Source of the DNA: Arcticibacter pallidicorallinus
GTDB taxonomy: Bacteria > Bacteroidota > Bacteroidia > Sphingobacteriales > Sphingobacteriaceae
Assembly: GCF_003002875.1 (NCBI RefSeq)
Contig: NZ_PVTH01000009.1
Coordinates: 1-64,000, forward strand
Reading direction: 5' to 3'
DNA: 64,000 bases
Part shown: piece by piece, positions 1 to 64,000 of the stretch
Numbering within the stretch: position 1 is the stretch's first letter
Layout: each line of letters begins with the position of its first letter
Program-made: the position numbers and the translations under genes
The notes under the pieces: model-generated
The model's input: the letters and a program-made list of their open reading frames with translations, nothing else
Database searches by the model: none
Told to the model about the DNA's origin: nothing

Positions 1-106
1 CATCGAATTGCTCAAGATTTAACTTAAAAGCCCAGTCCATCGGACGTTGAGCTTTTAATTGCGTACATATCAAGACAAGTAACGAGATAAAGAGAGTTCT
101 TTTCAT
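1..106 (-). CDS. Secreted protein, N-terminal fragment
   Basis: This is the 5' end of a leftward gene that runs off the window. The visible 35 residues begin MKRTLFISLLVLICTQLKAQ, a signal peptide with two basic residues, a hydrophobic core and a likely signal peptidase I site after KAQ, which is very common in Bacteroidota. The mature part starts RPMDWAFKLNLEQF. The protein should be exported to the periplasm or outer membrane, but too little is present to assign a family. The 284 bases to the next gene are divergent and should carry both promoters, though I found no clear consensus there. Confidence 0.6.
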   Translation of the reverse strand, partial: MKRTLFISLLVLICTQLKAQRPMDWAFKLNLEQFD

Positions 107-390
107 ATCATGGAATCACTTAGATCAACAGATAAGTCCCACAGACTGAATTTGCCCCGATCCAATCTGCGAAGTTTGCCCAAAGATGGATAGTTATAAC
201 AGGTTATACTTCAGCTAAGTTATTGAAAACTAAAAACAATCGCTGGCACACTTTTAGTTATTTATAGCACTAATGTTCAGCGCCTGTCAGCATAAGGTTA
301 CCAGATTAATCCTATCAAATACTGAACATTTGTCGATAATCCGTTCGCACAGTTTTACCAACTAAAAAATGCTCATCAAAACAAAACAGT

Positions 391-966
391 ATGTCCGATA
401 TCAAGATCATCAAAGAAGAAACCCTTTCGGATAAAAAGTATCCGCTAAAATTCTATACCTTCCAGAGAACCGGCAGCAAGGGAAAGCTCCTGGAGAAGAA
501 AAACGAAGTTTACTTCCGTCCTGATGCAGTGACCGTTTTGCTCGTGGATAGTGTAAACAGTAAGTTTCTGCTCATTAAACAGTTCAGATTACCCACCTTC
601 CTGAACGGAAACGAGACGGGCTATCTGGTAGAGGCTTGCGCTGGACTAATCGACGAAGGCGAATCTCCGGAAGAAACTGCTTATCGGGAAGTTGACGAAG
701 AAACAGGATATCCCATCCATGATCTTACTAAAGTTGCCAATGTCTATACCTCTGCAGGTGGAATCACCGAATTTCAGCACCTGTACATTGCCTGGTACAA
801 CAGCAGGGGCAGGCATGGTGAAGGCGGTGGTCTGGAAGAGGAAGGTGAGGATATAGAACTTGTGGAAATGAGCTTTGATGAGGCCCGTCGAACCCTGAAA
901 AAAGGGGAGTTCATGGATGCAAAGACAATCCTGTTGCTGCAGCATTATTTTCTTAACTATGAGTGA
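391..966 (+). CDS. Nudix hydrolase, NudK/ADP-ribose pyrophosphatase type
   Basis: The 191-residue cytoplasmic protein carries a complete Nudix box at residues 85-107: G-x5-E, then x7, then REVDEETGY. This box binds the divalent metal and positions a nucleoside-diphosphate-linked substrate. Length and the layout around the box resemble the GDP-mannose/ADP-ribose pyrophosphatase branch (NudK, NudF), which split X-diphospho-sugars to a sugar phosphate and an NMP. The residues that would settle the sugar are not diagnostic by eye. The start codon follows an AT-rich leader with no clear Shine-Dalgarno sequence. The next gene begins 90 bases downstream on the same strand and may be co-transcribed. 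Confidence 0.88.
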   Translation: MSDIKIIKEETLSDKKYPLKFYTFQRTGSKGKLLEKKNEVYFRPDAVTVLLVDSVNSKFLLIKQFRLPTFLNGNETGYLVEACAGLIDEGESPEETAYREVDEETGYPIHDLTKVANVYTSAGGITEFQHLYIAWYNSRGRHGEGGGLEEEGEDIELVEMSFDEARRTLKKGEFMDAKTILLLQHYFLNYE

Positions 967-1056
967 AGGGACATCCTGAAGATGGAATCGGATGATAGAG
1001 TACAAACAATAGCGAACGTCTGGATGTTTGAATAACAAGCATACTTACAGCAATCA

Positions 1057-2040
1057 ATGAACCGTTCACTTAAAACATTCGGACTCGTGTCTGCAGGCCT
1101 ACTGCTGGCCTTTGGCAGGTACCCCGTTTCCTGGCTGGTATCTTCGCGAAGCAGGTTGGCTAATCCAAAGCGATTAAAATCAAATGGTCACCAGTACATC
1201 AAAAGCCCGACAGGAAATACGATCTATGTCGAAATCGAAGGTCCTGAAAACGCGCAGCCCCTGGTGCTGATTCATGGGCTCAATGGAAGCCGCGAACAAT
1301 GGTTCTACCAGCGGTCCATGCTGCGCGAATCCTACCGGCTGATTATCGTCGATCTGCCCGGACATGGAAAATCACCAGCTCCTGCGAGTCTTGCTGTAAA
1401 GGACCTGGCAAGGGATTTAGCAGCAGTTATTTCTGCTCTCTCACTCATCAAGCCGATTTTATATGGTCACAGTCTGGGAGCTATGACTGTTATGGAATAT
1501 TGCAGCACATACCCTAACGAGGTAAAAGCAACGATCCTGCAGCATTGCAGCTATACAAACCCTTATACCACCTGCCAAGCGTCATGGCTTATGCAATATT
1601 TACAGGAACCCGTGATACGGCCTTACTTGAAATATGCGAAACGACATCCCTTGTTGTTCAGTTGGTTAACACGGATGAACTACATGAACGGCTTAAGTAT
1701 CTTGTTTCACCGTTATATCTTCTTCAAAGGGGAGCAGAGTGCAGCGCAGCTTAGATTCATTTCCCGCATTGCAGCATTTTGCCCACCGGAAGTCACCGCC
1801 GAAGGGCTGCTTAGATGTGCTGATTTTGAGATGTCCGCCCGGTTGAAAAAGATCATAGCTCCTTGTCTGGTAATTGGGGCTGCGGATGACAGGCTAACCA
1901 GAGCATACGCTGGTAAGCACATAGCCAAACACGTAAAACGAGGGGAATACGCACTGGTAGAAGGTGGTCACCTCAGTTTAATCGAACATGCTGATAAGGT
2001 TAACGATTTAGTTGCAGGTTTTTTGGCGAGGAATAAGTAG
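1057..2040 (+). CDS. Alpha/beta hydrolase
   Basis: The 327-residue protein has the classic fold landmarks. The oxyanion-hole segment is HGLNGS near residue 73, the nucleophile elbow is GHSLGA with Ser139, a GAADDR acid turn follows later, and the catalytic histidine lies in EGGHLSL near the C-terminus. The first 30 residues form a hydrophobic segment (SAGLLLAFG) that could be a signal anchor, so the enzyme may be membrane-tethered. The family includes lipases, esterases and C-C hydrolases, and no substrate can be inferred. It ends just before a cyanophycinase gene, but I see no functional link between the two. Confidence 0.85.
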   Translation: MNRSLKTFGLVSAGLLLAFGRYPVSWLVSSRSRLANPKRLKSNGHQYIKSPTGNTIYVEIEGPENAQPLVLIHGLNGSREQWFYQRSMLRESYRLIIVDLPGHGKSPAPASLAVKDLARDLAAVISALSLIKPILYGHSLGAMTVMEYCSTYPNEVKATILQHCSYTNPYTTCQASWLMQYLQEPVIRPYLKYAKRHPLLFSWLTRMNYMNGLSILFHRYIFFKGEQSAAQLRFISRIAAFCPPEVTAEGLLRCADFEMSARLKKIIAPCLVIGAADDRLTRAYAGKHIAKHVKRGEYALVEGGHLSLIEHADKVNDLVAGFLARNK

Positions 2041-2059
2041 GCTCAGGTTCGTAATTAGC

Positions 2060-2923
2060 ATGTTTTTCTTATTTTTAAGCATGAATTACGCCCTTTCTAT
2101 TGCGATAGCTTTATCGCTGGTTTTCTCTCATGCATCTGCACAGCACACACCCAAAGGAAAGTTATTTATCATCGGAGGGGGGAGCCGCTCAAATGATCTG
2201 ATTAAAAAGCTGGTTGAAACAGCAGATCTTAAGAGCAAAGATTATATTGTGGTACTACCCATGGCAAGCGAACTTCCTGTGGAGTCATTTCAGGGGATTG
2301 CTAAACAGATCGGAGAGCTCATTCCCAACAAGATCACTTCATTTAATTTCAGTAGGGCAACCGTGGGTAATAAGCGATGGGTAGATTCATTACGGAACGC
2401 CCGTTTAATTTATATTGCCGGGGGAAGCCAGGACCGGTTTATGGACGTCGTCAAAAATACACCGGTTTACGAGGCTATTCATGCGGCCTACAAGAACGGA
2501 TCAACGGTGGCAGGTACCAGTGCGGGTGCTGCTGTGATGAGTAAGGTGATGATCACCGGTCAGCAGCTTGCAGGCGACACTACGTATAAGGAGACTTTCG
2601 ACAAATTATGGGATAAAAATATTGAATTCAAAGACGGCCTTGGACTTCTTGACTCGGTTATCATAGACCAGCATTTCTTGAAACGCAGCAGGCATAACAG
2701 GCTTATTTCTGCTTTAGCTGCCTATCCGGATTATACGTGTATAGGAATCGATGAGAGCACCGCGATCATTGTGAGAGGAAATAATATAGAGGTCTCTGGC
2801 GAGAGCCAGGTGATGACCATTTCTGAACCTCAAGGTTTAAAGGTCAATTCCCGCGGTTTGATACTGATGCAGGATCTGCGATTTGGTTTATATGCAGATG
2901 GGGAGAAGTTCCTGATTCGATAA
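2060..2923 (+). CDS. Cyanophycinase (peptidase family S51), secreted
   Basis: This serine peptidase of family S51 should cut cyanophycin (poly-aspartate with arginine side chains) into beta-Asp-Arg dipeptides. The nucleophile lies in GTSAGA. The substrate motif DQHFLKRSRHNR keeps the D-Q-H and R-x-R-x2-R pattern that I recall as essential in Synechocystis CphB. GGSQ supplies the conserved glutamine and GIDEST the downstream acid. A signal peptide ends in SHASAQ, so the enzyme is exported. Starts at 2012, 2060 and 2081 are all possible. I chose 2060 because 2012 lies inside the upstream gene, but 2081 is nearly as good. The gene converges on an operon holding a second cyanophycinase and an isoaspartyl peptidase, which supports the assignment. 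Confidence 0.85.
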   Translation: MFFLFLSMNYALSIAIALSLVFSHASAQHTPKGKLFIIGGGSRSNDLIKKLVETADLKSKDYIVVLPMASELPVESFQGIAKQIGELIPNKITSFNFSRATVGNKRWVDSLRNARLIYIAGGSQDRFMDVVKNTPVYEAIHAAYKNGSTVAGTSAGAAVMSKVMITGQQLAGDTTYKETFDKLWDKNIEFKDGLGLLDSVIIDQHFLKRSRHNRLISALAAYPDYTCIGIDESTAIIVRGNNIEVSGESQVMTISEPQGLKVNSRGLILMQDLRFGLYADGEKFLIR

Positions 2924-2957
2924 ATAAGAAAGGGAGCACAACGCTCCCTCTCTTATT
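2923..2957. terminator. Bidirectional terminator hairpin
   Basis: Left arm 2923-2937 and right arm 2943-2957 pair over 15 positions with one mismatch, around a five-base loop. A/T-rich ends give a U-rich tail in both directions. It sits exactly between the convergent cyanophycinase and isoaspartyl-peptidase genes and includes the last bases of both. Confidence 0.75.
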
Positions 2958-3984
2958 ACTTATAAATCTCGATGGTAATTTTTCCATCCGCGGTTACCAT
3001 TCCACGGTACATCCCTTCGGTGTTGAAAGGGGTCGCTACATTGCCCTTCCGGTCCAGCGCAATCACACCTCCATCGCCCCCCAGCTTGCCCACTTTATCC
3101 ATCACGAGTTTAGAAGCTTCGGAAACGCTAAGTCCCTTGTATTCCATCAATGCTGAAATATCGTGCGCCACTACGCTGCGGATATAAAACTCTCCCCAGC
3201 CTGTGCCGGAGATACCGGCTGTAGCGTTATTGGCATATGTTCCTGCACCAATTATGGGCGAGTCGCCAACGCGGCCGTACTTTTTGTTAGTCATTCCTCC
3301 GGTTGAGGTTCCGGCGGCCAGATTGCCTTGCTTGTCGAGCGCTACTGCGCCAACGGTGCCGAACTTGTTATCGCGGTTCTTTATTCCCATTAAAGCGGCC
3401 TTCTTACTGCCATGATCGAGCACGCTCTTCGTAGAATCTTCTTTGATCGCTCTCTGAAGCCCCTGCCAGCGCTCTTCGGTACGGAAGTACGAAGGATCAA
3501 CCAGCGTGATTCCTGCTTCTTTTGCGAAGGCCTCGGCACCCTGACCGACCATCATCACATGTTCTGATTTCTCCATAACTGCCCGGGCGGCGCTGATGGG
3601 ATTACGAATGGTGGTGACACCGGCCACAGCGCCCGCTTCCAGCGTTTTTCCGTCCATGATGGAGGCGTCCATCTCATTGCGCCCGTCATGTGTGAACACC
3701 GCACCTTTCCCGGCATTAAAAAGCGGGGAGTCTTCCAGCACATGGATCGCTGCTTCTACAGCATCGAGGCTGGGTTTGCCTGATTGAATCACGCTATACC
3801 CCCGTTGCAGGGCGGTCGTGAGGGCTGCGCGATAAGCTTTTTCCTTTTCGGCAGTCATACTTGACTTCGTTATGGTTCCCGCTCCTCCGTGGATGACCAT
3901 GACATATTTTTGAGCAAATGCACCACTCAAACATGCGCTGGTGAGTATAACGACCAGGCCCGCTTTAGCTTTCTTAAAATTCAT
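2956..3984 (-). CDS. iaaA: Isoaspartyl peptidase / plant-type L-asparaginase (Ntn hydrolase), exported
   Basis: The 342-residue precursor matches the T2 Ntn-hydrolase family (IaaA/EcAIII). HGGAG is near residue 32, FNAGKGAVF near 89, and the autoprocessing site is NKFGTVGAV with Thr210 as the new N-terminal nucleophile, followed by GTSTGG and the GAGTYA substrate loop. The family cleaves beta-aspartyl dipeptides and L-asparagine. The leader (MNFKKAK, hydrophobic core, ending SGAFAQ) predicts export, whereas the E. coli enzyme is usually cytoplasmic. The gene is last in the operon, five bases after a cyanophycinase. It could therefore split beta-Asp-Arg released by that enzyme into aspartate and arginine in the periplasm. 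Confidence 0.9.
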   Translation of the reverse strand: MNFKKAKAGLVVILTSACLSGAFAQKYVMVIHGGAGTITKSSMTAEKEKAYRAALTTALQRGYSVIQSGKPSLDAVEAAIHVLEDSPLFNAGKGAVFTHDGRNEMDASIMDGKTLEAGAVAGVTTIRNPISAARAVMEKSEHVMMVGQGAEAFAKEAGITLVDPSYFRTEERWQGLQRAIKEDSTKSVLDHGSKKAALMGIKNRDNKFGTVGAVALDKQGNLAAGTSTGGMTNKKYGRVGDSPIIGAGTYANNATAGISGTGWGEFYIRSVVAHDISALMEYKGLSVSEASKLVMDKVGKLGGDGGVIALDRKGNVATPFNTEGMYRGMVTADGKITIEIYK

Positions 3985-3988
3985 CTTA

Positions 3989-5050
3989 TTATTTCATTAT
4001 TAATTTTCCCTGTTCTGCCGACCACCACTGCCAGCTTCCGCCTTTTGCTTCAGTTTCAGCGTAGGTGCTTAGGTCGAAGTTTCCGTTGCCTTGTTCTGAA
4101 CCTGCTATGGCATAAACCTTAACAGCTGCCTGTTTAGCGTTCCAGCTTAAAGCCTTTCCGCTTTCACAAACTTCAGGAATTTTATTCTTATCAGTCATCA
4201 GAAAGAAAGCCTTGCCTTTGCCGAATACAGCGGCCTTACCATTCGCATCTATACAGACAGCGGTTCTTTCGTCAGCTGCAATACCTTTGGCTTCGATCCC
4301 TTTATCTTTCAGCATCCTTGCGAGAAAAGCAAGATGTCTTCCCTGGCGGCTTCGCGCTACATAATGCTGATCTGTTAGCACCGTTTTCATAAACGGAGCC
4401 TTAAGAAAGTCATTGGCATACAACGTCACGTTGGGATGATAAGGATTCGCGAGCGCCTCATCGGAAACAACGCTGCCGTTTTCGCCGCTGTAGTAGAGTT
4501 CACCGAGGATGGCGCAACCCGCACTTGTACCGCCCACAGGCGCTTTTTTAACGTTCAGCAAGTAATTGATGGCGTCCATGGTTTTGGTATTTTTCCAGTA
4601 CTTCATGTAATTGGACTGGTCGCCTCCTGCGATAAACAGCATCTCCGCATTTCTGATCATGCTGGCTACCTGTTCGTTGTCAGCCAGAGCTCTTGAATTA
4701 ATGTAAAGGGTTTCGACGGAGTTCACCTTTCCGAGCTCGTAAATGTAAGGGTTGTAAGCATCAGCTCCTGATGCCCGGATGATGACCACATCACCTCCGC
4801 CGCTTCTCCCGATCATCCATTTGAAGGCTGCGTCTACGTCGGATCCGCCGCCCATCAGCACTAAGCCGCCGTTAACCGGAGTTACGACATCAGCACTATC
4901 GCCCACATAACCAATAGAACCCGGCCGCAAGGCGGCCGGGTCGGGGTTGAGAGCATGCTCCTTTTGTATATCAGACCCCTTGGGGTCTTTTTTACATCCC
5001 ACTGCCGAATAGCAGAGGAAGAATAACATTGCCGCCAGTGAATACTTCAT
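3989..5050 (-). CDS. Cyanophycinase-family lipoprotein (peptidase S51)
   Basis: The 353-residue protein begins with a lipoprotein signal whose cysteine lies in SAVGC, followed by KKDPKG, so it should be lipidated and could be displayed at the surface. The catalytic features match cyanophycinase. GGDQ carries the conserved Gln, GGTSAGC the serine nucleophile, DQHYVARSRQGR the D-Q-H/R-x-R-x2-R motif, and AADERTAV the later acid. It differs clearly from the other S51 protein in the window and has a C-terminal extension of about 60 residues (ending in a W-rich EQGKLIMK tail) that may be a small beta domain. Its start overlaps the last base of the susD-like gene, indicating translational coupling. 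Confidence 0.85.
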   Translation of the reverse strand: MKYSLAAMLFFLCYSAVGCKKDPKGSDIQKEHALNPDPAALRPGSIGYVGDSADVVTPVNGGLVLMGGGSDVDAAFKWMIGRSGGGDVVIIRASGADAYNPYIYELGKVNSVETLYINSRALADNEQVASMIRNAEMLFIAGGDQSNYMKYWKNTKTMDAINYLLNVKKAPVGGTSAGCAILGELYYSGENGSVVSDEALANPYHPNVTLYANDFLKAPFMKTVLTDQHYVARSRQGRHLAFLARMLKDKGIEAKGIAADERTAVCIDANGKAAVFGKGKAFFLMTDKNKIPEVCESGKALSWNAKQAAVKVYAIAGSEQGNGNFDLSTYAETEAKGGSWQWWSAEQGKLIMK

Positions 5051-6447
5051 TAGTAGTTCGGGTTTTGTTCCATATTACGGTTCACCGAGATCTCTCTTGC
5101 CGGAATAGGGAAGGCATATTGCGCCTGGGTCGGCTCTAGCTTTACCGCACCAACAGCGTTGACAGCATCCTGCGGTAAACGTTCTACGGGTAATTTTCTT
5201 CTTCTCAGATCAAAGAAACGATGACCTTCAAAGGCAAGATCTTTGAAGCGCTCCTGGTAAATAGCGGTAATAAGGGCTTCTTTGCCAGCAAAGGTCTCAG
5301 AAGCATAGTTCTGTATGCGCGCTGAACGGAGTGTATTGAGGTCTGCGCCTGCAGCTTGCGGCGCGAGTTCCGCTTCTGCCTCTGCTCTGATCAGGTACAT
5401 CTCTGCTGTCCGGAACAGCTTCACGTCTGCGCGACCGGGTGCAGCAGCGTCGCCACCGATATATTTCTTGACGAGATAAGCAGACTTGCCCGCTCCCCGG
5501 TTAGGCGAGTATGTGATATAAGAGCTATAGCGGATGTCATTTGCCTGGTCAAAACTGTTGATCAGCTCAAAAGACGGCGCGTATAGAACAAGACCTCCGG
5601 TCTCGCGGAAGAAGAAGGCGCCGATTCGTGAGTCGGAACCAACTCTTTTTAACTTCCAGATTACTTCTGCATCGCTCTGGTCTGTCCAGATCTGCGGAAA
5701 CTGTGTCCTGCTGGCCAATGGAACGGCATTGATTACTTCCGTCGAATAGCTGACTGCTTCTGCCCAGTTGCGCTCGTAAAGGGCTGTCCGGGCCTGAATG
5801 GCGGCCACTGCAGTTCTGGTAATACGGGTCCGGTCATTGAAAGATGCCGGGATCAGATCTTTTGCCTCGATTAAATCAGCTTTTATGTTCGCGATGACAG
5901 CTTCAAACTTATCCCTGGCAGGGTAGCTGATGATGGAACTTTTCATATAGGGCACCCCTAAAGCGCCATTGTCATACGAAGAGGCGTAAGCCCGAAGTAA
6001 CTCCAGATGACAATATGCTCTCAAAGCAAGCAGTTCCCCCTGATATCGCTGTTTCAACGTGAGGTCTGCACCTACTGCCTCTACAGCGGGTATGGCGGCA
6101 AGAACGCGGTTAAGACGATCAATCGCTATATAGTAATCATTAAAAGCGGAGGTTACTGATCCGCTGCCTGAATTATAAAGCCAACGATAGGCTTCGGTAT
6201 TGCTGACAGTATTCTCATCGGGTACGGTGATTTCATCAGAGACGATGGCATTGCTGCCGATCAGTGAATAATCCAGATAGGCGTAAGTACCCAACAAGCC
6301 GAGGTCAAGATCTTTCACGTTTCGGAAAGCCTTTGATGGATCGATAGTGTCCGTCGGGTTGACGTCGTCGAGCTTTTTACATGAGCTGAAGGATACCAGC
6401 AGCACGATAAGCAGGGAGATATATTTACGGGTTGATTTAAGTATCAT
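5050..6447 (-). CDS. SusD/RagB-family substrate-binding lipoprotein
   Basis: The 465-residue protein starts with a hydrophobic leader and lipobox FSSC, followed by KKLDDVNPTD, typical of SusD proteins anchored on the outer leaflet of the outer membrane. The SusD-like TPR helices and the C-terminal signature ERFKDLAFEGHRFFDLRRR are present, and it ends in the usual EQNPNY. SusD proteins cap the SusC barrel and hand over oligomeric ligands. Although usually associated with glycans, the neighbours here are peptidases, so a peptide or cyanophycin-fragment ligand is more likely. It lies 11 bases downstream of the susC-like gene in the same operon. Confidence 0.93.
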   Translation of the reverse strand: MILKSTRKYISLLIVLLVSFSSCKKLDDVNPTDTIDPSKAFRNVKDLDLGLLGTYAYLDYSLIGSNAIVSDEITVPDENTVSNTEAYRWLYNSGSGSVTSAFNDYYIAIDRLNRVLAAIPAVEAVGADLTLKQRYQGELLALRAYCHLELLRAYASSYDNGALGVPYMKSSIISYPARDKFEAVIANIKADLIEAKDLIPASFNDRTRITRTAVAAIQARTALYERNWAEAVSYSTEVINAVPLASRTQFPQIWTDQSDAEVIWKLKRVGSDSRIGAFFFRETGGLVLYAPSFELINSFDQANDIRYSSYITYSPNRGAGKSAYLVKKYIGGDAAAPGRADVKLFRTAEMYLIRAEAEAELAPQAAGADLNTLRSARIQNYASETFAGKEALITAIYQERFKDLAFEGHRFFDLRRRKLPVERLPQDAVNAVGAVKLEPTQAQYAFPIPAREISVNRNMEQNPNY

Positions 6448-6458
6448 GACTGTACTGA

Positions 6459-9400
6459 TTAAAAGTTAACATTAAGACCTGCCGTATAGGTTTTTGCTGC
6501 CGGGTATTGGAAACGTCCGTAAACATTGTTGTTTTCAGGATCCAGTCCGCGCCATTTAGTCCAGGTAAAAAGGTTCTGGCCCTGAACAAAGACTTTCACA
6601 CCTTTGACAAACTTTAAGCGTTCGATAACATTAGCCGGAACGGAATATCCCAGGGTAACATTTCTCAGTCTTAGAAACGAAGCATCCTGGATGTCTTTGG
6701 AACTGAACTGACGTCTGATGTCTATACGTTGCAGGGTAGCAACATCTCCGGGTTTTTTCCAGCGGTCTTCGAGCATCCGTATTGACTGGTTACTGGTCAT
6801 ATAACGATCATTTTCATTATATAGATCTTCGTTGTTCCAACGTTTTACGCCAGACACAAAGGAGAAGAGAGCACTTGCAGTGAATGATTTGTACTGCAGT
6901 CCGGTATTGAAGCCTCCCGTCAGCTTTGGAAAGAGACTGCCTGATTCAGTTACTGCCAGAGCGTCAAAATCATAGGTCGTTGTGATGTTGCCTTCCTTAT
7001 CATAATATTGTGCCTCGCCATTTTCAGGATTAACGCCTGCCCAGTTAGGTGCATAATAGGTTCCTAATGGATATCCCACTTTCCATATACGTGTATCGCC
7101 GTCAGGTATCTCATCCAGATCGTCTGTTAAGCGCAGGATCTCATTTTTGTTGTAGGCAAAGTTTAGGCCCAGATTCCAGCTGAAATCTTTTGTTTTGATG
7201 ACCTCACCCTGGATATCTGCTTCTATACCGCGATTTCTCATCTTCCCGCTGCTAAGGGATAGCACCTCAAAACCGGAAGTTATAGAAGGTGGCTGATCTA
7301 TGAACATATTCGTCGTAATCTTATTATAGTAATCGGCGGCAATACGCAGTCTGCCTTGTTTGAATAAAGCAACATCAAAGCCTGTGTTAAACTCGTTAAC
7401 GTACTCCCAGTCGAAGTTTTCGTTACCTGCAGCAACTGGTCTCAGGGCACTGGCGCCCCCATAGCTGGTGTTAACCGCGTAGGTAGGTAAATAGTCAAAG
7501 TTTCCGCCGAAAGGACTTGCTGTACTACCGTAACTGGCACGGAGACGGAGCTCAGGGATGAAATCCAGGTTTTTAAGGATTTCTTCTGCCTTAGCATTCC
7601 AGTTAGCTCCTAAGGAATAAAATCCATGCCAGCGGTTTTGAGGCGCAACTCTTGTAGAGCCGTCGTAGCGGTAGCTGCCTGTCAGGGTATATTTATCATT
7701 GTAGGTATAGCGTCCCACTCCCATATAGGAGAGCAGCGCAGCGCTGGTACGCCCACCGCCAATGCCTGGCAAGAAAGCGGTGGAAACAGTTATGCCCGCC
7801 GGTGTTTCAGGTAGCCGTGCATCTAGTCCGTAGCCGTTATAATTGAAAGAGCGGTAATTCTCGTAAACGTACTCCAAAAACGCAGACGCTTCAAAATCGT
7901 GTACGTCGTTGAACTTCTTGCTGTAGGTCAGTCCTGATGTGGACATGATGCTGAAGTTCCTTCTGCTGCCTTCGCCAAATTTTCCGCGACCTCCCACAGT
8001 ATTGGAGTTGCTTCTCGATCCGTAATATGAATCCGGGTTGATATAAACCTGATCGGTAGAATTTCGGTAGTCAACTCCCGTCCGGGTGCTCAGCTTTAGT
8101 TCAGGAGTGATCTGGTAGCCGAGCGATATGCCGGTGATCGTCTTAAATTGATCGGTTTTGTCAGATGAATTCAGAAGGCGCTCCAGTCCCTGACTTCCCT
8201 CACGCTGATCCAGAATATTCGCAGTCCGGTTACCGGGATGAATGAGTGTTCCGTCGGGTGCGTACGGGTATTCGTAAGGCAAAGCATAGTATACAGATGC
8301 CATAGAGGCTCCGACCGAGGTACTTTCAACGCCCTCAGTAAAACTCGACGAGGAATAGCCAAGCGAAAGGTTTACGTTTCCTGTAAACTTACCTGAGCTG
8401 AAGTCCACATTGCTACGCAGGTTATATCGCTCCATGCCTGTGCGCTTGGCGATACCGTCCTGCTTGTAATAGTTGAGTGAGTTGTAAAAGCGGACATTTT
8501 CGTTGCCTCCGCTCGCACTTATCTGCTGTTCCATGAACTGGCTTTGCTGAAAAAAGAGGTCTCTCCAGTCTGTGTTGATGCTGCGAAGACTGTCGAGGAT
8601 CTGATCTGATCTTCTTTGCTGGTCAGGAGTTTTCGTGGCGTAAGAAGGGTTCTTTGGAGAATGCACCCATCCCGGACCGATATTTCTGCCGATCTCCAGA
8701 CCAACCTCTTCTTCAAAGCGAAGTCGTTGCTCTGTATTCATCATAGTGAATCCGGGTTTAGTGAGATCAGACTGTCCGTATTGTGATTTGTAATCTACCT
8801 GAACTCTGCCCGTTTTGCCTTTTTTTGTTGTAATTACGATAACACCATTCGATCCTCTGGAGCCGTAAAGTGCTTTGGCCGAGGCATCTTTCAGGACGGT
8901 TACACTGGCTATATCATCAGGATTGAGAGTTTGAAAGTAAGATGACTCAATTTGAATGCCGTCCATGACGTACAGTGGTGCGCGTGAGCCGCTGATACTG
9001 TTTACTCCCCGTATAGTAACGCTTGCGCTGGTACCGGGCTGGCCGGAGCTGGCGATTACCGTCATTCCCGGAACGCGTCCCTGCAGGATCTGATCCACAG
9101 AACCTATAGGTACCTGTCCAATCTTGTCTGAGGTGACTACGGATGCAGCATTTGCAGATTGCGTCCGCGAATAGTTTGTATAGCCTGTAACGGTAACTTC
9201 TTCCAACGTGCGGTTATCTTCGCGGAGTATGATATTCACTTCGCCTGATCCTGTAAGGGAAACGGTTTGAGAGGCAAAGCCAATGAACCCGAATTCCAAA
9301 GCGTTTGCGCCTTCAGGAACGACAAGTGTATAGCGCCCCTGAATGTCTGTAGAGGTGCCTATACTTAGACCTTTTACTTTTACAGAAACGCCCGGCAGGG

Positions 9401-9824
9401 GATTGCCCTGACCATCCGTCACTCTTCCTTTCACCGGAATATCCGCCTGCACTGCAGATCCAGGATTAAAGATAACGATGAGTCCGTCTTCCTTAACAGA
9501 ATAGCTTAAACCTGTCCCTCTCAGTGTTTGCTTCATTGTTTCTTCGAGAGTCGCGTCCTTAACCGACACCGTGACCATTTTATTTTCGGGTAGGATGCTG
9601 TTGTTGTAGACGAAGCGGTAGTTGCTTTGTTTCTCAATCTCTTTCAGCAGTCGTTTAACGCTTACTTCGCGCAAGTCTGCGGTGATACGGCTTTGAGCAT
9701 AAGTCGATGCCGTGACCTGAATGCACATAAAAAGTAAGAGGAGAGGGGTCAGTTTCATGGTGCGGATGATTTGTCGTGCGAACATATTTTCGCCTGGAGG
9801 AACTGTGAGGAGAGGTTTTCTCAT
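6459..9824 (-). CDS. SusC/RagA TonB-dependent transporter with N-terminal STN signalling domain
   Basis: The 1121-residue outer-membrane protein has a signal peptide ending STYAQ (about residue 44). Next comes an STN (secretin/TonB N-terminal) domain at about 47-118, a carboxypeptidase-like beta-sandwich at about 132-205 (GRVTDGQGNPLPGVSV), the TonB plug with the SusC signature around 290-330 (VLKDASAKALYGSRGSNGVI), and a 22-strand barrel ending AGLNVNF. The STN domain is the part that contacts FecR anti-sigma factors, and fecR and an ECF sigma gene lie immediately upstream. Transport and transcriptional sensing are therefore probably coupled. The upstream start at MRKPLL was kept, but MKLTPLLLL at residue 23 is an alternative. 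Confidence 0.93.
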   Translation of the reverse strand: MRKPLLTVPPGENMFARQIIRTMKLTPLLLLFMCIQVTASTYAQSRITADLREVSVKRLLKEIEKQSNYRFVYNNSILPENKMVTVSVKDATLEETMKQTLRGTGLSYSVKEDGLIVIFNPGSAVQADIPVKGRVTDGQGNPLPGVSVKVKGLSIGTSTDIQGRYTLVVPEGANALEFGFIGFASQTVSLTGSGEVNIILREDNRTLEEVTVTGYTNYSRTQSANAASVVTSDKIGQVPIGSVDQILQGRVPGMTVIASSGQPGTSASVTIRGVNSISGSRAPLYVMDGIQIESSYFQTLNPDDIASVTVLKDASAKALYGSRGSNGVIVITTKKGKTGRVQVDYKSQYGQSDLTKPGFTMMNTEQRLRFEEEVGLEIGRNIGPGWVHSPKNPSYATKTPDQQRRSDQILDSLRSINTDWRDLFFQQSQFMEQQISASGGNENVRFYNSLNYYKQDGIAKRTGMERYNLRSNVDFSSGKFTGNVNLSLGYSSSSFTEGVESTSVGASMASVYYALPYEYPYAPDGTLIHPGNRTANILDQREGSQGLERLLNSSDKTDQFKTITGISLGYQITPELKLSTRTGVDYRNSTDQVYINPDSYYGSRSNSNTVGGRGKFGEGSRRNFSIMSTSGLTYSKKFNDVHDFEASAFLEYVYENYRSFNYNGYGLDARLPETPAGITVSTAFLPGIGGGRTSAALLSYMGVGRYTYNDKYTLTGSYRYDGSTRVAPQNRWHGFYSLGANWNAKAEEILKNLDFIPELRLRASYGSTASPFGGNFDYLPTYAVNTSYGGASALRPVAAGNENFDWEYVNEFNTGFDVALFKQGRLRIAADYYNKITTNMFIDQPPSITSGFEVLSLSSGKMRNRGIEADIQGEVIKTKDFSWNLGLNFAYNKNEILRLTDDLDEIPDGDTRIWKVGYPLGTYYAPNWAGVNPENGEAQYYDKEGNITTTYDFDALAVTESGSLFPKLTGGFNTGLQYKSFTASALFSFVSGVKRWNNEDLYNENDRYMTSNQSIRMLEDRWKKPGDVATLQRIDIRRQFSSKDIQDASFLRLRNVTLGYSVPANVIERLKFVKGVKVFVQGQNLFTWTKWRGLDPENNNVYGRFQYPAAKTYTAGLNVNF

Positions 9825-9864
9825 AATAATGATTTAATTCGTTGATGAAGATGTTTCGATGATA

Positions 9865-10941
9865 TTATTTGCTGATTATGATTTTTTCATTGTCGTGCTT
9901 GATCTTGAAAGGGTATGACAGCTGCAAGGCCTCCAGTGCACGAACCACAGTTTCGCTCTCAAAGGTTCCAGAATACCGGTAGGATTTGGGCAGACTATCT
10001 TCAAATGCGATCTCGATCCCATACCATTTCTCCAGTCTGTCGGCAATGTCTTCCAAGCGTTCATTGTCCAGTTCAAGCCGGTTACGCAGCCAGGCTGTTT
10101 CTTTTGGCGCAGAGTTCACAGAGCCTTCGACAGGAAGGGTAGCTGTAAGCGATATGTCAGGTATGGCTGCTGCTGTTCGCGCAGGTCTGGTAATGAACTT
10201 ATCGTTTGGCTTAAGAATGTACCGTTTTGAGGGTTCTGCGTTTAAAGTGACTTCGACCTTTCCCTCAAAAAGAACCGTCTCCGTCTCGTTTTTCGCTTGT
10301 GGGTAGGCGCTGATATTGAAAGTAGTGCCCAGCACCTTAACCGTCACCTCGTCGGTACGTACAAAAAAGGGATGTTCAGTATCATGGCTCACTTCGAAAA
10401 AGCCCTCGCCGCTTAGCGTTAGTTCTCTTTTTGTCTTTGAGAATTGAGGGGAAAGGGTAATGCTGCTGTTTTTATTCAGCGTTATAACAGAGCCATCGGA
10501 CAGTACCACGGTTTTCCGGCTAAGGGCAGTGCTTGAATATTCCAACGGCCGCGATCCGGCATAAAAGATTGATAGGGGATCTTTTGTATAAAAAAGATAG
10601 CCGATCACAGCTGCGGCAAAACATGCGGCGATAGCTGTAAGATAGGTCTTTCGGGGTTTGCGGCTTTGATGAACATTTCGAACGCTACCCAAGCCCGCCT
10701 CGAGAAGGTCGCGTTGTCGCAGCCCTTGTTTAAGATGGTCCAATTGTTCCTGGCGGTTACCTTGTCCGGCGCTTAAAAACCAAACAAGCTGCCTTGCTTC
10801 AAGAATCAGCTGAGCTTTCTCAGGATTCCGCTCGATCCATTCGGTCCAGAAAGCCACGGAGGATTCGTTCTCCTCACGGCAGTACTCCTGAAAGCTATGA
10901 TCACAAGCGAAGTCCTCGATGTCGTAATTCTCTACGTTCAT
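9865..10941 (-). CDS. FecR-family anti-sigma factor
   Basis: The 358-residue protein has an N-terminal cytoplasmic region (1-98) that would bind the sigma factor, one membrane span at about 100-118 (ending GYLFY), a periplasmic FecR domain at about 136-232 (LSDGSVITLNKNSSI) and the Bacteroidota-specific C-terminal DUF4974 at about 285-355, which contacts the STN domain of the cognate receptor. It lies between the sigma gene and the STN-containing susC-like gene, the standard order for trans-envelope signalling modules. Confidence 0.93.
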   Translation of the reverse strand: MNVENYDIEDFACDHSFQEYCREENESSVAFWTEWIERNPEKAQLILEARQLVWFLSAGQGNRQEQLDHLKQGLRQRDLLEAGLGSVRNVHQSRKPRKTYLTAIAACFAAAVIGYLFYTKDPLSIFYAGSRPLEYSSTALSRKTVVLSDGSVITLNKNSSITLSPQFSKTKRELTLSGEGFFEVSHDTEHPFFVRTDEVTVKVLGTTFNISAYPQAKNETETVLFEGKVEVTLNAEPSKRYILKPNDKFITRPARTAAAIPDISLTATLPVEGSVNSAPKETAWLRNRLELDNERLEDIADRLEKWYGIEIAFEDSLPKSYRYSGTFESETVVRALEALQLSYPFKIKHDNEKIIISK

Positions 10942-11047
10942 TTTGAGTCTTTACACACAGACGTGAAAACAGTTAAAATTCCCCTGATTTATTTTACTTT
11001 TTTTGTGGGCGGTGTTTTTTCGAGACAGGAAACAGACTGGGAGGCTG

Positions 11048-11617
11048 TTATTTTTCTCTAAGAGGCACAGAAAGTGATTTTTTTAGACTCTTAATCGCAT
11101 CGTAAATCACATTATAGCATGTTTTTACACTTTGTGTGTGCTTTTCTGCTATTTCGTCGTAACTAAGCCCTTCAAAAAACTTGAGCTTGATAAATTCCTT
11201 CTGTTTTGGACTCAGTTTAGTGAGCGCTTTGTGCAAACGCTGGTTCATCTCCTGATCCCCCTGTACACGAATTAGCATTTCTTCGTAAGAGGTAACATTC
11301 TGCTCATCTTCGCTCATCATCCTCACCACTGCTGTATCTATTTTAGATTTATAGCTGATCTGATCAAGGATAATTCTGCGAAGCGTGGTAAATAGATAGG
11401 ACTGTACCTGCTGTACAGGCTGAAGTTTTTGTCTGCGATCCCAAAGATGCAGAAACAGTTGGTTGACGCAGTCAAGTACCAGTTCATTGTCATTGCAAAT
11501 CTTCAGACCGAACCGGAGTAAGTGAAAGTAGGTGGCATTATATAGATCAAAGAGGCATTGCTTATCTCCATCCAACAGGCCCTTCCATAGTAATCTATTA
11601 TCCTCTTCCAGCGACAT
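11048..11617 (-). CDS. ECF RNA polymerase sigma factor (Bacteroidota FecI-like)
   Basis: The 189-residue protein shows sigma region 2 at about 20-95 (HLLRFGLKICNDNELVLD and LRRIILDQ) and region 4 at about 125-185 (LSPKQKEFIKLKFFEGLSYDEIAEK). The reading order with fecR and susC indicates that it drives the operon once released by FecR. It starts 106 bases upstream of fecR. Upstream is a candidate Bacteroidota promoter. Confidence 0.93.
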   Translation of the reverse strand: MSLEEDNRLLWKGLLDGDKQCLFDLYNATYFHLLRFGLKICNDNELVLDCVNQLFLHLWDRRQKLQPVQQVQSYLFTTLRRIILDQISYKSKIDTAVVRMMSEDEQNVTSYEEMLIRVQGDQEMNQRLHKALTKLSPKQKEFIKLKFFEGLSYDEIAEKHTQSVKTCYNVIYDAIKSLKKSLSVPLREK

Positions 11618-11624
11618 TCAGCAT

Positions 11625-11655
11625 TAAAAATAGCATATTTTGCCTTAACTTCAAG
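11625..11655 (-). promoter_or_regulatory. Candidate promoter of the sigma factor gene
   Basis: On the minus strand CTTG (11652-11655) is separated by exactly 19 bases from TATTTTTA (11625-11632). This is close to the Bacteroidota consensus TTTG-N19-TAnnTTTG with one mismatch in each box. A start just downstream would leave a very short leader before the ATG at 11617. Confidence 0.4.
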
Positions 11656-11732
11656 TTTTTTGTCGATTTGACCACTAAGTGGCGCCCGAAACCTTTGAAC
11701 CCGTATTTTGTTTTAATCTGTAAAAACAAGTT

Positions 11733-12239
11733 ATGATAGTACAATCTTTGATCGACGAGTTTGAGCACGAGGTGAACAGCACCAGAAGACTGTTACTTGC
11801 GGTGCCGGAGAAAGATCTTGGCTTCAGACCCTCGCCAACTTCCTGGACAATGGGCGAGCTGGCCCAGCATATCGCCACCATCTACTATTGGTATGTGGGA
11901 TCTCTTACTCAGGACGTGTATGATATGGGGGCTGATAGTTTTGAGCGCGGGGCGACGGATGATATCCGTGCTACTATTGAGCTTTTTGAGAAGAATGTAG
12001 AAAAGGCCAGGGTTGCAATACGCTCGATAACCGAGGAAAGCTTGGCAGTGCAGTGGACGATGAAATTCGGTGACCGTACCTTAATTGGACCGATGCCCAG
12101 AAACCTGGTCGTTCGCGGATTCCTTTTCAATCATCTTTACCATCATCGCGGTGAATTGATCGTCTATCTCCGTGCAACCGGAAACAAGGTTCCGGGCCTT
12201 TACGGACCGACGTATGAAGAGAGTACAGGCCTTGGATAA
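11733..12239 (+). CDS. DinB-family protein
   Basis: The 168-residue protein matches the DinB/YfiT four-helix metal-binding fold. A first histidine lies in MGELAQHIATIYYW and a paired metal site in LFNHLYHHRGEL, with the proline-rich FRPSPTSWT turn between helices 1 and 2. Such proteins bind Zn or Ni and often act as thiol-dependent S-transferases or remain uncharacterised. It is transcribed divergently from the sigma gene and is not obviously part of that operon. Confidence 0.85.
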   Translation: MIVQSLIDEFEHEVNSTRRLLLAVPEKDLGFRPSPTSWTMGELAQHIATIYYWYVGSLTQDVYDMGADSFERGATDDIRATIELFEKNVEKARVAIRSITEESLAVQWTMKFGDRTLIGPMPRNLVVRGFLFNHLYHHRGELIVYLRATGNKVPGLYGPTYEESTGLG

Positions 12240-12271
12240 GGAAATGGGCTAGCCTGTAGTTTCGATAGTGC

Positions 12272-13462
12272 TTAACTCAGGCTAAGCTTCTTGCTCCCGA
12301 CCGTATGGATAAGCAATGCGGTCGTAACTACAACGGTCATGATCAATGGCATGGGCAGTACAGAATCTTCCGGAAAAAAGCTTACCAATACGGAAGCCAA
12401 TGCTCCCAAACCCATCTGGATGGCGCCCATTAGAGCAGATGCACTCCCCGCGTTTTTGAAAAAAGGAGCAAGGGATAACGCAGACGCATTCGGATTAATC
12501 AGTCCCAGGCAGGCCAGGAAAAGCGCAATAAAGCTAATCGTACTATATAGATCGAGCATGTCATAAAATGCCGCAATCAAAAATGCAATACTAAAGATGG
12601 TCTGGCAAAGCAAAGCCCACTTGACGATAGATTTACTGCTGAACCAGCGGAGCAGCAGACTGTTTACCTGACTCGAGCCGATGAACGCGACCGATAAGAG
12701 AGCGAAGATCCATCCATAACCGGTCTTGCTTACGCCATATATATTCATAAATGCAACAGGGGAGGCCGCCACGTACGTAAACAAGCCGGCGAAACACAAG
12801 GCGCTGACCAAGGCATACGTATAAAACTGAGGCTCAACGATCACGCCAAGAAAGCTCTTGATTATGGGAGATGGTTTCAAAGAATAGTCAGGGTCGGGAC
12901 TGAAGCTCTCTGGCAGGAAGAAAACGACCGCAGCCAGCATCAGAGCTGCCATTACTGCCAGGAACAGAAATACTGATGGCCATCCATAGGCTGCAATCAG
13001 GTAACCTCCCGCTGTCGGCGCAAGCATAGGTGAAATAGCGATGACAAGCATTAACGAAGAGAAGACTTTCGGACTTTCTTTGACGCTAAATAAGTCTCTT
13101 ACCATTGCCACCGACGCAACCGCTGTGGCACAACTACCGATTGCCTGAACAAAACGAAGTATAATGAGCTGGTTGATGTCTTTAACTGCAAGGCAGGCCA
13201 CTGAGGCAGCAATATAGAGAACCAGGCCGATGTATAGCGGCTTTTTCCTGCCGAACTTATCCAGCAGAGGGCCGTAAAGAAGCTGCCCGAAAGAGATTCC
13301 GATAAAAAAGCCCGAAAGCGATAAGGAAACCTTTGGTACGGTGGTATTAAGATCCTGAGCTATAGCATCGAAACCAGGAAGGTACATGTCTATGGAGAAG
13401 GGACCCAGCGCTGCTAAAGACCCGAGTATGAGAATGAGGTAGAATTTTTTGGAAATTGCCAT
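12272..13462 (-). CDS. Bcr/CflA-type multidrug efflux MFS transporter
   Basis: The 396-residue protein has about 12 transmembrane helices. Its first helix reads LGPFSIDMYLPGFDAIAQDL, the hallmark of the Bcr/CflA drug:proton antiporters, and the MFS loop motif GPLLDKFGRKKPL follows helix 2. Substrates of relatives include bicyclomycin, chloramphenicol and sulfonamides, but the substrate here is unknown. It converges with the DinB gene, and a 7-bp inverted repeat (TAGCCTG/CAGGCTA) lies in the short gap between them. Confidence 0.9.
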   Translation of the reverse strand: MAISKKFYLILILGSLAALGPFSIDMYLPGFDAIAQDLNTTVPKVSLSLSGFFIGISFGQLLYGPLLDKFGRKKPLYIGLVLYIAASVACLAVKDINQLIILRFVQAIGSCATAVASVAMVRDLFSVKESPKVFSSLMLVIAISPMLAPTAGGYLIAAYGWPSVFLFLAVMAALMLAAVVFFLPESFSPDPDYSLKPSPIIKSFLGVIVEPQFYTYALVSALCFAGLFTYVAASPVAFMNIYGVSKTGYGWIFALLSVAFIGSSQVNSLLLRWFSSKSIVKWALLCQTIFSIAFLIAAFYDMLDLYSTISFIALFLACLGLINPNASALSLAPFFKNAGSASALMGAIQMGLGALASVLVSFFPEDSVLPMPLIMTVVVTTALLIHTVGSKKLSLS

Positions 13463-13531
13463 TAGGCCTGATGTTTTTTAAGGAGGCGCAAAGATTGGAG
13501 AATTTTTCCAAAGTAAAGAAGCAACTTGCAT

Positions 13532-15436
13532 TTAATGATGCGTTTGTTCGGAAATTTCTTTCACGATCTTGTCAAGTTCATGTGCTGAATCAAGGATGTA
13601 GCTTAGTAGCTCTTTACGTTCAGCCTCTGTATGCTGGTGATTATTGATCAAATCTACGAGGCTCATAATACGTGCAACCGGAGCTCTTAGTACATGAGAC
13701 TGCATCCAGGCAATCGCCTTGAAGCGTTTATTCTGATCTTCTATAGCATTCACGTAATGAAGTCTCTCGGTTATGTCATTCGCCAGTGCCAGGTAGGTGA
13801 TCTTGCCATTGTAAGATAATACATTACTGCGCATATCGACGTAGATGCTTTCACCATTTTTCTTTTGGTGCTTAAAAACGCCATGATGAGTTGTTCCCGA
13901 GTCCTTCTTCATTATCCCCACAGCTTGCAAAAGGGAGGGTTTATCCTCATCCTTCCTGATCGCCAAAAGGTCCATAGAGAGAAACTCCTTTTTGCTATAG
14001 CCGTAATGTTTTATTGCGGCTTCATTTACATCCAGAAATTTAAGGGTATCCAGTTCATATACCCACATGGGTTGAGGACTTAGATGGAATAACTCCCTGT
14101 AGCGTTTGTGACTGGCCTTCAACTCATCTTGCGCCCGCTTCCTTTCCGTATTGTCTATCCCAATACATTGGATCTCCGCAGGATTTCCGCTCATGTCGGT
14201 AAGGCATACAAAGTGCCAGATCGTTGATTTCGCTTGTCCATCCCTTCGATACTTATCCAGTTCCACAGTATAAACTTTGTTAGGATGCAGACGGCAGCGT
14301 TCTGCTGTATCGAGGACTCGCTTATGATGGTGTGGCAACACAGATTGCATGCTGTCTCTTCCTATGAGAGAGCCTTCGGGATGTAACCAGCCAAAATCGT
14401 CATCGTATTTCTTGTTATAATACGTGTAATAGCCATCAATATTTGTCCTGATAACATAATTAGTCTGAGAGTCGACGAGACTCCTCAACCGGCTTTCGCT
14501 GAGCTGCAGTTTTTCGATATATTGACGGTTTTCAAGAATAATCTTCAGGATAGAAGTCGCTTTATCGATTATATTAAGCTCCTCAGCTCCCGGTTCTTTT
14601 ACGTCCTGATAGTAGATTCCGAAAGTCGCCATGACCTTGCCTTCCGCATCGATGATCGGATAAGACCAGCAGGCACGTAAGTTGTATTTGAGTGCGATCT
14701 CTTTGTAATCTTTCCATCTTATATCATTTGCTATATCTCTCACGATCACCATCTTCTTGAGGTATGCTGCCGTACCACAAGAGCCCACATGATCGTGTAT
14801 TGGCAAATGATGCGTTGCGGACACATATTCAGCCGGCAATGATGGTGCCGACCATATATAAAGATGCTCGCCTTTTGCCTTCAGAATGGAGCACTGCATA
14901 TCGGGAAATAAAGATTCAATTCCCTTAAGATAATAGGTCAGCAGGTCATTCATGGAGAAGTTCTTTCTAAAATACAGTTCAAGAACTTCTCGTTCCAGAT
15001 GTTCCAGATTATCTATTCTTCTCATCCGGACGGCAGTGTCAATGGTCTCCGTTATATCGTTGATAATGTGAAGGATATAAGAAATGCCTCCGGTAGTGTC
15101 CGGGATAGGGATATTCTCGATCTGCAAGTACCTGTCATCGTCAATTCCACCGTCCCGACGGTAAATATCATAGCCCCGCAGCGGGAAAAAATCTTTTGTT
15201 TTTTCGCTCAGGACCTTGTTGAATGAAGCACGTAAGATCGAATGAGCAGAGTCGGCATGTTCTGGAAAAGCCTCGAAGTAACCTTTGCCGACTACTTCCG
15301 CCTCCCGGACGTTACACAATGAAAGATAGGCATCATTCGCTGCAATAATGGTTAGTTTGGGATCATTTGGTAAAAGAACGATACCCGGATTTGGCAAATA
15401 TTGAAAAATAGACGTAAACCGATCCTCGCTGATCAT
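13532..15436 (-). CDS. PAS-GAF-PAS-PAS sensor protein ending in a DHp helix pair, no ATPase domain
   Basis: The 634-residue cytoplasmic protein has a PAS domain at about 1-135 (IAANDAYLSLCNVREAEVVG), a GAF domain at about 150-305, PAS domains at about 315-440 and 445-560 (ITERLHYVNAIEDQN at the end), and a final helix pair carrying an H-box AWMQSHVLRAPVARIMSLVDLI. The HATPase domain expected of a histidine kinase is absent. The stop comes after HELDKIVKEISEQTHH, and only 69 bases separate it from the next gene, so no remnant fits. It may be phosphorylated in trans or act as a dimerising sensor. Confidence 0.85.
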   Translation of the reverse strand: MISEDRFTSIFQYLPNPGIVLLPNDPKLTIIAANDAYLSLCNVREAEVVGKGYFEAFPEHADSAHSILRASFNKVLSEKTKDFFPLRGYDIYRRDGGIDDDRYLQIENIPIPDTTGGISYILHIINDITETIDTAVRMRRIDNLEHLEREVLELYFRKNFSMNDLLTYYLKGIESLFPDMQCSILKAKGEHLYIWSAPSLPAEYVSATHHLPIHDHVGSCGTAAYLKKMVIVRDIANDIRWKDYKEIALKYNLRACWSYPIIDAEGKVMATFGIYYQDVKEPGAEELNIIDKATSILKIILENRQYIEKLQLSESRLRSLVDSQTNYVIRTNIDGYYTYYNKKYDDDFGWLHPEGSLIGRDSMQSVLPHHHKRVLDTAERCRLHPNKVYTVELDKYRRDGQAKSTIWHFVCLTDMSGNPAEIQCIGIDNTERKRAQDELKASHKRYRELFHLSPQPMWVYELDTLKFLDVNEAAIKHYGYSKKEFLSMDLLAIRKDEDKPSLLQAVGIMKKDSGTTHHGVFKHQKKNGESIYVDMRSNVLSYNGKITYLALANDITERLHYVNAIEDQNKRFKAIAWMQSHVLRAPVARIMSLVDLINNHQHTEAERKELLSYILDSAHELDKIVKEISEQTHH

Positions 15437-15492
15437 ACGCTTCCCCTAATTGGCTTAATCTAATTTAGATAAAGACAGGGAAATATAAAAAT

Positions 15493-16941
15493 TTAAACTT
15501 GAATGCTTTTCCATTTGCCTCTTCGGAATAAGAGGATAGCGGCCAGGGTGATGCAAGTTTCTGCTATAGGGATTGCCATGAACACCCCTGCAGGGCCCAT
15601 GTCGAAATACTTTGCCAAAACGTTTGCCAGCGGTATCTGAAAGAACCAAAATCCAACAAGGTTTATCCATGTAGGAGTCTGCGTGTCGCCGGCGCCGTTG
15701 AATGCGTTGACCAGCACCATACCAATTCCATAAAGAACATAGCCCGTACTCATGATATATATGGCCTCTTTGGCAACTTTCCTGACTTCAGGGTCGTTCG
15801 AGAAAAAAGAGACCATAAGGTCTGCGAAGGCAAAAGAAATAGCGGTGACGACCAACATATAAAACGCGTTGTACCTCGCCGTCTTAAAGACTGCTTTCTC
15901 CGCGCGATCCAGAAATCCTGCGCCAAGGTTCTGACCAACAAGCGTCGCTGCCGCGTTACTTAATCCCCAGGCAGGCAGCATAAAAAACATCATGAGTCGC
16001 AGTGCAGTCTGATATCCGGCAGAGCCTTCGTCCGCACCTGTAACAGCGACCAGCTGAGCCAGGAAGATCCAGCTGCAGGAAGCAATCACAAATTGAAGCA
16101 CCGCGGGCCCCGCAATTTTACAAAGTGCGATAACTTCAGTCCATCGCGGCCTGAGGTATTTTAAATATATTCGGATGATGTGCTTACCGTTGCTGAGGTG
16201 ATAAAGCTGATAAACGACGCCTGTTGCGCGGCCAATCGTTGTTGCAATAGCTGCTCCGGTGAGTCCGAACCCTTCATACGGGCCTATGCCGTTAATTAAA
16301 AGAGGGCAGAGAATAATATTGATAACATTAGCAACAACAAGGCTTTTCATGGCTATAGCAGCGTTGCCGGCTCCACGAAAAATGCCGTTTATCAAAAACA
16401 GGAGCATGATGAAAATGCTGCTTCCCATCATAATTTGCGTAAAGGGCTCTCCGTGGCTCGCAGATTCTTCTGAGGCTCCCATGAGCAGCAGAATATCTTT
16501 GGCGTAGATGACGCCTAAAGCGCTGATAATGGAATTTAAAACAAGGGCAATAAATATCGCCTGTCCACCTGCCTTTGATGCTTCAACGTTCTTCTTCTCT
16601 CCAATCCTGCGTGCCACCACAGCCGTTGTTGCCATGCTTAGACCTATTGCCAGCGAATAAAGCACCGCCAATACCGATTCTGTGAGGCCCACAGTCTGAA
16701 TCGCGAAGCTGCTGTGCTCGAGGTGGCCCACAAAGTAGAGGTCAACCAGCGCAAAAACCGACTCCATGGCCATTTCAATCATCATAGGGATGGCTAGCAG
16801 GACAATGGCCGTCCGCAGGCTTCCTGTTGTCAAATCTATATTTTCTCCGCGAATCGATCTTTTTATTACGGAGAAGATGCCGGAAAACGTAAGGGTGGAG
16901 GACGAGCTTGGGTCAGACATGGTAAAGGCAGATGTTTGCAC
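15493..16941 (-). CDS. MATE-family multidrug/Na+ antiporter
   Basis: The 482-residue protein has 12 predicted membrane helices in two homologous halves. Typical MATE segments are LAIPMMIEMAMESVFALVDLYFVGHL at the first helix (a long match, in part) and GLSNAAATLVGQNLGAG in the second half. It should export cationic compounds in exchange for Na+ or H+. Methionine 8 (16920) is an equally plausible start. The N-terminal 40 residues are Ser/Thr rich and cytoplasmic. Confidence 0.92.
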   Translation of the reverse strand: MQTSAFTMSDPSSSSTLTFSGIFSVIKRSIRGENIDLTTGSLRTAIVLLAIPMMIEMAMESVFALVDLYFVGHLEHSSFAIQTVGLTESVLAVLYSLAIGLSMATTAVVARRIGEKKNVEASKAGGQAIFIALVLNSIISALGVIYAKDILLLMGASEESASHGEPFTQIMMGSSIFIMLLFLINGIFRGAGNAAIAMKSLVVANVINIILCPLLINGIGPYEGFGLTGAAIATTIGRATGVVYQLYHLSNGKHIIRIYLKYLRPRWTEVIALCKIAGPAVLQFVIASCSWIFLAQLVAVTGADEGSAGYQTALRLMMFFMLPAWGLSNAAATLVGQNLGAGFLDRAEKAVFKTARYNAFYMLVVTAISFAFADLMVSFFSNDPEVRKVAKEAIYIMSTGYVLYGIGMVLVNAFNGAGDTQTPTWINLVGFWFFQIPLANVLAKYFDMGPAGVFMAIPIAETCITLAAILLFRRGKWKSIQV

Positions 16942-17063
16942 AAAGATAGATGTTTAAGCTTTTCCATAAAACTTGTGAAAAGCCTCCCGACCCGAAATGT
17001 GAAATGCCTATACAGTGAAACAAAAGAATCATAAAAAGCATTATGTGATATAAATCTATAGCT

Positions 17064-17234
17064 ATGACGCAACATACTGAACCGGAAGAACAGAATGAAC
17101 AGGGCCAGGACAGGTCTGCAGATTCTAAACCCTTGACCACTCAGGGTACGCCTGAGGAAATCGAAGAAAACCTGGGAGGCACAACCAACCTGTCTCTTGA
17201 TCAACTGAAGAAGGAAGGTGATGCGGGACATTAG
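17064..17234 (+). CDS. Small acidic hypothetical protein (56 aa)
   Basis: A complete short frame starts MTQHTEPEEQNEQGQD and ends LKKEGDAGH. It is strongly hydrophilic, rich in Glu, Gln and Asp, and probably disordered. It lies between the divergent MATE gene and the SIMPL gene, in the same orientation as the latter. Codon choice looks like that of its neighbours. I do not recognise the family and cannot assign a role. Confidence 0.5.
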   Translation: MTQHTEPEEQNEQGQDRSADSKPLTTQGTPEEIEENLGGTTNLSLDQLKKEGDAGH

Positions 17235-17316
17235 TGCCCGCCATTCTTCCACTTAAGTCGATTAAACCGGGAGATTGCCCCTGTTGCAATCGACTCCATA
17301 ACAACGTATAGATACA

Positions 17317-18048
17317 ATGAGAACATACATTACTGCATCAGTGATAGCTGTGGCGCTATTAATAGGATCTTTTGTCCTCGCCGGAGCATATAAGTACAAA
17401 TACAAAGACAAAAAACGTATTATCGTAACCGGCCTGGCAGAAAAGAACTTTGTTAGTGACCTGATCGTTTGGAACTGTAACTACAACAAGAAAAGTATGG
17501 ATCTCCGTGAGGCCTATGCTGCTTTGAAAAAAGACGAAAACGCTATTAAGCAGTATCTTAAAGGCAAAGGCCTGAAGGAAAGCGAGATGATCTTTTCGTC
17601 TGTTACCATTAATAAAGAATTTCAGTACTCTTACACCAACATGGGTCAGATCAGTTCGACCACTTTCGCCGGATATAACCTGATCCAGACGGTCAAGATC
17701 GAATCGAAGAATATTGATATCGTAGAAAAGGTGAGCAGAGAGATCACCGGCTTAATCGAGATGGGCATTGAACTCAATTCAAATGCTCCGGAGTATTATT
17801 ATTCACGTCTGTCGGAGCTAAAGATCGACCTTTTAAGTAAGGCCAGTAAGGACGCGAAGGACAGGGCGGGGAGTATTGCAGAAAATGCAGGAAGCAGCCT
17901 GGGCGAGTTGAAATACGCGAACATGGGAGTATTCCAGATAACAGGTCAGAACAGTAACGAGAATTACAGTTATGGCGGGACCTTTAATACCGCGTCAAAG
18001 AACAAGACTGCGTCGATCACATTACGGACAGAATACGCAATTGATTAG
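17317..18048 (+). CDS. SIMPL-domain (DUF541) exported protein
   Basis: The 243-residue protein has an N-terminal signal anchor (MRTYITASVIAVALLIGSFVL in part) and the SIMPL/DUF541 fold. Its opening is IIVTGLAEKNFVSDLIVWNC, the middle has AGYNLIQTVKIESKNIDIVEKVS, and the C-terminus ends KTASITLRTEYAID. Bacteroidota homologues are periplasmic or envelope proteins related to BP26/OMP28 and assemble into ring structures in Brucella. The function here is unknown. Confidence 0.88.
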   Translation: MRTYITASVIAVALLIGSFVLAGAYKYKYKDKKRIIVTGLAEKNFVSDLIVWNCNYNKKSMDLREAYAALKKDENAIKQYLKGKGLKESEMIFSSVTINKEFQYSYTNMGQISSTTFAGYNLIQTVKIESKNIDIVEKVSREITGLIEMGIELNSNAPEYYYSRLSELKIDLLSKASKDAKDRAGSIAENAGSSLGELKYANMGVFQITGQNSNENYSYGGTFNTASKNKTASITLRTEYAID

Positions 18049-18147
18049 TTTTAAAGAACAGATACTACTCGTTCTAACTGCCATCTATTGCACTGCCTGC
18101 TAATAATACCGTAGAAATTAGTCATATTTGTCCATTGCTCATTTGAA

Positions 18148-18909
18148 ATGGAAACTAAGAAAGACCTAAAGTTGGCTGTACTGATTGACGCCGACAATGT
18201 GCCTTATGCGAACGTGAAAGAGATGTTCGAAGAGATCGCGAAGTACGGGACACCTACGTTCAAACGAATTTACGCCGACTGGACCAAACCAACCGTCTCA
18301 GGCTGGAAAAAAGTATTACTGGAGAACGCCATCACGCCGATCCAGCAATACAGTTACTCCACCGGGAAGAACGCTACCGACAGTGCATTGATTATCGACG
18401 CCATGGATATCCTTTACACCGGTAAGGTGGACGGTTTTTGTATCGTTTCCAGTGATAGCGATTTTACAAGACTGGCTACACGCTTGCGGGAGGCGGGGAT
18501 GAAGGTAATTGGAATAGGAGAGAAGAAGACTCTTATTCCGTTTATCACGGCCTGCGATAAATTCATCTATATTGAAATTCTAAAACCTGAAGAAACTGCT
18601 CCTGAAGAGGTAGATGCAAAAAAAGCTTCTCCTAAAAAGCCCAAAGCGGCCAACCAGCCTTTGAGCAAAATTGATCCGAAGATCATCCGTTTGTTTGCCG
18701 ACAGTATCTCCGACCTGGCGGACGAAAACGGATGGGCCTTTCTTGGTGAACTTGGCAACCTGATGCTGAAGAAGAAGCCGGACTTTGATCCCAGAAATTA
18801 CGGTTATCCTAAAATGCTTCCATTGATCAAGAGTATCAATCGTTTTGAGATAGACGAGAGAGATACGGGAAATCGAAATATTAAGCACATCTATATCAGA
18901 AAGAAGTAG
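18148..18909 (+). CDS. NYN-domain ribonuclease-like protein with LOTUS (OST-HTH) domain
   Basis: Residues 8-145 form a NYN (PIN-like) nuclease domain. Acidic residues sit in AVLIDADNVP, KNATDSALIIDAMD and the diagnostic VSSDSDF turn. Residues about 175-250 match the OST-HTH/LOTUS helix-turn-helix (IRLFADSISDLADENGWAFLGELGNLML), which binds RNA. A Lys/Pro-rich linker separates the two domains. This LabA/MARF1-like architecture is common in bacteria but its RNA targets are mostly unknown. The protein should be cytoplasmic. It ends 19 bases from a convergent pseudouridine-synthase gene. Confidence 0.9.
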   Translation: METKKDLKLAVLIDADNVPYANVKEMFEEIAKYGTPTFKRIYADWTKPTVSGWKKVLLENAITPIQQYSYSTGKNATDSALIIDAMDILYTGKVDGFCIVSSDSDFTRLATRLREAGMKVIGIGEKKTLIPFITACDKFIYIEILKPEETAPEEVDAKKASPKKPKAANQPLSKIDPKIIRLFADSISDLADENGWAFLGELGNLMLKKKPDFDPRNYGYPKMLPLIKSINRFEIDERDTGNRNIKHIYIRKK

Positions 18910-18928
18910 TTATACTATTCCATCCACA

Positions 18929-19855
18929 TTAACGCTTGAATCTTGAACCCTTTGATGGTTTAGATGAAGGTTTGCTTACCGGTCTTCCTGAAGACTGGGG
19001 TTTTCCTTTCGCTGCCGGCTTTCCGGAAGTGCCGCGAGATGAGCGAGGCTTTGCAGATTTTTCTGGCGCAGGTTTCTTAGGGGCTGGCGACTGAGTTCGA
19101 CCAGAAGACTTCGCCTTCGGCGCTGTCCCTTTTTCTGAGCTAGACTTATCCAAGAGCCTCTTAATTTCTGCCATTTCCTCGTCGCTAAGCTCCCTCCAGT
19201 CGCCCAGAGGTAAACCTTTCAGCCTGATGTTCATTATTCGAACACGCTCCAGCTTCACCACTTCATATCCAAAGTACTCGCACATCCTGCGGATCTGCCT
19301 ATTGAGCCCCTGGACAAGGGTAATTCTGAAAATGAATGGACTTTCCTTAGCAATCTTACATTTCTTAGTCATTACATCCATGATCGGGACACCTCCCGCC
19401 ATACCCGTTAAGAACTGATCGGTTAGAGGCTTGTCGACTGTTACCAGATATTCCTTCTCATGGTTGTTTCCCGCGCGAAGAATCTTATTAACGATATCGC
19501 CGTTATTGGTCAGGAAAATAAGTCCCTGCGAATCTTTGTCCAGCCGGCCAATCGGAAAGATGCGGTCACTATGATTGATATAGTCGACAATATTGCTCTT
19601 ATCAGAACTCTCTGTGGTACAGGTTATTCCAACAGGCTTGTTGAAGGCTAACAGGAGCAGGTCTGAACTCTCTCTCGGTTCAATATTCTGCCCGTTCACG
19701 CTCACCAGGTCGCCATCGTAGACCTGATCACCAATCTTTGCACGTTTCCCATTGATGAACACATTGCCGTTTTCAATGAACTTGTCGGCCGCTCTCCTCG
19801 AACAGAGTCCGCTTTCACTGATGTATTTATTTAGACGTGTGCTGGTGTGAGACAT
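18929..19855 (-). CDS. rluF: 23S rRNA pseudouridine synthase, RluF type
   Basis: The protein has an S4 RNA-binding domain at about 1-60 ([22 protein letters not shown]), then the RsuA/RluF-type catalytic domain with active-site Asp in [11 protein letters not shown] and the [16 protein letters not shown] motif. RluF modifies U2604 of 23S rRNA in E. coli. The last 75 residues are a low-complexity Lys/Ser/Pro/Arg tail, frequent in Bacteroidota homologues and probably RNA-binding. I chose the start at 19855 (MSHTSTRL) because the longer frame adds 44 residues unrelated to the S4 domain. Confidence 0.9.
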
Positions 19856-19895
19856 GTGATGTAATATAAGTTGCGAAGGTAATCTTTTCCCCCGT

Positions 19896-20318
19896 TTATT
19901 CTCCCCAACCGGTGACCAGTATTGCTCTTTCGCCGCCGTAATCCCGATGTTCGCAAAGGTAAATACCCTGCCATGTACCCAGAGCAAGCCTGCCGTTGCG
20001 TATTGGAATACTGACAGAAGATCCCAGTAGAGAAGCCTTCAGGTGCGCAGGCATATCATCAGAGCCTTCATCGGTATGTAAATAATCGGGATCATTCTCA
20101 GGCACGCTCTTGTTAAAGAACATTTCGAAGTCGCGACGCACCGTGGGGTCTGCGTTTTCATTGATACTTAGTGAGGCGGAGGTGTGCTGTATAAATACAA
20201 AACACATTCCAACGCCGATATCAGCGATCTCCGGAGACGCACGAACAATGTCCTGCGTAATCAGGTGAAAGCCTCTGGAACGCGGCTTCAGTTTCAAAGC
20301 GTGCTGAAATATTTTCAT
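19896..20318 (-). CDS. YjbQ / UPF0047 family protein
   Basis: The 140-residue protein matches YjbQ throughout, with [24 protein letters not shown] near residue 38, the [19 protein letters not shown] segment, and the terminal [13 protein letters not shown]. Members have weak thiamine-phosphate synthase activity in E. coli, and the conserved His/Glu cluster suggests a metal-dependent enzyme. The cellular role is unsettled. It is encoded 40 bases upstream of the rluF-like gene on the same strand. Confidence 0.92.
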
Positions 20319-20383
20319 TTTTAGTCGATTGTCTGTTCGTAATTTTAAGCCAAAAGTATAGATTTAAAGAATAAAATCTACCA

Positions 20384-21613
20384 ATGAGCCCCAAGCCCGA
20401 AGCTAAGTCCAATAACATTGTCATCCTTATAATTGTTGCCGCGCTAGGCTATTTCGTCGATATTTATGATCTCGTCATATTCTCCATTGTACGGGTCCAG
20501 AGTTTCCGCGATATCGGGATTCCGGAGGCCGATATGCGTCTGGATGGCGAGTATGTTCTGAATATGCAGATGGGAGGACTGCTGATCGGCGGGATTTTAT
20601 GGGGAATAATAGGCGACAAGTTCGGCCGGATCAAGGTCCTCTTTGGTTCAATCCTTTTGTACTCATTAGCCAATATTGCAAATGGCTTCGTAAACGACAT
20701 TCATAGTTATGCGCTGATCCGTTTCATTGCTGGTATTGGGCTTGCCGGCGAACTCGGTGCCGGGATCACCCTCGTCAGCGAGAGTATGAGTAAAGAAAAG
20801 AGAGGGTATGGCACAATGATCGTTGCCGGGATTGGCGTACTCGGGGCAATTGCCGCTTACTACATTTCGGAGCATTTCAGCTGGCGCCAGTCGTATTTCG
20901 TGGGAGGAGGCATCGGGCTCTTACTTCTTGTACTGAGGGTTGGTACGTTTGAATCGGGTATGTTCAAACATACAGCTTCAAAAAGCATCAAAAAAGGGGA
21001 TATATGGATGCTTTTCGCTTCCAGAGAACGACTGCTTCGTTATATATACTGCCTCCTTATTGGCCTGCCGATCTGGTTTGTTGTAGGAATTTTTGTGACG
21101 CAAGCTCCCGAGTTCGGTCAGGCATTAGGCGCTCAAACCATACTTAGCGCCGGTAAGGGGATCATGTTCACGTATATAGGGATTTCAGCGGGCGATATTA
21201 TTGCAGGGCTTCTTGCTCAGGTAAGCAAGTCCAGGAAGCTGGCCGTTTTCATCTTTCAGGTGATGATCCTTACCAGCTCGGTGTGGTATTTGAGCAGTAA
21301 GGGTATTACCGAGCAGGAATTTCATTGGCTGGCTCTATTTATGGGTCTTGCTGTCGGCTATTGGGCTACCTTTGTAACGATCGCATCTGAGCAGTTCGGC
21401 ACGAACCTGCGCGCTACAGTGACTACCACGGCACCGAACTTTGTGCGCGGTGCGTTGATACCCAGCACACTTCTGTTTGAGTATTTTGTACACCGATTTT
21501 CTATCATCACCGCCGGCTACATCATGATATTTCTTTTAACAGGTATCGCAATGCTGGCACTTACACAACTCAAAGAAAGCTTCAACAAGGACCTTGACTA
21601 TTTCGAAGAATAA
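20384..21613 (+). CDS. MFS transporter
   Basis: The 409-residue protein has about 12 transmembrane helices. The MFS motif GIIGDKFGRIKVLFGS follows helix 2, and an RFIAGIGLAGELGAGITLVSE segment resembles the aromatic-acid/organic-anion symporter branch. An acidic residue lies in the first helix (ALGYFVDIYDLVIF). The substrate cannot be read from the sequence. It is divergent from the YjbQ gene across 65 bases. Confidence 0.88.
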   Translation: MSPKPEAKSNNIVILIIVAALGYFVDIYDLVIFSIVRVQSFRDIGIPEADMRLDGEYVLNMQMGGLLIGGILWGIIGDKFGRIKVLFGSILLYSLANIANGFVNDIHSYALIRFIAGIGLAGELGAGITLVSESMSKEKRGYGTMIVAGIGVLGAIAAYYISEHFSWRQSYFVGGGIGLLLLVLRVGTFESGMFKHTASKSIKKGDIWMLFASRERLLRYIYCLLIGLPIWFVVGIFVTQAPEFGQALGAQTILSAGKGIMFTYIGISAGDIIAGLLAQVSKSRKLAVFIFQVMILTSSVWYLSSKGITEQEFHWLALFMGLAVGYWATFVTIASEQFGTNLRATVTTTAPNFVRGALIPSTLLFEYFVHRFSIITAGYIMIFLLTGIAMLALTQLKESFNKDLDYFEE

Positions 21614-21675
21614 GTAAGAGACCAGGTAATTGAGTTTCCGGGAAGCAAAGCTGTTGCCGCTTGAGAGAGAGACTC

Positions 21676-21741
21676 CTATTGTTTGGAAGGATGACTGCTA
21701 TCGTTTGGAAGAATAACTACTAACGTTTGGAAGAAAACGAT
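21676..21741. repeat. Three tandem copies of a 22-bp unit
   Basis: GTTTGGAAG recurs at 21681, 21703 and 21725 with an exact 22-base period. The units are 21676-21697, 21698-21719 and 21720-21741. The third unit encodes the last residues and stop codon of the leftward gene beginning at 22772, so the other two lie just past its stop. The units share about 14-17 of 22 positions. Confidence 0.7.
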
Positions 21742-22772
21742 ACGCGTTTTTTTGACTGAAATTTACTGCTGTCTTCAATTTGGTCCATTCCTTGCCTCGT
21801 AGCCGTTTTCCCCGATTTCATGGTTGGTTTCATCCTTCCTGATGAGTTGCGCATCATACCTGCGTTGACTGCTTTTAGCTTTCCCTTACTCCGTTTCTCT
21901 TTTCTTCGCTCATGCTCCCGCAGCAGCCTGTTACCTTCATAACACATGTTATTAATGGATGCGCCTCTTACTTGCTGCGCCGCGTCGAGTTCCATATTCA
22001 CAGGTCTTGCTGGGTATTCTCCCGGTTCTTCCGCGTGGAAAGCAGCGATAATCGAACATGGACTGAACTCCTTGCTGTTGAGCAATACATAGCCTTCTTC
22101 CATTCGGGTTTCACTATAAGCCAGCAACGATACGCTGAGCATCAGCAGCTGATCGGGTTCCGGCCGGGTTTCAAAGCGGATCTCCCGGGCCTCAAGCTGA
22201 GCCTGCCAACGAAACTCCACATCTTTCACTTCCAGATATTCGTAGTACTCCTTCCTGAAATTGAAGCCGATCAGGCTGAAACGGAGCCGGTATTTGCTCA
22301 CTGGTTTACTGATGCTTAGCGGCACCCTCAGGTCGGTTTTGGCGTTCAAAGCCCCCATGAACACGCTTAGGCGCCCCTCTTCATCCCGCTCCACTCGCTG
22401 ACTGACCTGCAGCACTTCGCTCATCCGGCTTCGGATGTTGAAGTCCATCCCGATGAGGCTTTCCAGGTCCGCATCATGCAAGTCACGCTGACCAACGCTT
22501 CCGCGTAAGCTATTGCGAAGACCCCGGTACACCAGCTGCGTGCTGCGGCTCACCGCCTCGCCGTCCCGGTGCACATAGGCCGGCTCAAAGGCCTGCCTTA
22601 TCACTGCCGCCGTGGTACTTGAAAGACCGAACTCGGTGGAGGCCTGGATGCTTGCGCTGGTCTGTTCGAATTTGCGGGGTTTCCCCTGGATGATGTTCAT
22701 TTCGCGGTAGCCGCGATATACAACGGAACCTGCCTTGCCGCGAACGATTCCTTTCTTGTCTACTTTTGCCAT
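21720..22772 (-). CDS. DUF6266-like hypothetical protein
   Basis: The 350-residue cytoplasmic protein begins MAKVDKKGIVRGKAGSVVYR and continues with GKPRKFEQTSASIQASTEFG, which resembles the opening of DUF6266-type proteins of Sphingobacteriaceae, a family with no known role. The middle (about 150-250) is predicted beta-rich. The C-terminal 70 residues are strongly basic (KRSKGKLKAVN, KSGKTATRQG, KKRVSFSSKR), suggesting nucleic-acid contact. The coding sequence is visibly more GC-rich than its flanks and stands alone between gaps, hinting at horizontal acquisition. I cannot assign a function. Confidence 0.65.
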   Translation of the reverse strand: MAKVDKKGIVRGKAGSVVYRGYREMNIIQGKPRKFEQTSASIQASTEFGLSSTTAAVIRQAFEPAYVHRDGEAVSRSTQLVYRGLRNSLRGSVGQRDLHDADLESLIGMDFNIRSRMSEVLQVSQRVERDEEGRLSVFMGALNAKTDLRVPLSISKPVSKYRLRFSLIGFNFRKEYYEYLEVKDVEFRWQAQLEAREIRFETRPEPDQLLMLSVSLLAYSETRMEEGYVLLNSKEFSPCSIIAAFHAEEPGEYPARPVNMELDAAQQVRGASINNMCYEGNRLLREHERRKEKRSKGKLKAVNAGMMRNSSGRMKPTMKSGKTATRQGMDQIEDSSKFQSKKRVSFSSKR

Positions 22773-23099
22773 AACCTTGTTTGATTTTTAAAACAAGGTA
22801 ATCCGGCGGAACGCAGATGACGATTTTTTCGCCAAAATCGACAAAATTTTATGGATTTTTTAAAATTCCGTACCTCAAAAGCAGTCAAGCATCGCAGAGA
22901 CTGAGCTTCGACCTTCTTTATATGAAGAGCTATATGTGCAGCTGAAAGGCAGTAATACGTCCGACTTTAAGCTACTCAGGTCGGACTTATCACGGAACAA
23001 TGAGTGCCCATTATCGGCTGTATATAACAGCCGTCTAACGAAACATCAACAGCAGTATCGGCACATAACTAGTTGAATATCTATATGCATAATTTTCTT
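22773..23099. other. Gene-free stretch with three hairpins
   Basis: No supported reading frame lies here. Three perfect 7-bp stems are present: CGATTTT/AAAATCG at 22821-22840, GTCCGAC/GTCGGAC at 22959-22986 with a 14-base loop, and CGGCTGT/ACAGCCG at 23015-23033 with a 5-base loop. None is followed by a long T run. They could be parts of a leader, a small RNA or chance structures. Confidence 0.4.
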
Positions 23100-23125
23100 A
23101 TGTATGTAAAAAAAACATATATTCG
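23100..23125 (+). promoter_or_regulatory. Candidate PadR operator overlapping the padR promoter
   Basis: ATGTATGT (23100-23107) and ACATATAT (23115-23122) form an 8-bp palindrome with one mismatch around seven A residues. The core ATGT-N7-ACAT is one base short of the ATGT-N8-ACAT operator known for PadR proteins. A TAnnTTTG-like box (TATATTCG) occupies 23118-23125, only three bases from the padR start codon, so binding would block transcription of its own operon. Confidence 0.5.
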
Positions 23126-23128
23126 CAT

Positions 23129-23470
23129 ATGGCAATATCCAGTAGTATGCTCAAGGGAAGTTTGCAAACCATTCTCTTAAATATGTTGCATGAAAACGGG
23201 AAAATGTATGGTTATGAGATTACTCAGAAAGTAAAGGATATCACCAAGGGCGATATAAAACTTACTGAAGGTGCAATCTATCCCTCTTTGCATAAGCTTG
23301 TGGCAGATGGATTACTCGTAACACATACCGAGACGTATGAAAACCGCGTACGTAAGTATTATGCGCTGACTGCTGCCGGCGAGGCTGAGCTGGCCAACAA
23401 ATTGAAGGAGGCCGAGAGCTTCATCGGCAATTTGCAGATGCTTTTAAACCTTAAACCTAACCTGTCATGA
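23129..23470 (+). CDS. PadR-family transcriptional regulator
   Basis: The 113-residue protein is a typical short PadR winged helix. It has LLNMLHENGKMYGYEITQKV, the LTEGAIYPSLHKLVADGLL recognition helix and wing, then YYALTAAGEAEL, and a C-terminal dimerisation helix. PadR proteins repress their own operon and respond to small ligands or to a partner protein. Its TGA stop overlaps the ATG of the next gene (ATGA), so the two are translationally coupled. Confidence 0.93.
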   Translation: MAISSSMLKGSLQTILLNMLHENGKMYGYEITQKVKDITKGDIKLTEGAIYPSLHKLVADGLLVTHTETYENRVRKYYALTAAGEAELANKLKEAESFIGNLQMLLNLKPNLS

Positions 23471-26400
23471 ACTTGACCGAACATCAACTGTCTAACATTC
23501 GCAGTTATCTTAAAAAGGTAAATACCGCTCCGGAGCTATTTGACGAGATGTATGACCACGTTTTAAGTGCGCTCGAGGTCGAGCCCCAGAACATACCCTT
23601 TGATATGAAACTTGTGGAACGTTTGGCGGTGTCTGGATTTCGGAAGATGGTTCAAACGGACTCGGATACCAGCAGATACAAGCGCTTGAACGCTCTGATA
23701 GGCATCATGCTATTCATAATAGCGAGTTTTACATATTGGTTGACAATGGAACCTACCGTGAGTTTCTGGGATTGTGGAGAGTTCATCGCCGCCGCCTACA
23801 AGTTACAAGTTGGACACCAACCAGGGGCACCTTTGTTTCTCATGCTTGGCAAGCTGTTCTCGATACTTTCTTTAGGTGACGCGTCAAAAGTAGCCTATTG
23901 GGTTAACATGAGTTCCGTTGTGGCAAGTGGCGCCACGGTTATGTTCTTGTTCTGGACGATAACTTCGATTGGGACGAGAATCCACAAGCATGTAAAGCAG
24001 CCCTCGGCCAGCATTTTGATCGCCGGGATTGTTGGCTCACTCGCTTTTGCTTTCTCAGACACTTTCTGGTTCTCTGCTGTGGAGGCAGAGGTTTATGCTA
24101 TGTCGACTTTGTTTACTGCCATAGTATTTTGGGCGGCACTAAAATGGGAGAAATCGGGTGAAGACCGCTGGCTTGTGTTTATATCGTTTATGATTGGTCT
24201 CTCGATAGGTATACATCTTTTGAGCCTTTTGGTGATTCCCGCGGTGGCGTTGGTTTATTACTTCAGGAAGCAGCCTCGTCCGCGGCTGAGGGGTATTTTC
24301 ATCGCTTTTTTGACCGGTTGTGTTCTGATAGGAATGGTTCAATACGGAATCGTTCAGTATCTCGTGCTGGCAGCAGCAAAGTCAGACTTGCTATTTGTGA
24401 ACAGTTTTAATGCTCCCTTCGGTTCCGGAGCAGTTGTATTCCTTGGACTTATAGGGGCAGCTATAACTGCCGGGCTGGTCATTTCGGTAAAGCGAAAACT
24501 TTACCTTTTGAATTTAGGGCTGGTATGCCTGACATTTGTACTATTCGGTTACAGTTCATACTTTATGATCTATATCCGCGCGAATGCTAAACCCAATATA
24601 AACCTTAGTAACCCTGACAACGCTTTTTCTCTATATGAATACCTTGGCCGCTCCGGATATGGAACAACACCTCTCTTGTATGGCCGGACATTTGACGCGA
24701 AGCCGGTCCGCCACGAAGAACGAGGCTTTCTTTACCGAAAAAATAACGAAAAGTATGAGGTCTCGGGATCTAGGTATAAGACAGAGTATGACAAGAATCT
24801 ACTCTTTCCCAGAACGCATAGTCAGAAACCAGGCCACGCAGATTTTTACCGGCACTGGCTTGCCCTGGAGGAAGGGCGGAGCCCCGGTATGTTAGATAAT
24901 GCCAGCTTCTTCAGCTCATGGCAATTGGGGTTTATGTATTGGAGATATTTTTTCTGGAATTTTGCCGGCCGGCAGAATGATATTCAAGGGCAGGGGAACG
25001 TACTTGAAGGAAACTGGATCTCGGGAATTCAACCGTTAGATGCATTGAGGCTTGGCAGCCAAACCGGCCTGCCGCCGAGTATAAAAGAAAACAAAGCACA
25101 CAATATTTTTTATGGACTGCCCTTCATTATTGGCCTTGCCGGAATTGTATGGCTTTATAGAAAGAGCAAACCTGATTTCCTTACAATTCTGAGTCTATTT
25201 CTCCTGACCGGAATGGGTATTGTATTATATCTCAATCAGGATCCTCTTCAGGTAAGAGAACGGGATTACGCTTACGTAGGATCTTTTTATGCTTTCGCTA
25301 TATTCATCGGCTTCGGCTTTATGGCAGTTAAAGGTGCTTTAAGCAGGGTCGGTCCAGCAAAGGCGTCTTTCGCCATGGCCACCTTAATATGCATTTTGAG
25401 TGCTCCGGGACTGATGCTAAAAGAAGGTTGGGATGACCATAACCGATCAGATAAATTTACCGCTTTGCATTGGGCGAAAAACTATCTAAATTCTTGCGCA
25501 CCAAATGCGATCTTGTTCACTAACGCAGATAACGACACCTTTCCGCTATGGTACGCTCAGGAAGTCGAAGGAATCCGGACTGACGTACGCGTAGTGTGTT
25601 TGCAGTTTTTGGCGGACGACGCTTATATCAGCCAGATGAAAAAAGGGTCGGGTCTTTCAGCGCCGCTTCCTATAAGTATGGATCGTTCGATTTATATGGA
25701 CGGTGTTCGGGATTATTTTCCGTTTGTCGATTATGGAATTACGGACAGCGTGAACCTTCATGATCTTGTGGCGGTAATGAAGTCGGACGCGAAAGAGGAC
25801 AAGATACAGATGTCGGACGGGTCATTCATCAACTTTTTGCCGACAAAGAAGTTGAGGCTGGGAGTTGATAAGCAAATTTTGCTTGACACCGAGACGCTTA
25901 CATATGACGAAATTTCCAGGACGACCAATATGGAATGGACTTTTAATAAAGAATTCGCGACCAAGGCAGACCTGGTTCTCTTTGACATCCTGGTCAGCAA
26001 TGAATGGAAACGTCCGATTTATTTCGCGACATCAGTGTCAGAAGACACCTATATGGGATTGGATGATTATCTCCATCTGGAGGGCTATGCATACAGACTG
26101 CTGCCTCTCGTCCCTGTACCCGGAGTCAAAGCAGACAAATCGGAACGGACGCATTCAGATGTCATGTACTCAAACTTCATGACGAAGTTCGAGTTTTCTT
26201 CTTATTCGGAAGCCTCTTACGCCGATCCAGAGACACGCAGGGTGATCGGTGGGACATGGAACTTAACAAATACGCTTGCCGCCAATCTAATCGAGGAAGG
26301 GAAAAACGTCGAGGCAGAGGCCGTAATGGAAAAAAGCCTCAGAGAATTACCTGTTGATAATTATGCTATCATAGACACCTTGAACAGAATAATGACCGTA

Positions 26401-26664
26401 AAGAATCTTTATGCGGGTAGTCGAATAGATAAGGCTAGTGAAATAGCAGAAGATACCGTTCAGTTTCTTGACGCTGAGCTCACTTATATCTCATCCCTGT
26501 CTCCCAACCAACAGCGAGGTTCAATACAAGACATCCGCATAGGCATGTACGTATTGCAGTCGCTCCAGATATTGGCAGCAGAGAATAAGCAGGCGCAACT
26601 TTCTTCATTGATTGAAAGGAACATGGAATGGCTGAGTCAGAAGTTTTCGTTAACCGATGTATAG
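23467..26664 (+). CDS. DUF2723 membrane glycosyltransferase with PadR-partner N-terminal domain
   Basis: Residues about 70-640 form a multi-span DUF2723 domain, the Bacteroidota protein O-mannosyltransferase-like family of GT-C fold. The signature TMEPTVSFWDCGEFIAAAYK holds the catalytic-type Asp-Cys-Gly-Glu turn, and QVGHQPGAPLFLMLG follows. The remaining C-terminal region (about 640-1065) is soluble and extracytoplasmic. The first 65 residues (MNLTEHQLSNIRSYLKKV, then ELFDEMYDHVLSALE) are not part of normal DUF2723 proteins. They resemble the small helical domain (DUF1700/HAAS-like) at the start of membrane proteins encoded after PadR regulators. The 4-base overlap with padR supports one functional unit. 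The enzyme should glycosylate envelope proteins from a lipid donor. Confidence 0.82.
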   Translation: MNLTEHQLSNIRSYLKKVNTAPELFDEMYDHVLSALEVEPQNIPFDMKLVERLAVSGFRKMVQTDSDTSRYKRLNALIGIMLFIIASFTYWLTMEPTVSFWDCGEFIAAAYKLQVGHQPGAPLFLMLGKLFSILSLGDASKVAYWVNMSSVVASGATVMFLFWTITSIGTRIHKHVKQPSASILIAGIVGSLAFAFSDTFWFSAVEAEVYAMSTLFTAIVFWAALKWEKSGEDRWLVFISFMIGLSIGIHLLSLLVIPAVALVYYFRKQPRPRLRGIFIAFLTGCVLIGMVQYGIVQYLVLAAAKSDLLFVNSFNAPFGSGAVVFLGLIGAAITAGLVISVKRKLYLLNLGLVCLTFVLFGYSSYFMIYIRANAKPNINLSNPDNAFSLYEYLGRSGYGTTPLLYGRTFDAKPVRHEERGFLYRKNNEKYEVSGSRYKTEYDKNLLFPRTHSQKPGHADFYRHWLALEEGRSPGMLDNASFFSSWQLGFMYWRYFFWNFAGRQNDIQGQGNVLEGNWISGIQPLDALRLGSQTGLPPSIKENKAHNIFYGLPFIIGLAGIVWLYRKSKPDFLTILSLFLLTGMGIVLYLNQDPLQVRERDYAYVGSFYAFAIFIGFGFMAVKGALSRVGPAKASFAMATLICILSAPGLMLKEGWDDHNRSDKFTALHWAKNYLNSCAPNAILFTNADNDTFPLWYAQEVEGIRTDVRVVCLQFLADDAYISQMKKGSGLSAPLPISMDRSIYMDGVRDYFPFVDYGITDSVNLHDLVAVMKSDAKEDKIQMSDGSFINFLPTKKLRLGVDKQILLDTETLTYDEISRTTNMEWTFNKEFATKADLVLFDILVSNEWKRPIYFATSVSEDTYMGLDDYLHLEGYAYRLLPLVPVPGVKADKSERTHSDVMYSNFMTKFEFSSYSEASYADPETRRVIGGTWNLTNTLAANLIEEGKNVEAEAVMEKSLRELPVDNYAIIDTLNRIMTVKNLYAGSRIDKASEIAEDTVQFLDAELTYISSLSPNQQRGSIQDIRIGMYVLQSLQILAAENKQAQLSSLIERNMEWLSQKFSLTDV

Positions 26665-26912
26665 GCATCTGCGGCGCGTCCACCCTCGCTTATCCCTGTG
26701 ACTTTGATCTCTGCTGATAAAAACGTATCTTTGCATCAAACGGTATATTTCGAGCATTTTCTATGTAATCTACATCGATAACCTACGGTTATCCCCCCAC
26801 TTCCGCCACATTGTTGTTAAACCGTTGCAACAGTGGAAGTTCATAAGCGATACAGTTTCTACTCTGATATGACGCGGTTACATTTTTATGCTTTTAACTT
26901 AAATTGATTAGT

Positions 26913-27116
26913 ATGGCTAAGTCTCAGGCAACCTTCATGAAAAAGCAATTAGAAAAAACAAGACAAAAGAGGAAGGAAGAAAAAGAGCTACGTAAACAAG
27001 AGCGTCAGCAAAACTCAACAGGTGGAAGTCTGGAAAGTATGCTCGCTTATGTTAATGAATTCGGTGAGATTGTTTCAACTCCGCCGGAGAATATCAAACC
27101 TCCGGTTGTTGAATAA
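26913..27116 (+). CDS. Small basic coiled-coil protein (67 aa), conserved in Bacteroidota
   Basis: The protein begins MAKSQATFMKKQLEKTRQKR and has a charged helix of about 40 residues followed by a Gly-rich hinge and the tail LAYVNEFGEIVSTPPENIKPP. I recall similar small proteins in many Bacteroidota, often near cold-shock genes, without a defined function. I chose ATG 26913 over 26904 because family members start MAKSQ. The leader contains a small perfect hairpin GATAACC-TAC-GGTTATC at 26777-26793. Confidence 0.75.
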   Translation: MAKSQATFMKKQLEKTRQKRKEEKELRKQERQQNSTGGSLESMLAYVNEFGEIVSTPPENIKPPVVE

Positions 27117-27442
27117 AGATGGACAGTCGGCACATCCGGCAGCCAGATCGACCTGACGTGATCGAAACAAGTATTTGAATAACGAGTCCCATCGTAAGTC
27201 GCGATTTCCGGAGCAACATGCGTGATCTATGCATAAAACTGTGCAATAAAGGTCGTCCTAATCAGGGAAGAACCTCGGTATCACCAGCGACAGCTTCGGC
27301 TTATACCTGCTCTTAATAGTAGTTTCCGTATCTATTGTGTTATATATGGGTAGTGGATAAACAGTATGGATAAAGTAATACCCTTATATTTGTGAGTATC
27401 CAAATACCAGGTTAACCTTACATTATAGCTATACACAACCAT
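27117..27442 (+). other. Gene-free leader with a TAnnTTTG box
   Basis: No supported gene was found. A perfect Bacteroidota -7 box TATATTTG lies at 27385-27392, 51 bases upstream of the response regulator, but no TTTG sits at the matching -33 distance. The rest shows no strong repeat or hairpin. Confidence 0.4.
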
Positions 27443-28093
27443 ATGAAGTCCATTAAAGTCTTTTTAGTTGAAGACCATAACATCGTGCGAAACGGGATTC
27501 GCACGCTTTTGGAGAGGCAGACAGACATTGAGATTGCCGGGGAGGCGGAAACGGTTAACGCAGCTCTTGAAAAACTCAGAACAGGAATCCAGGTCAATAT
27601 TATCTTATCTGATATCAATATGCCTGACCGGAGTGGTCTGGATCTAATCGATATCGTCACTTCCGAATTCCCGAATATCAAGGTCATCATGCTGACCATG
27701 TTGGATCATGAAAATTACATCAAACAGTCTATAAGAGCTGGAGCCAGCGGTTATTTATTGAAAAATATCGACATTGAGCAGATGCTTTTCGCCATCAGGC
27801 ATATCGCTTTGGGCGGAAGATATATAAGCTCCGAGATAGTTTTTGAGATGTTTAAGAAGCAACTAAGTTCGCCGCCTGAGCTGGGCGCGGGCGAGTTGGT
27901 AGAACTGTCGCAAAGGGAAGAAGAAGTTCTGCATCTGATAGCCGACGGATTTACGAATCAGGAAATTGCCGATAAGCTATTCACCAGTCGCAGGACAGTT
28001 GAAGGACATCGCCAGAACTTACTGGAAAAGACCCGCACCAAGAATACGGCTACACTTATCAGATATGCCATACGCAATAGCATTATTAACTAG
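27443..28093 (+). CDS. NarL/FixJ-family response regulator (REC + LuxR HTH)
   Basis: The 216-residue protein has a receiver domain at 1-120 with the acidic pair in LVEDHN and the phospho-acceptor Asp57 in ILSDINMPDRSG, and the conserved Lys equivalent is not obvious in the GASGYLLKN segment that follows. Residues about 150-212 form a LuxR-type HTH (LSQREEEVLHLIADGFTNQEIADKLF). Its cognate kinase is not adjacent. A second, output-less receiver follows 128 bases later. Confidence 0.92.
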   Translation: MKSIKVFLVEDHNIVRNGIRTLLERQTDIEIAGEAETVNAALEKLRTGIQVNIILSDINMPDRSGLDLIDIVTSEFPNIKVIMLTMLDHENYIKQSIRAGASGYLLKNIDIEQMLFAIRHIALGGRYISSEIVFEMFKKQLSSPPELGAGELVELSQREEEVLHLIADGFTNQEIADKLFTSRRTVEGHRQNLLEKTRTKNTATLIRYAIRNSIIN

Positions 28094-28221
28094 CTTCTTA
28101 CCAGGTAGTTACTACGTGAATTTATGTCTTTTTCCGCTTTTTTTGACTAGTTTGCTTTATTACCTTTATGGTGGATCAGTCGCAATTCAACTACATTAAC
28201 CTTTACCATAAAAACATAGCG

Positions 28222-28602
28222 ATGAAAGTGAAAAGGAAGATTTTAGTTTTAGACGATGACAGGTATATTCTCGATGTCCTCGACGAAGCACTGACCTATG
28301 AGGAGTTTGAAGTAAAAACAGTAACGGATATCAAGTCATTTTTTAGCTTAATGACAGAGTACCAGCCTAACCTTGTTTTAATTGATTACTTGCTCCAGGG
28401 AATCAATGGTGGGGAGGTTTGCCACCAAATAAAAAGCGCAAACTCTACACGGGAAGTACCGGTAATCATGATGTCGGCCTATCCAAAGGTTTTCGAATCA
28501 CTTGGAACGTACGGTTGCGACGCATTCATCGCTAAGCCCTTTGATCTGTATATGCTGATTGACAAGGTAAAGAGCCACATGCCGCTCGGACATGCAGGCT
28601 AA
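28222..28602 (+). CDS. Single-domain response regulator
   Basis: From ATG 28222 the protein has 126 residues and consists of a receiver domain only: the acidic pocket in LVLDDDR, Asp55 in LVLIDYLLQG, and the Lys in FIAKPFD. Without an output domain it probably relays phosphate or binds a partner. The longer frame from 28168 would add 18 residues with no receiver-like features, so I rejected it. It ends six bases from the convergent glycosyltransferase gene. Confidence 0.85.
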   Translation: MKVKRKILVLDDDRYILDVLDEALTYEEFEVKTVTDIKSFFSLMTEYQPNLVLIDYLLQGINGGEVCHQIKSANSTREVPVIMMSAYPKVFESLGTYGCDAFIAKPFDLYMLIDKVKSHMPLGHAG

Positions 28603-28608
28603 GTATAA

Positions 28609-29886
28609 TCAGGCTGCCTTCGTTTTCGCTTTGGCAGGTAGCAGGTCATGTTGAGAGGAAGTCATCACGTCCCGGTATTGATCTCTGATTAAGGAAGCGA
28701 CCTTTTGCCACGTGAACAGGGTGTTTACCCTCTTGATCGATTCGATACGCATCAGTTGACGCATATGTGAATCAGAAAGTATCATGCCGAGCGATTCCGC
28801 TAGCGCTTTGGGATTCTCCGGGGGGACCAATAAACCTGTATTACCATGGTCGACGCTGTATTTAATTCCGCCAACGTTTGATCCGATCACTGGAGTACCG
28901 CAGGCCATCGATTCAAGTGGAGTAATTCCGAACGGTTCATACCAGGGGGTTGTAACAAAAACATCTGCGGCAGAGTAATAGTATTTAAGAAGATTTCTTC
29001 CCTTTCTGCCAACGAATGTAACAGCATGATCCATGTTTTCTTCTGAAACGATGGATTTTAGCCTGTCTAGTTCGGCATGATCAGCTGTATCAGGGTCTTC
29101 GAAATCGCCTCCTACCACCAGAAGCCGTACCGGGATAGCCGCCTTATAGAGCAGCGAAGTTGCCCTGATTACGTTATCTATGCCTTTTCTCGCCACCATA
29201 CGCCCCAGCTGCAAGATTATCTTTTCCTCGGGGTTAAGTCCCAGTTTCTTTCTCGAGTAAGATTTACTGATTGGCTGGAACTCTTTTTTACTGAAACCGC
29301 AGGGTACAACAGCAACCCGATTTTCGGGCGCCATATAATAAGTTAAAAGGTCATGCTTGTCCTGGGGGCACTCGGCAATAATGACACTGGCAGCCTTTAC
29401 GATTTCTTTCTCTATTGAGATTCGTATTGCCGGGAACTGGTCATCATCGTGCTGATAGAGCTTCCGGATATATCCCAGGGCATGGAAGGTGATCACAAAG
29501 GGAACACCCAGAATTTCTTTGATCTCTGATGCTACCCAACCAGACATCCAGAAGTTGGCATGGATTAGCTCATAGCACAACTTTTCCCGATGCATGAATC
29601 GGAGCATATTATCCCTGAATTCGGGCATGTGCTGCCATAGCTCTTCTTTCCGCAGAGGGTATGGTCGACCTGCATTTACATGGATGACGCGTACGCCTGG
29701 TAGCCAAAAAATAATCTTCTCAAGTTCTGGGTCATCGTTTCTCGTGTAAATATCTATTTCATAGCCCAAGGCCGCCAATTGCCTGGCTAACTCTGCTACG
29801 TAAACATTTTGACCACCGCTATCGACCCCGCCGATTGTAGCAAGCGGAGATGCATGTTCACTTATAAACGCGATCTTCGGTTTCAT
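28609..29886 (-). CDS. GT4-family glycosyltransferase
   Basis: The 425-residue cytoplasmic enzyme has the GT-B fold. The donor-side start GGVDSGGQNVYVAELARQL is typical of the sucrose-phosphate synthase/MshA branch. The C-terminal half has LQLGRMVARKGIDN and the EX7E motif EPFGITPLE, then GTPVIGSNVGG. It would transfer a sugar from a nucleotide donor with retention. Its start lies 29 bases inside the preceding gene, so the two are translated together. The acceptor is unknown, and a stress-related glucoside or sucrose-like product is possible. Confidence 0.88.
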   Translation of the reverse strand: MKPKIAFISEHASPLATIGGVDSGGQNVYVAELARQLAALGYEIDIYTRNDDPELEKIIFWLPGVRVIHVNAGRPYPLRKEELWQHMPEFRDNMLRFMHREKLCYELIHANFWMSGWVASEIKEILGVPFVITFHALGYIRKLYQHDDDQFPAIRISIEKEIVKAASVIIAECPQDKHDLLTYYMAPENRVAVVPCGFSKKEFQPISKSYSRKKLGLNPEEKIILQLGRMVARKGIDNVIRATSLLYKAAIPVRLLVVGGDFEDPDTADHAELDRLKSIVSEENMDHAVTFVGRKGRNLLKYYYSAADVFVTTPWYEPFGITPLESMACGTPVIGSNVGGIKYSVDHGNTGLLVPPENPKALAESLGMILSDSHMRQLMRIESIKRVNTLFTWQKVASLIRDQYRDVMTSSQHDLLPAKAKTKAA

Positions 29887-31045
29887 AGGAAATGTCTTTT
29901 TGTGATATTTTTTCTCTTAATGCAGTCGCCAGAGGTTGATACAGTATCCTGTTGGGGGTGCCGGAGAGATTGGTATTGTCCCAAAGTCCAGAGCCGTGCC
30001 AGTAACTCGGATCGTTCCAATCGGGCCGGTCAATAATAGGGTATAGGCATACACCCCAGAAGGGGATTTCATCAGGAATTAACTCCAGCTCTTTCCAGAC
30101 GAAGTTGAACCAGTTAGGCCTGTCCTGTCCAGAATGACTCGTCTCGCTCAAGATCATCGGCTTTTTGTAGCGTAAATACGCTTCGCTCAGCAGGTCACAC
30201 AGGGGGCGCCATCTTTCGTCGTGTTCCAGGTTCGCCCATGGGAGAAATTCTTTAAATCCGGTGACCCATTGGTTGTTATAATAAAAATTGAGTCCTAAAA
30301 CATCCAGGAGCTCCGGAGTTCCACCGAGTTCCGGACAGATTCTCCCGCAGAGCATATCAATCGCCTGATATTGAAATTCGTGCTGCATCGCGGCCTCGAA
30401 TACTTGCTCATCCGTCGCATTCAAAGGAGGAACGATATTGACAAGGGGCTCCGTTGCAAGGATGACGATGCGATTGTCGAGCGCCTTCAGGGCTTTTGCC
30501 GCGGCGATATAGGCTTTCATGAGTACATACTTGGCATTCCAACCCTGATTCTTGTAATATGGAGCAGTTTCACCTGCATCTGCGCATAGCCATGATATGA
30601 AGCTTACCTCGTTGATAGGCGTCAAAATCAGAGGCTTAGTGGACTCGGTCTTTTCTAAACAGTACCGGGCAAAAGCAAGGCTCAGCGATACAAGCCTTTC
30701 CTCAAAATGCGGATGGAACGGGTCCAGATCATCCGGGAAACCGAAATGACAGATATCCCAGACTTGCTGGATTCCGGTCTCAGCAGCAGCCTCTATCATC
30801 AAGCCGGCGATACTAAAATCATATTGATAAGGACGAATTTCTACCTGGCTCCAGCGAAGGCCCTCACGGACGGTTTTGATGTCAAAGTCTCTCAGCATGG
30901 CGTAGTCATTCCCGAGCTGTTCCAGATGACCCGTAATTTTCATAAAGTCGATTCGCTCCCCCTTTAGATTTAAGAGGTCGGCGCATTCGAAACCGGCCAT
31001 CAGATATGATCCGAAGGGATTATTATCAATAGACTTGAATTCCAT
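29858..31045 (-). CDS. GH1-like clan GH-A glycoside hydrolase
   Basis: The 395-residue protein is a TIM-barrel of clan GH-A. The acid/base Glu is in LTPINEVSFI (an NE motif) and the nucleophile Glu is in MILSETSHSG. It lacks a signal peptide, so it acts in the cytoplasm. The family is usually annotated as family 1 glycosylhydrolase or beta-galactosidase-like, often next to a GT4 gene as here. I chose ATG 31045 since the longer frame starts with TTG. Overlap of 29 bases with the GT4 gene indicates a tight functional pair, perhaps making and breaking one compatible-solute-like glycoside. Confidence 0.8.
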   Translation of the reverse strand: MEFKSIDNNPFGSYLMAGFECADLLNLKGERIDFMKITGHLEQLGNDYAMLRDFDIKTVREGLRWSQVEIRPYQYDFSIAGLMIEAAAETGIQQVWDICHFGFPDDLDPFHPHFEERLVSLSLAFARYCLEKTESTKPLILTPINEVSFISWLCADAGETAPYYKNQGWNAKYVLMKAYIAAAKALKALDNRIVILATEPLVNIVPPLNATDEQVFEAAMQHEFQYQAIDMLCGRICPELGGTPELLDVLGLNFYYNNQWVTGFKEFLPWANLEHDERWRPLCDLLSEAYLRYKKPMILSETSHSGQDRPNWFNFVWKELELIPDEIPFWGVCLYPIIDRPDWNDPSYWHGSGLWDNTNLSGTPNRILYQPLATALREKISQKDISYETEDRVYK

Positions 31046-31260
31046 TAACAAATGTTTTTTTATTAAGTAGATAAAGTATCGACAAACAACCTCTTCGTTT
31101 GTTTAGAACAAAGGGTATTAGCGCTAGACGATAACTTGCTGAAAATTAGATAGACGCAGCATTGCAGGGTGTTGTACTATCGTACGAGCGGTAAGATCAG
31201 GTGTTTCTCTTGCGAGAATGCGTATATTCCGTATCGGCATTATGTCGTCCAGGAGTATCA

Positions 31261-32091
31261 TTAAGGAAATAATATAATCGGCACTCTGGAAAAGCTGTAT
31301 ATGGAGGAACTTGACTTAAATAGTTTGTTGAACATTCCGTGACGCTTCCACTGCAAGACCATAATGTCGGCTTTAATTTCCGCCATCTTCTGATTCAGTT
31401 CTTCAGCTTTATTCTTATGTTTAAGATTTACATACCGCATCTTCGGATAGTTCATCAACTTTGACAATTCATGCTTAAAATAGTCTCGCATGTAGCATTC
31501 TGCCATTTCAGGCAAGCCGTCTGCTGTAAGGTGGACAAGTTGAATGCCCGCAGAGAATGCCTGAGCTAGTTTTACAACAGGACGAATAACAGACATATCG
31601 CAGTACCTGAGGTCGGTAACATAAGCAATCGTATCAATATTTTTAATTACGTGGTTCCGGGGGATGATCAACACTGGGCATTTTGCCTTTTCAAGTATTT
31701 CGTATACTTCACTTTCGGGCACGTCGGGAACAGAGTTTTTCGATCCTGATGAAATTACAACAAGCTCTATCTCCTCTTTCCTGACAACGTCAGACAGCAG
31801 ATCATTAGAGTACTTGGTTTCAAGAAGATGTGCAACGTTACCCGGAATTTTGGGCTTATCTAACATGCTCCTTTCCTGGACGCCGTCAAACTCATCTAAG
31901 GGCACCTCGTCCCTAAGGGTTTCGAGCTCTCCGGCGTGGACCATCTCTTTCTTTTTGTTCTGAACAAAGCCTGCATCCACTTTCATCCATAGAAATGTTT
32001 TGGCTTTCAGGTTATTGGCTATACGTATGGCGCTCTGGGAAATATCTTCATCGGGCGAGTCTATCGGATTGATAGCAAGAATCTTTTTCAT
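31261..32091 (-). CDS. Universal stress protein, two-domain
   Basis: The 276-residue cytoplasmic protein is a tandem UspA protein. The first unit opens KILAINPIDSPDEDISQSAI and contains LVVISSGSKN near residue 113, and the second covers about 148-276 and opens with DTIAYVTDLRYCD. The glycine pattern for ATP binding is incomplete. Usp proteins accumulate in stress and stationary phase. A 12-bp perfect palindrome, AAATACGTATTT (32153-32164), lies in its upstream region and could be a regulator site. Confidence 0.85.
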   Translation of the reverse strand: MKKILAINPIDSPDEDISQSAIRIANNLKAKTFLWMKVDAGFVQNKKKEMVHAGELETLRDEVPLDEFDGVQERSMLDKPKIPGNVAHLLETKYSNDLLSDVVRKEEIELVVISSGSKNSVPDVPESEVYEILEKAKCPVLIIPRNHVIKNIDTIAYVTDLRYCDMSVIRPVVKLAQAFSAGIQLVHLTADGLPEMAECYMRDYFKHELSKLMNYPKMRYVNLKHKNKAEELNQKMAEIKADIMVLQWKRHGMFNKLFKSSSSIYSFSRVPIILFP

Positions 32092-32213
32092 CGTCTGGTT
32101 GGTTGTCGTGTTGATGATACAACAACTTAGGAGGTTAGATTGTTGGCAGGGTAAATACGTATTTTCAGGTAAAAAATACGCTTTCGAATATATAGGAGCG
32201 AGGTTTTATTACC

Positions 32214-32414
32214 CTATCTTTCTATGATGCTATCAAACATCCAATTAGCCGTTTCTTCATCGGTTCCATCCCTGAAAAAAATTACGAGATAAAAGTAGCC
32301 GTTAACAGTTACGGGCACATGAAGCTCGTTTTCCTGGGGCATATTTTTTATTTCCAGGTCCGGTATTGCCTCTTCTGCGGCTTTGCGTATTTCATCTGCG
32401 GTTGGTATCATCAT
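32214..32414 (-). CDS. Small hypothetical protein (66 aa)
   Basis: The frame begins MMIPTADEIRKAAEEAIPDLE and ends EETANWMFDSIIER, acidic and with one central hydrophobic strand (VNGYFYLVIFF). It could be a one-sheet fold. No family recognised. It sits on the same strand between the stress gene and DUF763, and both the first and second methionine (32411) could start it. Confidence 0.5.
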   Translation of the reverse strand: MMIPTADEIRKAAEEAIPDLEIKNMPQENELHVPVTVNGYFYLVIFFRDGTDEETANWMFDSIIER

Positions 32415-32476
32415 TCTTAAACAACGGAAAATAGAGAATTGTGTGAAAGAAGTTTGGACGAGTCGTTAACAAGACA

Positions 32477-33679
32477 TCAAAAGAGCTTGAGCTGCTTGTC
32501 GGAAGGAGCTTTAACGTTACCGAAAACGGTCCTGCCGCCATATTTCCAGGAATCTTTCCGCTCCCTCTCCAGCAAAGGTTCGAGGCCGTGCTGGGGAGTG
32601 AATTCCTTTTCCGCTGCTTGGGACATCTTGAAGAGCCGTTTTACGGCCTCTGTTTTTTCTGAGTGTCCGATTTTAGCACTATCCACTGCTTTCTTCAAAA
32701 CCTGGATCGTATCATCGTAAACCTTGAGCGGAACAGGGAAGGGCTGTCCGTCCTTGCCACCATGAGCCACTGAAAATCTCGCCGGATCGCTGAACCGGGC
32801 GGGCGTTCCATAGATAACTTCACTTACCAGAGCGAGCGACTGTAATGTCCGCGGACCCATCCCGGTCAGCAGCAGTAAGTCTTCGAAATGTTTGGGTCCC
32901 TGATCGTGTGCAACCCAAAGCATAGCGCCTAATCTTTTCATATCGACGTCCTTTGATCGAAGATCATGGTGCGAAGGCATAACCAGCTTTTTGATTTCAG
33001 CCATCATTTTATCGGGTGATTCAGCACTCATCTCCATGATGCTCGTTCTCGCATCAGTAGCCTGCTTATCCGCCAGGTTAATGATGGTACCAAGACCCTC
33101 GCCATAAATTGATGTATGCGGATTTTCTACGAAGGATTGCAGACCGGCGGAGTGCCAGTGATAGCGTCGGGCAGTGGAGCTTCCCTGCCTCATTCCTTGT
33201 TGTACTACAGTCCAGTCGCCCTCACTGCTTACGATGAAAGAATGCATATATAGCTGAAAACCATCCTGAATAGCGGTGTTATCGACCTTTGCACTTAGCT
33301 TACTGCTGCGTACGAGCTCCTCTCCATTTAGTCCGGTTCGTTCTGCCACTCCGAGCAGTTCTGAAGGGGCCATCAATGAGGATTTACCTTTCCCGCCGCA
33401 TATATATAAACCAAGATCACGCGATCTGGAGTTTACTGAGCGCTTTAGAGCTCCCATGACGGAAGTCGTTATTCCCGACGAATGCCAGTCCATGCCCATT
33501 ACGGCACCCATGCTTTGAAACCAAAACGGGTCACTCAGTCGCCTCAGAACCTCGGCCTTGCCATATTCCAGAACAATGGATTCTATTATGGCAAGACCGA
33601 GGGTTGACATACGGTCTGCAAGCCAGATGGGGACTTTTCCGTAGTGTAAGGGAAGGTCTGCTGTTCCTGAATGCTTCAT
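32477..33679 (-). CDS. DUF763 protein
   Basis: The 400-residue protein opens MKHSGTADLPLHYGKVPIWL, the DUF763 start, and contains the central WHSAGLQSFVENPHTSIYGEG stretch and a helix-hairpin-helix-like LLLLTGMGPRTLQSLALV that suggests DNA contact. DUF763 is found in archaea and scattered bacteria and has no experimentally settled role that I know of. I rejected the longer frame from 33757 because it adds 26 residues upstream of the usual start. Confidence 0.85.
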   Translation of the reverse strand: MKHSGTADLPLHYGKVPIWLADRMSTLGLAIIESIVLEYGKAEVLRRLSDPFWFQSMGAVMGMDWHSSGITTSVMGALKRSVNSRSRDLGLYICGGKGKSSLMAPSELLGVAERTGLNGEELVRSSKLSAKVDNTAIQDGFQLYMHSFIVSSEGDWTVVQQGMRQGSSTARRYHWHSAGLQSFVENPHTSIYGEGLGTIINLADKQATDARTSIMEMSAESPDKMMAEIKKLVMPSHHDLRSKDVDMKRLGAMLWVAHDQGPKHFEDLLLLTGMGPRTLQSLALVSEVIYGTPARFSDPARFSVAHGGKDGQPFPVPLKVYDDTIQVLKKAVDSAKIGHSEKTEAVKRLFKMSQAAEKEFTPQHGLEPLLERERKDSWKYGGRTVFGNVKAPSDKQLKLF

Positions 33680-33710
33680 TACTAACGAAGTTAGTAATTT
33701 AAACTTGATA

Positions 33711-34640
33711 TCAGATACCGCTGCGCAGCCTTTTGCTGTTTTCAACCTGGCGCTCAATAATGCGCGTACGAATTTGCTTCCTGAATATTTCGCTTCCTTC
33801 TTCCGGCTCGGGATTTATAGCGGTGCCTACCCTTATTTCCGGATCTTCTTCCACCTGTGCACCGTAATCCTCGAGCACACGCATGGCAACTTCGGATTCG
33901 GCAATAGACTGGGTGTGTACCGTTACCACTGAACCTTCGGCTGCAAGCTTCGAAAAATGAGCAGCCTCATCATGATCGTCAAATAAAGTTCCGAAAAAGC
34001 CGCTCAGTCTGTTTGCATATTCAGACTCGGTATGATGCGTTCCCCGAACGGATACGTCAATATTTTCGTCAAGAAAACCGCTATTCTTTAATTTCTGAAT
34101 AGCTGTCTGTGCAGTAAAGCCATTTTCGAACACACCTATTACTGTGTGAGGGGTACTCGCCGCCTTAGCTTTACGCCGCCTGTAGAGCCTTTGCTCATCA
34201 AAGTGTTCATGCCCGTAAAAATTGTCCTGAAAAGCAGCTGAGCTGACGGGGTCGGTATTCATGAAAATGCCCCTGATGCTCATCTCCGTCTCCAACGAGA
34301 CATTGTTTTTGCTATAATCGGGTAACGCAGCAAGCTGTTCCGGAGTCACCATAGGCAATATTACCTCATCCCGGTCTACGTCAATTTCAGCAAGACCTAT
34401 CGGAATCAACACGTCGCGGTCTTCGAGATTCCACTCATTCTCCGTAAGATCCAGAACCAGGTAACGCACTTTGCGGGAGCTTTCGTCAAATAATAATTCA
34501 GACACTTCGCCGAGATCCTGGCCTTCCGCCCCGATGACTTCCCAGCCTTTAATGTTAGGCTGACCATCGGCTATTTCAAAATTGCTACCACCCAATTCCT
34601 GAAGGTGGTTGCTTTTTACATTCTCATCATTTGCTTCCAT
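33711..34640 (-). CDS. PRC-barrel and general-stress (YflT-like) domain protein
   Basis: Residues about 25-110 form a PRC-barrel domain (GWEVIGAEGQDLGEVSELLF and VRYLVLDL). Residues about 165-250 resemble the general stress protein 17M/YflT domain (TVIGVFENGFTAQTAIQKL). The tail is charged. PRC-barrel proteins of this kind are common in stress loci of Bacteroidota. It is cytoplasmic and probably grouped with the adjacent small membrane protein and DUF4142 gene. Confidence 0.82.
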   Translation of the reverse strand: MEANDENVKSNHLQELGGSNFEIADGQPNIKGWEVIGAEGQDLGEVSELLFDESSRKVRYLVLDLTENEWNLEDRDVLIPIGLAEIDVDRDEVILPMVTPEQLAALPDYSKNNVSLETEMSIRGIFMNTDPVSSAAFQDNFYGHEHFDEQRLYRRRKAKAASTPHTVIGVFENGFTAQTAIQKLKNSGFLDENIDVSVRGTHHTESEYANRLSGFFGTLFDDHDEAAHFSKLAAEGSVVTVHTQSIAESEVAMRVLEDYGAQVEEDPEIRVGTAINPEPEEGSEIFRKQIRTRIIERQVENSKRLRSGI

Positions 34641-34649
34641 TGTCGTTTT

Positions 34650-34748
34650 TTAAAAAAGGTAAAGTATCAAGGCCACTATAAGCAAGATAATGGCAAGCCA
34701 AATCCACCAGGGATTGCTTTTTTTAGGTTGAACATCAAGTTGAGCCAT
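34650..34748 (-). CDS. Short single-span membrane protein (32 aa)
   Basis: A complete frame encodes a cytoplasmic head MAQLDVQPKKSNPWW and a hydrophobic helix of about 17 residues ending LYLF. It fills the gap between the PRC-barrel and DUF4142 genes, 9 and 7 bases from each, which fits an operon. The head (PKKSNPWW before the helix) is shared by many small Bacteroidota membrane proteins that I recall, none of known function. Confidence 0.7.
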   Translation of the reverse strand: MAQLDVQPKKSNPWWIWLAIILLIVALILYLF

Positions 34749-34755
34749 AGCGTTT

Positions 34756-35379
34756 TTAGTTAGATGTGTTTACACGTGAAGTATTTCCCATAGTCTGATG
34801 CTGTTTGTATTTCTCCACCAGAGGCTCCGCCTTTTCATGATGTGCTTTCAGTACCGGCAGGGTCTTAGTGGCAAAGGCCTTAACTTCAGGATCTGTCTCA
34901 TTCTTACTTGTTTCTTCGAACAATTTGATAGCATCCATGTGATGAACCATCATCAGGTCCATATACTGTTTATCAAATTCAACGCCCGTTTTGGAGCTCA
35001 GATCTGTTAGCTGCCCCTGAAATACACCGCTTATAACAGGCGACAGTTGAACCTTCTTCGAAGTGGCAAGAGCCTTTAGCTCACTGTTTGCTTTTGTATG
35101 GTCTTTCACCATCTGAGCGGCAAAATCCCTGACGTCCTGGTTTTTAGCCGCTTGCTGCGCCAGTTTGCCAAATTCCACCTCTGCCATTCCTGCATCTGCG
35201 GCTTTCATAAAGAACGTGGAGGCCCCGGCCTGGGTAGTATCCTCGTCTGCTGAAATATCTTCCAGATAAGCGGTACTATCCGTCTCCGTATTTCGTCCGT
35301 TATTGTTTTTGCTGTCTGTACACGCTTGAAACGCGAGTAGAGCGCCGAGCGTCATTGTTAAAAATGTTGCGTTTTTCAT
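34756..35379 (-). CDS. DUF4142 lipoprotein
   Basis: The 207-residue precursor has a lipobox LAFQAC at about residue 20 followed by a disordered acidic linker and an all-helical DUF4142 domain at about 57-190 (GMAEVEFGKLAQQAAKNQDV and FAAQMVKDHTKAN). DUF4142 proteins are ferritin-like bundles, secreted or periplasmic, of unknown role and frequent in stress-inducible loci. It is divergent from the SDR gene. Confidence 0.9.
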   Translation of the reverse strand: MKNATFLTMTLGALLAFQACTDSKNNNGRNTETDSTAYLEDISADEDTTQAGASTFFMKAADAGMAEVEFGKLAQQAAKNQDVRDFAAQMVKDHTKANSELKALATSKKVQLSPVISGVFQGQLTDLSSKTGVEFDKQYMDLMMVHHMDAIKLFEETSKNETDPEVKAFATKTLPVLKAHHEKAEPLVEKYKQHQTMGNTSRVNTSN

Positions 35380-35494
35380 AGGTTAATCGTTTGTCTTGTT
35401 AACCTGTCGTATTTCAAAATGTTTGCAAAATTCAGAAAACCATCAGCTATCCTCATTGTTCGTTTCTTTGAATCTATCTATCAAAAAACAGATC

Positions 35495-36394
35495 ATGTCT
35501 ATGAAAAACGAACAGTTAAATCCGAACCCGCATGAGCGGTATCCCAGACCTCCATTCCCTAAACAGGAGCAGGAGGTACCCGGCACGGAAGATCAGATGC
35601 AGCCTAAGGCAGACCACGGTGAAGAGTCCTATGTGGGCACCGGCAAGTTGGAAGGTATGAAAGCCGTAATAACCGGGGGAGACTCAGGCATCGGCCGTGC
35701 CGTCGCGATTGCCTTTGCCAGGGAAGGTGCTGACGTATGCATCAGCTATCTTGCTGATGTGGAGGATAAAGATGCTGAAGAAACAGCCGAATACGTGAGG
35801 AACGCCGGAAGAAAGGCCCTGCTGATCAAAGGCGATATTCGACAAGAGTCACATTGTAAGGAAATCATTGATAAGGCCGTCGCAGAATTCGGCAGGATTG
35901 ATATCCTGGTCAATAACGCGGCTTATCAGATGGCTCACGAGGACCTGCATGAAGTACCCTCTGATGAGTGGGCACGGACATTCGATACGAATATCACGGC
36001 GATGTTCTATCTATGTAAAGCCGCTGAGCAGCATATGAAGCCGGGCAGCAGTATCATTAACACTACGTCTGTTAATGCCTACTCGCCAAGCCTGAAACTA
36101 CTTCCTTATGCTGCGACCAAAGGCGCGATTCAAAACTTTACTGCCAATCTCAGCCAGATACTGCTGGAGAATAATAAAGGCATACGAGTAAATGCGGTGG
36201 CTCCTGGACCGGTATGGACGCCGCTGATTCCCTCTACGATGCCAGAGCCTGAAAATTTCGGAGCTGATACGCCAATGGGCCGTCCCGGGCAACCCGTTGA
36301 GATTGCTCCAGCCTATGTCTTCTTAGCTTCACACGAATCCAGCTATATTGCCGGAGCTACCATACCTGTAACTGGCGGGCGAATTACTATTTAA
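35495..36394 (+). CDS. SDR-family oxidoreductase (YhdF/YghA type)
   Basis: The 300-residue protein has a Pro-rich N-terminal extension (NPNPHERYPRPPFPKQEQ) found in stress-type SDRs such as YhdF, YhxC and GsiB-linked dehydrogenases. Then come the NAD(P) motif TGGDSGIGRAVA, NNAA, the catalytic Ser in NTTSVNAY, and YAATK. The tail VTGGRITI is intact. Relatives reduce or oxidise unknown carbonyl substrates under stress. The start at 35495 (MSMKNEQ) was chosen over the longer frame from 35396, and 35501 is possible. Confidence 0.9.
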   Translation: MSMKNEQLNPNPHERYPRPPFPKQEQEVPGTEDQMQPKADHGEESYVGTGKLEGMKAVITGGDSGIGRAVAIAFAREGADVCISYLADVEDKDAEETAEYVRNAGRKALLIKGDIRQESHCKEIIDKAVAEFGRIDILVNNAAYQMAHEDLHEVPSDEWARTFDTNITAMFYLCKAAEQHMKPGSSIINTTSVNAYSPSLKLLPYAATKGAIQNFTANLSQILLENNKGIRVNAVAPGPVWTPLIPSTMPEPENFGADTPMGRPGQPVEIAPAYVFLASHESSYIAGATIPVTGGRITI

Positions 36395-36410
36395 AGAGAT
36401 AGACGTGGGT

Positions 36411-37841
36411 CTAACAGTCGCTGAGACTAATGGGAATATTGACGGCCAGGCCTCCCTCGGAAGTTTCCTTATAGCGGGAATGCATGTCTTGCGCGGTGTC
36501 CCACATGGTCTTTACCACGTTGTCAAGGGAAACTTTGGCTAACTGCGGGTCACTGTGGAGGGCAAGCTGCGTCGCCGTAATGGCCTTAATTGCTCCCATT
36601 GTGTTGCGCTCGATACAAGGTATCTGTACCAGTCCGCCTACAGGATCGCAGGTCATACCCAGGTGGTGCTCCATAGCAATTTCCGCAGCCATGAGGCATT
36701 GCTGCGGAGTACCACCTAAGACTTGTGTAAGACCCGAGGCAGCCATAGCCGATGATACACCAATCTCTGCCTGGCATCCGCCCATTGCCGCTGAAATAGT
36801 CGCGCTTTTCTTGAAGATACAACCGGTTTCTGATGCAGTGAGCATAAAGTGCATCACGTCAGTTTCCTTGCCCTCGCAAAAAATCAGGTAATAGAGCAAC
36901 ACTGCAGGGATCACTCCCGCAGCTCCGTTGGTAGGGGAGGTGACTACCCGGCCATACGCGGCATTCTCCTCATTAACAGCGAGCGCAAAGCAGCTCACCC
37001 AGTCCAGCGTGTACTGAAACCCGGTACCCTTTTGCTTGATGGCCGCTGTCCACTCGTTAAAATCTTCATAGTGAGCATTAGCTAGCAGGGTCTTGTTAAT
37101 TTCTGCAGCCCTTCTTTTTACTTCTAGTCCGCCGGGAAGCACACCATTGATATGGCAGCCCCTGAACACACATTCCTTCATTACCTGCCAGATCGCCTGA
37201 AGTTCCTGCTCGACCTCCTCATCACTTCGCCAACTGAGTTCGTTTGCATGGACAATTTGGGAAATGTTCTTTCCACTTTCCTCAACATAGGCGAGGAGGT
37301 CGCTTGCAAATTCAATTGGATAAACGAGCGATACCTTTCTGCTTTTTATGTTTGATGTATCATCACCTTCTCCGTATATAAATCCTCCGCCGATGGAATA
37401 ATAGGTCTCGGAGATACTTGATCCGGCGGTAGTTTTTGCCCTGAAAGTAAGGGCATTAGGATGAGCCGGAAGCGATTCAAACATCCGGAATTCCAGATCT
37501 TCAGCGAAGTTGAAGGGCACAGCGCATTTTCCATCCAGCTGGATTGCAGAGGAGCTCTTGATAAGGTCGAACGTTTCGGTGATGTTATGCGTTGGAATGG
37601 TTACCGGATCGTAGCCGCTGAGGCCGAGGATTACGGCCAGATCAGTGCCATGGCCTTTACCGGTTTTTGCAAGCGAGCCATAAAGAATTATCTGAAGGGA
37701 CAGTACATTTTCAAGAGGGCCGTTTTGTTTCAGCACCTGAAGGAACCTCTGGGCGGCGCGCCATGGACCCAGGGTATGCGAACTGGAGGGACCTATACCT
37801 ATTTTAAATATGTCAAAGACGGAGATCTGTTCTTCTTGCAT
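36411..37841 (-). CDS. sdaA: L-serine ammonia-lyase (iron-sulfur, single-chain)
   Basis: The 476-residue enzyme deaminates L-serine to pyruvate using a [4Fe-4S] cluster. The beta domain starts [19 protein letters not shown]. The alpha domain supplies cysteines in [18 protein letters not shown] and PCIERN plus [17 protein letters not shown]. The last residue is Cys (ISLSDC), matching the tail-in-active-site cysteine I recall for the Legionella enzyme. It is cytoplasmic and normally soluble. A cluster of three CATTTCAGG elements lies 15 bases before its start codon. Confidence 0.93.
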
Positions 37842-37855
37842 TTATAGTTTTTTAA

Positions 37856-37898
37856 CATTTCAGGGCAGCATTTCAGGCTAATGTCGACCTGAAATGCT
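37856..37898 (-). promoter_or_regulatory. Three CATTTCAGG repeats upstream of sdaA, two forming a hairpin
   Basis: CATTTCAGG lies at 37856-37864 and 37869-37877, and its inverted copy at 37888-37896. The last two belong to an 11-bp perfect stem, AGCATTTCAGG (37867-37877) with CCTGAAATGCT (37888-37898), around a 10-base loop. The set begins 15 bases before the sdaA start codon, so it could be an operator or a leader RNA fold. It could also serve as an end point for the upstream Gre-like transcript. Confidence 0.45.
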
Positions 37899-38054
37899 CT
37901 GCTCTTGTAAAATAGCGAAAATAAAACCTTCATCTGGGGATTTTATTTGCTAAAATGTTATATATACTAAATAAATGCTAATAAAACACAGGAAGGAGTA
38001 TAAGGTACGAAGTTTACGACTGTTATGAGATGATCAGATGCAGTCCTAAGCTAT

Positions 38055-38465
38055 TTAATCTGCTGCCAGATCAGACGTCTCCTGACTCACATTCTGAACA
38101 ACTCTTAATATTTCGAAGGTCTTCAGGCCATTGGGCATTTCCCATTGAACGGTTGAGCCTGTACGATAACCTAACAAAGCAATGCCAATAGGGGCAAATA
38201 CGGAGATTTTTTTGTGTTTCATATTTGCTTCAGATGGAAGCACCAGATGGAACGTGAATGTTTGTTTGCTGGTCATCTCCTGTATGTCTATTTTGGAATC
38301 CAGACATACGACGTCATCTGGAAGATCCTGCTCCTTCATTATCTTAGCAGATTTCAGCTCAGCCAGGAGTTTGTTGCGGTTAAATTCGGAAAGGTCGCTG
38401 TGTGCTAAGTGTTTCTTTAGTAATTCTAATTCCTTTTTAAGGATAATTAATTGTTCTGTCTTCAT
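38055..38465 (-). CDS. GreA/GreB-family (Rnk-like) protein
   Basis: The 136-residue protein has a short helical N-terminus (about 1-45) and a C-terminal FKBP-like Gre domain at about 50-125, with the family core ISVFAPIGIALLGYRTGSTVQWEMP. The coiled coil is too short to reach the polymerase active site as GreA does, so it resembles Rnk or nucleoside-diphosphate-kinase regulators. It probably binds RNA polymerase. A second Gre-like protein is encoded near 44.5 kb. Confidence 0.82.
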   Translation of the reverse strand: MKTEQLIILKKELELLKKHLAHSDLSEFNRNKLLAELKSAKIMKEQDLPDDVVCLDSKIDIQEMTSKQTFTFHLVLPSEANMKHKKISVFAPIGIALLGYRTGSTVQWEMPNGLKTFEILRVVQNVSQETSDLAAD

Positions 38466-38844
38466 AATGAATAATTTAGATTATTGATGTGTCTATAAGA
38501 GGGAAGCCTCAAGCATCGTACTTACACCTTAACTGAATGCCGAATGGTATTATGCTTAAAAAATATAAAAGCATTTAATGGTCATTAAGAAATAACCATT
38601 CAGTAAACATTGAGAAATAAAACGATTGCTTATTGGCTGGCCCCAAGACCAAGTATGGCCGGGGCTATAGTAATAAAGTCCTTGGAATTTTGGGATACCG
38701 CATACTCACATACAACATGGACACCCTGCGATCGTGACGCAGAAGCCTTTAGGTTGCCGTATGTATTCATCAGGGTTGCCATTATTTCAAATGTCTGCTA
38801 AATATTTCATTTAAGCAAATCCTCAAAACCTCCCATTCAGAATG
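38466..38844. other. Gene-free interval
   Basis: A short imperfect hairpin (AATGGT/ACCATT around 38576-38600) is the only structure noted. The one open frame (about 38610-38801, + strand) lacks family features and a plausible start context, so I do not call it. Confidence 0.4.
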
Positions 38845-39567
38845 TTACAGGGAAACAAGCTTTTTTAGTTCAGCAGCATTTCTGACTGCTGCCCCGCCGA
38901 TGTCGTTATTAAAGAAGATGTAAGCATCAGATACATCCTTCTCTTCCACGAGGCGAACAAATTCCAGCAGCTCCGCTGTAGAATACTCAGAACTGTATAG
39001 CTCGTTCGCTCCATGAAACCGGTAGTACAAGGATCGGGCATTGCTCACAAGCCCGTTTGGCAGTGTAGGATGACTTATTCCGCTGAAGACGATATTCCTT
39101 TCAGCAAAAGCGATATAAACCTGTTCATTCCACCAGCTGGGGTGGCGAAACTCGACAACGTTGGTAAAAGCAGGACTCAGATTGTTCAACATGGCTTCGA
39201 GATGAGCTTCCGTATAGGCATAGTTGGGATGCAGCTGAAAAAGGGTGGCAGCCAGCTTCTCCTGAAGTCCGGTTTGTATAAGATCGTAGAAACGTGTAAT
39301 AATATCCTGAACATCATTAAACTTCCTGTAATGAGTGATCGCCCGGGGCGCTTTAACGGCAAAATTGAATCCAGGCGGACTGATGACATACCAGTTCGCC
39401 AAAGATTTTGGAGTGGGAGTTCTATAAAAGGTCGCGTTTAACTCCAGAGAGTCGAAATGCTCCGCATAAAAGGAAAACCACTTGCTTTGCGCAAGACCTT
39501 CCGGATAAAAAAGACTCTTCCAATGCTTATAGTGAAAGCCAGAACAACCAATATGCCACCTGATCAT
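38845..39567 (-). CDS. DUF72 (YecE-like) protein
   Basis: The 240-residue protein matches DUF72, a TIM-barrel fold, from the opening MIRWHIGCSGFHYKHWK through HFDSLELNATFYRTPTPKSLANW to the VEFRHPSWW segment and the final FFNNDIGGAAVRNA. The fold suggests a sugar- or nucleic-acid-acting enzyme but no activity is firmly established. It is cytoplasmic and its neighbours give no hint of a role. Confidence 0.92.
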   Translation of the reverse strand: MIRWHIGCSGFHYKHWKSLFYPEGLAQSKWFSFYAEHFDSLELNATFYRTPTPKSLANWYVISPPGFNFAVKAPRAITHYRKFNDVQDIITRFYDLIQTGLQEKLAATLFQLHPNYAYTEAHLEAMLNNLSPAFTNVVEFRHPSWWNEQVYIAFAERNIVFSGISHPTLPNGLVSNARSLYYRFHGANELYSSEYSTAELLEFVRLVEEKDVSDAYIFFNNDIGGAAVRNAAELKKLVSL

Positions 39568-39723
39568 AAGCGTATCAATTTAAAAAGGAAATACAGCATC
39601 GCTATCTTTTTGTTTTGAGTAGCTGAACACCGACAAGCTCCGCCCACTTCTATCGTATGCATAGATGATAACATTCTACCAAATTCCGCCAAAATCGTAT
39701 TATCGATTCACTTTGCCTGCTGC

Positions 39724-39731
39724 TATCTTTG
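39724..39731 (+). promoter_or_regulatory. Candidate -7 box of the pectate lyase gene
   Basis: TATCTTTG matches TAnnTTTG perfectly and stands 29 bases before the ATG at 39761. No TTTG lies at the expected 19-base spacing upstream, so the assignment rests on this box alone. Confidence 0.35.
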
Positions 39732-39760
39732 AGATAATAACCAACGCTTAGATTATCATC

Positions 39761-41392
39761 ATGAATAAAATCTGGAACATTCTGCTACTCGTAGCAGCAA
39801 CCGGGTATGCGGGGCAAGTGTCAGCACAATATCCGGTCATACCGAAACAGCTCGAAGCTCAGGCCGACTCGGTGATGAAAGAGTACGAGAGACTATCTGA
39901 CGAAGCATGGAAAAAGGCGCTTCCGATTGTAGAGCGAGACAATAAACAGGGAAAGCCATTTATTCCATGGGCATCCAAACCCTCTGATTTACCTCAGGCT
40001 GCTATTCCGGCGTTTCCGGGTGCAGAAGGCGGCGGGGCTTATAGCTTTGGAGGAAGGGGCGGAAAAGTTTTTGTGGTGACTTCGCTGGCAGACAGCGGTC
40101 CAGGCACCTTACGCGAGGCTTGTGAGCAGGGGGGAGCCCGTATCATTGTATTTAACGTGGCAGGGATTATCCAGCTGAAAAGTCCGGTTATTATTCGTGC
40201 TCCATACATTACGATTGCAGGCCAGTCTGCACCCGGAGATGGTGTCTGCATCGCAGGCGAGTCCCTCTGGATCAACACCCACGATGTGGTGATCCGATAC
40301 ATGCGTTTCCGCAGGGGCGGTACAGACGTAACGCGTCGTGATGATGCCCTTGGAGGAAATGGCGTCGGCAATATCATCATCGATCATGTATCTGCGAGCT
40401 GGGGTCTTGACGAGAATATGTCCATGTATCGGCACGTATATGATAAAGGCGATGGCTCGAAGCCGGAGAAACTTCCAACGGTAAACGTCACCATTCAGAA
40501 CTCCATTTTCTCCGAAGCACTTGATACCTATAACCATGCCTTCGGTAGTACGATAGGTGGGCTCAACAGTACCTTTATGCGGAATCTGTGGGCGAGCAAT
40601 ATCAGCCGTAACCCTTCCATTGGCATGTACGGCGACTTCGGCTTCGTTAACAATGTAATTTTCAACTGGTGGAACAGAAGCGCCGACGGAGGGGACAACA
40701 ATTCCTTTTACAATTTTATCAATAACTATTACAAGCCAGGACCCATCACGCCACTGAACGAACCTATCGCTTACCGTATTCTGAAGCCTGAATCGGGCAG
40801 GAGTAAAGAAAGCAGAGACCTTTTCGGAAAGGCTTATGTTCATGGAAATATCGTTGAGGGTTACGATAAGGTAACGAAAGACAACTGGGACGGAGGTGTA
40901 CAGATAGGCAATCTGCCAGATGCGGGCGATCTGTTAGCTAAAATCAAAGTTGACAAGCCCCTTCCAATGAGTGCGGTTTCGACCCTGTCTGCTCAGGAAG
41001 CCTACAAATACGTACTGACCAATGTAGGTGCCGCACTTCCGAAGCGCGACGCCGTTGATGAGCGTATCATCAGGCAAGTGAAGACCGGCGAAATAGAGTA
41101 TACAGAAGGCGGGAAAACAGGAGTAGGGAAGGAATACATCAAAAGACGACTTCCCGAAGATTCTTATAAACAAGGAATCATCACTGACGTAAGTCAGGTT
41201 GGCGGGTACCCGGTCTACAAAGGGACGCCTTATGCAGACTCAGACAGCGACGGCATGCCCGACGCTTATGAAAAAAGCAAAGGCCTTAATCCGAAGGATG
41301 CCTCTGATGCTGCAGTGATCAGTAAAAACGGCTATTCAAATATCGAAAACTATCTGAACAGCCTGGTTCCGCTGAAGACGGTTAAACCATAG
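39761..41392 (+). CDS. Secreted pectate lyase-like protein
   Basis: The 543-residue protein has a signal peptide ending YAGQVSAQ and an N-terminal helical extension. A parallel beta-helix then begins at AFPGAEGGGAYSFGGRGGKV. The PL1/PL-type signature runs through IIIDHVSASWGLDENMSM, RNPSIGMYG and FVNNVIFNWWNRS, and includes the acidic residues that bind Ca2+. The C-terminal DSDSDGMPDAYEKSKGLNP is a calcium-binding dockerin/TSP3-like loop common in secreted Bacteroidota enzymes. It should cleave pectate or a related uronic-acid polymer outside the cell. No other pectin genes lie adjacent. Confidence 0.85.
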   Translation: MNKIWNILLLVAATGYAGQVSAQYPVIPKQLEAQADSVMKEYERLSDEAWKKALPIVERDNKQGKPFIPWASKPSDLPQAAIPAFPGAEGGGAYSFGGRGGKVFVVTSLADSGPGTLREACEQGGARIIVFNVAGIIQLKSPVIIRAPYITIAGQSAPGDGVCIAGESLWINTHDVVIRYMRFRRGGTDVTRRDDALGGNGVGNIIIDHVSASWGLDENMSMYRHVYDKGDGSKPEKLPTVNVTIQNSIFSEALDTYNHAFGSTIGGLNSTFMRNLWASNISRNPSIGMYGDFGFVNNVIFNWWNRSADGGDNNSFYNFINNYYKPGPITPLNEPIAYRILKPESGRSKESRDLFGKAYVHGNIVEGYDKVTKDNWDGGVQIGNLPDAGDLLAKIKVDKPLPMSAVSTLSAQEAYKYVLTNVGAALPKRDAVDERIIRQVKTGEIEYTEGGKTGVGKEYIKRRLPEDSYKQGIITDVSQVGGYPVYKGTPYADSDSDGMPDAYEKSKGLNPKDASDAAVISKNGYSNIENYLNSLVPLKTVKP

Positions 41393-41547
41393 AAAAGAGC
41401 CCATAAGACGGGCAAGAATACTGCTTAAGAAGGCTGAACATTAAGTTTGGCCTTTTTCATGATTATATGATAACGATCAGGTAACAATGTGTTAATATCG
41501 AAACTTAAGTGATCAGCGAAACGTAACTTTATAAGAGGGTTACGACC

Positions 41548-42750
41548 ATGTTCAGGAAAGCGCTATTTATACTCAGCTTAATGATCTGCTTCCTAAGCAG
41601 ATCTTCCGCAGAAGGCGGGAGTGACCAATACTGTTTTGAATTTTATGAAAGCACGTATAATCTTGAAGTAGACCGTTCTGTCCATATCCTGTCTCCGCTT
41701 GAACTTAAGCCTTCCTCCATCACAGCGTTTTACACTTTACTCAATGGCAGCAAATATCAGCCCATCGTCGACTCCATGCTCGCTTACCGCGCGCGCTACC
41801 AGTTAAACGACTGGCTTTATTACCAGCTCATCAGAAGAATTTCGCAGCAGATCAGCCCAAAAGCCGAAAACTATACCCGATACACTTTATACAAATGGTT
41901 TTTCTTAAGCAAATCAGGCTATGATGCCCGCCTGGCGATCGCAGGCGATAAGATCATCTTCTATGTCTATAATGACGAAGACATTGCCGATATACCCTTC
42001 TTTATGGTGGATAATAAGAAATACATGTGTTTGAATATCCACGATTATCCCAAAGCAGATCTTCACAAGAATCCACCTTTACCGGTGCGGATTAACCTGC
42101 CCGATGCAACTCGCTCTTTCTCGTACAAGATTACAAGGCTTCCCGACTTCAAGCCAGAGAATTATAAGGTAAAGAAGATCGAATTCAGGTACAAGCAGAA
42201 GACCTTCCATTTCGCCGTGAAACTGAACCCCGAGATTGAAAAGATATTTGCAAACTATCCATCAGTAGATTTCGAGTCTTACTTCAATATCCCCTTAAGC
42301 AAGGGAACCTATGGCTCTCTTATTCCGATGCTTAAGCAAAACGTCGATGGGATGAGTCAAAAGAAAGGTGTCGATTATCTGATGCGTTTTACCCGCTACG
42401 CCTTCCTGTATGAAGATGATGAAGAGAACTTCGGAAAAGAGAAGAGGCTCTCGGCCGAAGAAACACTGTTTGCCAAGTACAGCGATTGTGATGATCGTGC
42501 AGCCCTGTTTTTCTATCTGGTGAAGGAGATTTACAATCTACCCATGATAGCCGTGCTTTATCCTACCCATATAACGATGGCAGTCCGTTTCGACAAAGCC
42601 ATCGGGAAGCCTATTATCTATGAAGGTAAGGCCTACAGCATCTGTGAGCCAACCCCGCAAGAAGAGAATCTTCAAATCGGCCAAATCTCCAGGAAGCTAA
42701 AAAACTTGCCGTATAAGATAGTGTACCAATACGAACCCCCGAGTTTTTAA
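41548..42750 (+). CDS. Secreted transglutaminase-like cysteine-fold protein
   Basis: The 400-residue protein has a signal peptide ending FLSRSSAEG and no clear lipobox. The C-terminal third has the transglutaminase-like core: Cys in KYSDCDDRAALFFYLVKE, His in YPTHITMAV, and a later acidic residue in SICEPT. The N-terminal two thirds form an unrecognised beta-rich region. In Bacteroidota such proteins are usually annotated as hypothetical and may be proteases or peptide ligases. A 6-bp inverted repeat (CGTAAC/GTTACG) flanks the leader just before the ATG. Confidence 0.7.
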   Translation: MFRKALFILSLMICFLSRSSAEGGSDQYCFEFYESTYNLEVDRSVHILSPLELKPSSITAFYTLLNGSKYQPIVDSMLAYRARYQLNDWLYYQLIRRISQQISPKAENYTRYTLYKWFFLSKSGYDARLAIAGDKIIFYVYNDEDIADIPFFMVDNKKYMCLNIHDYPKADLHKNPPLPVRINLPDATRSFSYKITRLPDFKPENYKVKKIEFRYKQKTFHFAVKLNPEIEKIFANYPSVDFESYFNIPLSKGTYGSLIPMLKQNVDGMSQKKGVDYLMRFTRYAFLYEDDEENFGKEKRLSAEETLFAKYSDCDDRAALFFYLVKEIYNLPMIAVLYPTHITMAVRFDKAIGKPIIYEGKAYSICEPTPQEENLQIGQISRKLKNLPYKIVYQYEPPSF

Positions 42751-42814
42751 AATCCGCCGTTTGTTTTTTTCATGACTTAGCTATCTTAGCTAAATACAGC
42801 TAAAGAAAATCCCC

Positions 42815-43396
42815 ATGAATAGATTACAGCAGGCATTCGAACTGTTTGACAAATACAATAAGCAAAGTCCTGAACAGGTCGTATGGAACGGCGAGACTTT
42901 TCCTTCGGAGTACTTTTATGCAGTCGAACTTTATAACTGGGTTCGTAAGATTCAACCTGATGCGAACGAGTATCTGCTTCTAGCCTCAAGAAGTCAGCAT
43001 ATCGGCAGATGGGAAATTCCAAGGAGCGATTATCCAGAAGGGCGGACCGGATATCTCAAATGGAGAAGTGATCTTGGAAAATTCCACGCCCAAAAAGCAG
43101 GTGAGATTCTGCAAGGAGCAGGTTATAGTCCTGAAGAAGTGGAGCGCGTTCAGCAGATCATACAAAAGCAGCGGCTCAAGCTGGACGCCGATGTTCAGAC
43201 AATCGAAAATGCGCTTTGTCTTGTCTTTCTGGAATTCCAGTATGACGACCTGATCCGGAAGCTAAGCGAAGAAAAGATGATCAACGTGTTGCGGAAGACC
43301 TGGAAAAAGATGAGTAAAGCCGGACATGATGCCGCGCTGCAGTTGCAGTATAGTCCGGAAGGATCCGACCTTATCGCAAAAGCACTTCAGGAATAA
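42815..43396 (+). CDS. DUF4202 protein
   Basis: The 193-residue protein has the DUF4202 features: EYFYAVELYNWVRKIQPDANEYLLLASRSQHI near the N-terminus, then RWEIPRSDYPEGRTGYLKWR. It is predicted to be all-helical, HD-domain-like, and has the conserved His/Asp residues that could bind a metal. The role is unknown. It lies 64 bases after the preceding gene on the same strand. Confidence 0.88.
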   Translation: MNRLQQAFELFDKYNKQSPEQVVWNGETFPSEYFYAVELYNWVRKIQPDANEYLLLASRSQHIGRWEIPRSDYPEGRTGYLKWRSDLGKFHAQKAGEILQGAGYSPEEVERVQQIIQKQRLKLDADVQTIENALCLVFLEFQYDDLIRKLSEEKMINVLRKTWKKMSKAGHDAALQLQYSPEGSDLIAKALQE

Positions 43397-43407
43397 ACAG
43401 TCTGAGA

Positions 43408-43482
43408 TCAGAATCTGAACCTCTTCCTCATCCAGATAAGGAGAAGGACACCCGCTATGGTAAGTAGTATTTTCAGCAGCAT
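43408..43482 (-). CDS. Possible 24-residue membrane peptide
   Basis: A short frame MLLKILLTIAGVLLLIWMRK, ending RFRF, forms one hydrophobic helix with a basic tail. It sits in the gap between DUF4202 and the YetF gene, divergent from the latter, and its first four codons nearly mirror the YetF start. Tiny membrane peptides of this type occur in Bacteroidota, but nothing here proves expression. Confidence 0.35.
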   Translation of the reverse strand: MLLKILLTIAGVLLLIWMRKRFRF

Positions 43483-43553
43483 TTCAAACAAATACTTGTG
43501 CGTTTGTTTCTAAAGGTATAAAATATTATCCTAAAAGAAATGCTGCTGAAATT
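43469..43553. repeat. 17-bp inverted repeat spanning two divergent starts
   Basis: ATTTTCAGCAGCATTTC (43469-43485) and GAAATGCTGCTGAAATT (43537-43553) are complementary at 16 of 17 positions with a loop of 51 bases. Each arm contains a start codon followed by CTG CTG AAA. The right arm includes the YetF start codon at 43540. Folded in RNA, the arm could mask the YetF start, or the pair could be a binding site or a remnant of sequence duplication. Confidence 0.6.
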
Positions 43554-44235
43554 AGACTGGACAAAGGTGTTGGTGGGCGAAGAAGACTGGCCCTTTTTGC
43601 TGGAGATCGGCGTCCGTACATTCGCCATGTACGTCATCATTTTAATCGGCTTACGCCTGCTGGGGAAGCGGGGAGTTGGCCAGCTTTCCGTTTTTGAGCT
43701 GGTGGTTATTATTAGCCTCGGATCTGCCGCCGGTGACCCTATGTTCTACAAAGAGGTGGGAATGCTCGTCCCGGTTGTGATCTTCACGATAGTAGTTGGC
43801 TCCTACAGACTTACTACATACCTGACTGCCAAGAGTAGTGATTTCGATGCGCTCATCGAAGGCAAAGCTACCTACCTCATTCGCGAAGGCGAGTTTTCCA
43901 TAGGCAACTTTAGTAAAGAAGGACTAGCGTATGATGAGTTCTTTTCTGAGCTCAGGCAGTACAGTATATCCCATCTCGGTCAAGTCGAGACTGCGATCAT
44001 CGAAACCTCGGGCAACATAAGCGTCTATTTCTATCCGGATGAGAACGTACGCTATGGATTGCCTATCCTCCCGGAGCTGTTCGATCAGGCGACCGTAAAA
44101 ATCACTAAAGCGGGTATCTATGCCTGCACGTTCTGCGGAAACGTCGAAAATCTGGAACCATCAGATGTCTGTAGTTGCAAACGGTGCAACCGGGAAAGCT
44201 GGATCAAGGCAATAGACTCAAGAAGAGTTAAATAG
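43540..44235 (+). CDS. YetF/DUF421 membrane protein with C-terminal zinc-ribbon
   Basis: The 231-residue protein has three membrane helices at about 20-95 (MYVIILIGLRLLGKRGVGQLS) and the cytoplasmic beta domain of DUF421 with IEGKATYLIREGEF at about 106-120. At residues about 198-222 it continues with CTFCGNVENLEPSDVCSCKRC. This C-x2-C / C-x-C-x2-C set looks like a zinc ribbon and is not part of YetF proteins such as those of Bacillus. YetF family members are spore-germinant or membrane-charge proteins whose function is unclear. Confidence 0.82.
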   Translation: MLLKLDWTKVLVGEEDWPFLLEIGVRTFAMYVIILIGLRLLGKRGVGQLSVFELVVIISLGSAAGDPMFYKEVGMLVPVVIFTIVVGSYRLTTYLTAKSSDFDALIEGKATYLIREGEFSIGNFSKEGLAYDEFFSELRQYSISHLGQVETAIIETSGNISVYFYPDENVRYGLPILPELFDQATVKITKAGIYACTFCGNVENLEPSDVCSCKRCNRESWIKAIDSRRVK

Positions 44236-44242
44236 GGGGTGC

Positions 44243-44695
44243 TTAATGAACTTCTCGTATAACAAAAGTCTTGTTGTTCAGTTCCACAGAATCACCCGAC
44301 TTTTTGCCCAACATTAACCTTCCAATTGGGGAGTTAGCAGATACTGCATAAACGGGTTTTCCCCCGACCATCAATTGCCCAGCGCTGATACTGATATAAA
44401 AATCAGCTCCTGATGTAACTACGAAACTGCCTTGCTTTATAGCATCTGACGCAGTTTCCGGATTGAACCGATCAAGTGTCATACGCAGCTTTTTCGCTTC
44501 CATAAGCTGCTGGGCATTCCGCGAAATCTCCTGCTGCATCATTTCTCTAGTGGTCTCATACTTATCGCCCGCACTGCTCTTTGTGTCATTAACTGAGGCC
44601 TCGTGTGAAGCTTGCAGCGCATTTTCAATAGAGGATATCCGCTCATCGGCATACCTGACGCACTCTTCATACAAAACTTTCTTGATCTCTTGCAT
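44243..44695 (-). CDS. GreA/GreB-like protein
   Basis: The 150-residue protein begins with a helical coiled coil (about 1-72, RISSIENALQASHEASVND) and has a C-terminal FKBP-like Gre domain (about 88-148, GSFVVTSGADFYISISAG and SPIGRLMLGKKSGDSV). The SAGDKYETTREMMQQEI stretch is the family hallmark. Homologues are often misannotated as 3-oxoacyl-ACP synthase. The longer coiled coil than in the 38-kb paralogue suggests it could enter the RNA polymerase secondary channel. Confidence 0.82.
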   Translation of the reverse strand: MQEIKKVLYEECVRYADERISSIENALQASHEASVNDTKSSAGDKYETTREMMQQEISRNAQQLMEAKKLRMTLDRFNPETASDAIKQGSFVVTSGADFYISISAGQLMVGGKPVYAVSANSPIGRLMLGKKSGDSVELNNKTFVIREVH

Positions 44696-44797
44696 TATCG
44701 CACTTAGCTAAATTCGAAACCGCTAAAGTTAAATAATTAGATCACATCTTAGGAATACAAGAAATGCTATCTTTATCGAAACTCGTAACCAGTTATT

Positions 44798-47146
44798 ATG
44801 ACCTTTTGCCGGTTTATCTTCTTACTGATCGTAACGTCGTTTTGTATTCAAACGGCCCGCGCTCAAAAGATGAAGACCGTGAGTGGTTTCCTGACGGACG
44901 ATTCTAACGGCGAAAGGCTTGCGACAGCGCTGGTTAGCGCCGGGGCCACGACTATTGCTGCCAATGCCTACGGTTATTATTCCATATCCATCCCTGTCAG
45001 TACCAAAACACTGAAGTATTCCTGCCTCGGGTACACCCCGGTAGAGCATCAGCTGCATACAGCTGGAGATACCGTAATCAACGTCAGCCTTTCGTTCCTG
45101 CCTAACATGATCTCAGAGGTGGTTATTGATGTATCGGGTAATACAGCTTCAGACAGAGCTGCCAAAGCACTTAATATGAACGCGGTAAAACTGCTCCCGT
45201 CTTTTCTGGGAGAAGCAGACCTGATCAAGTCTTTTCAGCTGCTGCCAGGGGTAACCAGCATTGGTGACGGAGCCTCCGGCTTTAACGTAAGAGGAGGAGG
45301 AGTGGACCAGAACCTGGTACTTTTGGATGAAGCGCCATTATATTTCACCTCTCATTTGTTTAACCTGTTTTCAGTAGCAAATCCTGATGCCGTAATGGAT
45401 GCTGTTTTATACAAGTCCGAAATACCTGCAAGATACGGGGGACGCCTATCTTCTGTTCTCGATACCCGCTTGAGGGACGGTAATAATCAGCACTGGCAGG
45501 CGGCGGGAGGTATTGGGCTGATTGCGAGTCGCCTCACACTGGAAGGGCCATTAAAAAAGGATAAAAGTGCGATACTCATCAGTGCCAGGAGATCGTATAC
45601 AGACGTCATTACGCGTCAGTCATCGAATCCCGATATCAAAGACAATTCTATTTATTTCTACGACCTGAACACCAAAATTAACTTTCCTTTAGGCCAGAAG
45701 AACCGTATTTTTTTATCCGGATACCTAGGGAAAGACAAAATCGAGTCAGCAGAAGACTTCATGCTCCAATGGGGCACCGGAACCGGAACCCTGCGTTGGA
45801 ACCATGTGTATAGCAATAAGTTGTTTTCCAACTTCAGCCTGATATTTTCCGATTACCGCTACCGGCTTGGATCCATGAGCGAACCCTCATCCAGCTTTAT
45901 CTGGAAAGCATCGATACGTGATTATACCGCCAAAAATATTTACAACTGGTATGCGGGTAGTGGAAGCACCGTAACTTTTGGCGCCGAGTCTGCTCTGCAT
46001 GTTTTCAGTCCCGGGTCGGCGACACCTGAAGGTTCCGCGTCCATATTTCAACCGGTACGAATGAAGGGGCAGCGCTCCGCTGATTACAGTCTCTTCTGGA
46101 ATCATGAGCTTAGGCCGGCGAACTGGCTCAGTATTGAATATGGCGCAAGATATACCGCATTTCAAACTATTGCTACGGATTCCATAGTGGTGTACGATTA
46201 TGAAGGGAAAGCTGGTTCCCGTAGAGATCCGGTTAACCCACGGGCGTATGAAGATGGCAAGGCAATAAAATGGTATCACAGTCTACAGCCTCGGCTGTCG
46301 CTTATCCTGAAAAGTGGCGAATCTTCCACATGGAAGGCCTCCTATATTCAGACTGTTCAGAATTTGCACCTTATATCAAACAGCCTTTCCACCAGTCCGC
46401 TTGATATGTGGACACCAAGTTCATACAATATCAAGCCCGAACGGGCAGTACAGTACTCTGTCGGATTTTCGAATCGCCCCATCCATTCGCCATACAAGTT
46501 CAGTGCGGAAGCCTATTACCGAAAGCTCAGCAACCAGCTCGACTTCGTAGACGGTGCCGAAACTTTACTCAATGAGCATCTGGAAGGAGACATACTCTCG
46601 GGTGCAGGCAGGGCCTATGGAACGGAGCTGCAAATTGAGCGAACCTCTGGGAAAATAACCGGTTGGATCAGCTATACGCTCAGCAGAACGGAACGCAAAA
46701 TAGAGGGCATCAACAGCAACCAATATTATCCGGCAAAACACGATAAAACCCATGCGTTGTCAGCTGTTGCTATATATCGCATGAGTTCTCGCATTCTCTT
46801 ATCTGCAACCTATAGCGCTGCCAGCGGAACGCCCGCAACCCTGCCGTCCTCCCGTTATGAGTTCAGTGGATATACCGTACTTTATAATCCCGGGAATGCC
46901 AGAAACAATTATCGCATCCCGTCTTATCACCGCCTGGACTTATCGGCGACTTTTAAAAACAAGACCAAACCAGAGGCTAAAACGAGTAGTGAGTGGGTTA
47001 TATCAGCCTTCAACGCTCTTAACCGCAGAAATGCGTTTTCTATGTATCTTCGACAGAAAGAAAATCAGCCTTTGGACCTGGAAGCTGTCCAGTATTCTAT
47101 GCTCGGGATGATTGTGCCCTCTGTTACCTGGAATTTTAAATTCTAA
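44798..47146 (+). CDS. TonB-dependent outer-membrane receptor
   Basis: The 782-residue protein has a signal peptide ending IQTARAQ, a carboxypeptidase-like regulatory beta-sandwich at about 27-105 (VSGFLTDDSNGERLATALVS), the TonB plug at about 130-225 (LLPGVTSIGDGASGFNVRGGG) and a barrel ending VTWNFKF. It has no SusD partner. The DUF4249 lipoprotein gene follows after two bases, a frequent pair in Bacteroidota. The transported substrate is unknown. A TATCTTTA box lies just upstream (about 44768-44775). Confidence 0.9.
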   Translation: MTFCRFIFLLIVTSFCIQTARAQKMKTVSGFLTDDSNGERLATALVSAGATTIAANAYGYYSISIPVSTKTLKYSCLGYTPVEHQLHTAGDTVINVSLSFLPNMISEVVIDVSGNTASDRAAKALNMNAVKLLPSFLGEADLIKSFQLLPGVTSIGDGASGFNVRGGGVDQNLVLLDEAPLYFTSHLFNLFSVANPDAVMDAVLYKSEIPARYGGRLSSVLDTRLRDGNNQHWQAAGGIGLIASRLTLEGPLKKDKSAILISARRSYTDVITRQSSNPDIKDNSIYFYDLNTKINFPLGQKNRIFLSGYLGKDKIESAEDFMLQWGTGTGTLRWNHVYSNKLFSNFSLIFSDYRYRLGSMSEPSSSFIWKASIRDYTAKNIYNWYAGSGSTVTFGAESALHVFSPGSATPEGSASIFQPVRMKGQRSADYSLFWNHELRPANWLSIEYGARYTAFQTIATDSIVVYDYEGKAGSRRDPVNPRAYEDGKAIKWYHSLQPRLSLILKSGESSTWKASYIQTVQNLHLISNSLSTSPLDMWTPSSYNIKPERAVQYSVGFSNRPIHSPYKFSAEAYYRKLSNQLDFVDGAETLLNEHLEGDILSGAGRAYGTELQIERTSGKITGWISYTLSRTERKIEGINSNQYYPAKHDKTHALSAVAIYRMSSRILLSATYSAASGTPATLPSSRYEFSGYTVLYNPGNARNNYRIPSYHRLDLSATFKNKTKPEAKTSSEWVISAFNALNRRNAFSMYLRQKENQPLDLEAVQYSMLGMIVPSVTWNFKF

Positions 47147-47148
47147 AT

Positions 47149-47979
47149 ATGCGACTGACACGAATAATCATCCTCTTCTTGTTTACGGCTATTCTTGCCG
47201 CATGCGAACGGGTGCTTGATATCGAAATAAGGGAAGAACAGCCCGTATTGGTAATAGAAGGCTCCCTAACTACTAAACGAGAGCCACATACCGTCAAACT
47301 TTATTATACCCGCCCGGTTATTGCAGGCACGGCAGCCTCCGTAGTCAGTCAGGCTTTCATAACGCTTAAGGACAATGTCGGCAACATCGAGACCCTCAGG
47401 GAATTAGGAAATGGTGTTTACGAAATCAGCAATATGCGGGGAAGAGAGGGACGCACTTATACGCTGTCTGTGGCCTTCGGCGATAATACATACGAAGCAA
47501 TATCGACGATCCCAAGACTGAGCATGGAAGCCGATACGCTCGAATTCAAGTATAAGAACAAACAGTTATTATATCCGGAGGAAGGCTACTATCCTTTTAT
47601 AGGCGGACAAGATTTAGATGGACTTGGTGACTTTACCCAATACAAAATATTCCGGAACGGAAAGTTCCTTAACAAAGCGAAAGAAATAAACCTGTTCCGG
47701 GACAAATACGTCGATGGCAACCGAATCGGGAACTATGAGCTGGAAATTGACAGTCCATTCGTTTCCGGAGACCATATCAGGATAGAGGCCTGGTCCTTGA
47801 CAGAAGCCCACTACAATACCTTGGCAGACATTCGGGAACAGCTCAGCAACAGTGGACTGTTCGCAAGTCCCCTTCCCAATGTCCGATCCAACATCCGAAA
47901 AGTCAATCCCGCCAGCGCCAGCGTAACTGGCTTTTTCGGGACATCCTCCGTCAAATCGGTTGAACGATACGTTCCATGA
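47149..47979 (+). CDS. DUF4249 lipoprotein
   Basis: The 276-residue precursor has a hydrophobic leader with lipobox ILAAC, then the DUF4249 start LDIEIREEQPVLVIEGSLTTK and an all-beta body. DUF4249 proteins are outer-membrane lipoproteins almost always encoded directly after a CarboxypepD_reg/TonB receptor, as here, and are thought to act as substrate-binding partners. No enzymatic motif is visible. Confidence 0.88.
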   Translation: MRLTRIIILFLFTAILAACERVLDIEIREEQPVLVIEGSLTTKREPHTVKLYYTRPVIAGTAASVVSQAFITLKDNVGNIETLRELGNGVYEISNMRGREGRTYTLSVAFGDNTYEAISTIPRLSMEADTLEFKYKNKQLLYPEEGYYPFIGGQDLDGLGDFTQYKIFRNGKFLNKAKEINLFRDKYVDGNRIGNYELEIDSPFVSGDHIRIEAWSLTEAHYNTLADIREQLSNSGLFASPLPNVRSNIRKVNPASASVTGFFGTSSVKSVERYVP

Positions 47980-47997
47980 CCATTAATATGGCCGGGG

Positions 47998-48171
47998 CTA
48001 TGAACCTTTTGCATTATCCTTTTGCCATACAAGCCGGTTCTTTACGCATTTAGGGCAAAAATAATTGCGAATAGGGAGGAAGGGCAAAAGCTTTTTCAGG
48101 ACCCAGGGTCTAGGACTTTGATAATGAAAAGGGGTGTTACACTTAGGACACTTATAATCTCGATATGACAT
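47998..48171 (-). CDS. Small zinc-ribbon protein (57 aa)
   Basis: A complete short frame MSYRDYKCPKCNTPFHYQSP continues LLPFLPIRNYFCPKCVKNRL, giving two CPKC knuckles separated by about 28 residues, a classical single zinc ribbon. The tail is charged. Similar short ribbon proteins occur in Sphingobacteriaceae, mostly annotated as hypothetical. The gene lies between the DUF4249 and the esterase gene on the opposite strand. Nucleic-acid or protein binding is plausible. Confidence 0.72.
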   Translation of the reverse strand: MSYRDYKCPKCNTPFHYQSPRPWVLKKLLPFLPIRNYFCPKCVKNRLVWQKDNAKGS

Positions 48172-48241
48172 TCTGATTGGTCAAACAACAAAATTACCAA
48201 AATGTGCTACCGAAACAGTAATTTTTTGTAAACTTTACGTT

Positions 48242-49567
48242 ATGAACCTAAAAACCGTGAAATTCCTTCTCGCAACGGTGTTAATACTGATCGGTCAGAC
48301 CGTATTTTCACAAAATTCACCTGCGCCGTTAAAGCTCGTAGAAATTCTTCTGACACCGGATCATGCCGATTGGAACTACCGGGCAGGAGAGAATGCACAG
48401 GTTAAGGTTACGGTGTTAAAATACGGAGTTCCGATAAATGAGGCTGAGGTAGAATATTCGTTTGGGCAGGAGATGATGGAGCCCGAAGTAACTCGGCGCC
48501 TGAAGTTGAATGACGGGCAGGGAATCATTAATATAGGTACCAGTACTCAACCGGGTTTCAGACAGCTGAAGGTCAAAGCAAAACATAATGGCGTAGCCTA
48601 TGATGGCCAGGTCAAACTCGCCTTTTCCCCGGAAAAGATAGAAGCAACTACAGCCTTACCGGCTGACTTCAACGAGTTTTGGAAGCAGAATTTAGAAGAA
48701 ATCACGAATGTCGCTTTAAGTCCCGTAGTCGAACACTTACCTACACACTCAACAAATACCGTTGACGTCTTTTTAGTTACCATCCAGATCAATGCAAAGG
48801 GTCAGAGGCTTTTCGGCTACCTCTGCAAGCCAAAGAAAGCGGGAAAATATCCTGTACTTTTCTCTCCGCCGGGAGCGGGAGTAAAGCCATTCGCTCCGAA
48901 TACTTCTTTTGCAGATCAGGGCTTTATCAGCTTCACAACTGAAATTCACGGCATCTCACCGGTGCTTGATGCAACGGCTTACCGCAGCATCAGTTCGGCC
49001 TTTGGAGACTATTGGCTGAACAACCTCCATAGTCGCGACACCTATTACTACAAAAAAGTCTATCTCGGCTGTGTACGGGCCATAGACTATCTCTGCAGCC
49101 TGCCGGAATTTGATGGCGAGAACGTGGCGGTTACCGGCGGCAGTCAGGGAGGGGCACTAGCCATTGTTACCGCAGCCCTGCATCCGCAAGTCAAGTGCCT
49201 GGTGTCGTTTTATCCTGCGCTATCAGACATTAACGGCTATTTGCAGAACAGGGCAGGAGGATGGCCACATATGCTGAATCCCTCCAATGGCAAAGTAAAC
49301 AACCGCCCTGAAAACCTGCTTACCATCGGCTACTATGACGTCGTCAACTTTGCGAGACAAATCAAAGTACCCGGATTTTATTCATGGGGTTACAACGACA
49401 ACACTTGTCCGCCTACCTCCGTATACGCTGCTGTTAATTCAGTAAAAGCGCCCAAGACGCTAAGTATAACGCCCATTTCCGGGCATTGGAGATTTGAAGA
49501 AACCAATCGCGAATCGCTCAGCTGGATTAAAAAGCAGCTAAAGTTAGTCGAGACCAGGAGCGAGTAG
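48242..49567 (+). CDS. Secreted acetylxylan-esterase-like (AXE1) alpha/beta hydrolase
   Basis: The 441-residue protein has a signal peptide (leader ending VFSQNSPAP), an N-terminal Ig-like region of about 120 residues, and an AXE1/cephalosporin-C deacetylase domain. The nucleophile is in GGSQGGALA, the acid in GYNDNTCPPTSVY and the His in ISGHWRFEE. Family members release acetate from acetylated xylan or other glycans and some cephalosporins. A periplasmic or extracellular location fits its neighbour genes for polysaccharide use. Its end overlaps the next, convergent gene by 24 bases. Confidence 0.88.
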   Translation: MNLKTVKFLLATVLILIGQTVFSQNSPAPLKLVEILLTPDHADWNYRAGENAQVKVTVLKYGVPINEAEVEYSFGQEMMEPEVTRRLKLNDGQGIINIGTSTQPGFRQLKVKAKHNGVAYDGQVKLAFSPEKIEATTALPADFNEFWKQNLEEITNVALSPVVEHLPTHSTNTVDVFLVTIQINAKGQRLFGYLCKPKKAGKYPVLFSPPGAGVKPFAPNTSFADQGFISFTTEIHGISPVLDATAYRSISSAFGDYWLNNLHSRDTYYYKKVYLGCVRAIDYLCSLPEFDGENVAVTGGSQGGALAIVTAALHPQVKCLVSFYPALSDINGYLQNRAGGWPHMLNPSNGKVNNRPENLLTIGYYDVVNFARQIKVPGFYSWGYNDNTCPPTSVYAAVNSVKAPKTLSITPISGHWRFEETNRESLSWIKKQLKLVETRSE

Positions 49568-49885
49568 GTCCGGGTTGACTTCCCCTTCGTTAGACTCCGT
49601 AATTTTGCTCAGGTTGTAGGTCATGATTCCATTATGATCTATTGCCTTTATCAGCCCTTTCTCATATAAGCTCTTGAGCACTACTTCAGTCATTGCGGCT
49701 AGCTGAGGATCTGCACTTCCGGGTTGAAGCTCCTCAAGCCTGGCGAAGACATCTTCAGCGCTTCCTTCTCCAAGTTGAGCAAGAGCAAAGATGATTTTGC
49801 TTTCCTGAGTATCGGCAGTTTCATAAGAAGAAGGAATGGAGAGAGGTTTGTACTCCTCGCGAAAGTTTTCATCAGATTGTATCAT
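49544..49885 (-). CDS. Hypothetical winged-helix-like protein (113 aa)
   Basis: The protein starts MIQSDENFREEYKPLSIP. Its centre (DTQESKIIFALAQLGEGSAEDVFARLEEL and KSLYEKGLIKAID) is like a winged-helix pattern with alternating helices and a short beta wing. I recognise no named family, so a DNA- or protein-binding role is a guess. It overlaps the end of the esterase gene by 24 bases and is followed by an SDR gene in the same direction. Confidence 0.6.
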   Translation of the reverse strand: MIQSDENFREEYKPLSIPSSYETADTQESKIIFALAQLGEGSAEDVFARLEELQPGSADPQLAAMTEVVLKSLYEKGLIKAIDHNGIMTYNLSKITESNEGEVNPDLLAPGLD

Positions 49886-49927
49886 TTCTTATCGTTTTAA
49901 AGGGAACGCCAAGGGGTATCAAATTGT

Positions 49928-50914
49928 TTAAGTTCCGCGCCTGGCGCTGATAAGACTTGCAGACAGCACACCCACCAATACCGCTGCAGCCAGGATGTAC
50001 TTACGATGAGCTCTCGGCTTGCCGGCCACACCCCATCCGCCATGTGCACTGGTACCGAACGGCAGGGGATTGAAAATATTCCCGCTAGTAAGCTCTGTGG
50101 AATCAGCAGTCTTCAGGTAAGTGCGGATAACCTTTGCCGTTACACCTGCCGTCAGTTTCGGCATAAGCGAATGCGCAAGCCGCAACAGCGTCGATACGCT
50201 ACCTACCGTCACGGAGGATCTTGGATTCAGCGCCAGAGACACCGCTGCCTGGGCAAGACGTATAGGATCATAGACCGGAGGTGCAGGTCTCAGAACCTTA
50301 CCGGTATAGTTCGCAGCGTGCCGAATACCGGGTGTATCCAGGAAAGCCGGAAACAGATCACATACATGGATCTCCTTCCAATCCTGTAGTTCAGCTTTTA
50401 ATGCTTCGGAAAAGCCACGCAAACCAAACTTACTCGCCGTGTAGGACGTACCCATGGGAACTGGCAGGAACCCGCCAATAGAAATATTGTTTATCAGGAT
50501 GCCTTTGCCCTGTTTCTTAAAGTACGGGATGACGGCGTGAGCACCCGATAGGAAACCCAGGAGATTTGTTTGAATAACCTGGGTATGCACTTCCAAAGGT
50601 ACCTTGTCAAACTCTCCGGCAGTTAAAACTCCGGCGTTATTTACCCAGACGTCAATTTGTCCTCCAAAAATAAAGGCATCGTTTGCAAGACCGATAACCG
50701 CTTTTGGGTCCGAGACATCAGCTACAACAATCAGTACCATAGATCCAAGTGCGCGGCATTCTTCCGCAAGTTCCGAAAGCGCCGACTCGTTTCTGGCGGT
50801 CAGCACCAAACGCGCCTTGTGACGAGCAAATTCAAGTGCCATGGCACGACCAGCGCCGGAAGAGGCTCCGGTGATGACAACGGTTAGATTATTTAATGAT
50901 TTAATTTCTCTCAT
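49928..50914 (-). CDS. SDR-family oxidoreductase with C-terminal membrane anchor
   Basis: The 328-residue enzyme has a Rossmann fold with TGASSGAGRAMA, the NNAG motif, catalytic Ser in NNISIGG and Tyr-Lys in YTASK. A hydrophobic stretch near the C-terminus (ILAAAVLVGVLSASLISA) should anchor it in the cytoplasmic membrane. This type of SDR is common in Bacteroidota and its substrate is unknown. It lies next to the winged-helix-like gene. Confidence 0.9.
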   Translation of the reverse strand: MREIKSLNNLTVVITGASSGAGRAMALEFARHKARLVLTARNESALSELAEECRALGSMVLIVVADVSDPKAVIGLANDAFIFGGQIDVWVNNAGVLTAGEFDKVPLEVHTQVIQTNLLGFLSGAHAVIPYFKKQGKGILINNISIGGFLPVPMGTSYTASKFGLRGFSEALKAELQDWKEIHVCDLFPAFLDTPGIRHAANYTGKVLRPAPPVYDPIRLAQAAVSLALNPRSSVTVGSVSTLLRLAHSLMPKLTAGVTAKVIRTYLKTADSTELTSGNIFNPLPFGTSAHGGWGVAGKPRAHRKYILAAAVLVGVLSASLISARRGT

Positions 50915-51019
50915 TAACTGTAACGTTTATATTCGTGTATCCGGCAACAAACAACAAGGTCGCATAACTAAATGTCTGTAGACGAAACCATACGCCGGTC
51001 CACCTGTTCATTTACACAT

Positions 51020-51292
51020 ATGCGAGAATTCAGTGCAGAAGAGTTCATTAAAGAACCCTATACCTGGCTTATCACCGGGAAAGTTACAGGTATAACAATA
51101 GCCGTGTACATTGGTTCTGAAAATTTCAGAACGCTTGATAATGAATTGCAGTTCTACGTATCCACGGAGCAAGACACCGTCTACTTCCAGACCGTCCAAT
51201 ACAGACACCAGAAACAATCCTATATCGTTGCGGGAATAGAATGGTTTATTGCAGGTCATCTGGTACCGATCTCACCACTGCGGCCATATTAA
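51020..51292 (+). CDS. Hypothetical protein (90 aa)
   Basis: A frame beginning MREFSAEEFIKEPYTWLITG has a predicted beta-rich, moderately hydrophobic body and ends SPLRPY. A start further upstream (50972) exists but is less likely. The opposite strand also has an overlapping open frame, so the call is uncertain. No family recognised. Confidence 0.4.
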   Translation: MREFSAEEFIKEPYTWLITGKVTGITIAVYIGSENFRTLDNELQFYVSTEQDTVYFQTVQYRHQKQSYIVAGIEWFIAGHLVPISPLRPY

Positions 51293-51343
51293 CCCAATTT
51301 GTCTATTTCGCAAACAAATAATCTCTGGCAGGCTTTATAAGTT

Positions 51344-51784
51344 ATGAGAAAATTGAAAGGTATTATATCCGGACTAGCTGGCGCCCTGGCTGTTAATATT
51401 CTCCACGAAACTATCAGAAGATACGACAGCAAGGCTCCCAGGATCGACTTAATCGGAAAAGAAGCGTTAACTAAATCCTTGTCGGGTATAGGCGTAAACC
51501 CGCCTGAAGGTAAGAATCTTCATCAGGCGACTCTGGCGGGAGATATAGTCAGCAACACATTATACTATAGCCTTATCGCTTCCGGAGACATTAATAAGAA
51601 ATGGATGAGAGGAGTGATGCTTGGTGCTTCAGCAGGACTGGGAGCGCTGAAACTACCCAAACCTATGGGTCTGGATGACACACCTGTAACAAAAAACAGA
51701 AAGGCCGAGGTGTTAACCGTACTGTATTATACATTCGGCGGATTAGTAACCGCCGCCACATACGCACTGTTAACCAGAAAATAA
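51344..51784 (+). CDS. Conserved hypothetical membrane protein (146 aa)
   Basis: The protein has short hydrophobic stretches near its ends and in the middle: ISGLAGALAVNILHETI at about 8-24, RGVMLGASAGLGALKLP near 89, and VLYYTFGGLVTAATYALL near 127. The conserved-looking features are glycine-rich. Similar proteins are annotated as hypothetical in Sphingobacteriaceae. No motif allows a function. The gene is followed by a minus-strand terminator. Confidence 0.6.
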   Translation: MRKLKGIISGLAGALAVNILHETIRRYDSKAPRIDLIGKEALTKSLSGIGVNPPEGKNLHQATLAGDIVSNTLYYSLIASGDINKKWMRGVMLGASAGLGALKLPKPMGLDDTPVTKNRKAEVLTVLYYTFGGLVTAATYALLTRK

Positions 51785-51789
51785 CAGCG

Positions 51790-51818
51790 CAAAAAAAGCG
51801 GCAGGAAATCCTGCCGCT
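51790..51818 (-). terminator. Rho-independent terminator
   Basis: The stem AGCGGCAGG (51797-51805) with CCTGCCGCT (51810-51818) and loop AAAT is followed on the minus strand by seven U. It lies right after the stop of the YtxH-like gene (51825). The plus-strand gene may also be stopped here, though it lacks a T run. Confidence 0.8.
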
Positions 51819-51824
51819 AAATAA

Positions 51825-52028
51825 CTATTGATAATCGCGGTGTGTAGTTTTAGGTCCGCCGTACTGCTCCTTGAACTGATCGGTATATTTCTTTGCCTGA
51901 TTCATCCACTCAGGAGCCTTTTCATTTATGTCGTCCATAAATGACTTTCCATCCGGACGTTTCTTTGTTGCATACTTGACACCTGCAGCTACTGCAGCAC
52001 CAAGAACTATATATCTTAATAATCCCAT
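51825..52028 (-). CDS. YtxH-like small membrane protein (67 aa)
   Basis: From ATG 52028 the protein has a hydrophobic N-terminal span MGLLRYIVLGAAVAAGVKYA and a charged helical tail (DGKSFMDDINEKAPEWMNQA), ending GGPKTTHRDYQ. YtxH-like proteins with this layout are membrane-tethered coiled coils linked to stress. The longer frame adds only MQYKQV. Confidence 0.6.
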   Translation of the reverse strand: MGLLRYIVLGAAVAAGVKYATKKRPDGKSFMDDINEKAPEWMNQAKKYTDQFKEQYGGPKTTHRDYQ

Positions 52029-52141
52029 AACTTGTTTATACTGCAATTAATACAATATTCATTCCAGTTAATTCAGATGTCCGCAGATTGGATGTAAACT
52101 GTTACATTAGCGCTTTTTAACAAGAAAAATTATAAACATCC

Positions 52142-52603
52142 ATGATTACCATAAGCAACTTTCAGGATTTTGAACAGTATAAAGGACAGGAGCTGGGCAT
52201 ATCGGCCTATCATAAGATCACTCAGGATCAAATAAATAAGTTCGCTGAAGCTACTCTCGATCGCCAGTGGATTCACACTGATCCGGAACGTGCGGCTCAG
52301 GAAAGTCCGTTTAAGGCTACCATTGCGCACGGCTATCTTACACTTTCACTAATCCCTTATTTATGGCAGCAGATTGTGTCTATCCAGAACCTGAAAATGG
52401 AGATCAACTACGGTGTGGAAAGTCTCCGCTTTGGTCAGGCCGTACGCGTCGATAGCGAAGTAAGGCTCAAGGCAAAATTGTCGGATATCGTAAACCTGCG
52501 CGGAACAGTAAAAGCCACAGTAGAGGTGACCCTCGAAATCAAAGACGAGAAGAAATCCGCCTTTAACGGAGAGGCCGTTTTTCTATACCATTTCCATTCC
52601 TGA
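52142..52603 (+). CDS. MaoC-family (R)-hydratase
   Basis: The 153-residue hot-dog-fold protein has the catalytic Asp/His in QWIHTDPERAAQESPFKATIAHG, the MaoC/PhaJ hydratase signature. It should hydrate 2-enoyl-CoA to 3-hydroxyacyl-CoA. It is cytoplasmic. A TACATTAG box precedes the start, weakly like a -7 element. Confidence 0.9.
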   Translation: MITISNFQDFEQYKGQELGISAYHKITQDQINKFAEATLDRQWIHTDPERAAQESPFKATIAHGYLTLSLIPYLWQQIVSIQNLKMEINYGVESLRFGQAVRVDSEVRLKAKLSDIVNLRGTVKATVEVTLEIKDEKKSAFNGEAVFLYHFHS

Positions 52604-52666
52604 TCAATCAGCTAAATCGTAAATACAAGTTTTAAAACTATCGTAGTGCTTAAATGTTAGACAGAT

Positions 52667-52837
52667 ATGGAACTTTTAAAATTTGGAAACAGAATAAAAA
52701 CCTCGAACGGCCAGGAAGGAACCGTGCAGGAAGATCAGGAAGCTAATTCAGACGAAGTCAAGGTAATGATTGACGGAGAAGAAACAGCCAGTGTGCTCAA
52801 GGCAAAGGACCTGGAGAAGGTATCAGATCACCTATAA
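52667..52837 (+). CDS. Small hypothetical protein (56 aa)
   Basis: A complete frame MELLKFGNRIKTSNGQEGTV with acidic tail VMIDGEETASVLKAKDLEKV. It looks like a small SH3-like or KOW-like beta-barrel fold (FGNRIKTSNGQEGTVQED). It is followed ten bases later by the cupin gene and is probably co-transcribed. No family is recognised. Confidence 0.6.
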   Translation: MELLKFGNRIKTSNGQEGTVQEDQEANSDEVKVMIDGEETASVLKAKDLEKVSDHL

Positions 52838-52847
52838 TTAAAGAGAT

Positions 52848-53255
52848 ATGGAAGAGAAACGCAATGATTCAACTTCCCTTCGCCCTGAAGGCGAGCGCCT
52901 GCTGGATGCAGAGCTCGTCAGCATTGACCTGTATGACCTGAATGAGCAGATACAGCGGGAAACAGCATGGCTGGAGGGCGACCGTACAGCTATAACCGTG
53001 TTTAAAACGGATGGTATGCGTATCGTGCTGATCGCTTTGCACGCAGGGGCGGAGATGAAACCGCATACCGCGCCCGGCGTTATCAGTGTTCAGGTGTTAA
53101 AGGGAAAAATCAACTTCGCAACCGATCAACATAACGAAGATCTGGAACCCGGACAGATGATTACCTTGCACAAACGTATTTCGCATCGTGTTAAAGCTTA
53201 TGAAGACTCTTCATTCTTGCTTACCATGGCTACCCCCGGAGACACCGATCACTAA
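52848..53255 (+). CDS. Cupin-domain protein
   Basis: The 135-residue protein has a single cupin barrel at about 50-125: HAGAEMKPHTAPGVISVQVLKGKI with metal-binding residues in MKPHTAPG, then GQMITLHKRISHRVKA holding the second motif His. Such small cupins may be sugar-binding or oxygenase-like. It sits in a run of stress-type genes. Confidence 0.85.
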   Translation: MEEKRNDSTSLRPEGERLLDAELVSIDLYDLNEQIQRETAWLEGDRTAITVFKTDGMRIVLIALHAGAEMKPHTAPGVISVQVLKGKINFATDQHNEDLEPGQMITLHKRISHRVKAYEDSSFLLTMATPGDTDH

Positions 53256-53270
53256 GAGAATTTCTATATT

Positions 53271-53309
53271 AACAGAAAAGGAAGCTAATCGCTTCCTTTT
53301 CTGTTTTGC
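53271..53309. terminator. Bidirectional terminator
   Basis: AACAGAAAAGGAAGC (53271-53285) pairs perfectly with GCTTCCTTTTCTGTT (53291-53305) around TAATC, followed by a TTT run. It separates the cupin gene from the convergent SRPBCC gene and can stop both. Confidence 0.85.
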
Positions 53310-53311
53310 TT

Positions 53312-54043
53312 CTATTTCTGTAAGCCGGCAAACGTTTTAAACTCTTCGGCTTCAACATAGCGCTTGAAGTTATTGATATCCTCTTTGATCATGTCTTCGA
53401 ATACTCCATTGAACAATGAGGTGATTCCACGACCAACACTTCCGGCAGGAGGGAAGTAACTGATTTCAACCAGTAGCTCAGTACCCAAACCGTTAAGTGC
53501 ATCACTGAACTCCACTTTACCGGCGTTGTCGATCATCGAACCTTCAATAGAACGCCAGCCGATATATGCGTTCTCTTCCTGACGTGTTACTTCCGCATTC
53601 CAGCTTAAGCTCACGATATTACCCGGCGTATTGGCAACCCAGTGAGATACATTATCACCGGTCTGCTCGACAGACTTAAGGTGTTTCATGAACTTTGGCA
53701 AATTGCTTACGTCACTCCAAAAGCGGTATAGCGTCTCCCTCGGAGCATTCACGATGAACCGTTCGGTAATATTGATCGCTTCGGGATCTGAAGTATCCTT
53801 ACCGAGTCTGGTATAGACAGGACATACACCTGTCGCTCCGCGATAAAGCAAAACCCCGCCAACTGCCGCTTCCTGCAATGCAATGATGGGGTGGTGCCAG
53901 ATGTTTTTCAATCCCTTATAAAAAATGAAGGCACCTGCCGCTATGGAAATAACGCGTTCAGTTGTGTCCACATTGGGTGTTCCGCTACTTTTTAGGAACG
54001 AATTGTTCAGCGTATCCGTTATTTTATCTGTAATGTTTTCCAT
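53312..54043 (-). CDS. SRPBCC-domain protein with N-terminal membrane segment
   Basis: From ATG 54043 the protein has a DUF2892/YgaP-like N-terminal domain (AAGAFIFYKGLKNIW and ALQEAAVGGVLLYRGATG) with two hydrophobic helices, and a C-terminal polyketide-cyclase/SRPBCC domain (about 95-235) that binds hydrophobic ligands. Fusions of this kind are common in soil Bacteroidota and uncharacterised. I preferred the start MENITDK over the longer frame. Divergent from the HipA-like gene. Confidence 0.82.
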   Translation of the reverse strand: MENITDKITDTLNNSFLKSSGTPNVDTTERVISIAAGAFIFYKGLKNIWHHPIIALQEAAVGGVLLYRGATGVCPVYTRLGKDTSDPEAINITERFIVNAPRETLYRFWSDVSNLPKFMKHLKSVEQTGDNVSHWVANTPGNIVSLSWNAEVTRQEENAYIGWRSIEGSMIDNAGKVEFSDALNGLGTELLVEISYFPPAGSVGRGITSLFNGVFEDMIKEDINNFKRYVEAEEFKTFAGLQK

Positions 54044-54142
54044 TATGTATCTGTTTTCATACTTGAACATATACAATAACAACTTGTTTGTTGTTATTAG
54101 CTAAACATAGCAGAAGCCCTGTTCAGCTTAAATAAATAGTTC

Positions 54143-54150
54143 TAAATTTG
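54143..54150 (+). promoter_or_regulatory. Candidate -7 box of the HipA-like gene
   Basis: TAAATTTG matches the TAnnTTTG consensus exactly, ten bases before the ATG at 54161. Upstream at the right spacing is GTTC rather than TTTG, so it is a partial match. A very short leader is implied. Confidence 0.4.
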
Positions 54151-54160
54151 GCGCAAGAAT

Positions 54161-54955
54161 ATGGACGAAAACACCAGACAACTAAGAACAGTTAATGTCA
54201 CCCGCTACGTCATTCCCCTCCGGGAAGGAGGATCGCTTCCAGCTATCGCGGAAGCTGACGACGACTTTCTATACGTATTGAAGTTTAGAGGAGCCGGACA
54301 GGGTGTAAAAGCACTTACTGCTGAGTTAATCGGTTGTGAAATAGCCAGGGCACTGGGACTTCAGGTTCCCGAAGTGGTATTTGCCGAGCTGGATGAAGCA
54401 TTTGGCCGCACGGAAGGAGACGAAGAAATTCAGGATCTGCTCAAGTTCAGCCGAGGGCTTAACCTTGCCCTGCACTATCTCTCGGGCGCTATTACCTTCG
54501 ATCCCGTGGTGAATACGGTAGAGGCGCTTCTTGCTTCAGAGATCGTATGGCTGGATTGTCTGCTGACTAATGTCGATCGTACAGCCAGGAATACCAATAT
54601 GCTGATGTGGCACAACGAGCTATGGCTGATCGATCATGGCGCATCCCTTTACTTTCACCACTCCTGGAGCAACTGGGAAGAACAGGCGCGAAAGCCTTTT
54701 GTACAGGTGAAAGACCATGTGCTGCTGTCGCAGGCCACCGAACTCGATGTTGTGAATGAAGCCTTTATCAAACTTCTGACTCCAGAGCTGATACAGTCTA
54801 TCGTAGACCTTATTCCAGACGAGTGGCTATCTACAGAATCAGAGGAACAAGCCGGGCTGAACCGCCGTGTATATTATGATTTTTTACTAACCAGAATCGC
54901 AAATTCTGACATATTCGTTAAAGAAGCCCAAAATGCAAGACAGACACTTATTTGA
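54161..54955 (+). CDS. HipA-like Ser/Thr kinase fold protein
   Basis: The 264-residue protein has HipA-type kinase residues: Lys in LYVLKFRGAGQG (ATP contact), a catalytic loop NVDRTARNTN near residue 148, and the metal-binding IDHGA near 165. It is shorter than HipA (440 residues) and lacks the N-terminal HipA_N region. The following DUF3037 gene overlaps it by 23 bases, and this pair recurs in many bacteria. As in HipA/HipB it may phosphorylate a target and be controlled by its partner, but this is only by analogy. Confidence 0.78.
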   Translation: MDENTRQLRTVNVTRYVIPLREGGSLPAIAEADDDFLYVLKFRGAGQGVKALTAELIGCEIARALGLQVPEVVFAELDEAFGRTEGDEEIQDLLKFSRGLNLALHYLSGAITFDPVVNTVEALLASEIVWLDCLLTNVDRTARNTNMLMWHNELWLIDHGASLYFHHSWSNWEEQARKPFVQVKDHVLLSQATELDVVNEAFIKLLTPELIQSIVDLIPDEWLSTESEEQAGLNRRVYYDFLLTRIANSDIFVKEAQNARQTLI

Positions 54956-55316
54956 GTATGCCGTAATCCGCCTTGTTCCGAGGGTCGAACGCGAAGAGTT
55001 TCTCAATGTCGGTGTGATTCTCTATTGTAAATCATTACGTTTTCTGGAAATGACCATGACCATCGACCCTAATCGTCTGCTGGCATTCGCTCCGGACCTG
55101 GACCTGAAGGTTGTTGAGCAGAATCTCCAAGCATTCGCTCGGATCTGCGCGGGCGGAAAAGATGGAGGCCCGATTGGACAGCAGCTGATAGCAGACCGCT
55201 TTCGCTGGATCACGGCCATGCGAAGCACCATCCTGCAAACTTCTCGGGTACATCCGGGCTTCTGTACCAATCCACAGCTCGCTTTAGAAAGACTGCACCG
55301 TGAGCTGGTACTATAA
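54933..55316 (+). CDS. DUF3037 protein
   Basis: The 127-residue protein starts MQDRHLFEYAVIRLVPRVER and follows the DUF3037 pattern, with the conserved EFLNVGVILYC and the C-terminal GFCTNPQLALERL. It is almost always encoded beside a HipA-like kinase, here with 23 bases of overlap. It has no HTH of the HipB type, so if it acts as an antitoxin or cofactor the mechanism is new. Confidence 0.82.
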   Translation: MQDRHLFEYAVIRLVPRVEREEFLNVGVILYCKSLRFLEMTMTIDPNRLLAFAPDLDLKVVEQNLQAFARICAGGKDGGPIGQQLIADRFRWITAMRSTILQTSRVHPGFCTNPQLALERLHRELVL

Positions 55317-55331
55317 GAGAATCTGCGGGTA

Positions 55332-57323
55332 TTATCCCGCAAATTCCCTTATCAGAGGCAACGTAAAGAAAAATTCAGAACCCTTCCCGTGTTCACTCTC
55401 CACCCAAATGCGGCCCTTATGCCTTTCAACGATCTCTTTGGTGATGAACAAACCAATCCCAAGACCGGAAATATGAGATGCCAGGCTTTCAACCCTAAAA
55501 AAGCGCGCGAATATATTTTCCAGTTGTTCTGTTTCTATACCAAATCCAAAGTCCTGAATACCCACCCGTACTTCCAGGTCAGTCTTTCTAACGCGGATAA
55601 GCACTTTCGAGGCATCAGGAGAGTATTTGATTGCGTTGGAAATTAAATTAATGATCACCTGCTCTATACGCTGCTTGTCAGCCTGCACCGGAAGCACAAT
55701 ACTGTCGCTGTCCAGTTCAATTTCATGCGTTTCAGATGTAAACTGAACAAGTTCAATAACCTCATGTAACAACGTCTGCAGGTCGAACGTCTCAAAATCA
55801 AGGTAAAGCTTTCCCGACTGTATCTTAGACACATCCAGCAAGTCTGATACCAGGCTCGAAATCTTATTCAACTGCTTTAGCGCTTTTTTAATGAACGCCC
55901 TGTTGAGTTCACCCGACTCGTTGCGTTCCAGGATCTGCAAGAATCCCTTCATGCTGGTCAGCGGGGTCTTCAGCTCATGACTGGCCAGGCCGATAAACTC
56001 GTCCTTCTTTGCATTGAGCGCCCTAACTTCCTCGTAGAGCTTGGCATTGTCCAGCGCCGTAGCTGCCTGAGCCGCTACGCCGGCAACCAGATTCTCCTGA
56101 TTCCTGCTGAACATGGCAGGCCGCGAATGCCCGAATACAAGTCCCCCCACCACAACGTTACCTTTCGTCGTGACAGGAACAACCAATAAGCTCGAAACCT
56201 GCATGCTCACCTTCAGTAAGTCAAAAAGCGGAGCATGATTTAGATAACGTTCATCTTTTCTAATTTCCTCAATCCGGACGATCTTTCCTCCCAGAAAAAT
56301 ACTATCAAATAGCGCCCTAAACTCCGCTGATCCAAAGCCTTCTACAGATCCAACAGCTGCAGCGGAAGTCGCGAATAGTTGAATCGCATTGCCAATGCCG
56401 TCCTTTGTATTGTAGTAAAAAGTTCCGAATTCTGCTCCTGTCAGCTGTGTAGTAGCATCCGTAACCTTCTGAAGGATCATCTCCGCCTCAAGACCTTCCG
56501 AAATGGCCTTTCCGATAGTGTTCAAAACGGCAAGATCAGTCGCGTGGCGCTTAATCGCTCGCTCTGCTTCCTTATTTTTAGTTATATCACGCGCAATCTT
56601 TGATGCGCCTATAATATTTCCGTCCTTATCCTTAACAGGGGAGATAGTGAGTGATACGGCTATTTTCCGACCGCCTTTACCAATCCGCACTGTTTCAAGG
56701 TGCTCTACCTTGATACCTCTTTTGATTTTGCTGATGATGTTGTCTTCTTCAGACAGACGTTCTTTGGGGATAAGAAAAGAAATATGCTCGCCTATAATCT
56801 CCTCTTCGGTATAGCCGAAGATTAACTCAGCCCCTTTATTCCAGCTGGTAATAAAGCCATCCAGCGTCTTGCTAAGAATAGCATCATCAGACGACTCAAT
56901 TATGGCAGCCAGCATGGCCTGCTTCTCTTCCGCCACCTTCTGCACGGTGAGATCGTGAAAGATGTGGGACACGCCCAGCACTCTTCCCTGCGCATCTCTG
57001 ATCAACGACGCTGTGAGCGATATATTAACTTTCTGATTGTTCTTGCTTAGCCGGATGGTTTGGTAGTGTTCCACTGAGCCGCCTGCGACCACTCTTTGGA
57101 AATCGGCCTTTTCGTCAAAGGCAAGCTCCTTTGGAATCATAAAATCTATATGTCTGTCAGTGACCTCGTCCGCCGTATAACCTAGGATCCTTGTAGCCGC
57201 AGAATTCCAGTGTATAATGTGCCCATTGATGTCCAGTGTAATGACTGCGTCATGCGCACTATTAAATATTGAAGACAAATCAAAGTCATTCAAGCTAATG
57301 AGTGGTTTATTAAAGTCCTCCAT
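55332..57323 (-). CDS. PAS-PAS-GAF histidine kinase
   Basis: From ATG 57323 (MEDFNKPL) the 663-residue protein has two PAS domains at about 12-130 and 140-250, a GAF domain at about 275-420 and a kinase core. The H-box is FIGLASHELKTPLTSMKG, the N-box NLISNAIKYSP, then the G1 box FGFGIE and G2 GLGIGLF. It lacks a transmembrane segment and is therefore cytosolic, with PAS and GAF sensing small molecules or redox. No response regulator is adjacent. A 6-bp hairpin TGCGGG/CCCGCA (55324-55341) covers its stop codon and may end both converging transcripts. Confidence 0.9.
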   Translation of the reverse strand: MEDFNKPLISLNDFDLSSIFNSAHDAVITLDINGHIIHWNSAATRILGYTADEVTDRHIDFMIPKELAFDEKADFQRVVAGGSVEHYQTIRLSKNNQKVNISLTASLIRDAQGRVLGVSHIFHDLTVQKVAEEKQAMLAAIIESSDDAILSKTLDGFITSWNKGAELIFGYTEEEIIGEHISFLIPKERLSEEDNIISKIKRGIKVEHLETVRIGKGGRKIAVSLTISPVKDKDGNIIGASKIARDITKNKEAERAIKRHATDLAVLNTIGKAISEGLEAEMILQKVTDATTQLTGAEFGTFYYNTKDGIGNAIQLFATSAAAVGSVEGFGSAEFRALFDSIFLGGKIVRIEEIRKDERYLNHAPLFDLLKVSMQVSSLLVVPVTTKGNVVVGGLVFGHSRPAMFSRNQENLVAGVAAQAATALDNAKLYEEVRALNAKKDEFIGLASHELKTPLTSMKGFLQILERNESGELNRAFIKKALKQLNKISSLVSDLLDVSKIQSGKLYLDFETFDLQTLLHEVIELVQFTSETHEIELDSDSIVLPVQADKQRIEQVIINLISNAIKYSPDASKVLIRVRKTDLEVRVGIQDFGFGIETEQLENIFARFFRVESLASHISGLGIGLFITKEIVERHKGRIWVESEHGKGSEFFFTLPLIREFAG

Positions 57324-57386
57324 CAAAACAAATATATCCAATAAAACATTTGTATGGTATTTAACTAAATATTTGCTGTCGCCCAC

Positions 57387-57584
57387 ATGCCGTCCTCCGT
57401 CATATCGTCATATCACTTTGAGCCCTCATCCCGTACCCTTACAGTGGTTTTTCTTTCGGGCATGGTTTACGAATATCAGGGCGTGCCTGAATCTCTTTAT
57501 GACGAGATGAAAGCAGTAAAATCAAAGGGGACTTTTTTAAACAAAAGAGTCAAGGGGGTTTATCCTTATCGAAAACTTACATGA
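57387..57584 (+). CDS. KTSC-domain protein (65 aa)
   Basis: The short protein MPSSVISSYHFEPSSRTLTV ends YPYRKLT and contains the KTSC signature (VSGMVYEYQGVP-like YEYQGVPESLYDEMKAVKSKGTF). KTSC domains are small RNA- or nucleotide-binding modules found in Lys-tRNA synthetases and in lone proteins. It is divergent from the kinase and ends three bases before the PfkB gene on the other strand. Confidence 0.88.
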   Translation: MPSSVISSYHFEPSSRTLTVVFLSGMVYEYQGVPESLYDEMKAVKSKGTFLNKRVKGVYPYRKLT

Positions 57585-57587
57585 AAT

Positions 57588-58454
57588 TTATGGGGCAATT
57601 CTCTCCAGAACATCCTCGAGGCTTCCTTTAAACGGACCAGTAGATTCGATTTTCAGGGTCGCCATAGCCGCGCCAAACTTACCTGATTCCACACAGTCGA
57701 AATTTTTTGCTCTCTTATATAGATAACCGGCCATATACGTATCCCCGCATCCGGTTGCATCGACAACCTGATTAGGCTCGTAAGCGGGGATTTCGTAAAA
57801 GACGCCCCCTGTGTAAATCAACGACCCCTTACTTCCCAGCGTGACAATCACCTCATTGACGCCAAGCGCAGCGATGATCATGGCGCCCTCCCATATATCG
57901 TCGCAACTGGTAAGCACTGCCAGTTCAGCGTCATTGGCTTTCAGAATATCGACGAAGGGTAGTGCTTCGTTCTTTTCCGACCAATCAGTAGCCAGCACAG
58001 TCTCATCCTGAACAAGCCTTAGAAATCCCTGCACGTCGAGAGACACAATACCTTTCGCCGATAAGTACTTGATCAAAGAAAGCGGTATATCATCGCCCAA
58101 CAGAGGACCCAGGTGATACATTCCGGCATCCACATCCAAAAAGGAGTTCATATCAAACGGATCTGCCTTTTGCAGTACCCGTTGTTTCCGGTTATCCTGA
58201 TTGGTATCGTAAATATTCTCGAAATAGACGGTATGTCTGCTCGAAAGTGCGCTCACACTAATTCCTGCTGCCCGTAATTCGGACACAATATGCATTTCCG
58301 ATTCCGCGATACCAGTAACCAGACTGTATCGGACATCAAGATTAGCCATTGCGTGCGAGAAGTAAAATGATGTTCCACCCGGCATGTGAACCTGGCCCGA
58401 GGGATTGACGACTTTATCCAGTGTAATGTGCCCAATACAGCAAATATCAATCAT
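57588..58454 (-). CDS. PfkB-family carbohydrate kinase
   Basis: The 288-residue protein starts MIDICCIGHITLDKVVNPSG with GGTSFYFSHAMANLD, and the catalytic pocket ATGCGDTYMAGYLY provides the Asp base, so it is an ATP-dependent sugar or nucleoside kinase of the ribokinase fold. The substrate cannot be read from the motifs. It is cytoplasmic and lies alone. Confidence 0.9.
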   Translation of the reverse strand: MIDICCIGHITLDKVVNPSGQVHMPGGTSFYFSHAMANLDVRYSLVTGIAESEMHIVSELRAAGISVSALSSRHTVYFENIYDTNQDNRKQRVLQKADPFDMNSFLDVDAGMYHLGPLLGDDIPLSLIKYLSAKGIVSLDVQGFLRLVQDETVLATDWSEKNEALPFVDILKANDAELAVLTSCDDIWEGAMIIAALGVNEVIVTLGSKGSLIYTGGVFYEIPAYEPNQVVDATGCGDTYMAGYLYKRAKNFDCVESGKFGAAMATLKIESTGPFKGSLEDVLERIAP

Positions 58455-58516
58455 GTGCTTTCTTTATATCAAAAGGCTGTAAATGTAAGGATAAACTTAT
58501 ATCTAAAGACACCTCC

Positions 58517-59794
58517 TTAGCCTTCGAGGTTCCTGCGAATGTTCTCCCCTGCAAGAACAATGTCGCTACCGCTGGGAGCCTGGAAAATCTCCAGCTCAAA
58601 ATGCTTCGCCGCTGCAAAAAGATGGTCGAATATATCCGACTGTATACCTTCATATTCTGCCCAGACAACAGTCGCCGTGAAACAGTACACTTCGATAGGA
58701 ACGCCCCTGTCATCAGGCGGAAGTTGACGCACCATCAGCGTCATGTCTTTTCGAATATTTTTATGGTGGTTGAGGAAAGCTTGAGTATAGTGCCTGAATA
58801 CACCGATATTGGTCATCCTTCGCCCGTTTATCAGCTCCGAAGTATCCACATCATGTTCCCTGTTAAATGTTGCGATCTCTTCCTCACGGCGTTCTATAAA
58901 GTCCTTGATCAAATAATATTTTTTGAAACGTTCACGCATTTCCGGATTGACAAACTTGATAGAGCGAATGTTGATATGCAGCGCACGCTTTATCCGCCGG
59001 CCGCCGCTTTCCTGCATGCCGCGCCAGTTTTTAAAGCTATCGGTTATAAAATAATATGTAGGAACCGAGGTCACGGTTTTATCCCAGTTACTTATCTTAA
59101 CCGTGTTCAGGTTCATCGCTATCACACTTCCGTCGGCATTAAACTTGGGCATTTCCACCCAATCGCCAACCCTCACCATATCATTCGCGGAGATCTGCAC
59201 ACTCGCAACCAGGCCCAGTATGGTATCCTTAAAGATCAGCAGCACAATAGCCGTCATCGCACCAAACGCACTCAGGAAATAAACTGGAGACTTACCCATC
59301 AGAGTGGAGAGCATCAATATGCCAACAGCAATATAAATGACGATTCGAGCCAGTTGAAAATAACTCGCAATAGGTTTGCTTTTGAACAGGGGAGAGCTGG
59401 AAAGGATAAACTCCAGCGCTTTCAAAACAGACAAAATAACCTTTGTAATTACCAGGATAATAATAAGATCCAGCAGGATGATCACGCCCGGCAGCGCCTC
59501 GGGGAAATTGACAAACACCGCAGGAGTTAGACTTTTTACGATCAGCACGGGAATCAATTGTACCAGGTTGCTGAGTAGCTTAAACTCGATAATGATATCA
59601 TCCCATTTAGTCGAGGTACGCTTGAAGAAGGAATGAATAAGGTTCTTCGTTATCCACTTCGCTATATACATAAACAAGAAGGCCAAAAGAACAATGATCA
59701 CCAGGTTGCTGAATATTGCGATATAAGGAACGAACTGTCTCCCGACGCCCGAACGGATAAGAAATATTTCGAAGTAATGTTGCAGATCTCTCAT
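58517..59794 (-). CDS. MscS-family mechanosensitive ion channel
   Basis: The 425-residue protein has a periplasm-facing N-terminus, hydrophobic helices at about 24-45, 70-95, 100-125 and 145-175, then the MscS pore-and-beta domain (FLSAFGAMTAIVLLIFKDTILGLVASVQISANDMVRVGDWVEM). It should release solutes at hypo-osmotic shock. The long C-terminal cytoplasmic cage ends GENIRRNLEG. Confidence 0.92.
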   Translation of the reverse strand: MRDLQHYFEIFLIRSGVGRQFVPYIAIFSNLVIIVLLAFLFMYIAKWITKNLIHSFFKRTSTKWDDIIIEFKLLSNLVQLIPVLIVKSLTPAVFVNFPEALPGVIILLDLIIILVITKVILSVLKALEFILSSSPLFKSKPIASYFQLARIVIYIAVGILMLSTLMGKSPVYFLSAFGAMTAIVLLIFKDTILGLVASVQISANDMVRVGDWVEMPKFNADGSVIAMNLNTVKISNWDKTVTSVPTYYFITDSFKNWRGMQESGGRRIKRALHINIRSIKFVNPEMRERFKKYYLIKDFIERREEEIATFNREHDVDTSELINGRRMTNIGVFRHYTQAFLNHHKNIRKDMTLMVRQLPPDDRGVPIEVYCFTATVVWAEYEGIQSDIFDHLFAAAKHFELEIFQAPSGSDIVLAGENIRRNLEG

Positions 59795-59958
59795 TTTTTA
59801 ACGGTAATGTATCCCATAAAATGCGTGCAAGTTACCCATTTTATGCTAAAGAGGCGGGGTGAAGGGGCCTTAGCATCAGCGGAGACCTCATCCGGTCAAA
59901 ATTAATTTACTAATACTGAATAGCTTAAATGTTATTTAAAAAAAAGCAATAAAAGCAA

Positions 59959-59989
59959 TTTGCAAATGAAGCGACTATTTGTACTTTTG
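59959..59989 (+). promoter_or_regulatory. Bacteroidota promoter of tRNA-Ser
   Basis: TTTG (59959-59962), 19 bases, then TACTTTTG (59982-59989) is a perfect match to the TTTG-N19-TAnnTTTG consensus. The tRNA starts five bases later, at 59994, so the leader is at most one or two bases if transcription begins about seven bases downstream of the box centre. Confidence 0.85.
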
Positions 59990-59993
59990 TCGC

Positions 59994-60078
59994 GGAGAGT
60001 TGGCAGAGTGGTCGATTGCGGCAGTCTTGAAAACTGTTGACTGTAACAGGTCCTGGGGTTCGAATCCCTAACTCTCCG
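59994..60078 (+). tRNA. tRNA-Ser (anticodon TGA)
   Basis: The 85-base gene folds as a class II tRNA. The acceptor GGAGAGT (59994-60000) pairs with ACTCTCC (60071-60077), the anticodon stem GCAGT/ACTGT holds loop CTTGAAA with TGA at 60028-60030, and a long variable arm precedes GGTTCGAATCC. Its discriminator is G and CCA is not encoded. It reads UCA and other UCN codons by wobble. It is followed directly by a terminator. Confidence 0.95.
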
Positions 60079-60080
60079 CA

Positions 60081-60120
60081 AAAAAAGCCTGTATTGTTGA
60101 AAAATGATACAGGCTTTTTT
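60081..60120 (+). terminator. Terminator after tRNA-Ser
   Basis: AAAAAAGCCTGTAT (60081-60094) pairs perfectly with ATACAGGCTTTTTT (60107-60120), and the T tract ends transcription. It starts two bases after the tRNA. Confidence 0.9.
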
Positions 60121-60260
60121 GTTTGGTATTTGATGAAGCCCCCGAACTATCCATACGACATTAGAATTTCGTTGTCAATGGTCCTATTAGAGAAGATCCT
60201 GACTAGAAAGCATCCCCTTTTATATGCAGGCGTATTTAAGGAGCCATGCAGCCCAGATGA

Positions 60261-60696
60261 AACAGGGTTTGCCAGTCCGCTTTCCTAAGTCTGCAGGTCA
60301 GCCACAGTGTATGCCGGGATGCAGACGGGAATCTGGAAGTAAGCTTGGGCGGGCTCAAGCCCAAACAAGATGTGAAAAAGGCTGTAGAATATCCTACAAG
60401 CGCATCAAATACCGGATACGCCTCATGGTGGTAGCCTTGCATTTCGGGAGGAATATCTGGTGTATCTCTGGATATTAGGATCTGGATGTGCACCGGACAA
60501 TGGCGGCCAAACCTCTCCGCCTCATCAAAGAGGCTTACCCGAATCGCTCTATGAAGATGCAGGAGATGGGGTATGATGGGAACAGCTTGCTAAGGAACTT
60601 GAGCAAACTAATAGAGAAGCAACCAGAGCACCTTAGAAAGAGCACAACGCCGAAGGCAACGCCACCGATTTCCCGGCGACAAAAGATCTTTTTTAA
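60261..60696 (+). pseudogene. Possible decayed coding sequence
   Basis: No intact gene lies between the tRNA terminator (60120) and 60758. Two coding-like frames follow each other: one open from 60261 to a stop at 60432 (contains DADGNLEVSLGGLKPKQDVK) and, after a frame change near 60425-60435, another from 60424 to 60696 interrupted by stops at 60574 and 60634 (contains WEQLAKELEQTNREATRAP). The reading style and junctions look like a gene broken by one frameshift and two stops, but no family is recognised, so it could be chance. Confidence 0.3.
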
Positions 60697-60757
60697 TCTC
60701 CAGATATAAATTTTCGCCGAGAATACTTATTATTGTTGATTACGACATGCCTATTGA

Positions 60758-62977
60758 ATGAATAACACCTTCGTTGACCTGAACAATTGCAACATTGAGC
60801 CGATCCGTATACCAGGTCAGATACAGTCGCACGGGTTCCTAATTGTCATTGATCAAAATCAAATAATTCGTTTCTATAGCGAAAACATACACAATTATCT
60901 GAAGCTCCCGGGCGTTGCCCTGCTAGGACAACCCATTAGTTCAATCGAGCCGATTATCGGCAAAAACGAACCGCCTAATTTCATCAACCAGTTAATCGTA
61001 TTTGGCCGTATAAACGGTTTTGATCAAACAAACCCATTTCAAACTGATATTCAGGGACAGGCATTTCATCTGATCGTCTCACAATCAGAAGAATATTTTC
61101 TTTTGGAATTTGAGCCATCTCATTCTGATTTGAGACTTGACATTCAGAAAATGGTGGGCAGATCTATTTCTGAGATGCTGGCGGATAAAAACCTGCAAAA
61201 TCTGCTGAATAATACGGCGCAGCAGATCAAGAGCATAATCAACTATGACCGCGTAATGATCTATAAGTTCGCGGAAGACGGACATGGAGAAGTCGTGGCA
61301 GAAGCCAGGAACACTGACCTGGCTCCCTGGCTGGGATTACACTATCCTGCATCCGATATACCTCAGCAAGCAAGAGAATTATATAAGGTTAATTTAACAA
61401 GAATTATTGCTGACGTTCATGCAGAACCTTCTAAAATTCTCGGCGAGGAGCTTGATTCAGAAAAGAGTCTTGACCTCAGTAGCTCACAATTACGGGCAGT
61501 CTCGCCAATACACATACAGTACCTGAAAAACATGGGCGTATGCTCGAGCTTTAGCATATCTTTGATTTATCACAAAGAATTATGGGGCTTGATTGCCTGC
61601 CATAATTACAGTCCCCGCTTTATTAATTACAAGTCGCGGGAGTCGGCAAAACTTATCGGGCAGATCTTATCATCTGCACTTGAATTCAGACAGGACGAAG
61701 AAAACCAGAGCACCTACGAAAGGTACAAGGCAGCAGTTAGTGAGTTGTCCCGAAATATGTTGCAAAGCATGAGTATCGAAGACGCCCTGACGATCAGCGA
61801 CATTACACTCATGGATGTGGCCGATGTAACCGGGGCAGTTCTTGTTTATGAAAATAATATTACAAAGCTTGGGGTAACCCCCGATACTGAGCGGTTGAGC
61901 AACCTGATCTCCTGGATCAATGAGACGGTTAAGGAACCGATCTACTACACTCAGGAGTTGTCGAAATTGTATCCGGAGGCCACAGCCTATAAACAGATGG
62001 CCAGCGGAATGTTTGTTTATACGATATCCAAAGAGCTGAGTGAATATGTCATATGGTTTAAACCGGAGCAACTGCAAACGATTCAGTGGGCGGGCAATCC
62101 CGAGAAGCCTGCAGAGGTTGATGTCCGAGATGGCTTACTCACCATCTCTCCGCGCAAGTCATTTGAAAATTGGGCGGAAACGGTGGTAGGAACATCAACG
62201 TCCTGGAGTAATTCAGAGATTAAATCCATACTTAGACTAAAAGGGGAGATTACCTACGCTATTAACCAGAAAGCGAGCGAGATAAGGATGTTAAATGAAA
62301 AGCTCAAGCAAGCCTACGAAGAGCTTGATACATTCAGCTTTACGATTTCTCATGATCTTAAGAATCCGCTGACGACTATCAAAAGCTACTCGCAGATTTT
62401 AATGCGCGACAAAAGTATGTCTCCAGAGTCTTTGAAGATCCTGGACCGGATAAACGCTTCTTCAGACAAGATGGATCAGATGATCAGAGAGGTCCTGGAA
62501 TATTCGAGAATCGGCAAATCCGCGTTGACGAAAGTGCCTATCGATATTCAGACGCTGGTCGAAGAACAGGTTAGAGATCTCTCTGTAGCGTATGAAGCTT
62601 GTGATCTGGAAACAACCATCGGTGAAACCCCTGTTCTGCAAGGGGATCCGGTAATGATATCGCAGGTATTTTCTAATCTCCTGAGCAATGCTATTAAGTA
62701 TTCACGCCGGTCAAATCCCGCGAAGATAAGTATTCATGGCAGCATTACGGATACAGAGATCGTTTACAGTATTACTGACAACGGGATCGGTATAGATATT
62801 AAACAGCTTCCAACGGTATTTGAACTATTCAAGCGAATGGATAATGCCAAGGACATCGAGGGTACCGGGGTTGGCCTTGCCATAGTGAAACGGATCGTCG
62901 AGAAGCACCAGGGCAAGGTATGGGTGGACAGTGAACTGGACAGAGGCTCTACTTTTTATCTTGCCTTTCGGCGCTAA
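60758..62977 (+). CDS. bphP: Bacteriophytochrome histidine kinase
   Basis: The 739-residue red/far-red light sensor has the canonical layout. The PAS domain carries the biliverdin-attaching Cys11 in NNCNIEPIRIPGQIQSHG. The GAF domain has YPASDIPQQARELYKVN and the chromophore His in ACHNYSP. The PHY domain has the tongue motif SPRKSFENWAE. The kinase core has H-box FSFTISHDLKNPLTTIKS, then N-, G1- and G2-boxes ending TFYLAFRR. It is cytoplasmic. The heme oxygenase that makes its biliverdin is encoded convergently with a 4-base overlap. No response regulator is adjacent. Confidence 0.95.
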   Translation: MNNTFVDLNNCNIEPIRIPGQIQSHGFLIVIDQNQIIRFYSENIHNYLKLPGVALLGQPISSIEPIIGKNEPPNFINQLIVFGRINGFDQTNPFQTDIQGQAFHLIVSQSEEYFLLEFEPSHSDLRLDIQKMVGRSISEMLADKNLQNLLNNTAQQIKSIINYDRVMIYKFAEDGHGEVVAEARNTDLAPWLGLHYPASDIPQQARELYKVNLTRIIADVHAEPSKILGEELDSEKSLDLSSSQLRAVSPIHIQYLKNMGVCSSFSISLIYHKELWGLIACHNYSPRFINYKSRESAKLIGQILSSALEFRQDEENQSTYERYKAAVSELSRNMLQSMSIEDALTISDITLMDVADVTGAVLVYENNITKLGVTPDTERLSNLISWINETVKEPIYYTQELSKLYPEATAYKQMASGMFVYTISKELSEYVIWFKPEQLQTIQWAGNPEKPAEVDVRDGLLTISPRKSFENWAETVVGTSTSWSNSEIKSILRLKGEITYAINQKASEIRMLNEKLKQAYEELDTFSFTISHDLKNPLTTIKSYSQILMRDKSMSPESLKILDRINASSDKMDQMIREVLEYSRIGKSALTKVPIDIQTLVEEQVRDLSVAYEACDLETTIGETPVLQGDPVMISQVFSNLLSNAIKYSRRSNPAKISIHGSITDTEIVYSITDNGIGIDIKQLPTVFELFKRMDNAKDIEGTGVGLAIVKRIVEKHQGKVWVDSELDRGSTFYLAFRR

Positions 62978-63543
62978 GAAGTTGTTTTTAACCCAATCCA
63001 GCTCTTGAATTTTTTAAATGTATCGTTTGCGGTCTGGATGACAATGGCTTGTTCTTCTTGCCTGTCAACCTGCCGATCTATATTTGACTTGAATGCGTTC
63101 CACATTTCCTCTGTTTTTTCGCCATAACCGTCGAAGAATGACATGGATTCACCATCTCTCAGGTTGAGCTGTTTCGCGATCATTTTGCTGATGTAGAGTC
63201 CGCCTAGAGTAGAACCCTCCATGACGTATAAAGCGCCGATCGCCTGAAGCTTATCGTTCATTTCCGGAAGATATCGATCCGGTGTCAGTGCGGGTAGTGT
63301 CCCGCCGAGAGATAGAATGTCATTGGCAATGGCTTCTTTTTTTCTGCGCAGGTGGTGATCTGGAAGGTGCAGATCAGTTACGGCCTCCACCTTGGCTTCC
63401 AATCCACCAAAATAACTGTAAAATAGTTCGAGAATCCGGATGTAATCTCCTGAAGCGCGAATGTCTTTGATCATGGGGATCATCACCTTTTCAAGTGCCG
63501 CGTGCAGGTCTTTTGTTTCTTCTTTGAGCGTTATAGATAGCAT
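62974..63543 (-). CDS. bphO: Heme oxygenase (biliverdin-producing)
   Basis: From ATG 63543 the 189-residue protein is a heme oxygenase fold: the proximal ligand is His14 in TKDLHAALE, and the distal helix is in LYVMEGSTLGGLYI. It opens heme at the alpha-meso position to biliverdin, CO and iron, supplying the chromophore to the neighbouring phytochrome. I dropped 11 upstream residues (start at MLSITL). The two genes converge and overlap by 4 bases. Confidence 0.92.
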   Translation of the reverse strand: MLSITLKEETKDLHAALEKVMIPMIKDIRASGDYIRILELFYSYFGGLEAKVEAVTDLHLPDHHLRRKKEAIANDILSLGGTLPALTPDRYLPEMNDKLQAIGALYVMEGSTLGGLYISKMIAKQLNLRDGESMSFFDGYGEKTEEMWNAFKSNIDRQVDRQEEQAIVIQTANDTFKKFKSWIGLKTTS

Positions 63544-63642
63544 GGTACAAAGATAAAAATTGTCGGTTGGTATCAAGAAACAAACCTTATTGTTACTTTA
63601 ATAGACCTTATTAGCAGATTCTAAATCGTAAGTTTGACGCAG

Positions 63643-64000
63643 ATGATGAATTTATCACATAACAGGATTTGGAAGGGCATTTTTTTAATGCTCTTCGCGA
63701 TGTTCTCATTGTCTCCTTGTTCGGCAAAGCAAAGCGTTCTTCAAACGTTTGACTTAGAGTTTGGTAGAAACGCAAACAAGACTAAAGCGACCGGTAATAT
63801 GATCAACGGTTGCAGCATTGTAAAGCACTCACGTGGCAAGGCGTTGGTAAATCCATCTGTCATTAAATTATTGCCGCATCACCAATCAGATCATGACACC
63901 GTGGAGCGGTCCGAAAGTGCTGTTATAGGTATTTTAGTTAATAACAGTGTCGGCATCAAAACAGCGGGCAGACTACCCCAATATATTCTATTTAAGCGAT
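63643..64000 (+). CDS. Secreted hypothetical protein, N-terminal fragment
   Basis: An open frame runs from ATG 63643 to the window end (119 codons). The leader MMNLSHNRIWKGIFLMLFAM followed by a hydrophobic core and SPCSAKQ is a signal peptide, with cleavage likely near CSA. The mature part (VLQTFDLEFGRNANKTKATG) shows no motif I know. The divergent partner is the heme oxygenase gene. Confidence 0.6.
   Translation, partial: MMNLSHNRIWKGIFLMLFAMFSLSPCSAKQSVLQTFDLEFGRNANKTKATGNMINGCSIVKHSRGKALVNPSVIKLLPHHQSDHDTVERSESAVIGILVNNSVGIKTAGRLPQYILFKR

Follow-up and report, generated by a model that had tools for sequence, protein, structure and literature searches.

Within the window, i.e. the complete stretch of 64,000 nucleotides of Arcticibacter pallidicorallinus analysed here, a gene for a PadR-type regulator is directly followed by a long reading frame that encodes a membrane enzyme with a built-in PadR-partner domain (Table 1). 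This arrangement suggests that the control of a likely protein-glycosylation enzyme sits inside the enzyme itself. The 4-base overlap with padR, which had been described in an earlier note on this DNA, is the ATGA at 23467-23470. A wrong start or a frame artefact can be ruled out, as 17 genomes show this domain with its start and the ATGA overlap. Considering reading frames of at least 80 aa within 5 kb, no neighbour besides padR and the fused gene was common to the window and the loci L006, L007 and L013, the one exception being a 41.8% match of window positions 21720-22772 to L007. No Rfam match was obtained within 20000-30000, and the scans for promoter-like (7 vs 9.4) and terminator-like sequences (6 vs 4.1) remained at shuffle level.

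Table 1. Features of the padR-transferase unit, in positions of the window.
Feature	Position	Strand	Description
Palindrome TGCATAATTTTCTTATGTA, probable PadR operator (predicted)	23086..23104		24 bases before the padR start
padR	23129..23470	+	113 aa, winged-helix regulator; PF03551 at 74.8 bits vs cut-off 27, E = 5.6e-21
ATGA stop/start overlap of padR and fused gene	23467..23470	+	4 bases, from the sequence; kept in 20/20 fused loci
Fused transferase gene	23467..26664	+	ORF of 1065 aa, directly behind padR
HAAS-like PadR-partner domain	23467..23676	+	Residues 1-70, three helices; E27, D30, H31 invariant
GT-C membrane core	23674..25431	+	Residues 70-655; Z 19-22 to STT3, PglB and PMT structures
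WDCGE	23767..23781	+	Residues 101-105; opposite GDSGE in the alignment to human TMEM260
PF11028 TMEM260-like match	23770-24276	+	Residues 102-270; 229.4 bits vs cut-off 24.2; E = 3.3e-68
C-terminal part	25432..26661	+	Residues 656-1065; mixed domain, then helical stretch 897-1060 (predicted secondary structure)

In the predicted model of residues 1-70 (from 4 sequences; mean pLDDT 86), the helices span residues 5-18, 22-38 and 47-61. The earlier note had regarded this N-terminus as a PadR-partner domain, and this is borne out by profile searches of 399 genomes, in which the fused proteins led to small PadR-partner proteins at E-values down to 1.3e-12. Within the family, a domain profile built from 4 rows matched 76 of these 399 genomes; frames of ~1070 residues account for 17 of the matches, and the remainder comprise 148-311 residues, mostly about 225. 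Across Bacteroidota, the domain begins small membrane proteins behind PadR, and E27, D30 and H31 are identical in all 30 domain rows from fused proteins and small partners. Upstream and on the same strand, padR was present in 30/30 domain loci fetched, and a reverse search from PadR, which gave 28 close places (26 with the locus examined), showed the domain following in 26/26 loci, in 7 of which it heads the transferase. In both search directions, the domain occurred together with PadR. In L106 and L107, padR and the domain gene are separated by a further partner gene.

The domain is carried by 20 of 110 transferase-body loci (17 genomes), all 20 of which lie behind padR, while such a padR was found near 0/90 unfused body loci (7 of the 90 have less than 500 bases upstream). 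Homologues with the same fusion of domain and transferase were thus found in 17 genomes, and the proposal that the N-terminus is no extension common to all transferases of the family held, as its absence from 90/110 body loci rules out a general extension. It is conceivable that the domain helps the enzyme to be translated or inserted into the membrane, unrelated to PadR, and that the adjacency reflects translational coupling, since coupling through ATGA is common. However, this domain also begins unrelated small membrane proteins encoded after PadR and is missing from most enzyme loci, and we regard this explanation as very improbable.

HAAS-PadR pairs are described as signalling dyads with HAAS as the partner domain in the excerpted text of PMC11237479. 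The resemblance to HAAS/DUF1700 domains that had been proposed for the N-terminus could be retained only in part. In hhalign comparisons, the domain profile scored 25.8 and 27.1 against the permease-prefix-1 kind of HAAS, above 200/200 column shuffles, whereas its score of 11.1 against the DUF1700 kind was reached by 29/200 shuffles. For the fused rows alone the likeness is weak: with two bridge sequences, the full frame of L208 serving as bridge sequence, they scored 20.2 against the permease-prefix-1 kind (shuffle maximum 18.6); leaving out the bridge sequences gave 18.55, a score without a shuffle baseline. Eight plasmid matches were tried as HAAS sources, and L166 (Spirosoma) and L171 (Cupriavidus) were left out of the profile comparison. 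None of the 30 domain members matched PF22564 or PF08006 at E-values up to 10, and neither did the fused protein or its N-terminus; residues 1-71 alone reached no Pfam or NCBIfam model. The GxP motif of the third helix is absent from 30/30 domain rows; most small partners show FGG or similar at its place, which is lost in the fused rows. Because GxP is missing and no Pfam model matched, we call the domain HAAS-like despite its resemblance to the permease-prefix-1 kind. Filing it under HAAS_TM (PF08006) was rejected, as only 1/148 genomes of the phylum matched, below the cut-off, at a locus (L144) whose ORFs showed no PadR pair on inspection. Searched against PDB sequences, the domain profile gave best E-values of 0.35 and 0.29, and structure comparison of the domain model yielded a best Z of 5.5 and no Foldseek match at E <= 0.001, with generic helical matches only and no HAAS structure among the matches listed.

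The view that the body of the protein is a membrane transferase fused to the partner domain agrees with the PF11028 match (Table 1), and the region around residues 608-729 also aligns with human TMEM260. GT-C enzymes rely on an acidic residue in their first outer loop. D102 and E105 of the WDCGE motif are kept in 17/17 fused rows, W101 being replaced by Y in 5/17; the model confidence at this loop is low (pLDDT 57-58). A decayed enzyme can be ruled out, as 106 of 113 conserved body columns are intact in 17/17 fused rows (duplicates L116, L117 and L128 and the partial L020 left out). Taken together, the body is apparently an intact TMEM260-like (PF11028) GT-C transferase and probably a protein O-mannosyltransferase, with its sugar and acceptor presumed from sequence.

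Next to the coding sequences, the palindrome before padR is a probable PadR operator. The site lies within 3 mismatches of the consensus at 17/17 fused loci and within 5 mismatches at 12/13 small-partner loci, in both cases with a consensus drawn from the scored sites, and the upstream regions of unfused transferases showed at least 5 mismatches (88/88; 88 of 90 loci used). A genome scan detected one exact copy of the palindrome and one place with 3 mismatches, compared to 5 matches of a backward control pattern, which rules out a wide PadR regulon among sites of this form, as divergent sites would escape such a scan.

Starting from the architecture, the pairing, the conservation, the transferase core and the local site, all of which can be read directly from the DNA, we consider it fairly probable that the unit is a HAAS-like/PadR dyad with PadR docking and autoregulation, where a whole TMEM260-like GT-C transferase, which probably is a protein O-mannosyltransferase, stands in for the small membrane protein usually present. 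PadR would bind the palindrome upstream of padR and repress the operon, and the ATGA overlap would cause PadR and the enzyme to be made together. The N-terminal domain, predicted to be cytoplasmic and just before TM1, would dock PadR at the membrane; the docking, whose direction and signal we infer, would follow the amount or state of the enzyme and allow the cell to adjust its second transferase copy. The copy without the fusion, which is located elsewhere, has neither padR nor the site. In Listeria, a PadR represses its own operon containing a DUF1700 gene, with values of 151-fold and 118-fold given for the lltR mutant in the excerpted text of PMC6624303.

A stronger form of this explanation, in which a feedback loop would act on glycosylation capacity, is that of a trigger enzyme: whether the transferase has a lipid-sugar donor bound, has an acceptor bound or stands idle would itself be the signal passed via TM1 to the domain and PadR. 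This idea draws on the position of the domain, which abuts the predicted TM1, on the conserved transferase core and on published dyads, whose membrane part is taken as the sensor, with a VanZ domain in that place in one of them (excerpts of PMC12419801). The small partners, however, use this domain with no enzyme attached, so that membrane state or protein amount could also be the signal, and we consider a trigger enzyme possible but doubtful. If it were true, the HAAS-like domain would hold or free PadR, and a single enzyme and a single regulator would let the cell gauge and adjust its capacity for protein glycosylation.

The history of the fusion was followed in two trees. In the body tree, comprising 48 full-length rows (17 fused genomes and 31 of the 90 unfused loci), all fused bodies fall on one side of one branch (SH-aLRT 97), and in the PadR tree the PadRs of the fused units likewise fall on one side of one branch (95/89). 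As both trees place the fused units behind one branch, a single fusion event is the simplest reading of their history. The domain has evolved faster than the body, with a mean identity across fused rows of 46% vs 67%. Given this fast evolution, the absence of FGG/GxP from the fused domain and the probable single origin, the arrangement could be a historical accident: the fusion may have brought a second copy of the transferase under the control of a PadR promoter with ordinary autoregulation, leaving the domain as a relic or as a folding or dimerisation aid that no longer signals. Against this stand the identity of E27, D30, H31, E37, R12 and F58 in 17/17 diverged fused rows, the retention of padR in every fused locus and the common branch of the fused-unit PadRs, and we judge such an accident unlikely.

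The dyad with a transferase as its membrane part also bears on glycosylation in Bacteroidota as a whole. PF11028 was detected in 148/148 Bacteroidota genomes and in 1/14 control genomes, the Bacteroides one. According to the excerpted text of a 2025 review (PMC12871550), the mannose-first O-glycan core common across the phylum has an as yet undiscovered transferase, and homologues of eukaryotic O-mannosylation are advised as the place to look. PF11028 is a candidate for this transferase, and a copy with its own regulator would offer a handle for probing whether the family is indeed the missing one. Moreover, the unit defines a Bacteroidota PadR-partner domain that neither Pfam nor NCBIfam matched in this analysis.

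Among known systems, human TMEM260 is a protein O-mannosyltransferase (CAZy GT117 per PMC11292533; PDB 9rql, which was absent among the structure matches listed for the body) whose sequence match (5.7e-16) covers the beginning of the GT-C core and a portion of the C-terminal half; in contrast to this 729-residue chain, the fused enzyme is bacterial, about 340 residues longer and equipped with a PadR-partner domain. The PF11028 transferase that this genome has in unfused form (L002, 1008 aa) is 50% identical in the aligned body but has no N-terminal domain and no padR beside it. The small Bacteroidota PadR partners (~220 aa, an unnamed family) share the domain, the PadR subfamily, the operator type and, in most cases, the overlap; unlike the fused protein, they usually have 2-4 predicted TM segments (18/19) and no enzyme. 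With the HAAS-PadR dyads (PF22564, PF08006, NCBIfam perm_prefix_1; excerpts of PMC11237479), the fused unit has in common a short three-helix N-terminal domain on a membrane protein directly behind a stand-alone PadR, and perhaps a profile similarity to the permease-prefix-1 kind, whereas GxP and a Pfam HAAS match are confined to the former. The HAAS fusions named in that text include PspC, LiaI-LiaF, Toastrack, VanZ, FtsX/MacB, FtsW/RodA, pentapeptide repeats and uncharacterised 2-, 4- and 6-TM parts; the membrane part of the fused unit is a GT-C transferase, which would seat a protein O-mannosyltransferase-class enzyme where a PadR dyad has its sensor.

In the 4.1 Mb genome containing the window (G000), a padR gene is followed by the gene of a membrane protein that joins a PadR-partner N-terminal domain to a PF11028 transferase body (hereafter "fused"; see table below). 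The body belongs to the "Protein O-mannosyl-transferase TMEM260-like" family, presumably the former DUF2723, and residues 1-71 matched no family model.

Features of the padR unit, its surroundings and related genes in G000
Feature	Location	Strand	Remarks
padR	window 23129-23470		PF03551 match, 5.6e-21
Fused gene	window 23467-26664		1065-residue protein; overlaps padR by ATGA
PF11028 member, fused body	window 23770-24276		residues 102-270, 3.3e-68
PF11028 member, unfused transferase (L002)	C10 28056-31094		
Small lysine-rich open frame	window 26915-27117	+	~67 codons (read by eye), between fused gene and response-regulator gene at 27443
Gene upstream of padR	window 21720-22772	-	41.8% identical relative ~3-4 kb upstream of the A. 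svalbardensis fused gene (L007)
Second PadR, other kind (L004)	C3 353265-353477		PF03551 match, 2.5e-19

Based on a profile of four fused examples, the N-terminal domain was found in 76 of the 399 family genomes searched, with 17 matches in frames of ~1070 residues and the others in frames of 148-311 residues, mostly ~225. In all 30 fetched family loci (17 fused, 13 with small membrane proteins headed by the same domain, or "small partners"), a same-strand padR lies upstream, separated from the domain-bearing gene by a further partner gene in L106 and L107. Tandem partner genes, two or three behind one padR, were seen in L106, L107, L108, L112 and L114, so several membrane partners may share a single PadR. 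In L105 and L186 (G002:C23), the domain region of the small-partner gene contains an in-frame TAA, and padR is open there. Across the phylum, a 30-row domain profile matched 18/395 genomes. Among the 21 fetched loci, some overlapping one another and including the window itself, 18 had padR on the same strand (following the partner in L157), and the window's was the only frame of transferase length. Three loci without padR (L159, L161, L162) look like chance matches.

Using the window's PadR as query in the reverse direction, we obtained matches in 31/121 family genomes. There were 28 places at E <= 1.8e-25. We examined 26 of them (L181-L206), and in each of the 26 a domain-bearing frame follows padR (weakest 1.2e-3, L206; broken by a stop in L186). 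Seven of these partners are fused transferases. The other 19 are small proteins, 18 of them predicted to contain 2-4 TM segments; the remaining one, a short frame, has a single segment. Four more distant PadRs (L207-L210) are paired with another kind of partner, which matched the Pfam model of HAAS, the partner domain of published HAAS-PadR dyads, in L209 (8.2e-10), nearly did so in L210 (25.8 bits, cut-off 27) and matched NCBIfam perm_prefix_1 in L207 (2e-7).

The fusion that the earlier note had described for the window recurs in homologues: 20 of 110 body loci (80 kept out of 267 relatives, plus 30 from the genome search), from 17 genomes, are fused. The extension is not the general feature of DUF2723 proteins that the note itself had named as speaking against its reading. 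While padR with the 4-base overlap is present in 20/20 fused loci, this padR was found in none of the fetched DNA of the 90 unfused loci, seven of which have less than 500 bases upstream. All 17 fused genomes also harbor an unfused copy. G066, a genome of the same genus, encodes two unfused transferases (L132, L133) and lacks both the fusion and this padR. In two trees, a single branch (SH-aLRT 98 and 97) sets the fused bodies apart; they adjoin unfused Pedobacter proteins within a paralogue group that is unfused at its deeper levels, a pattern most simply read as a single gain. A single branch likewise sets apart the PadRs of fused loci (95/89; 96% of 200 bootstrap trees), which suggests that the regulator and the fused enzyme were passed on together. 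No description of this fusion was found in the journal papers searched, which are mostly open-access, and no bacterial PadR-enzyme pair appeared among the papers listed for PadR and mannosyltransferase (10 of 23, by title and abstract start).

The body's only sequence relative in the PDB is human TMEM260 (9rql; 6.2e-13, and 5.7e-16 with a profile). As judged from a structure model built on 30 aligned sequences (pLDDT 81, pTM 0.78; residues 101-120 of low confidence), the core of the fused protein is a GT-C transferase, because the model's structural matches include STT3, PglB and PMT at Z 19-22; 9rql was absent among the structure matches listed. In 89 unfused proteins, 113 columns reach at least 97% conservation; 106 of these columns are unchanged in 17/17 fused proteins, and D102, E105 and R597-Y601 are retained. 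The seven varying columns comprise W101 (Y in 5/17), S150 (A in 12), Y720 (F in 8), and K171, L192, W235 and F266 (changed in 2-5 rows). Residues 101, 150 and 720 are constant or nearly so in the unfused enzymes, and W101 adjoins the presumed catalytic D102.

PF11028 was detected in 148/148 Bacteroidota genomes searched (83/83 genera) and in 1/14 control genomes, Bacteroides ihuae only. According to a 2025 review, the transferase for the conserved, mannose-first Bacteroidota O-glycan core is still undiscovered, and homologues of eukaryotic O-mannosylation should be sought (PMC12871550). On this phyletic support, the TMEM260-like transferases are a candidate for the missing enzyme.

The N-terminal domain (residues 1-70) is modeled as three helices (pLDDT 86, 4 sequences). 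It is less conserved across fused rows than the body (mean identity 46% vs 67%), yet M1, R12, E27, D30, H31, E37 and F58 are identical in 17/17. The domain would be cytoplasmic, on the same side as PadR, because TM1 is predicted to start at ~residue 76, residues 60-78 contain four K/R and two D/E, and residues 64-71 of the model align with the first residues of the STT3 and PglB chains, whose N-termini face the cytoplasm.

The earlier note had likened this N-terminus to HAAS/DUF1700 domains. We set a 49-row Bacteroidota profile against 11 domains of PadR partners encoded on Firmicutes plasmids, two of them in unannotated stretches, with 200 shuffles as reference. Against the permease-prefix-1 kind of HAAS the score exceeded every shuffle (25.8, shuffle maximum 17.1; 27.1 against 18.2 with two Bacteroidota bridge sequences). 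Fused rows alone scored 20.2 with bridges (shuffle maximum of this bridged comparison 18.6) and 18.55 without them. The score against the DUF1700 kind was 11.1, reached in 29/200 shuffles, and 0/30 domain members matched a Pfam HAAS model; the two Firmicutes kinds scored 23.2 against each other. The shared core lies in helix 2, at its E..xH stretch. HAAS, as described in PMC11237479, has three helices with GxP in the third, always lies next to PadR and is fused to many membrane parts; three helices and the adjoining PadR are common to both, whereas GxP is absent from the Bacteroidota domain. At its position most small partners have FGG, which the fused ones lack. The domain is best termed HAAS-like, not filed as HAAS.

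A palindrome, TACATAATTTTCTTATGTA, precedes padR and recurs within 3 mismatches in 17/17 fused loci. In small-partner loci it is found within 2 mismatches in 8/13 and within 5 in 12/13, with none in L102. Among 600 shuffled operator regions, three reach 4 mismatches and none fewer; since the consensus was drawn from the sites it scores, the unfused loci and a genome scan are the better controls. Upstream of unfused transferases, the best match has at least 5 mismatches in 88/88, and G000 contains one exact copy of the window's site and one with 3 mismatches (backward pattern, 5 hits). Judging from these sites, the probable target of PadR is its own operon, and more divergent targets are possible.

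Beyond the architecture, pairing, conservation, transferase core and local site of the padR-fused gene unit established here, a mechanism can be proposed. PadR would repress its own operon, by analogy to a PadR of Listeria whose partner is of the DUF1700 kind; the mutant in that study shows lltR up 151-fold and lmo0600 118-fold (PMC6624303). The N-terminal domain would dock PadR, and this docking could change with how much enzyme is present or with its state, leading to either relief or strengthening of repression. The HAAS-PadR pair has been put forward as an alternative to two-component systems (PMC11237479), and for a dyad with VanZ as sensor part, release of PadR from the HAAS domain has been proposed (PMC12419801). 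The place taken by VanZ in that dyad is occupied in the window's unit by the transferase.
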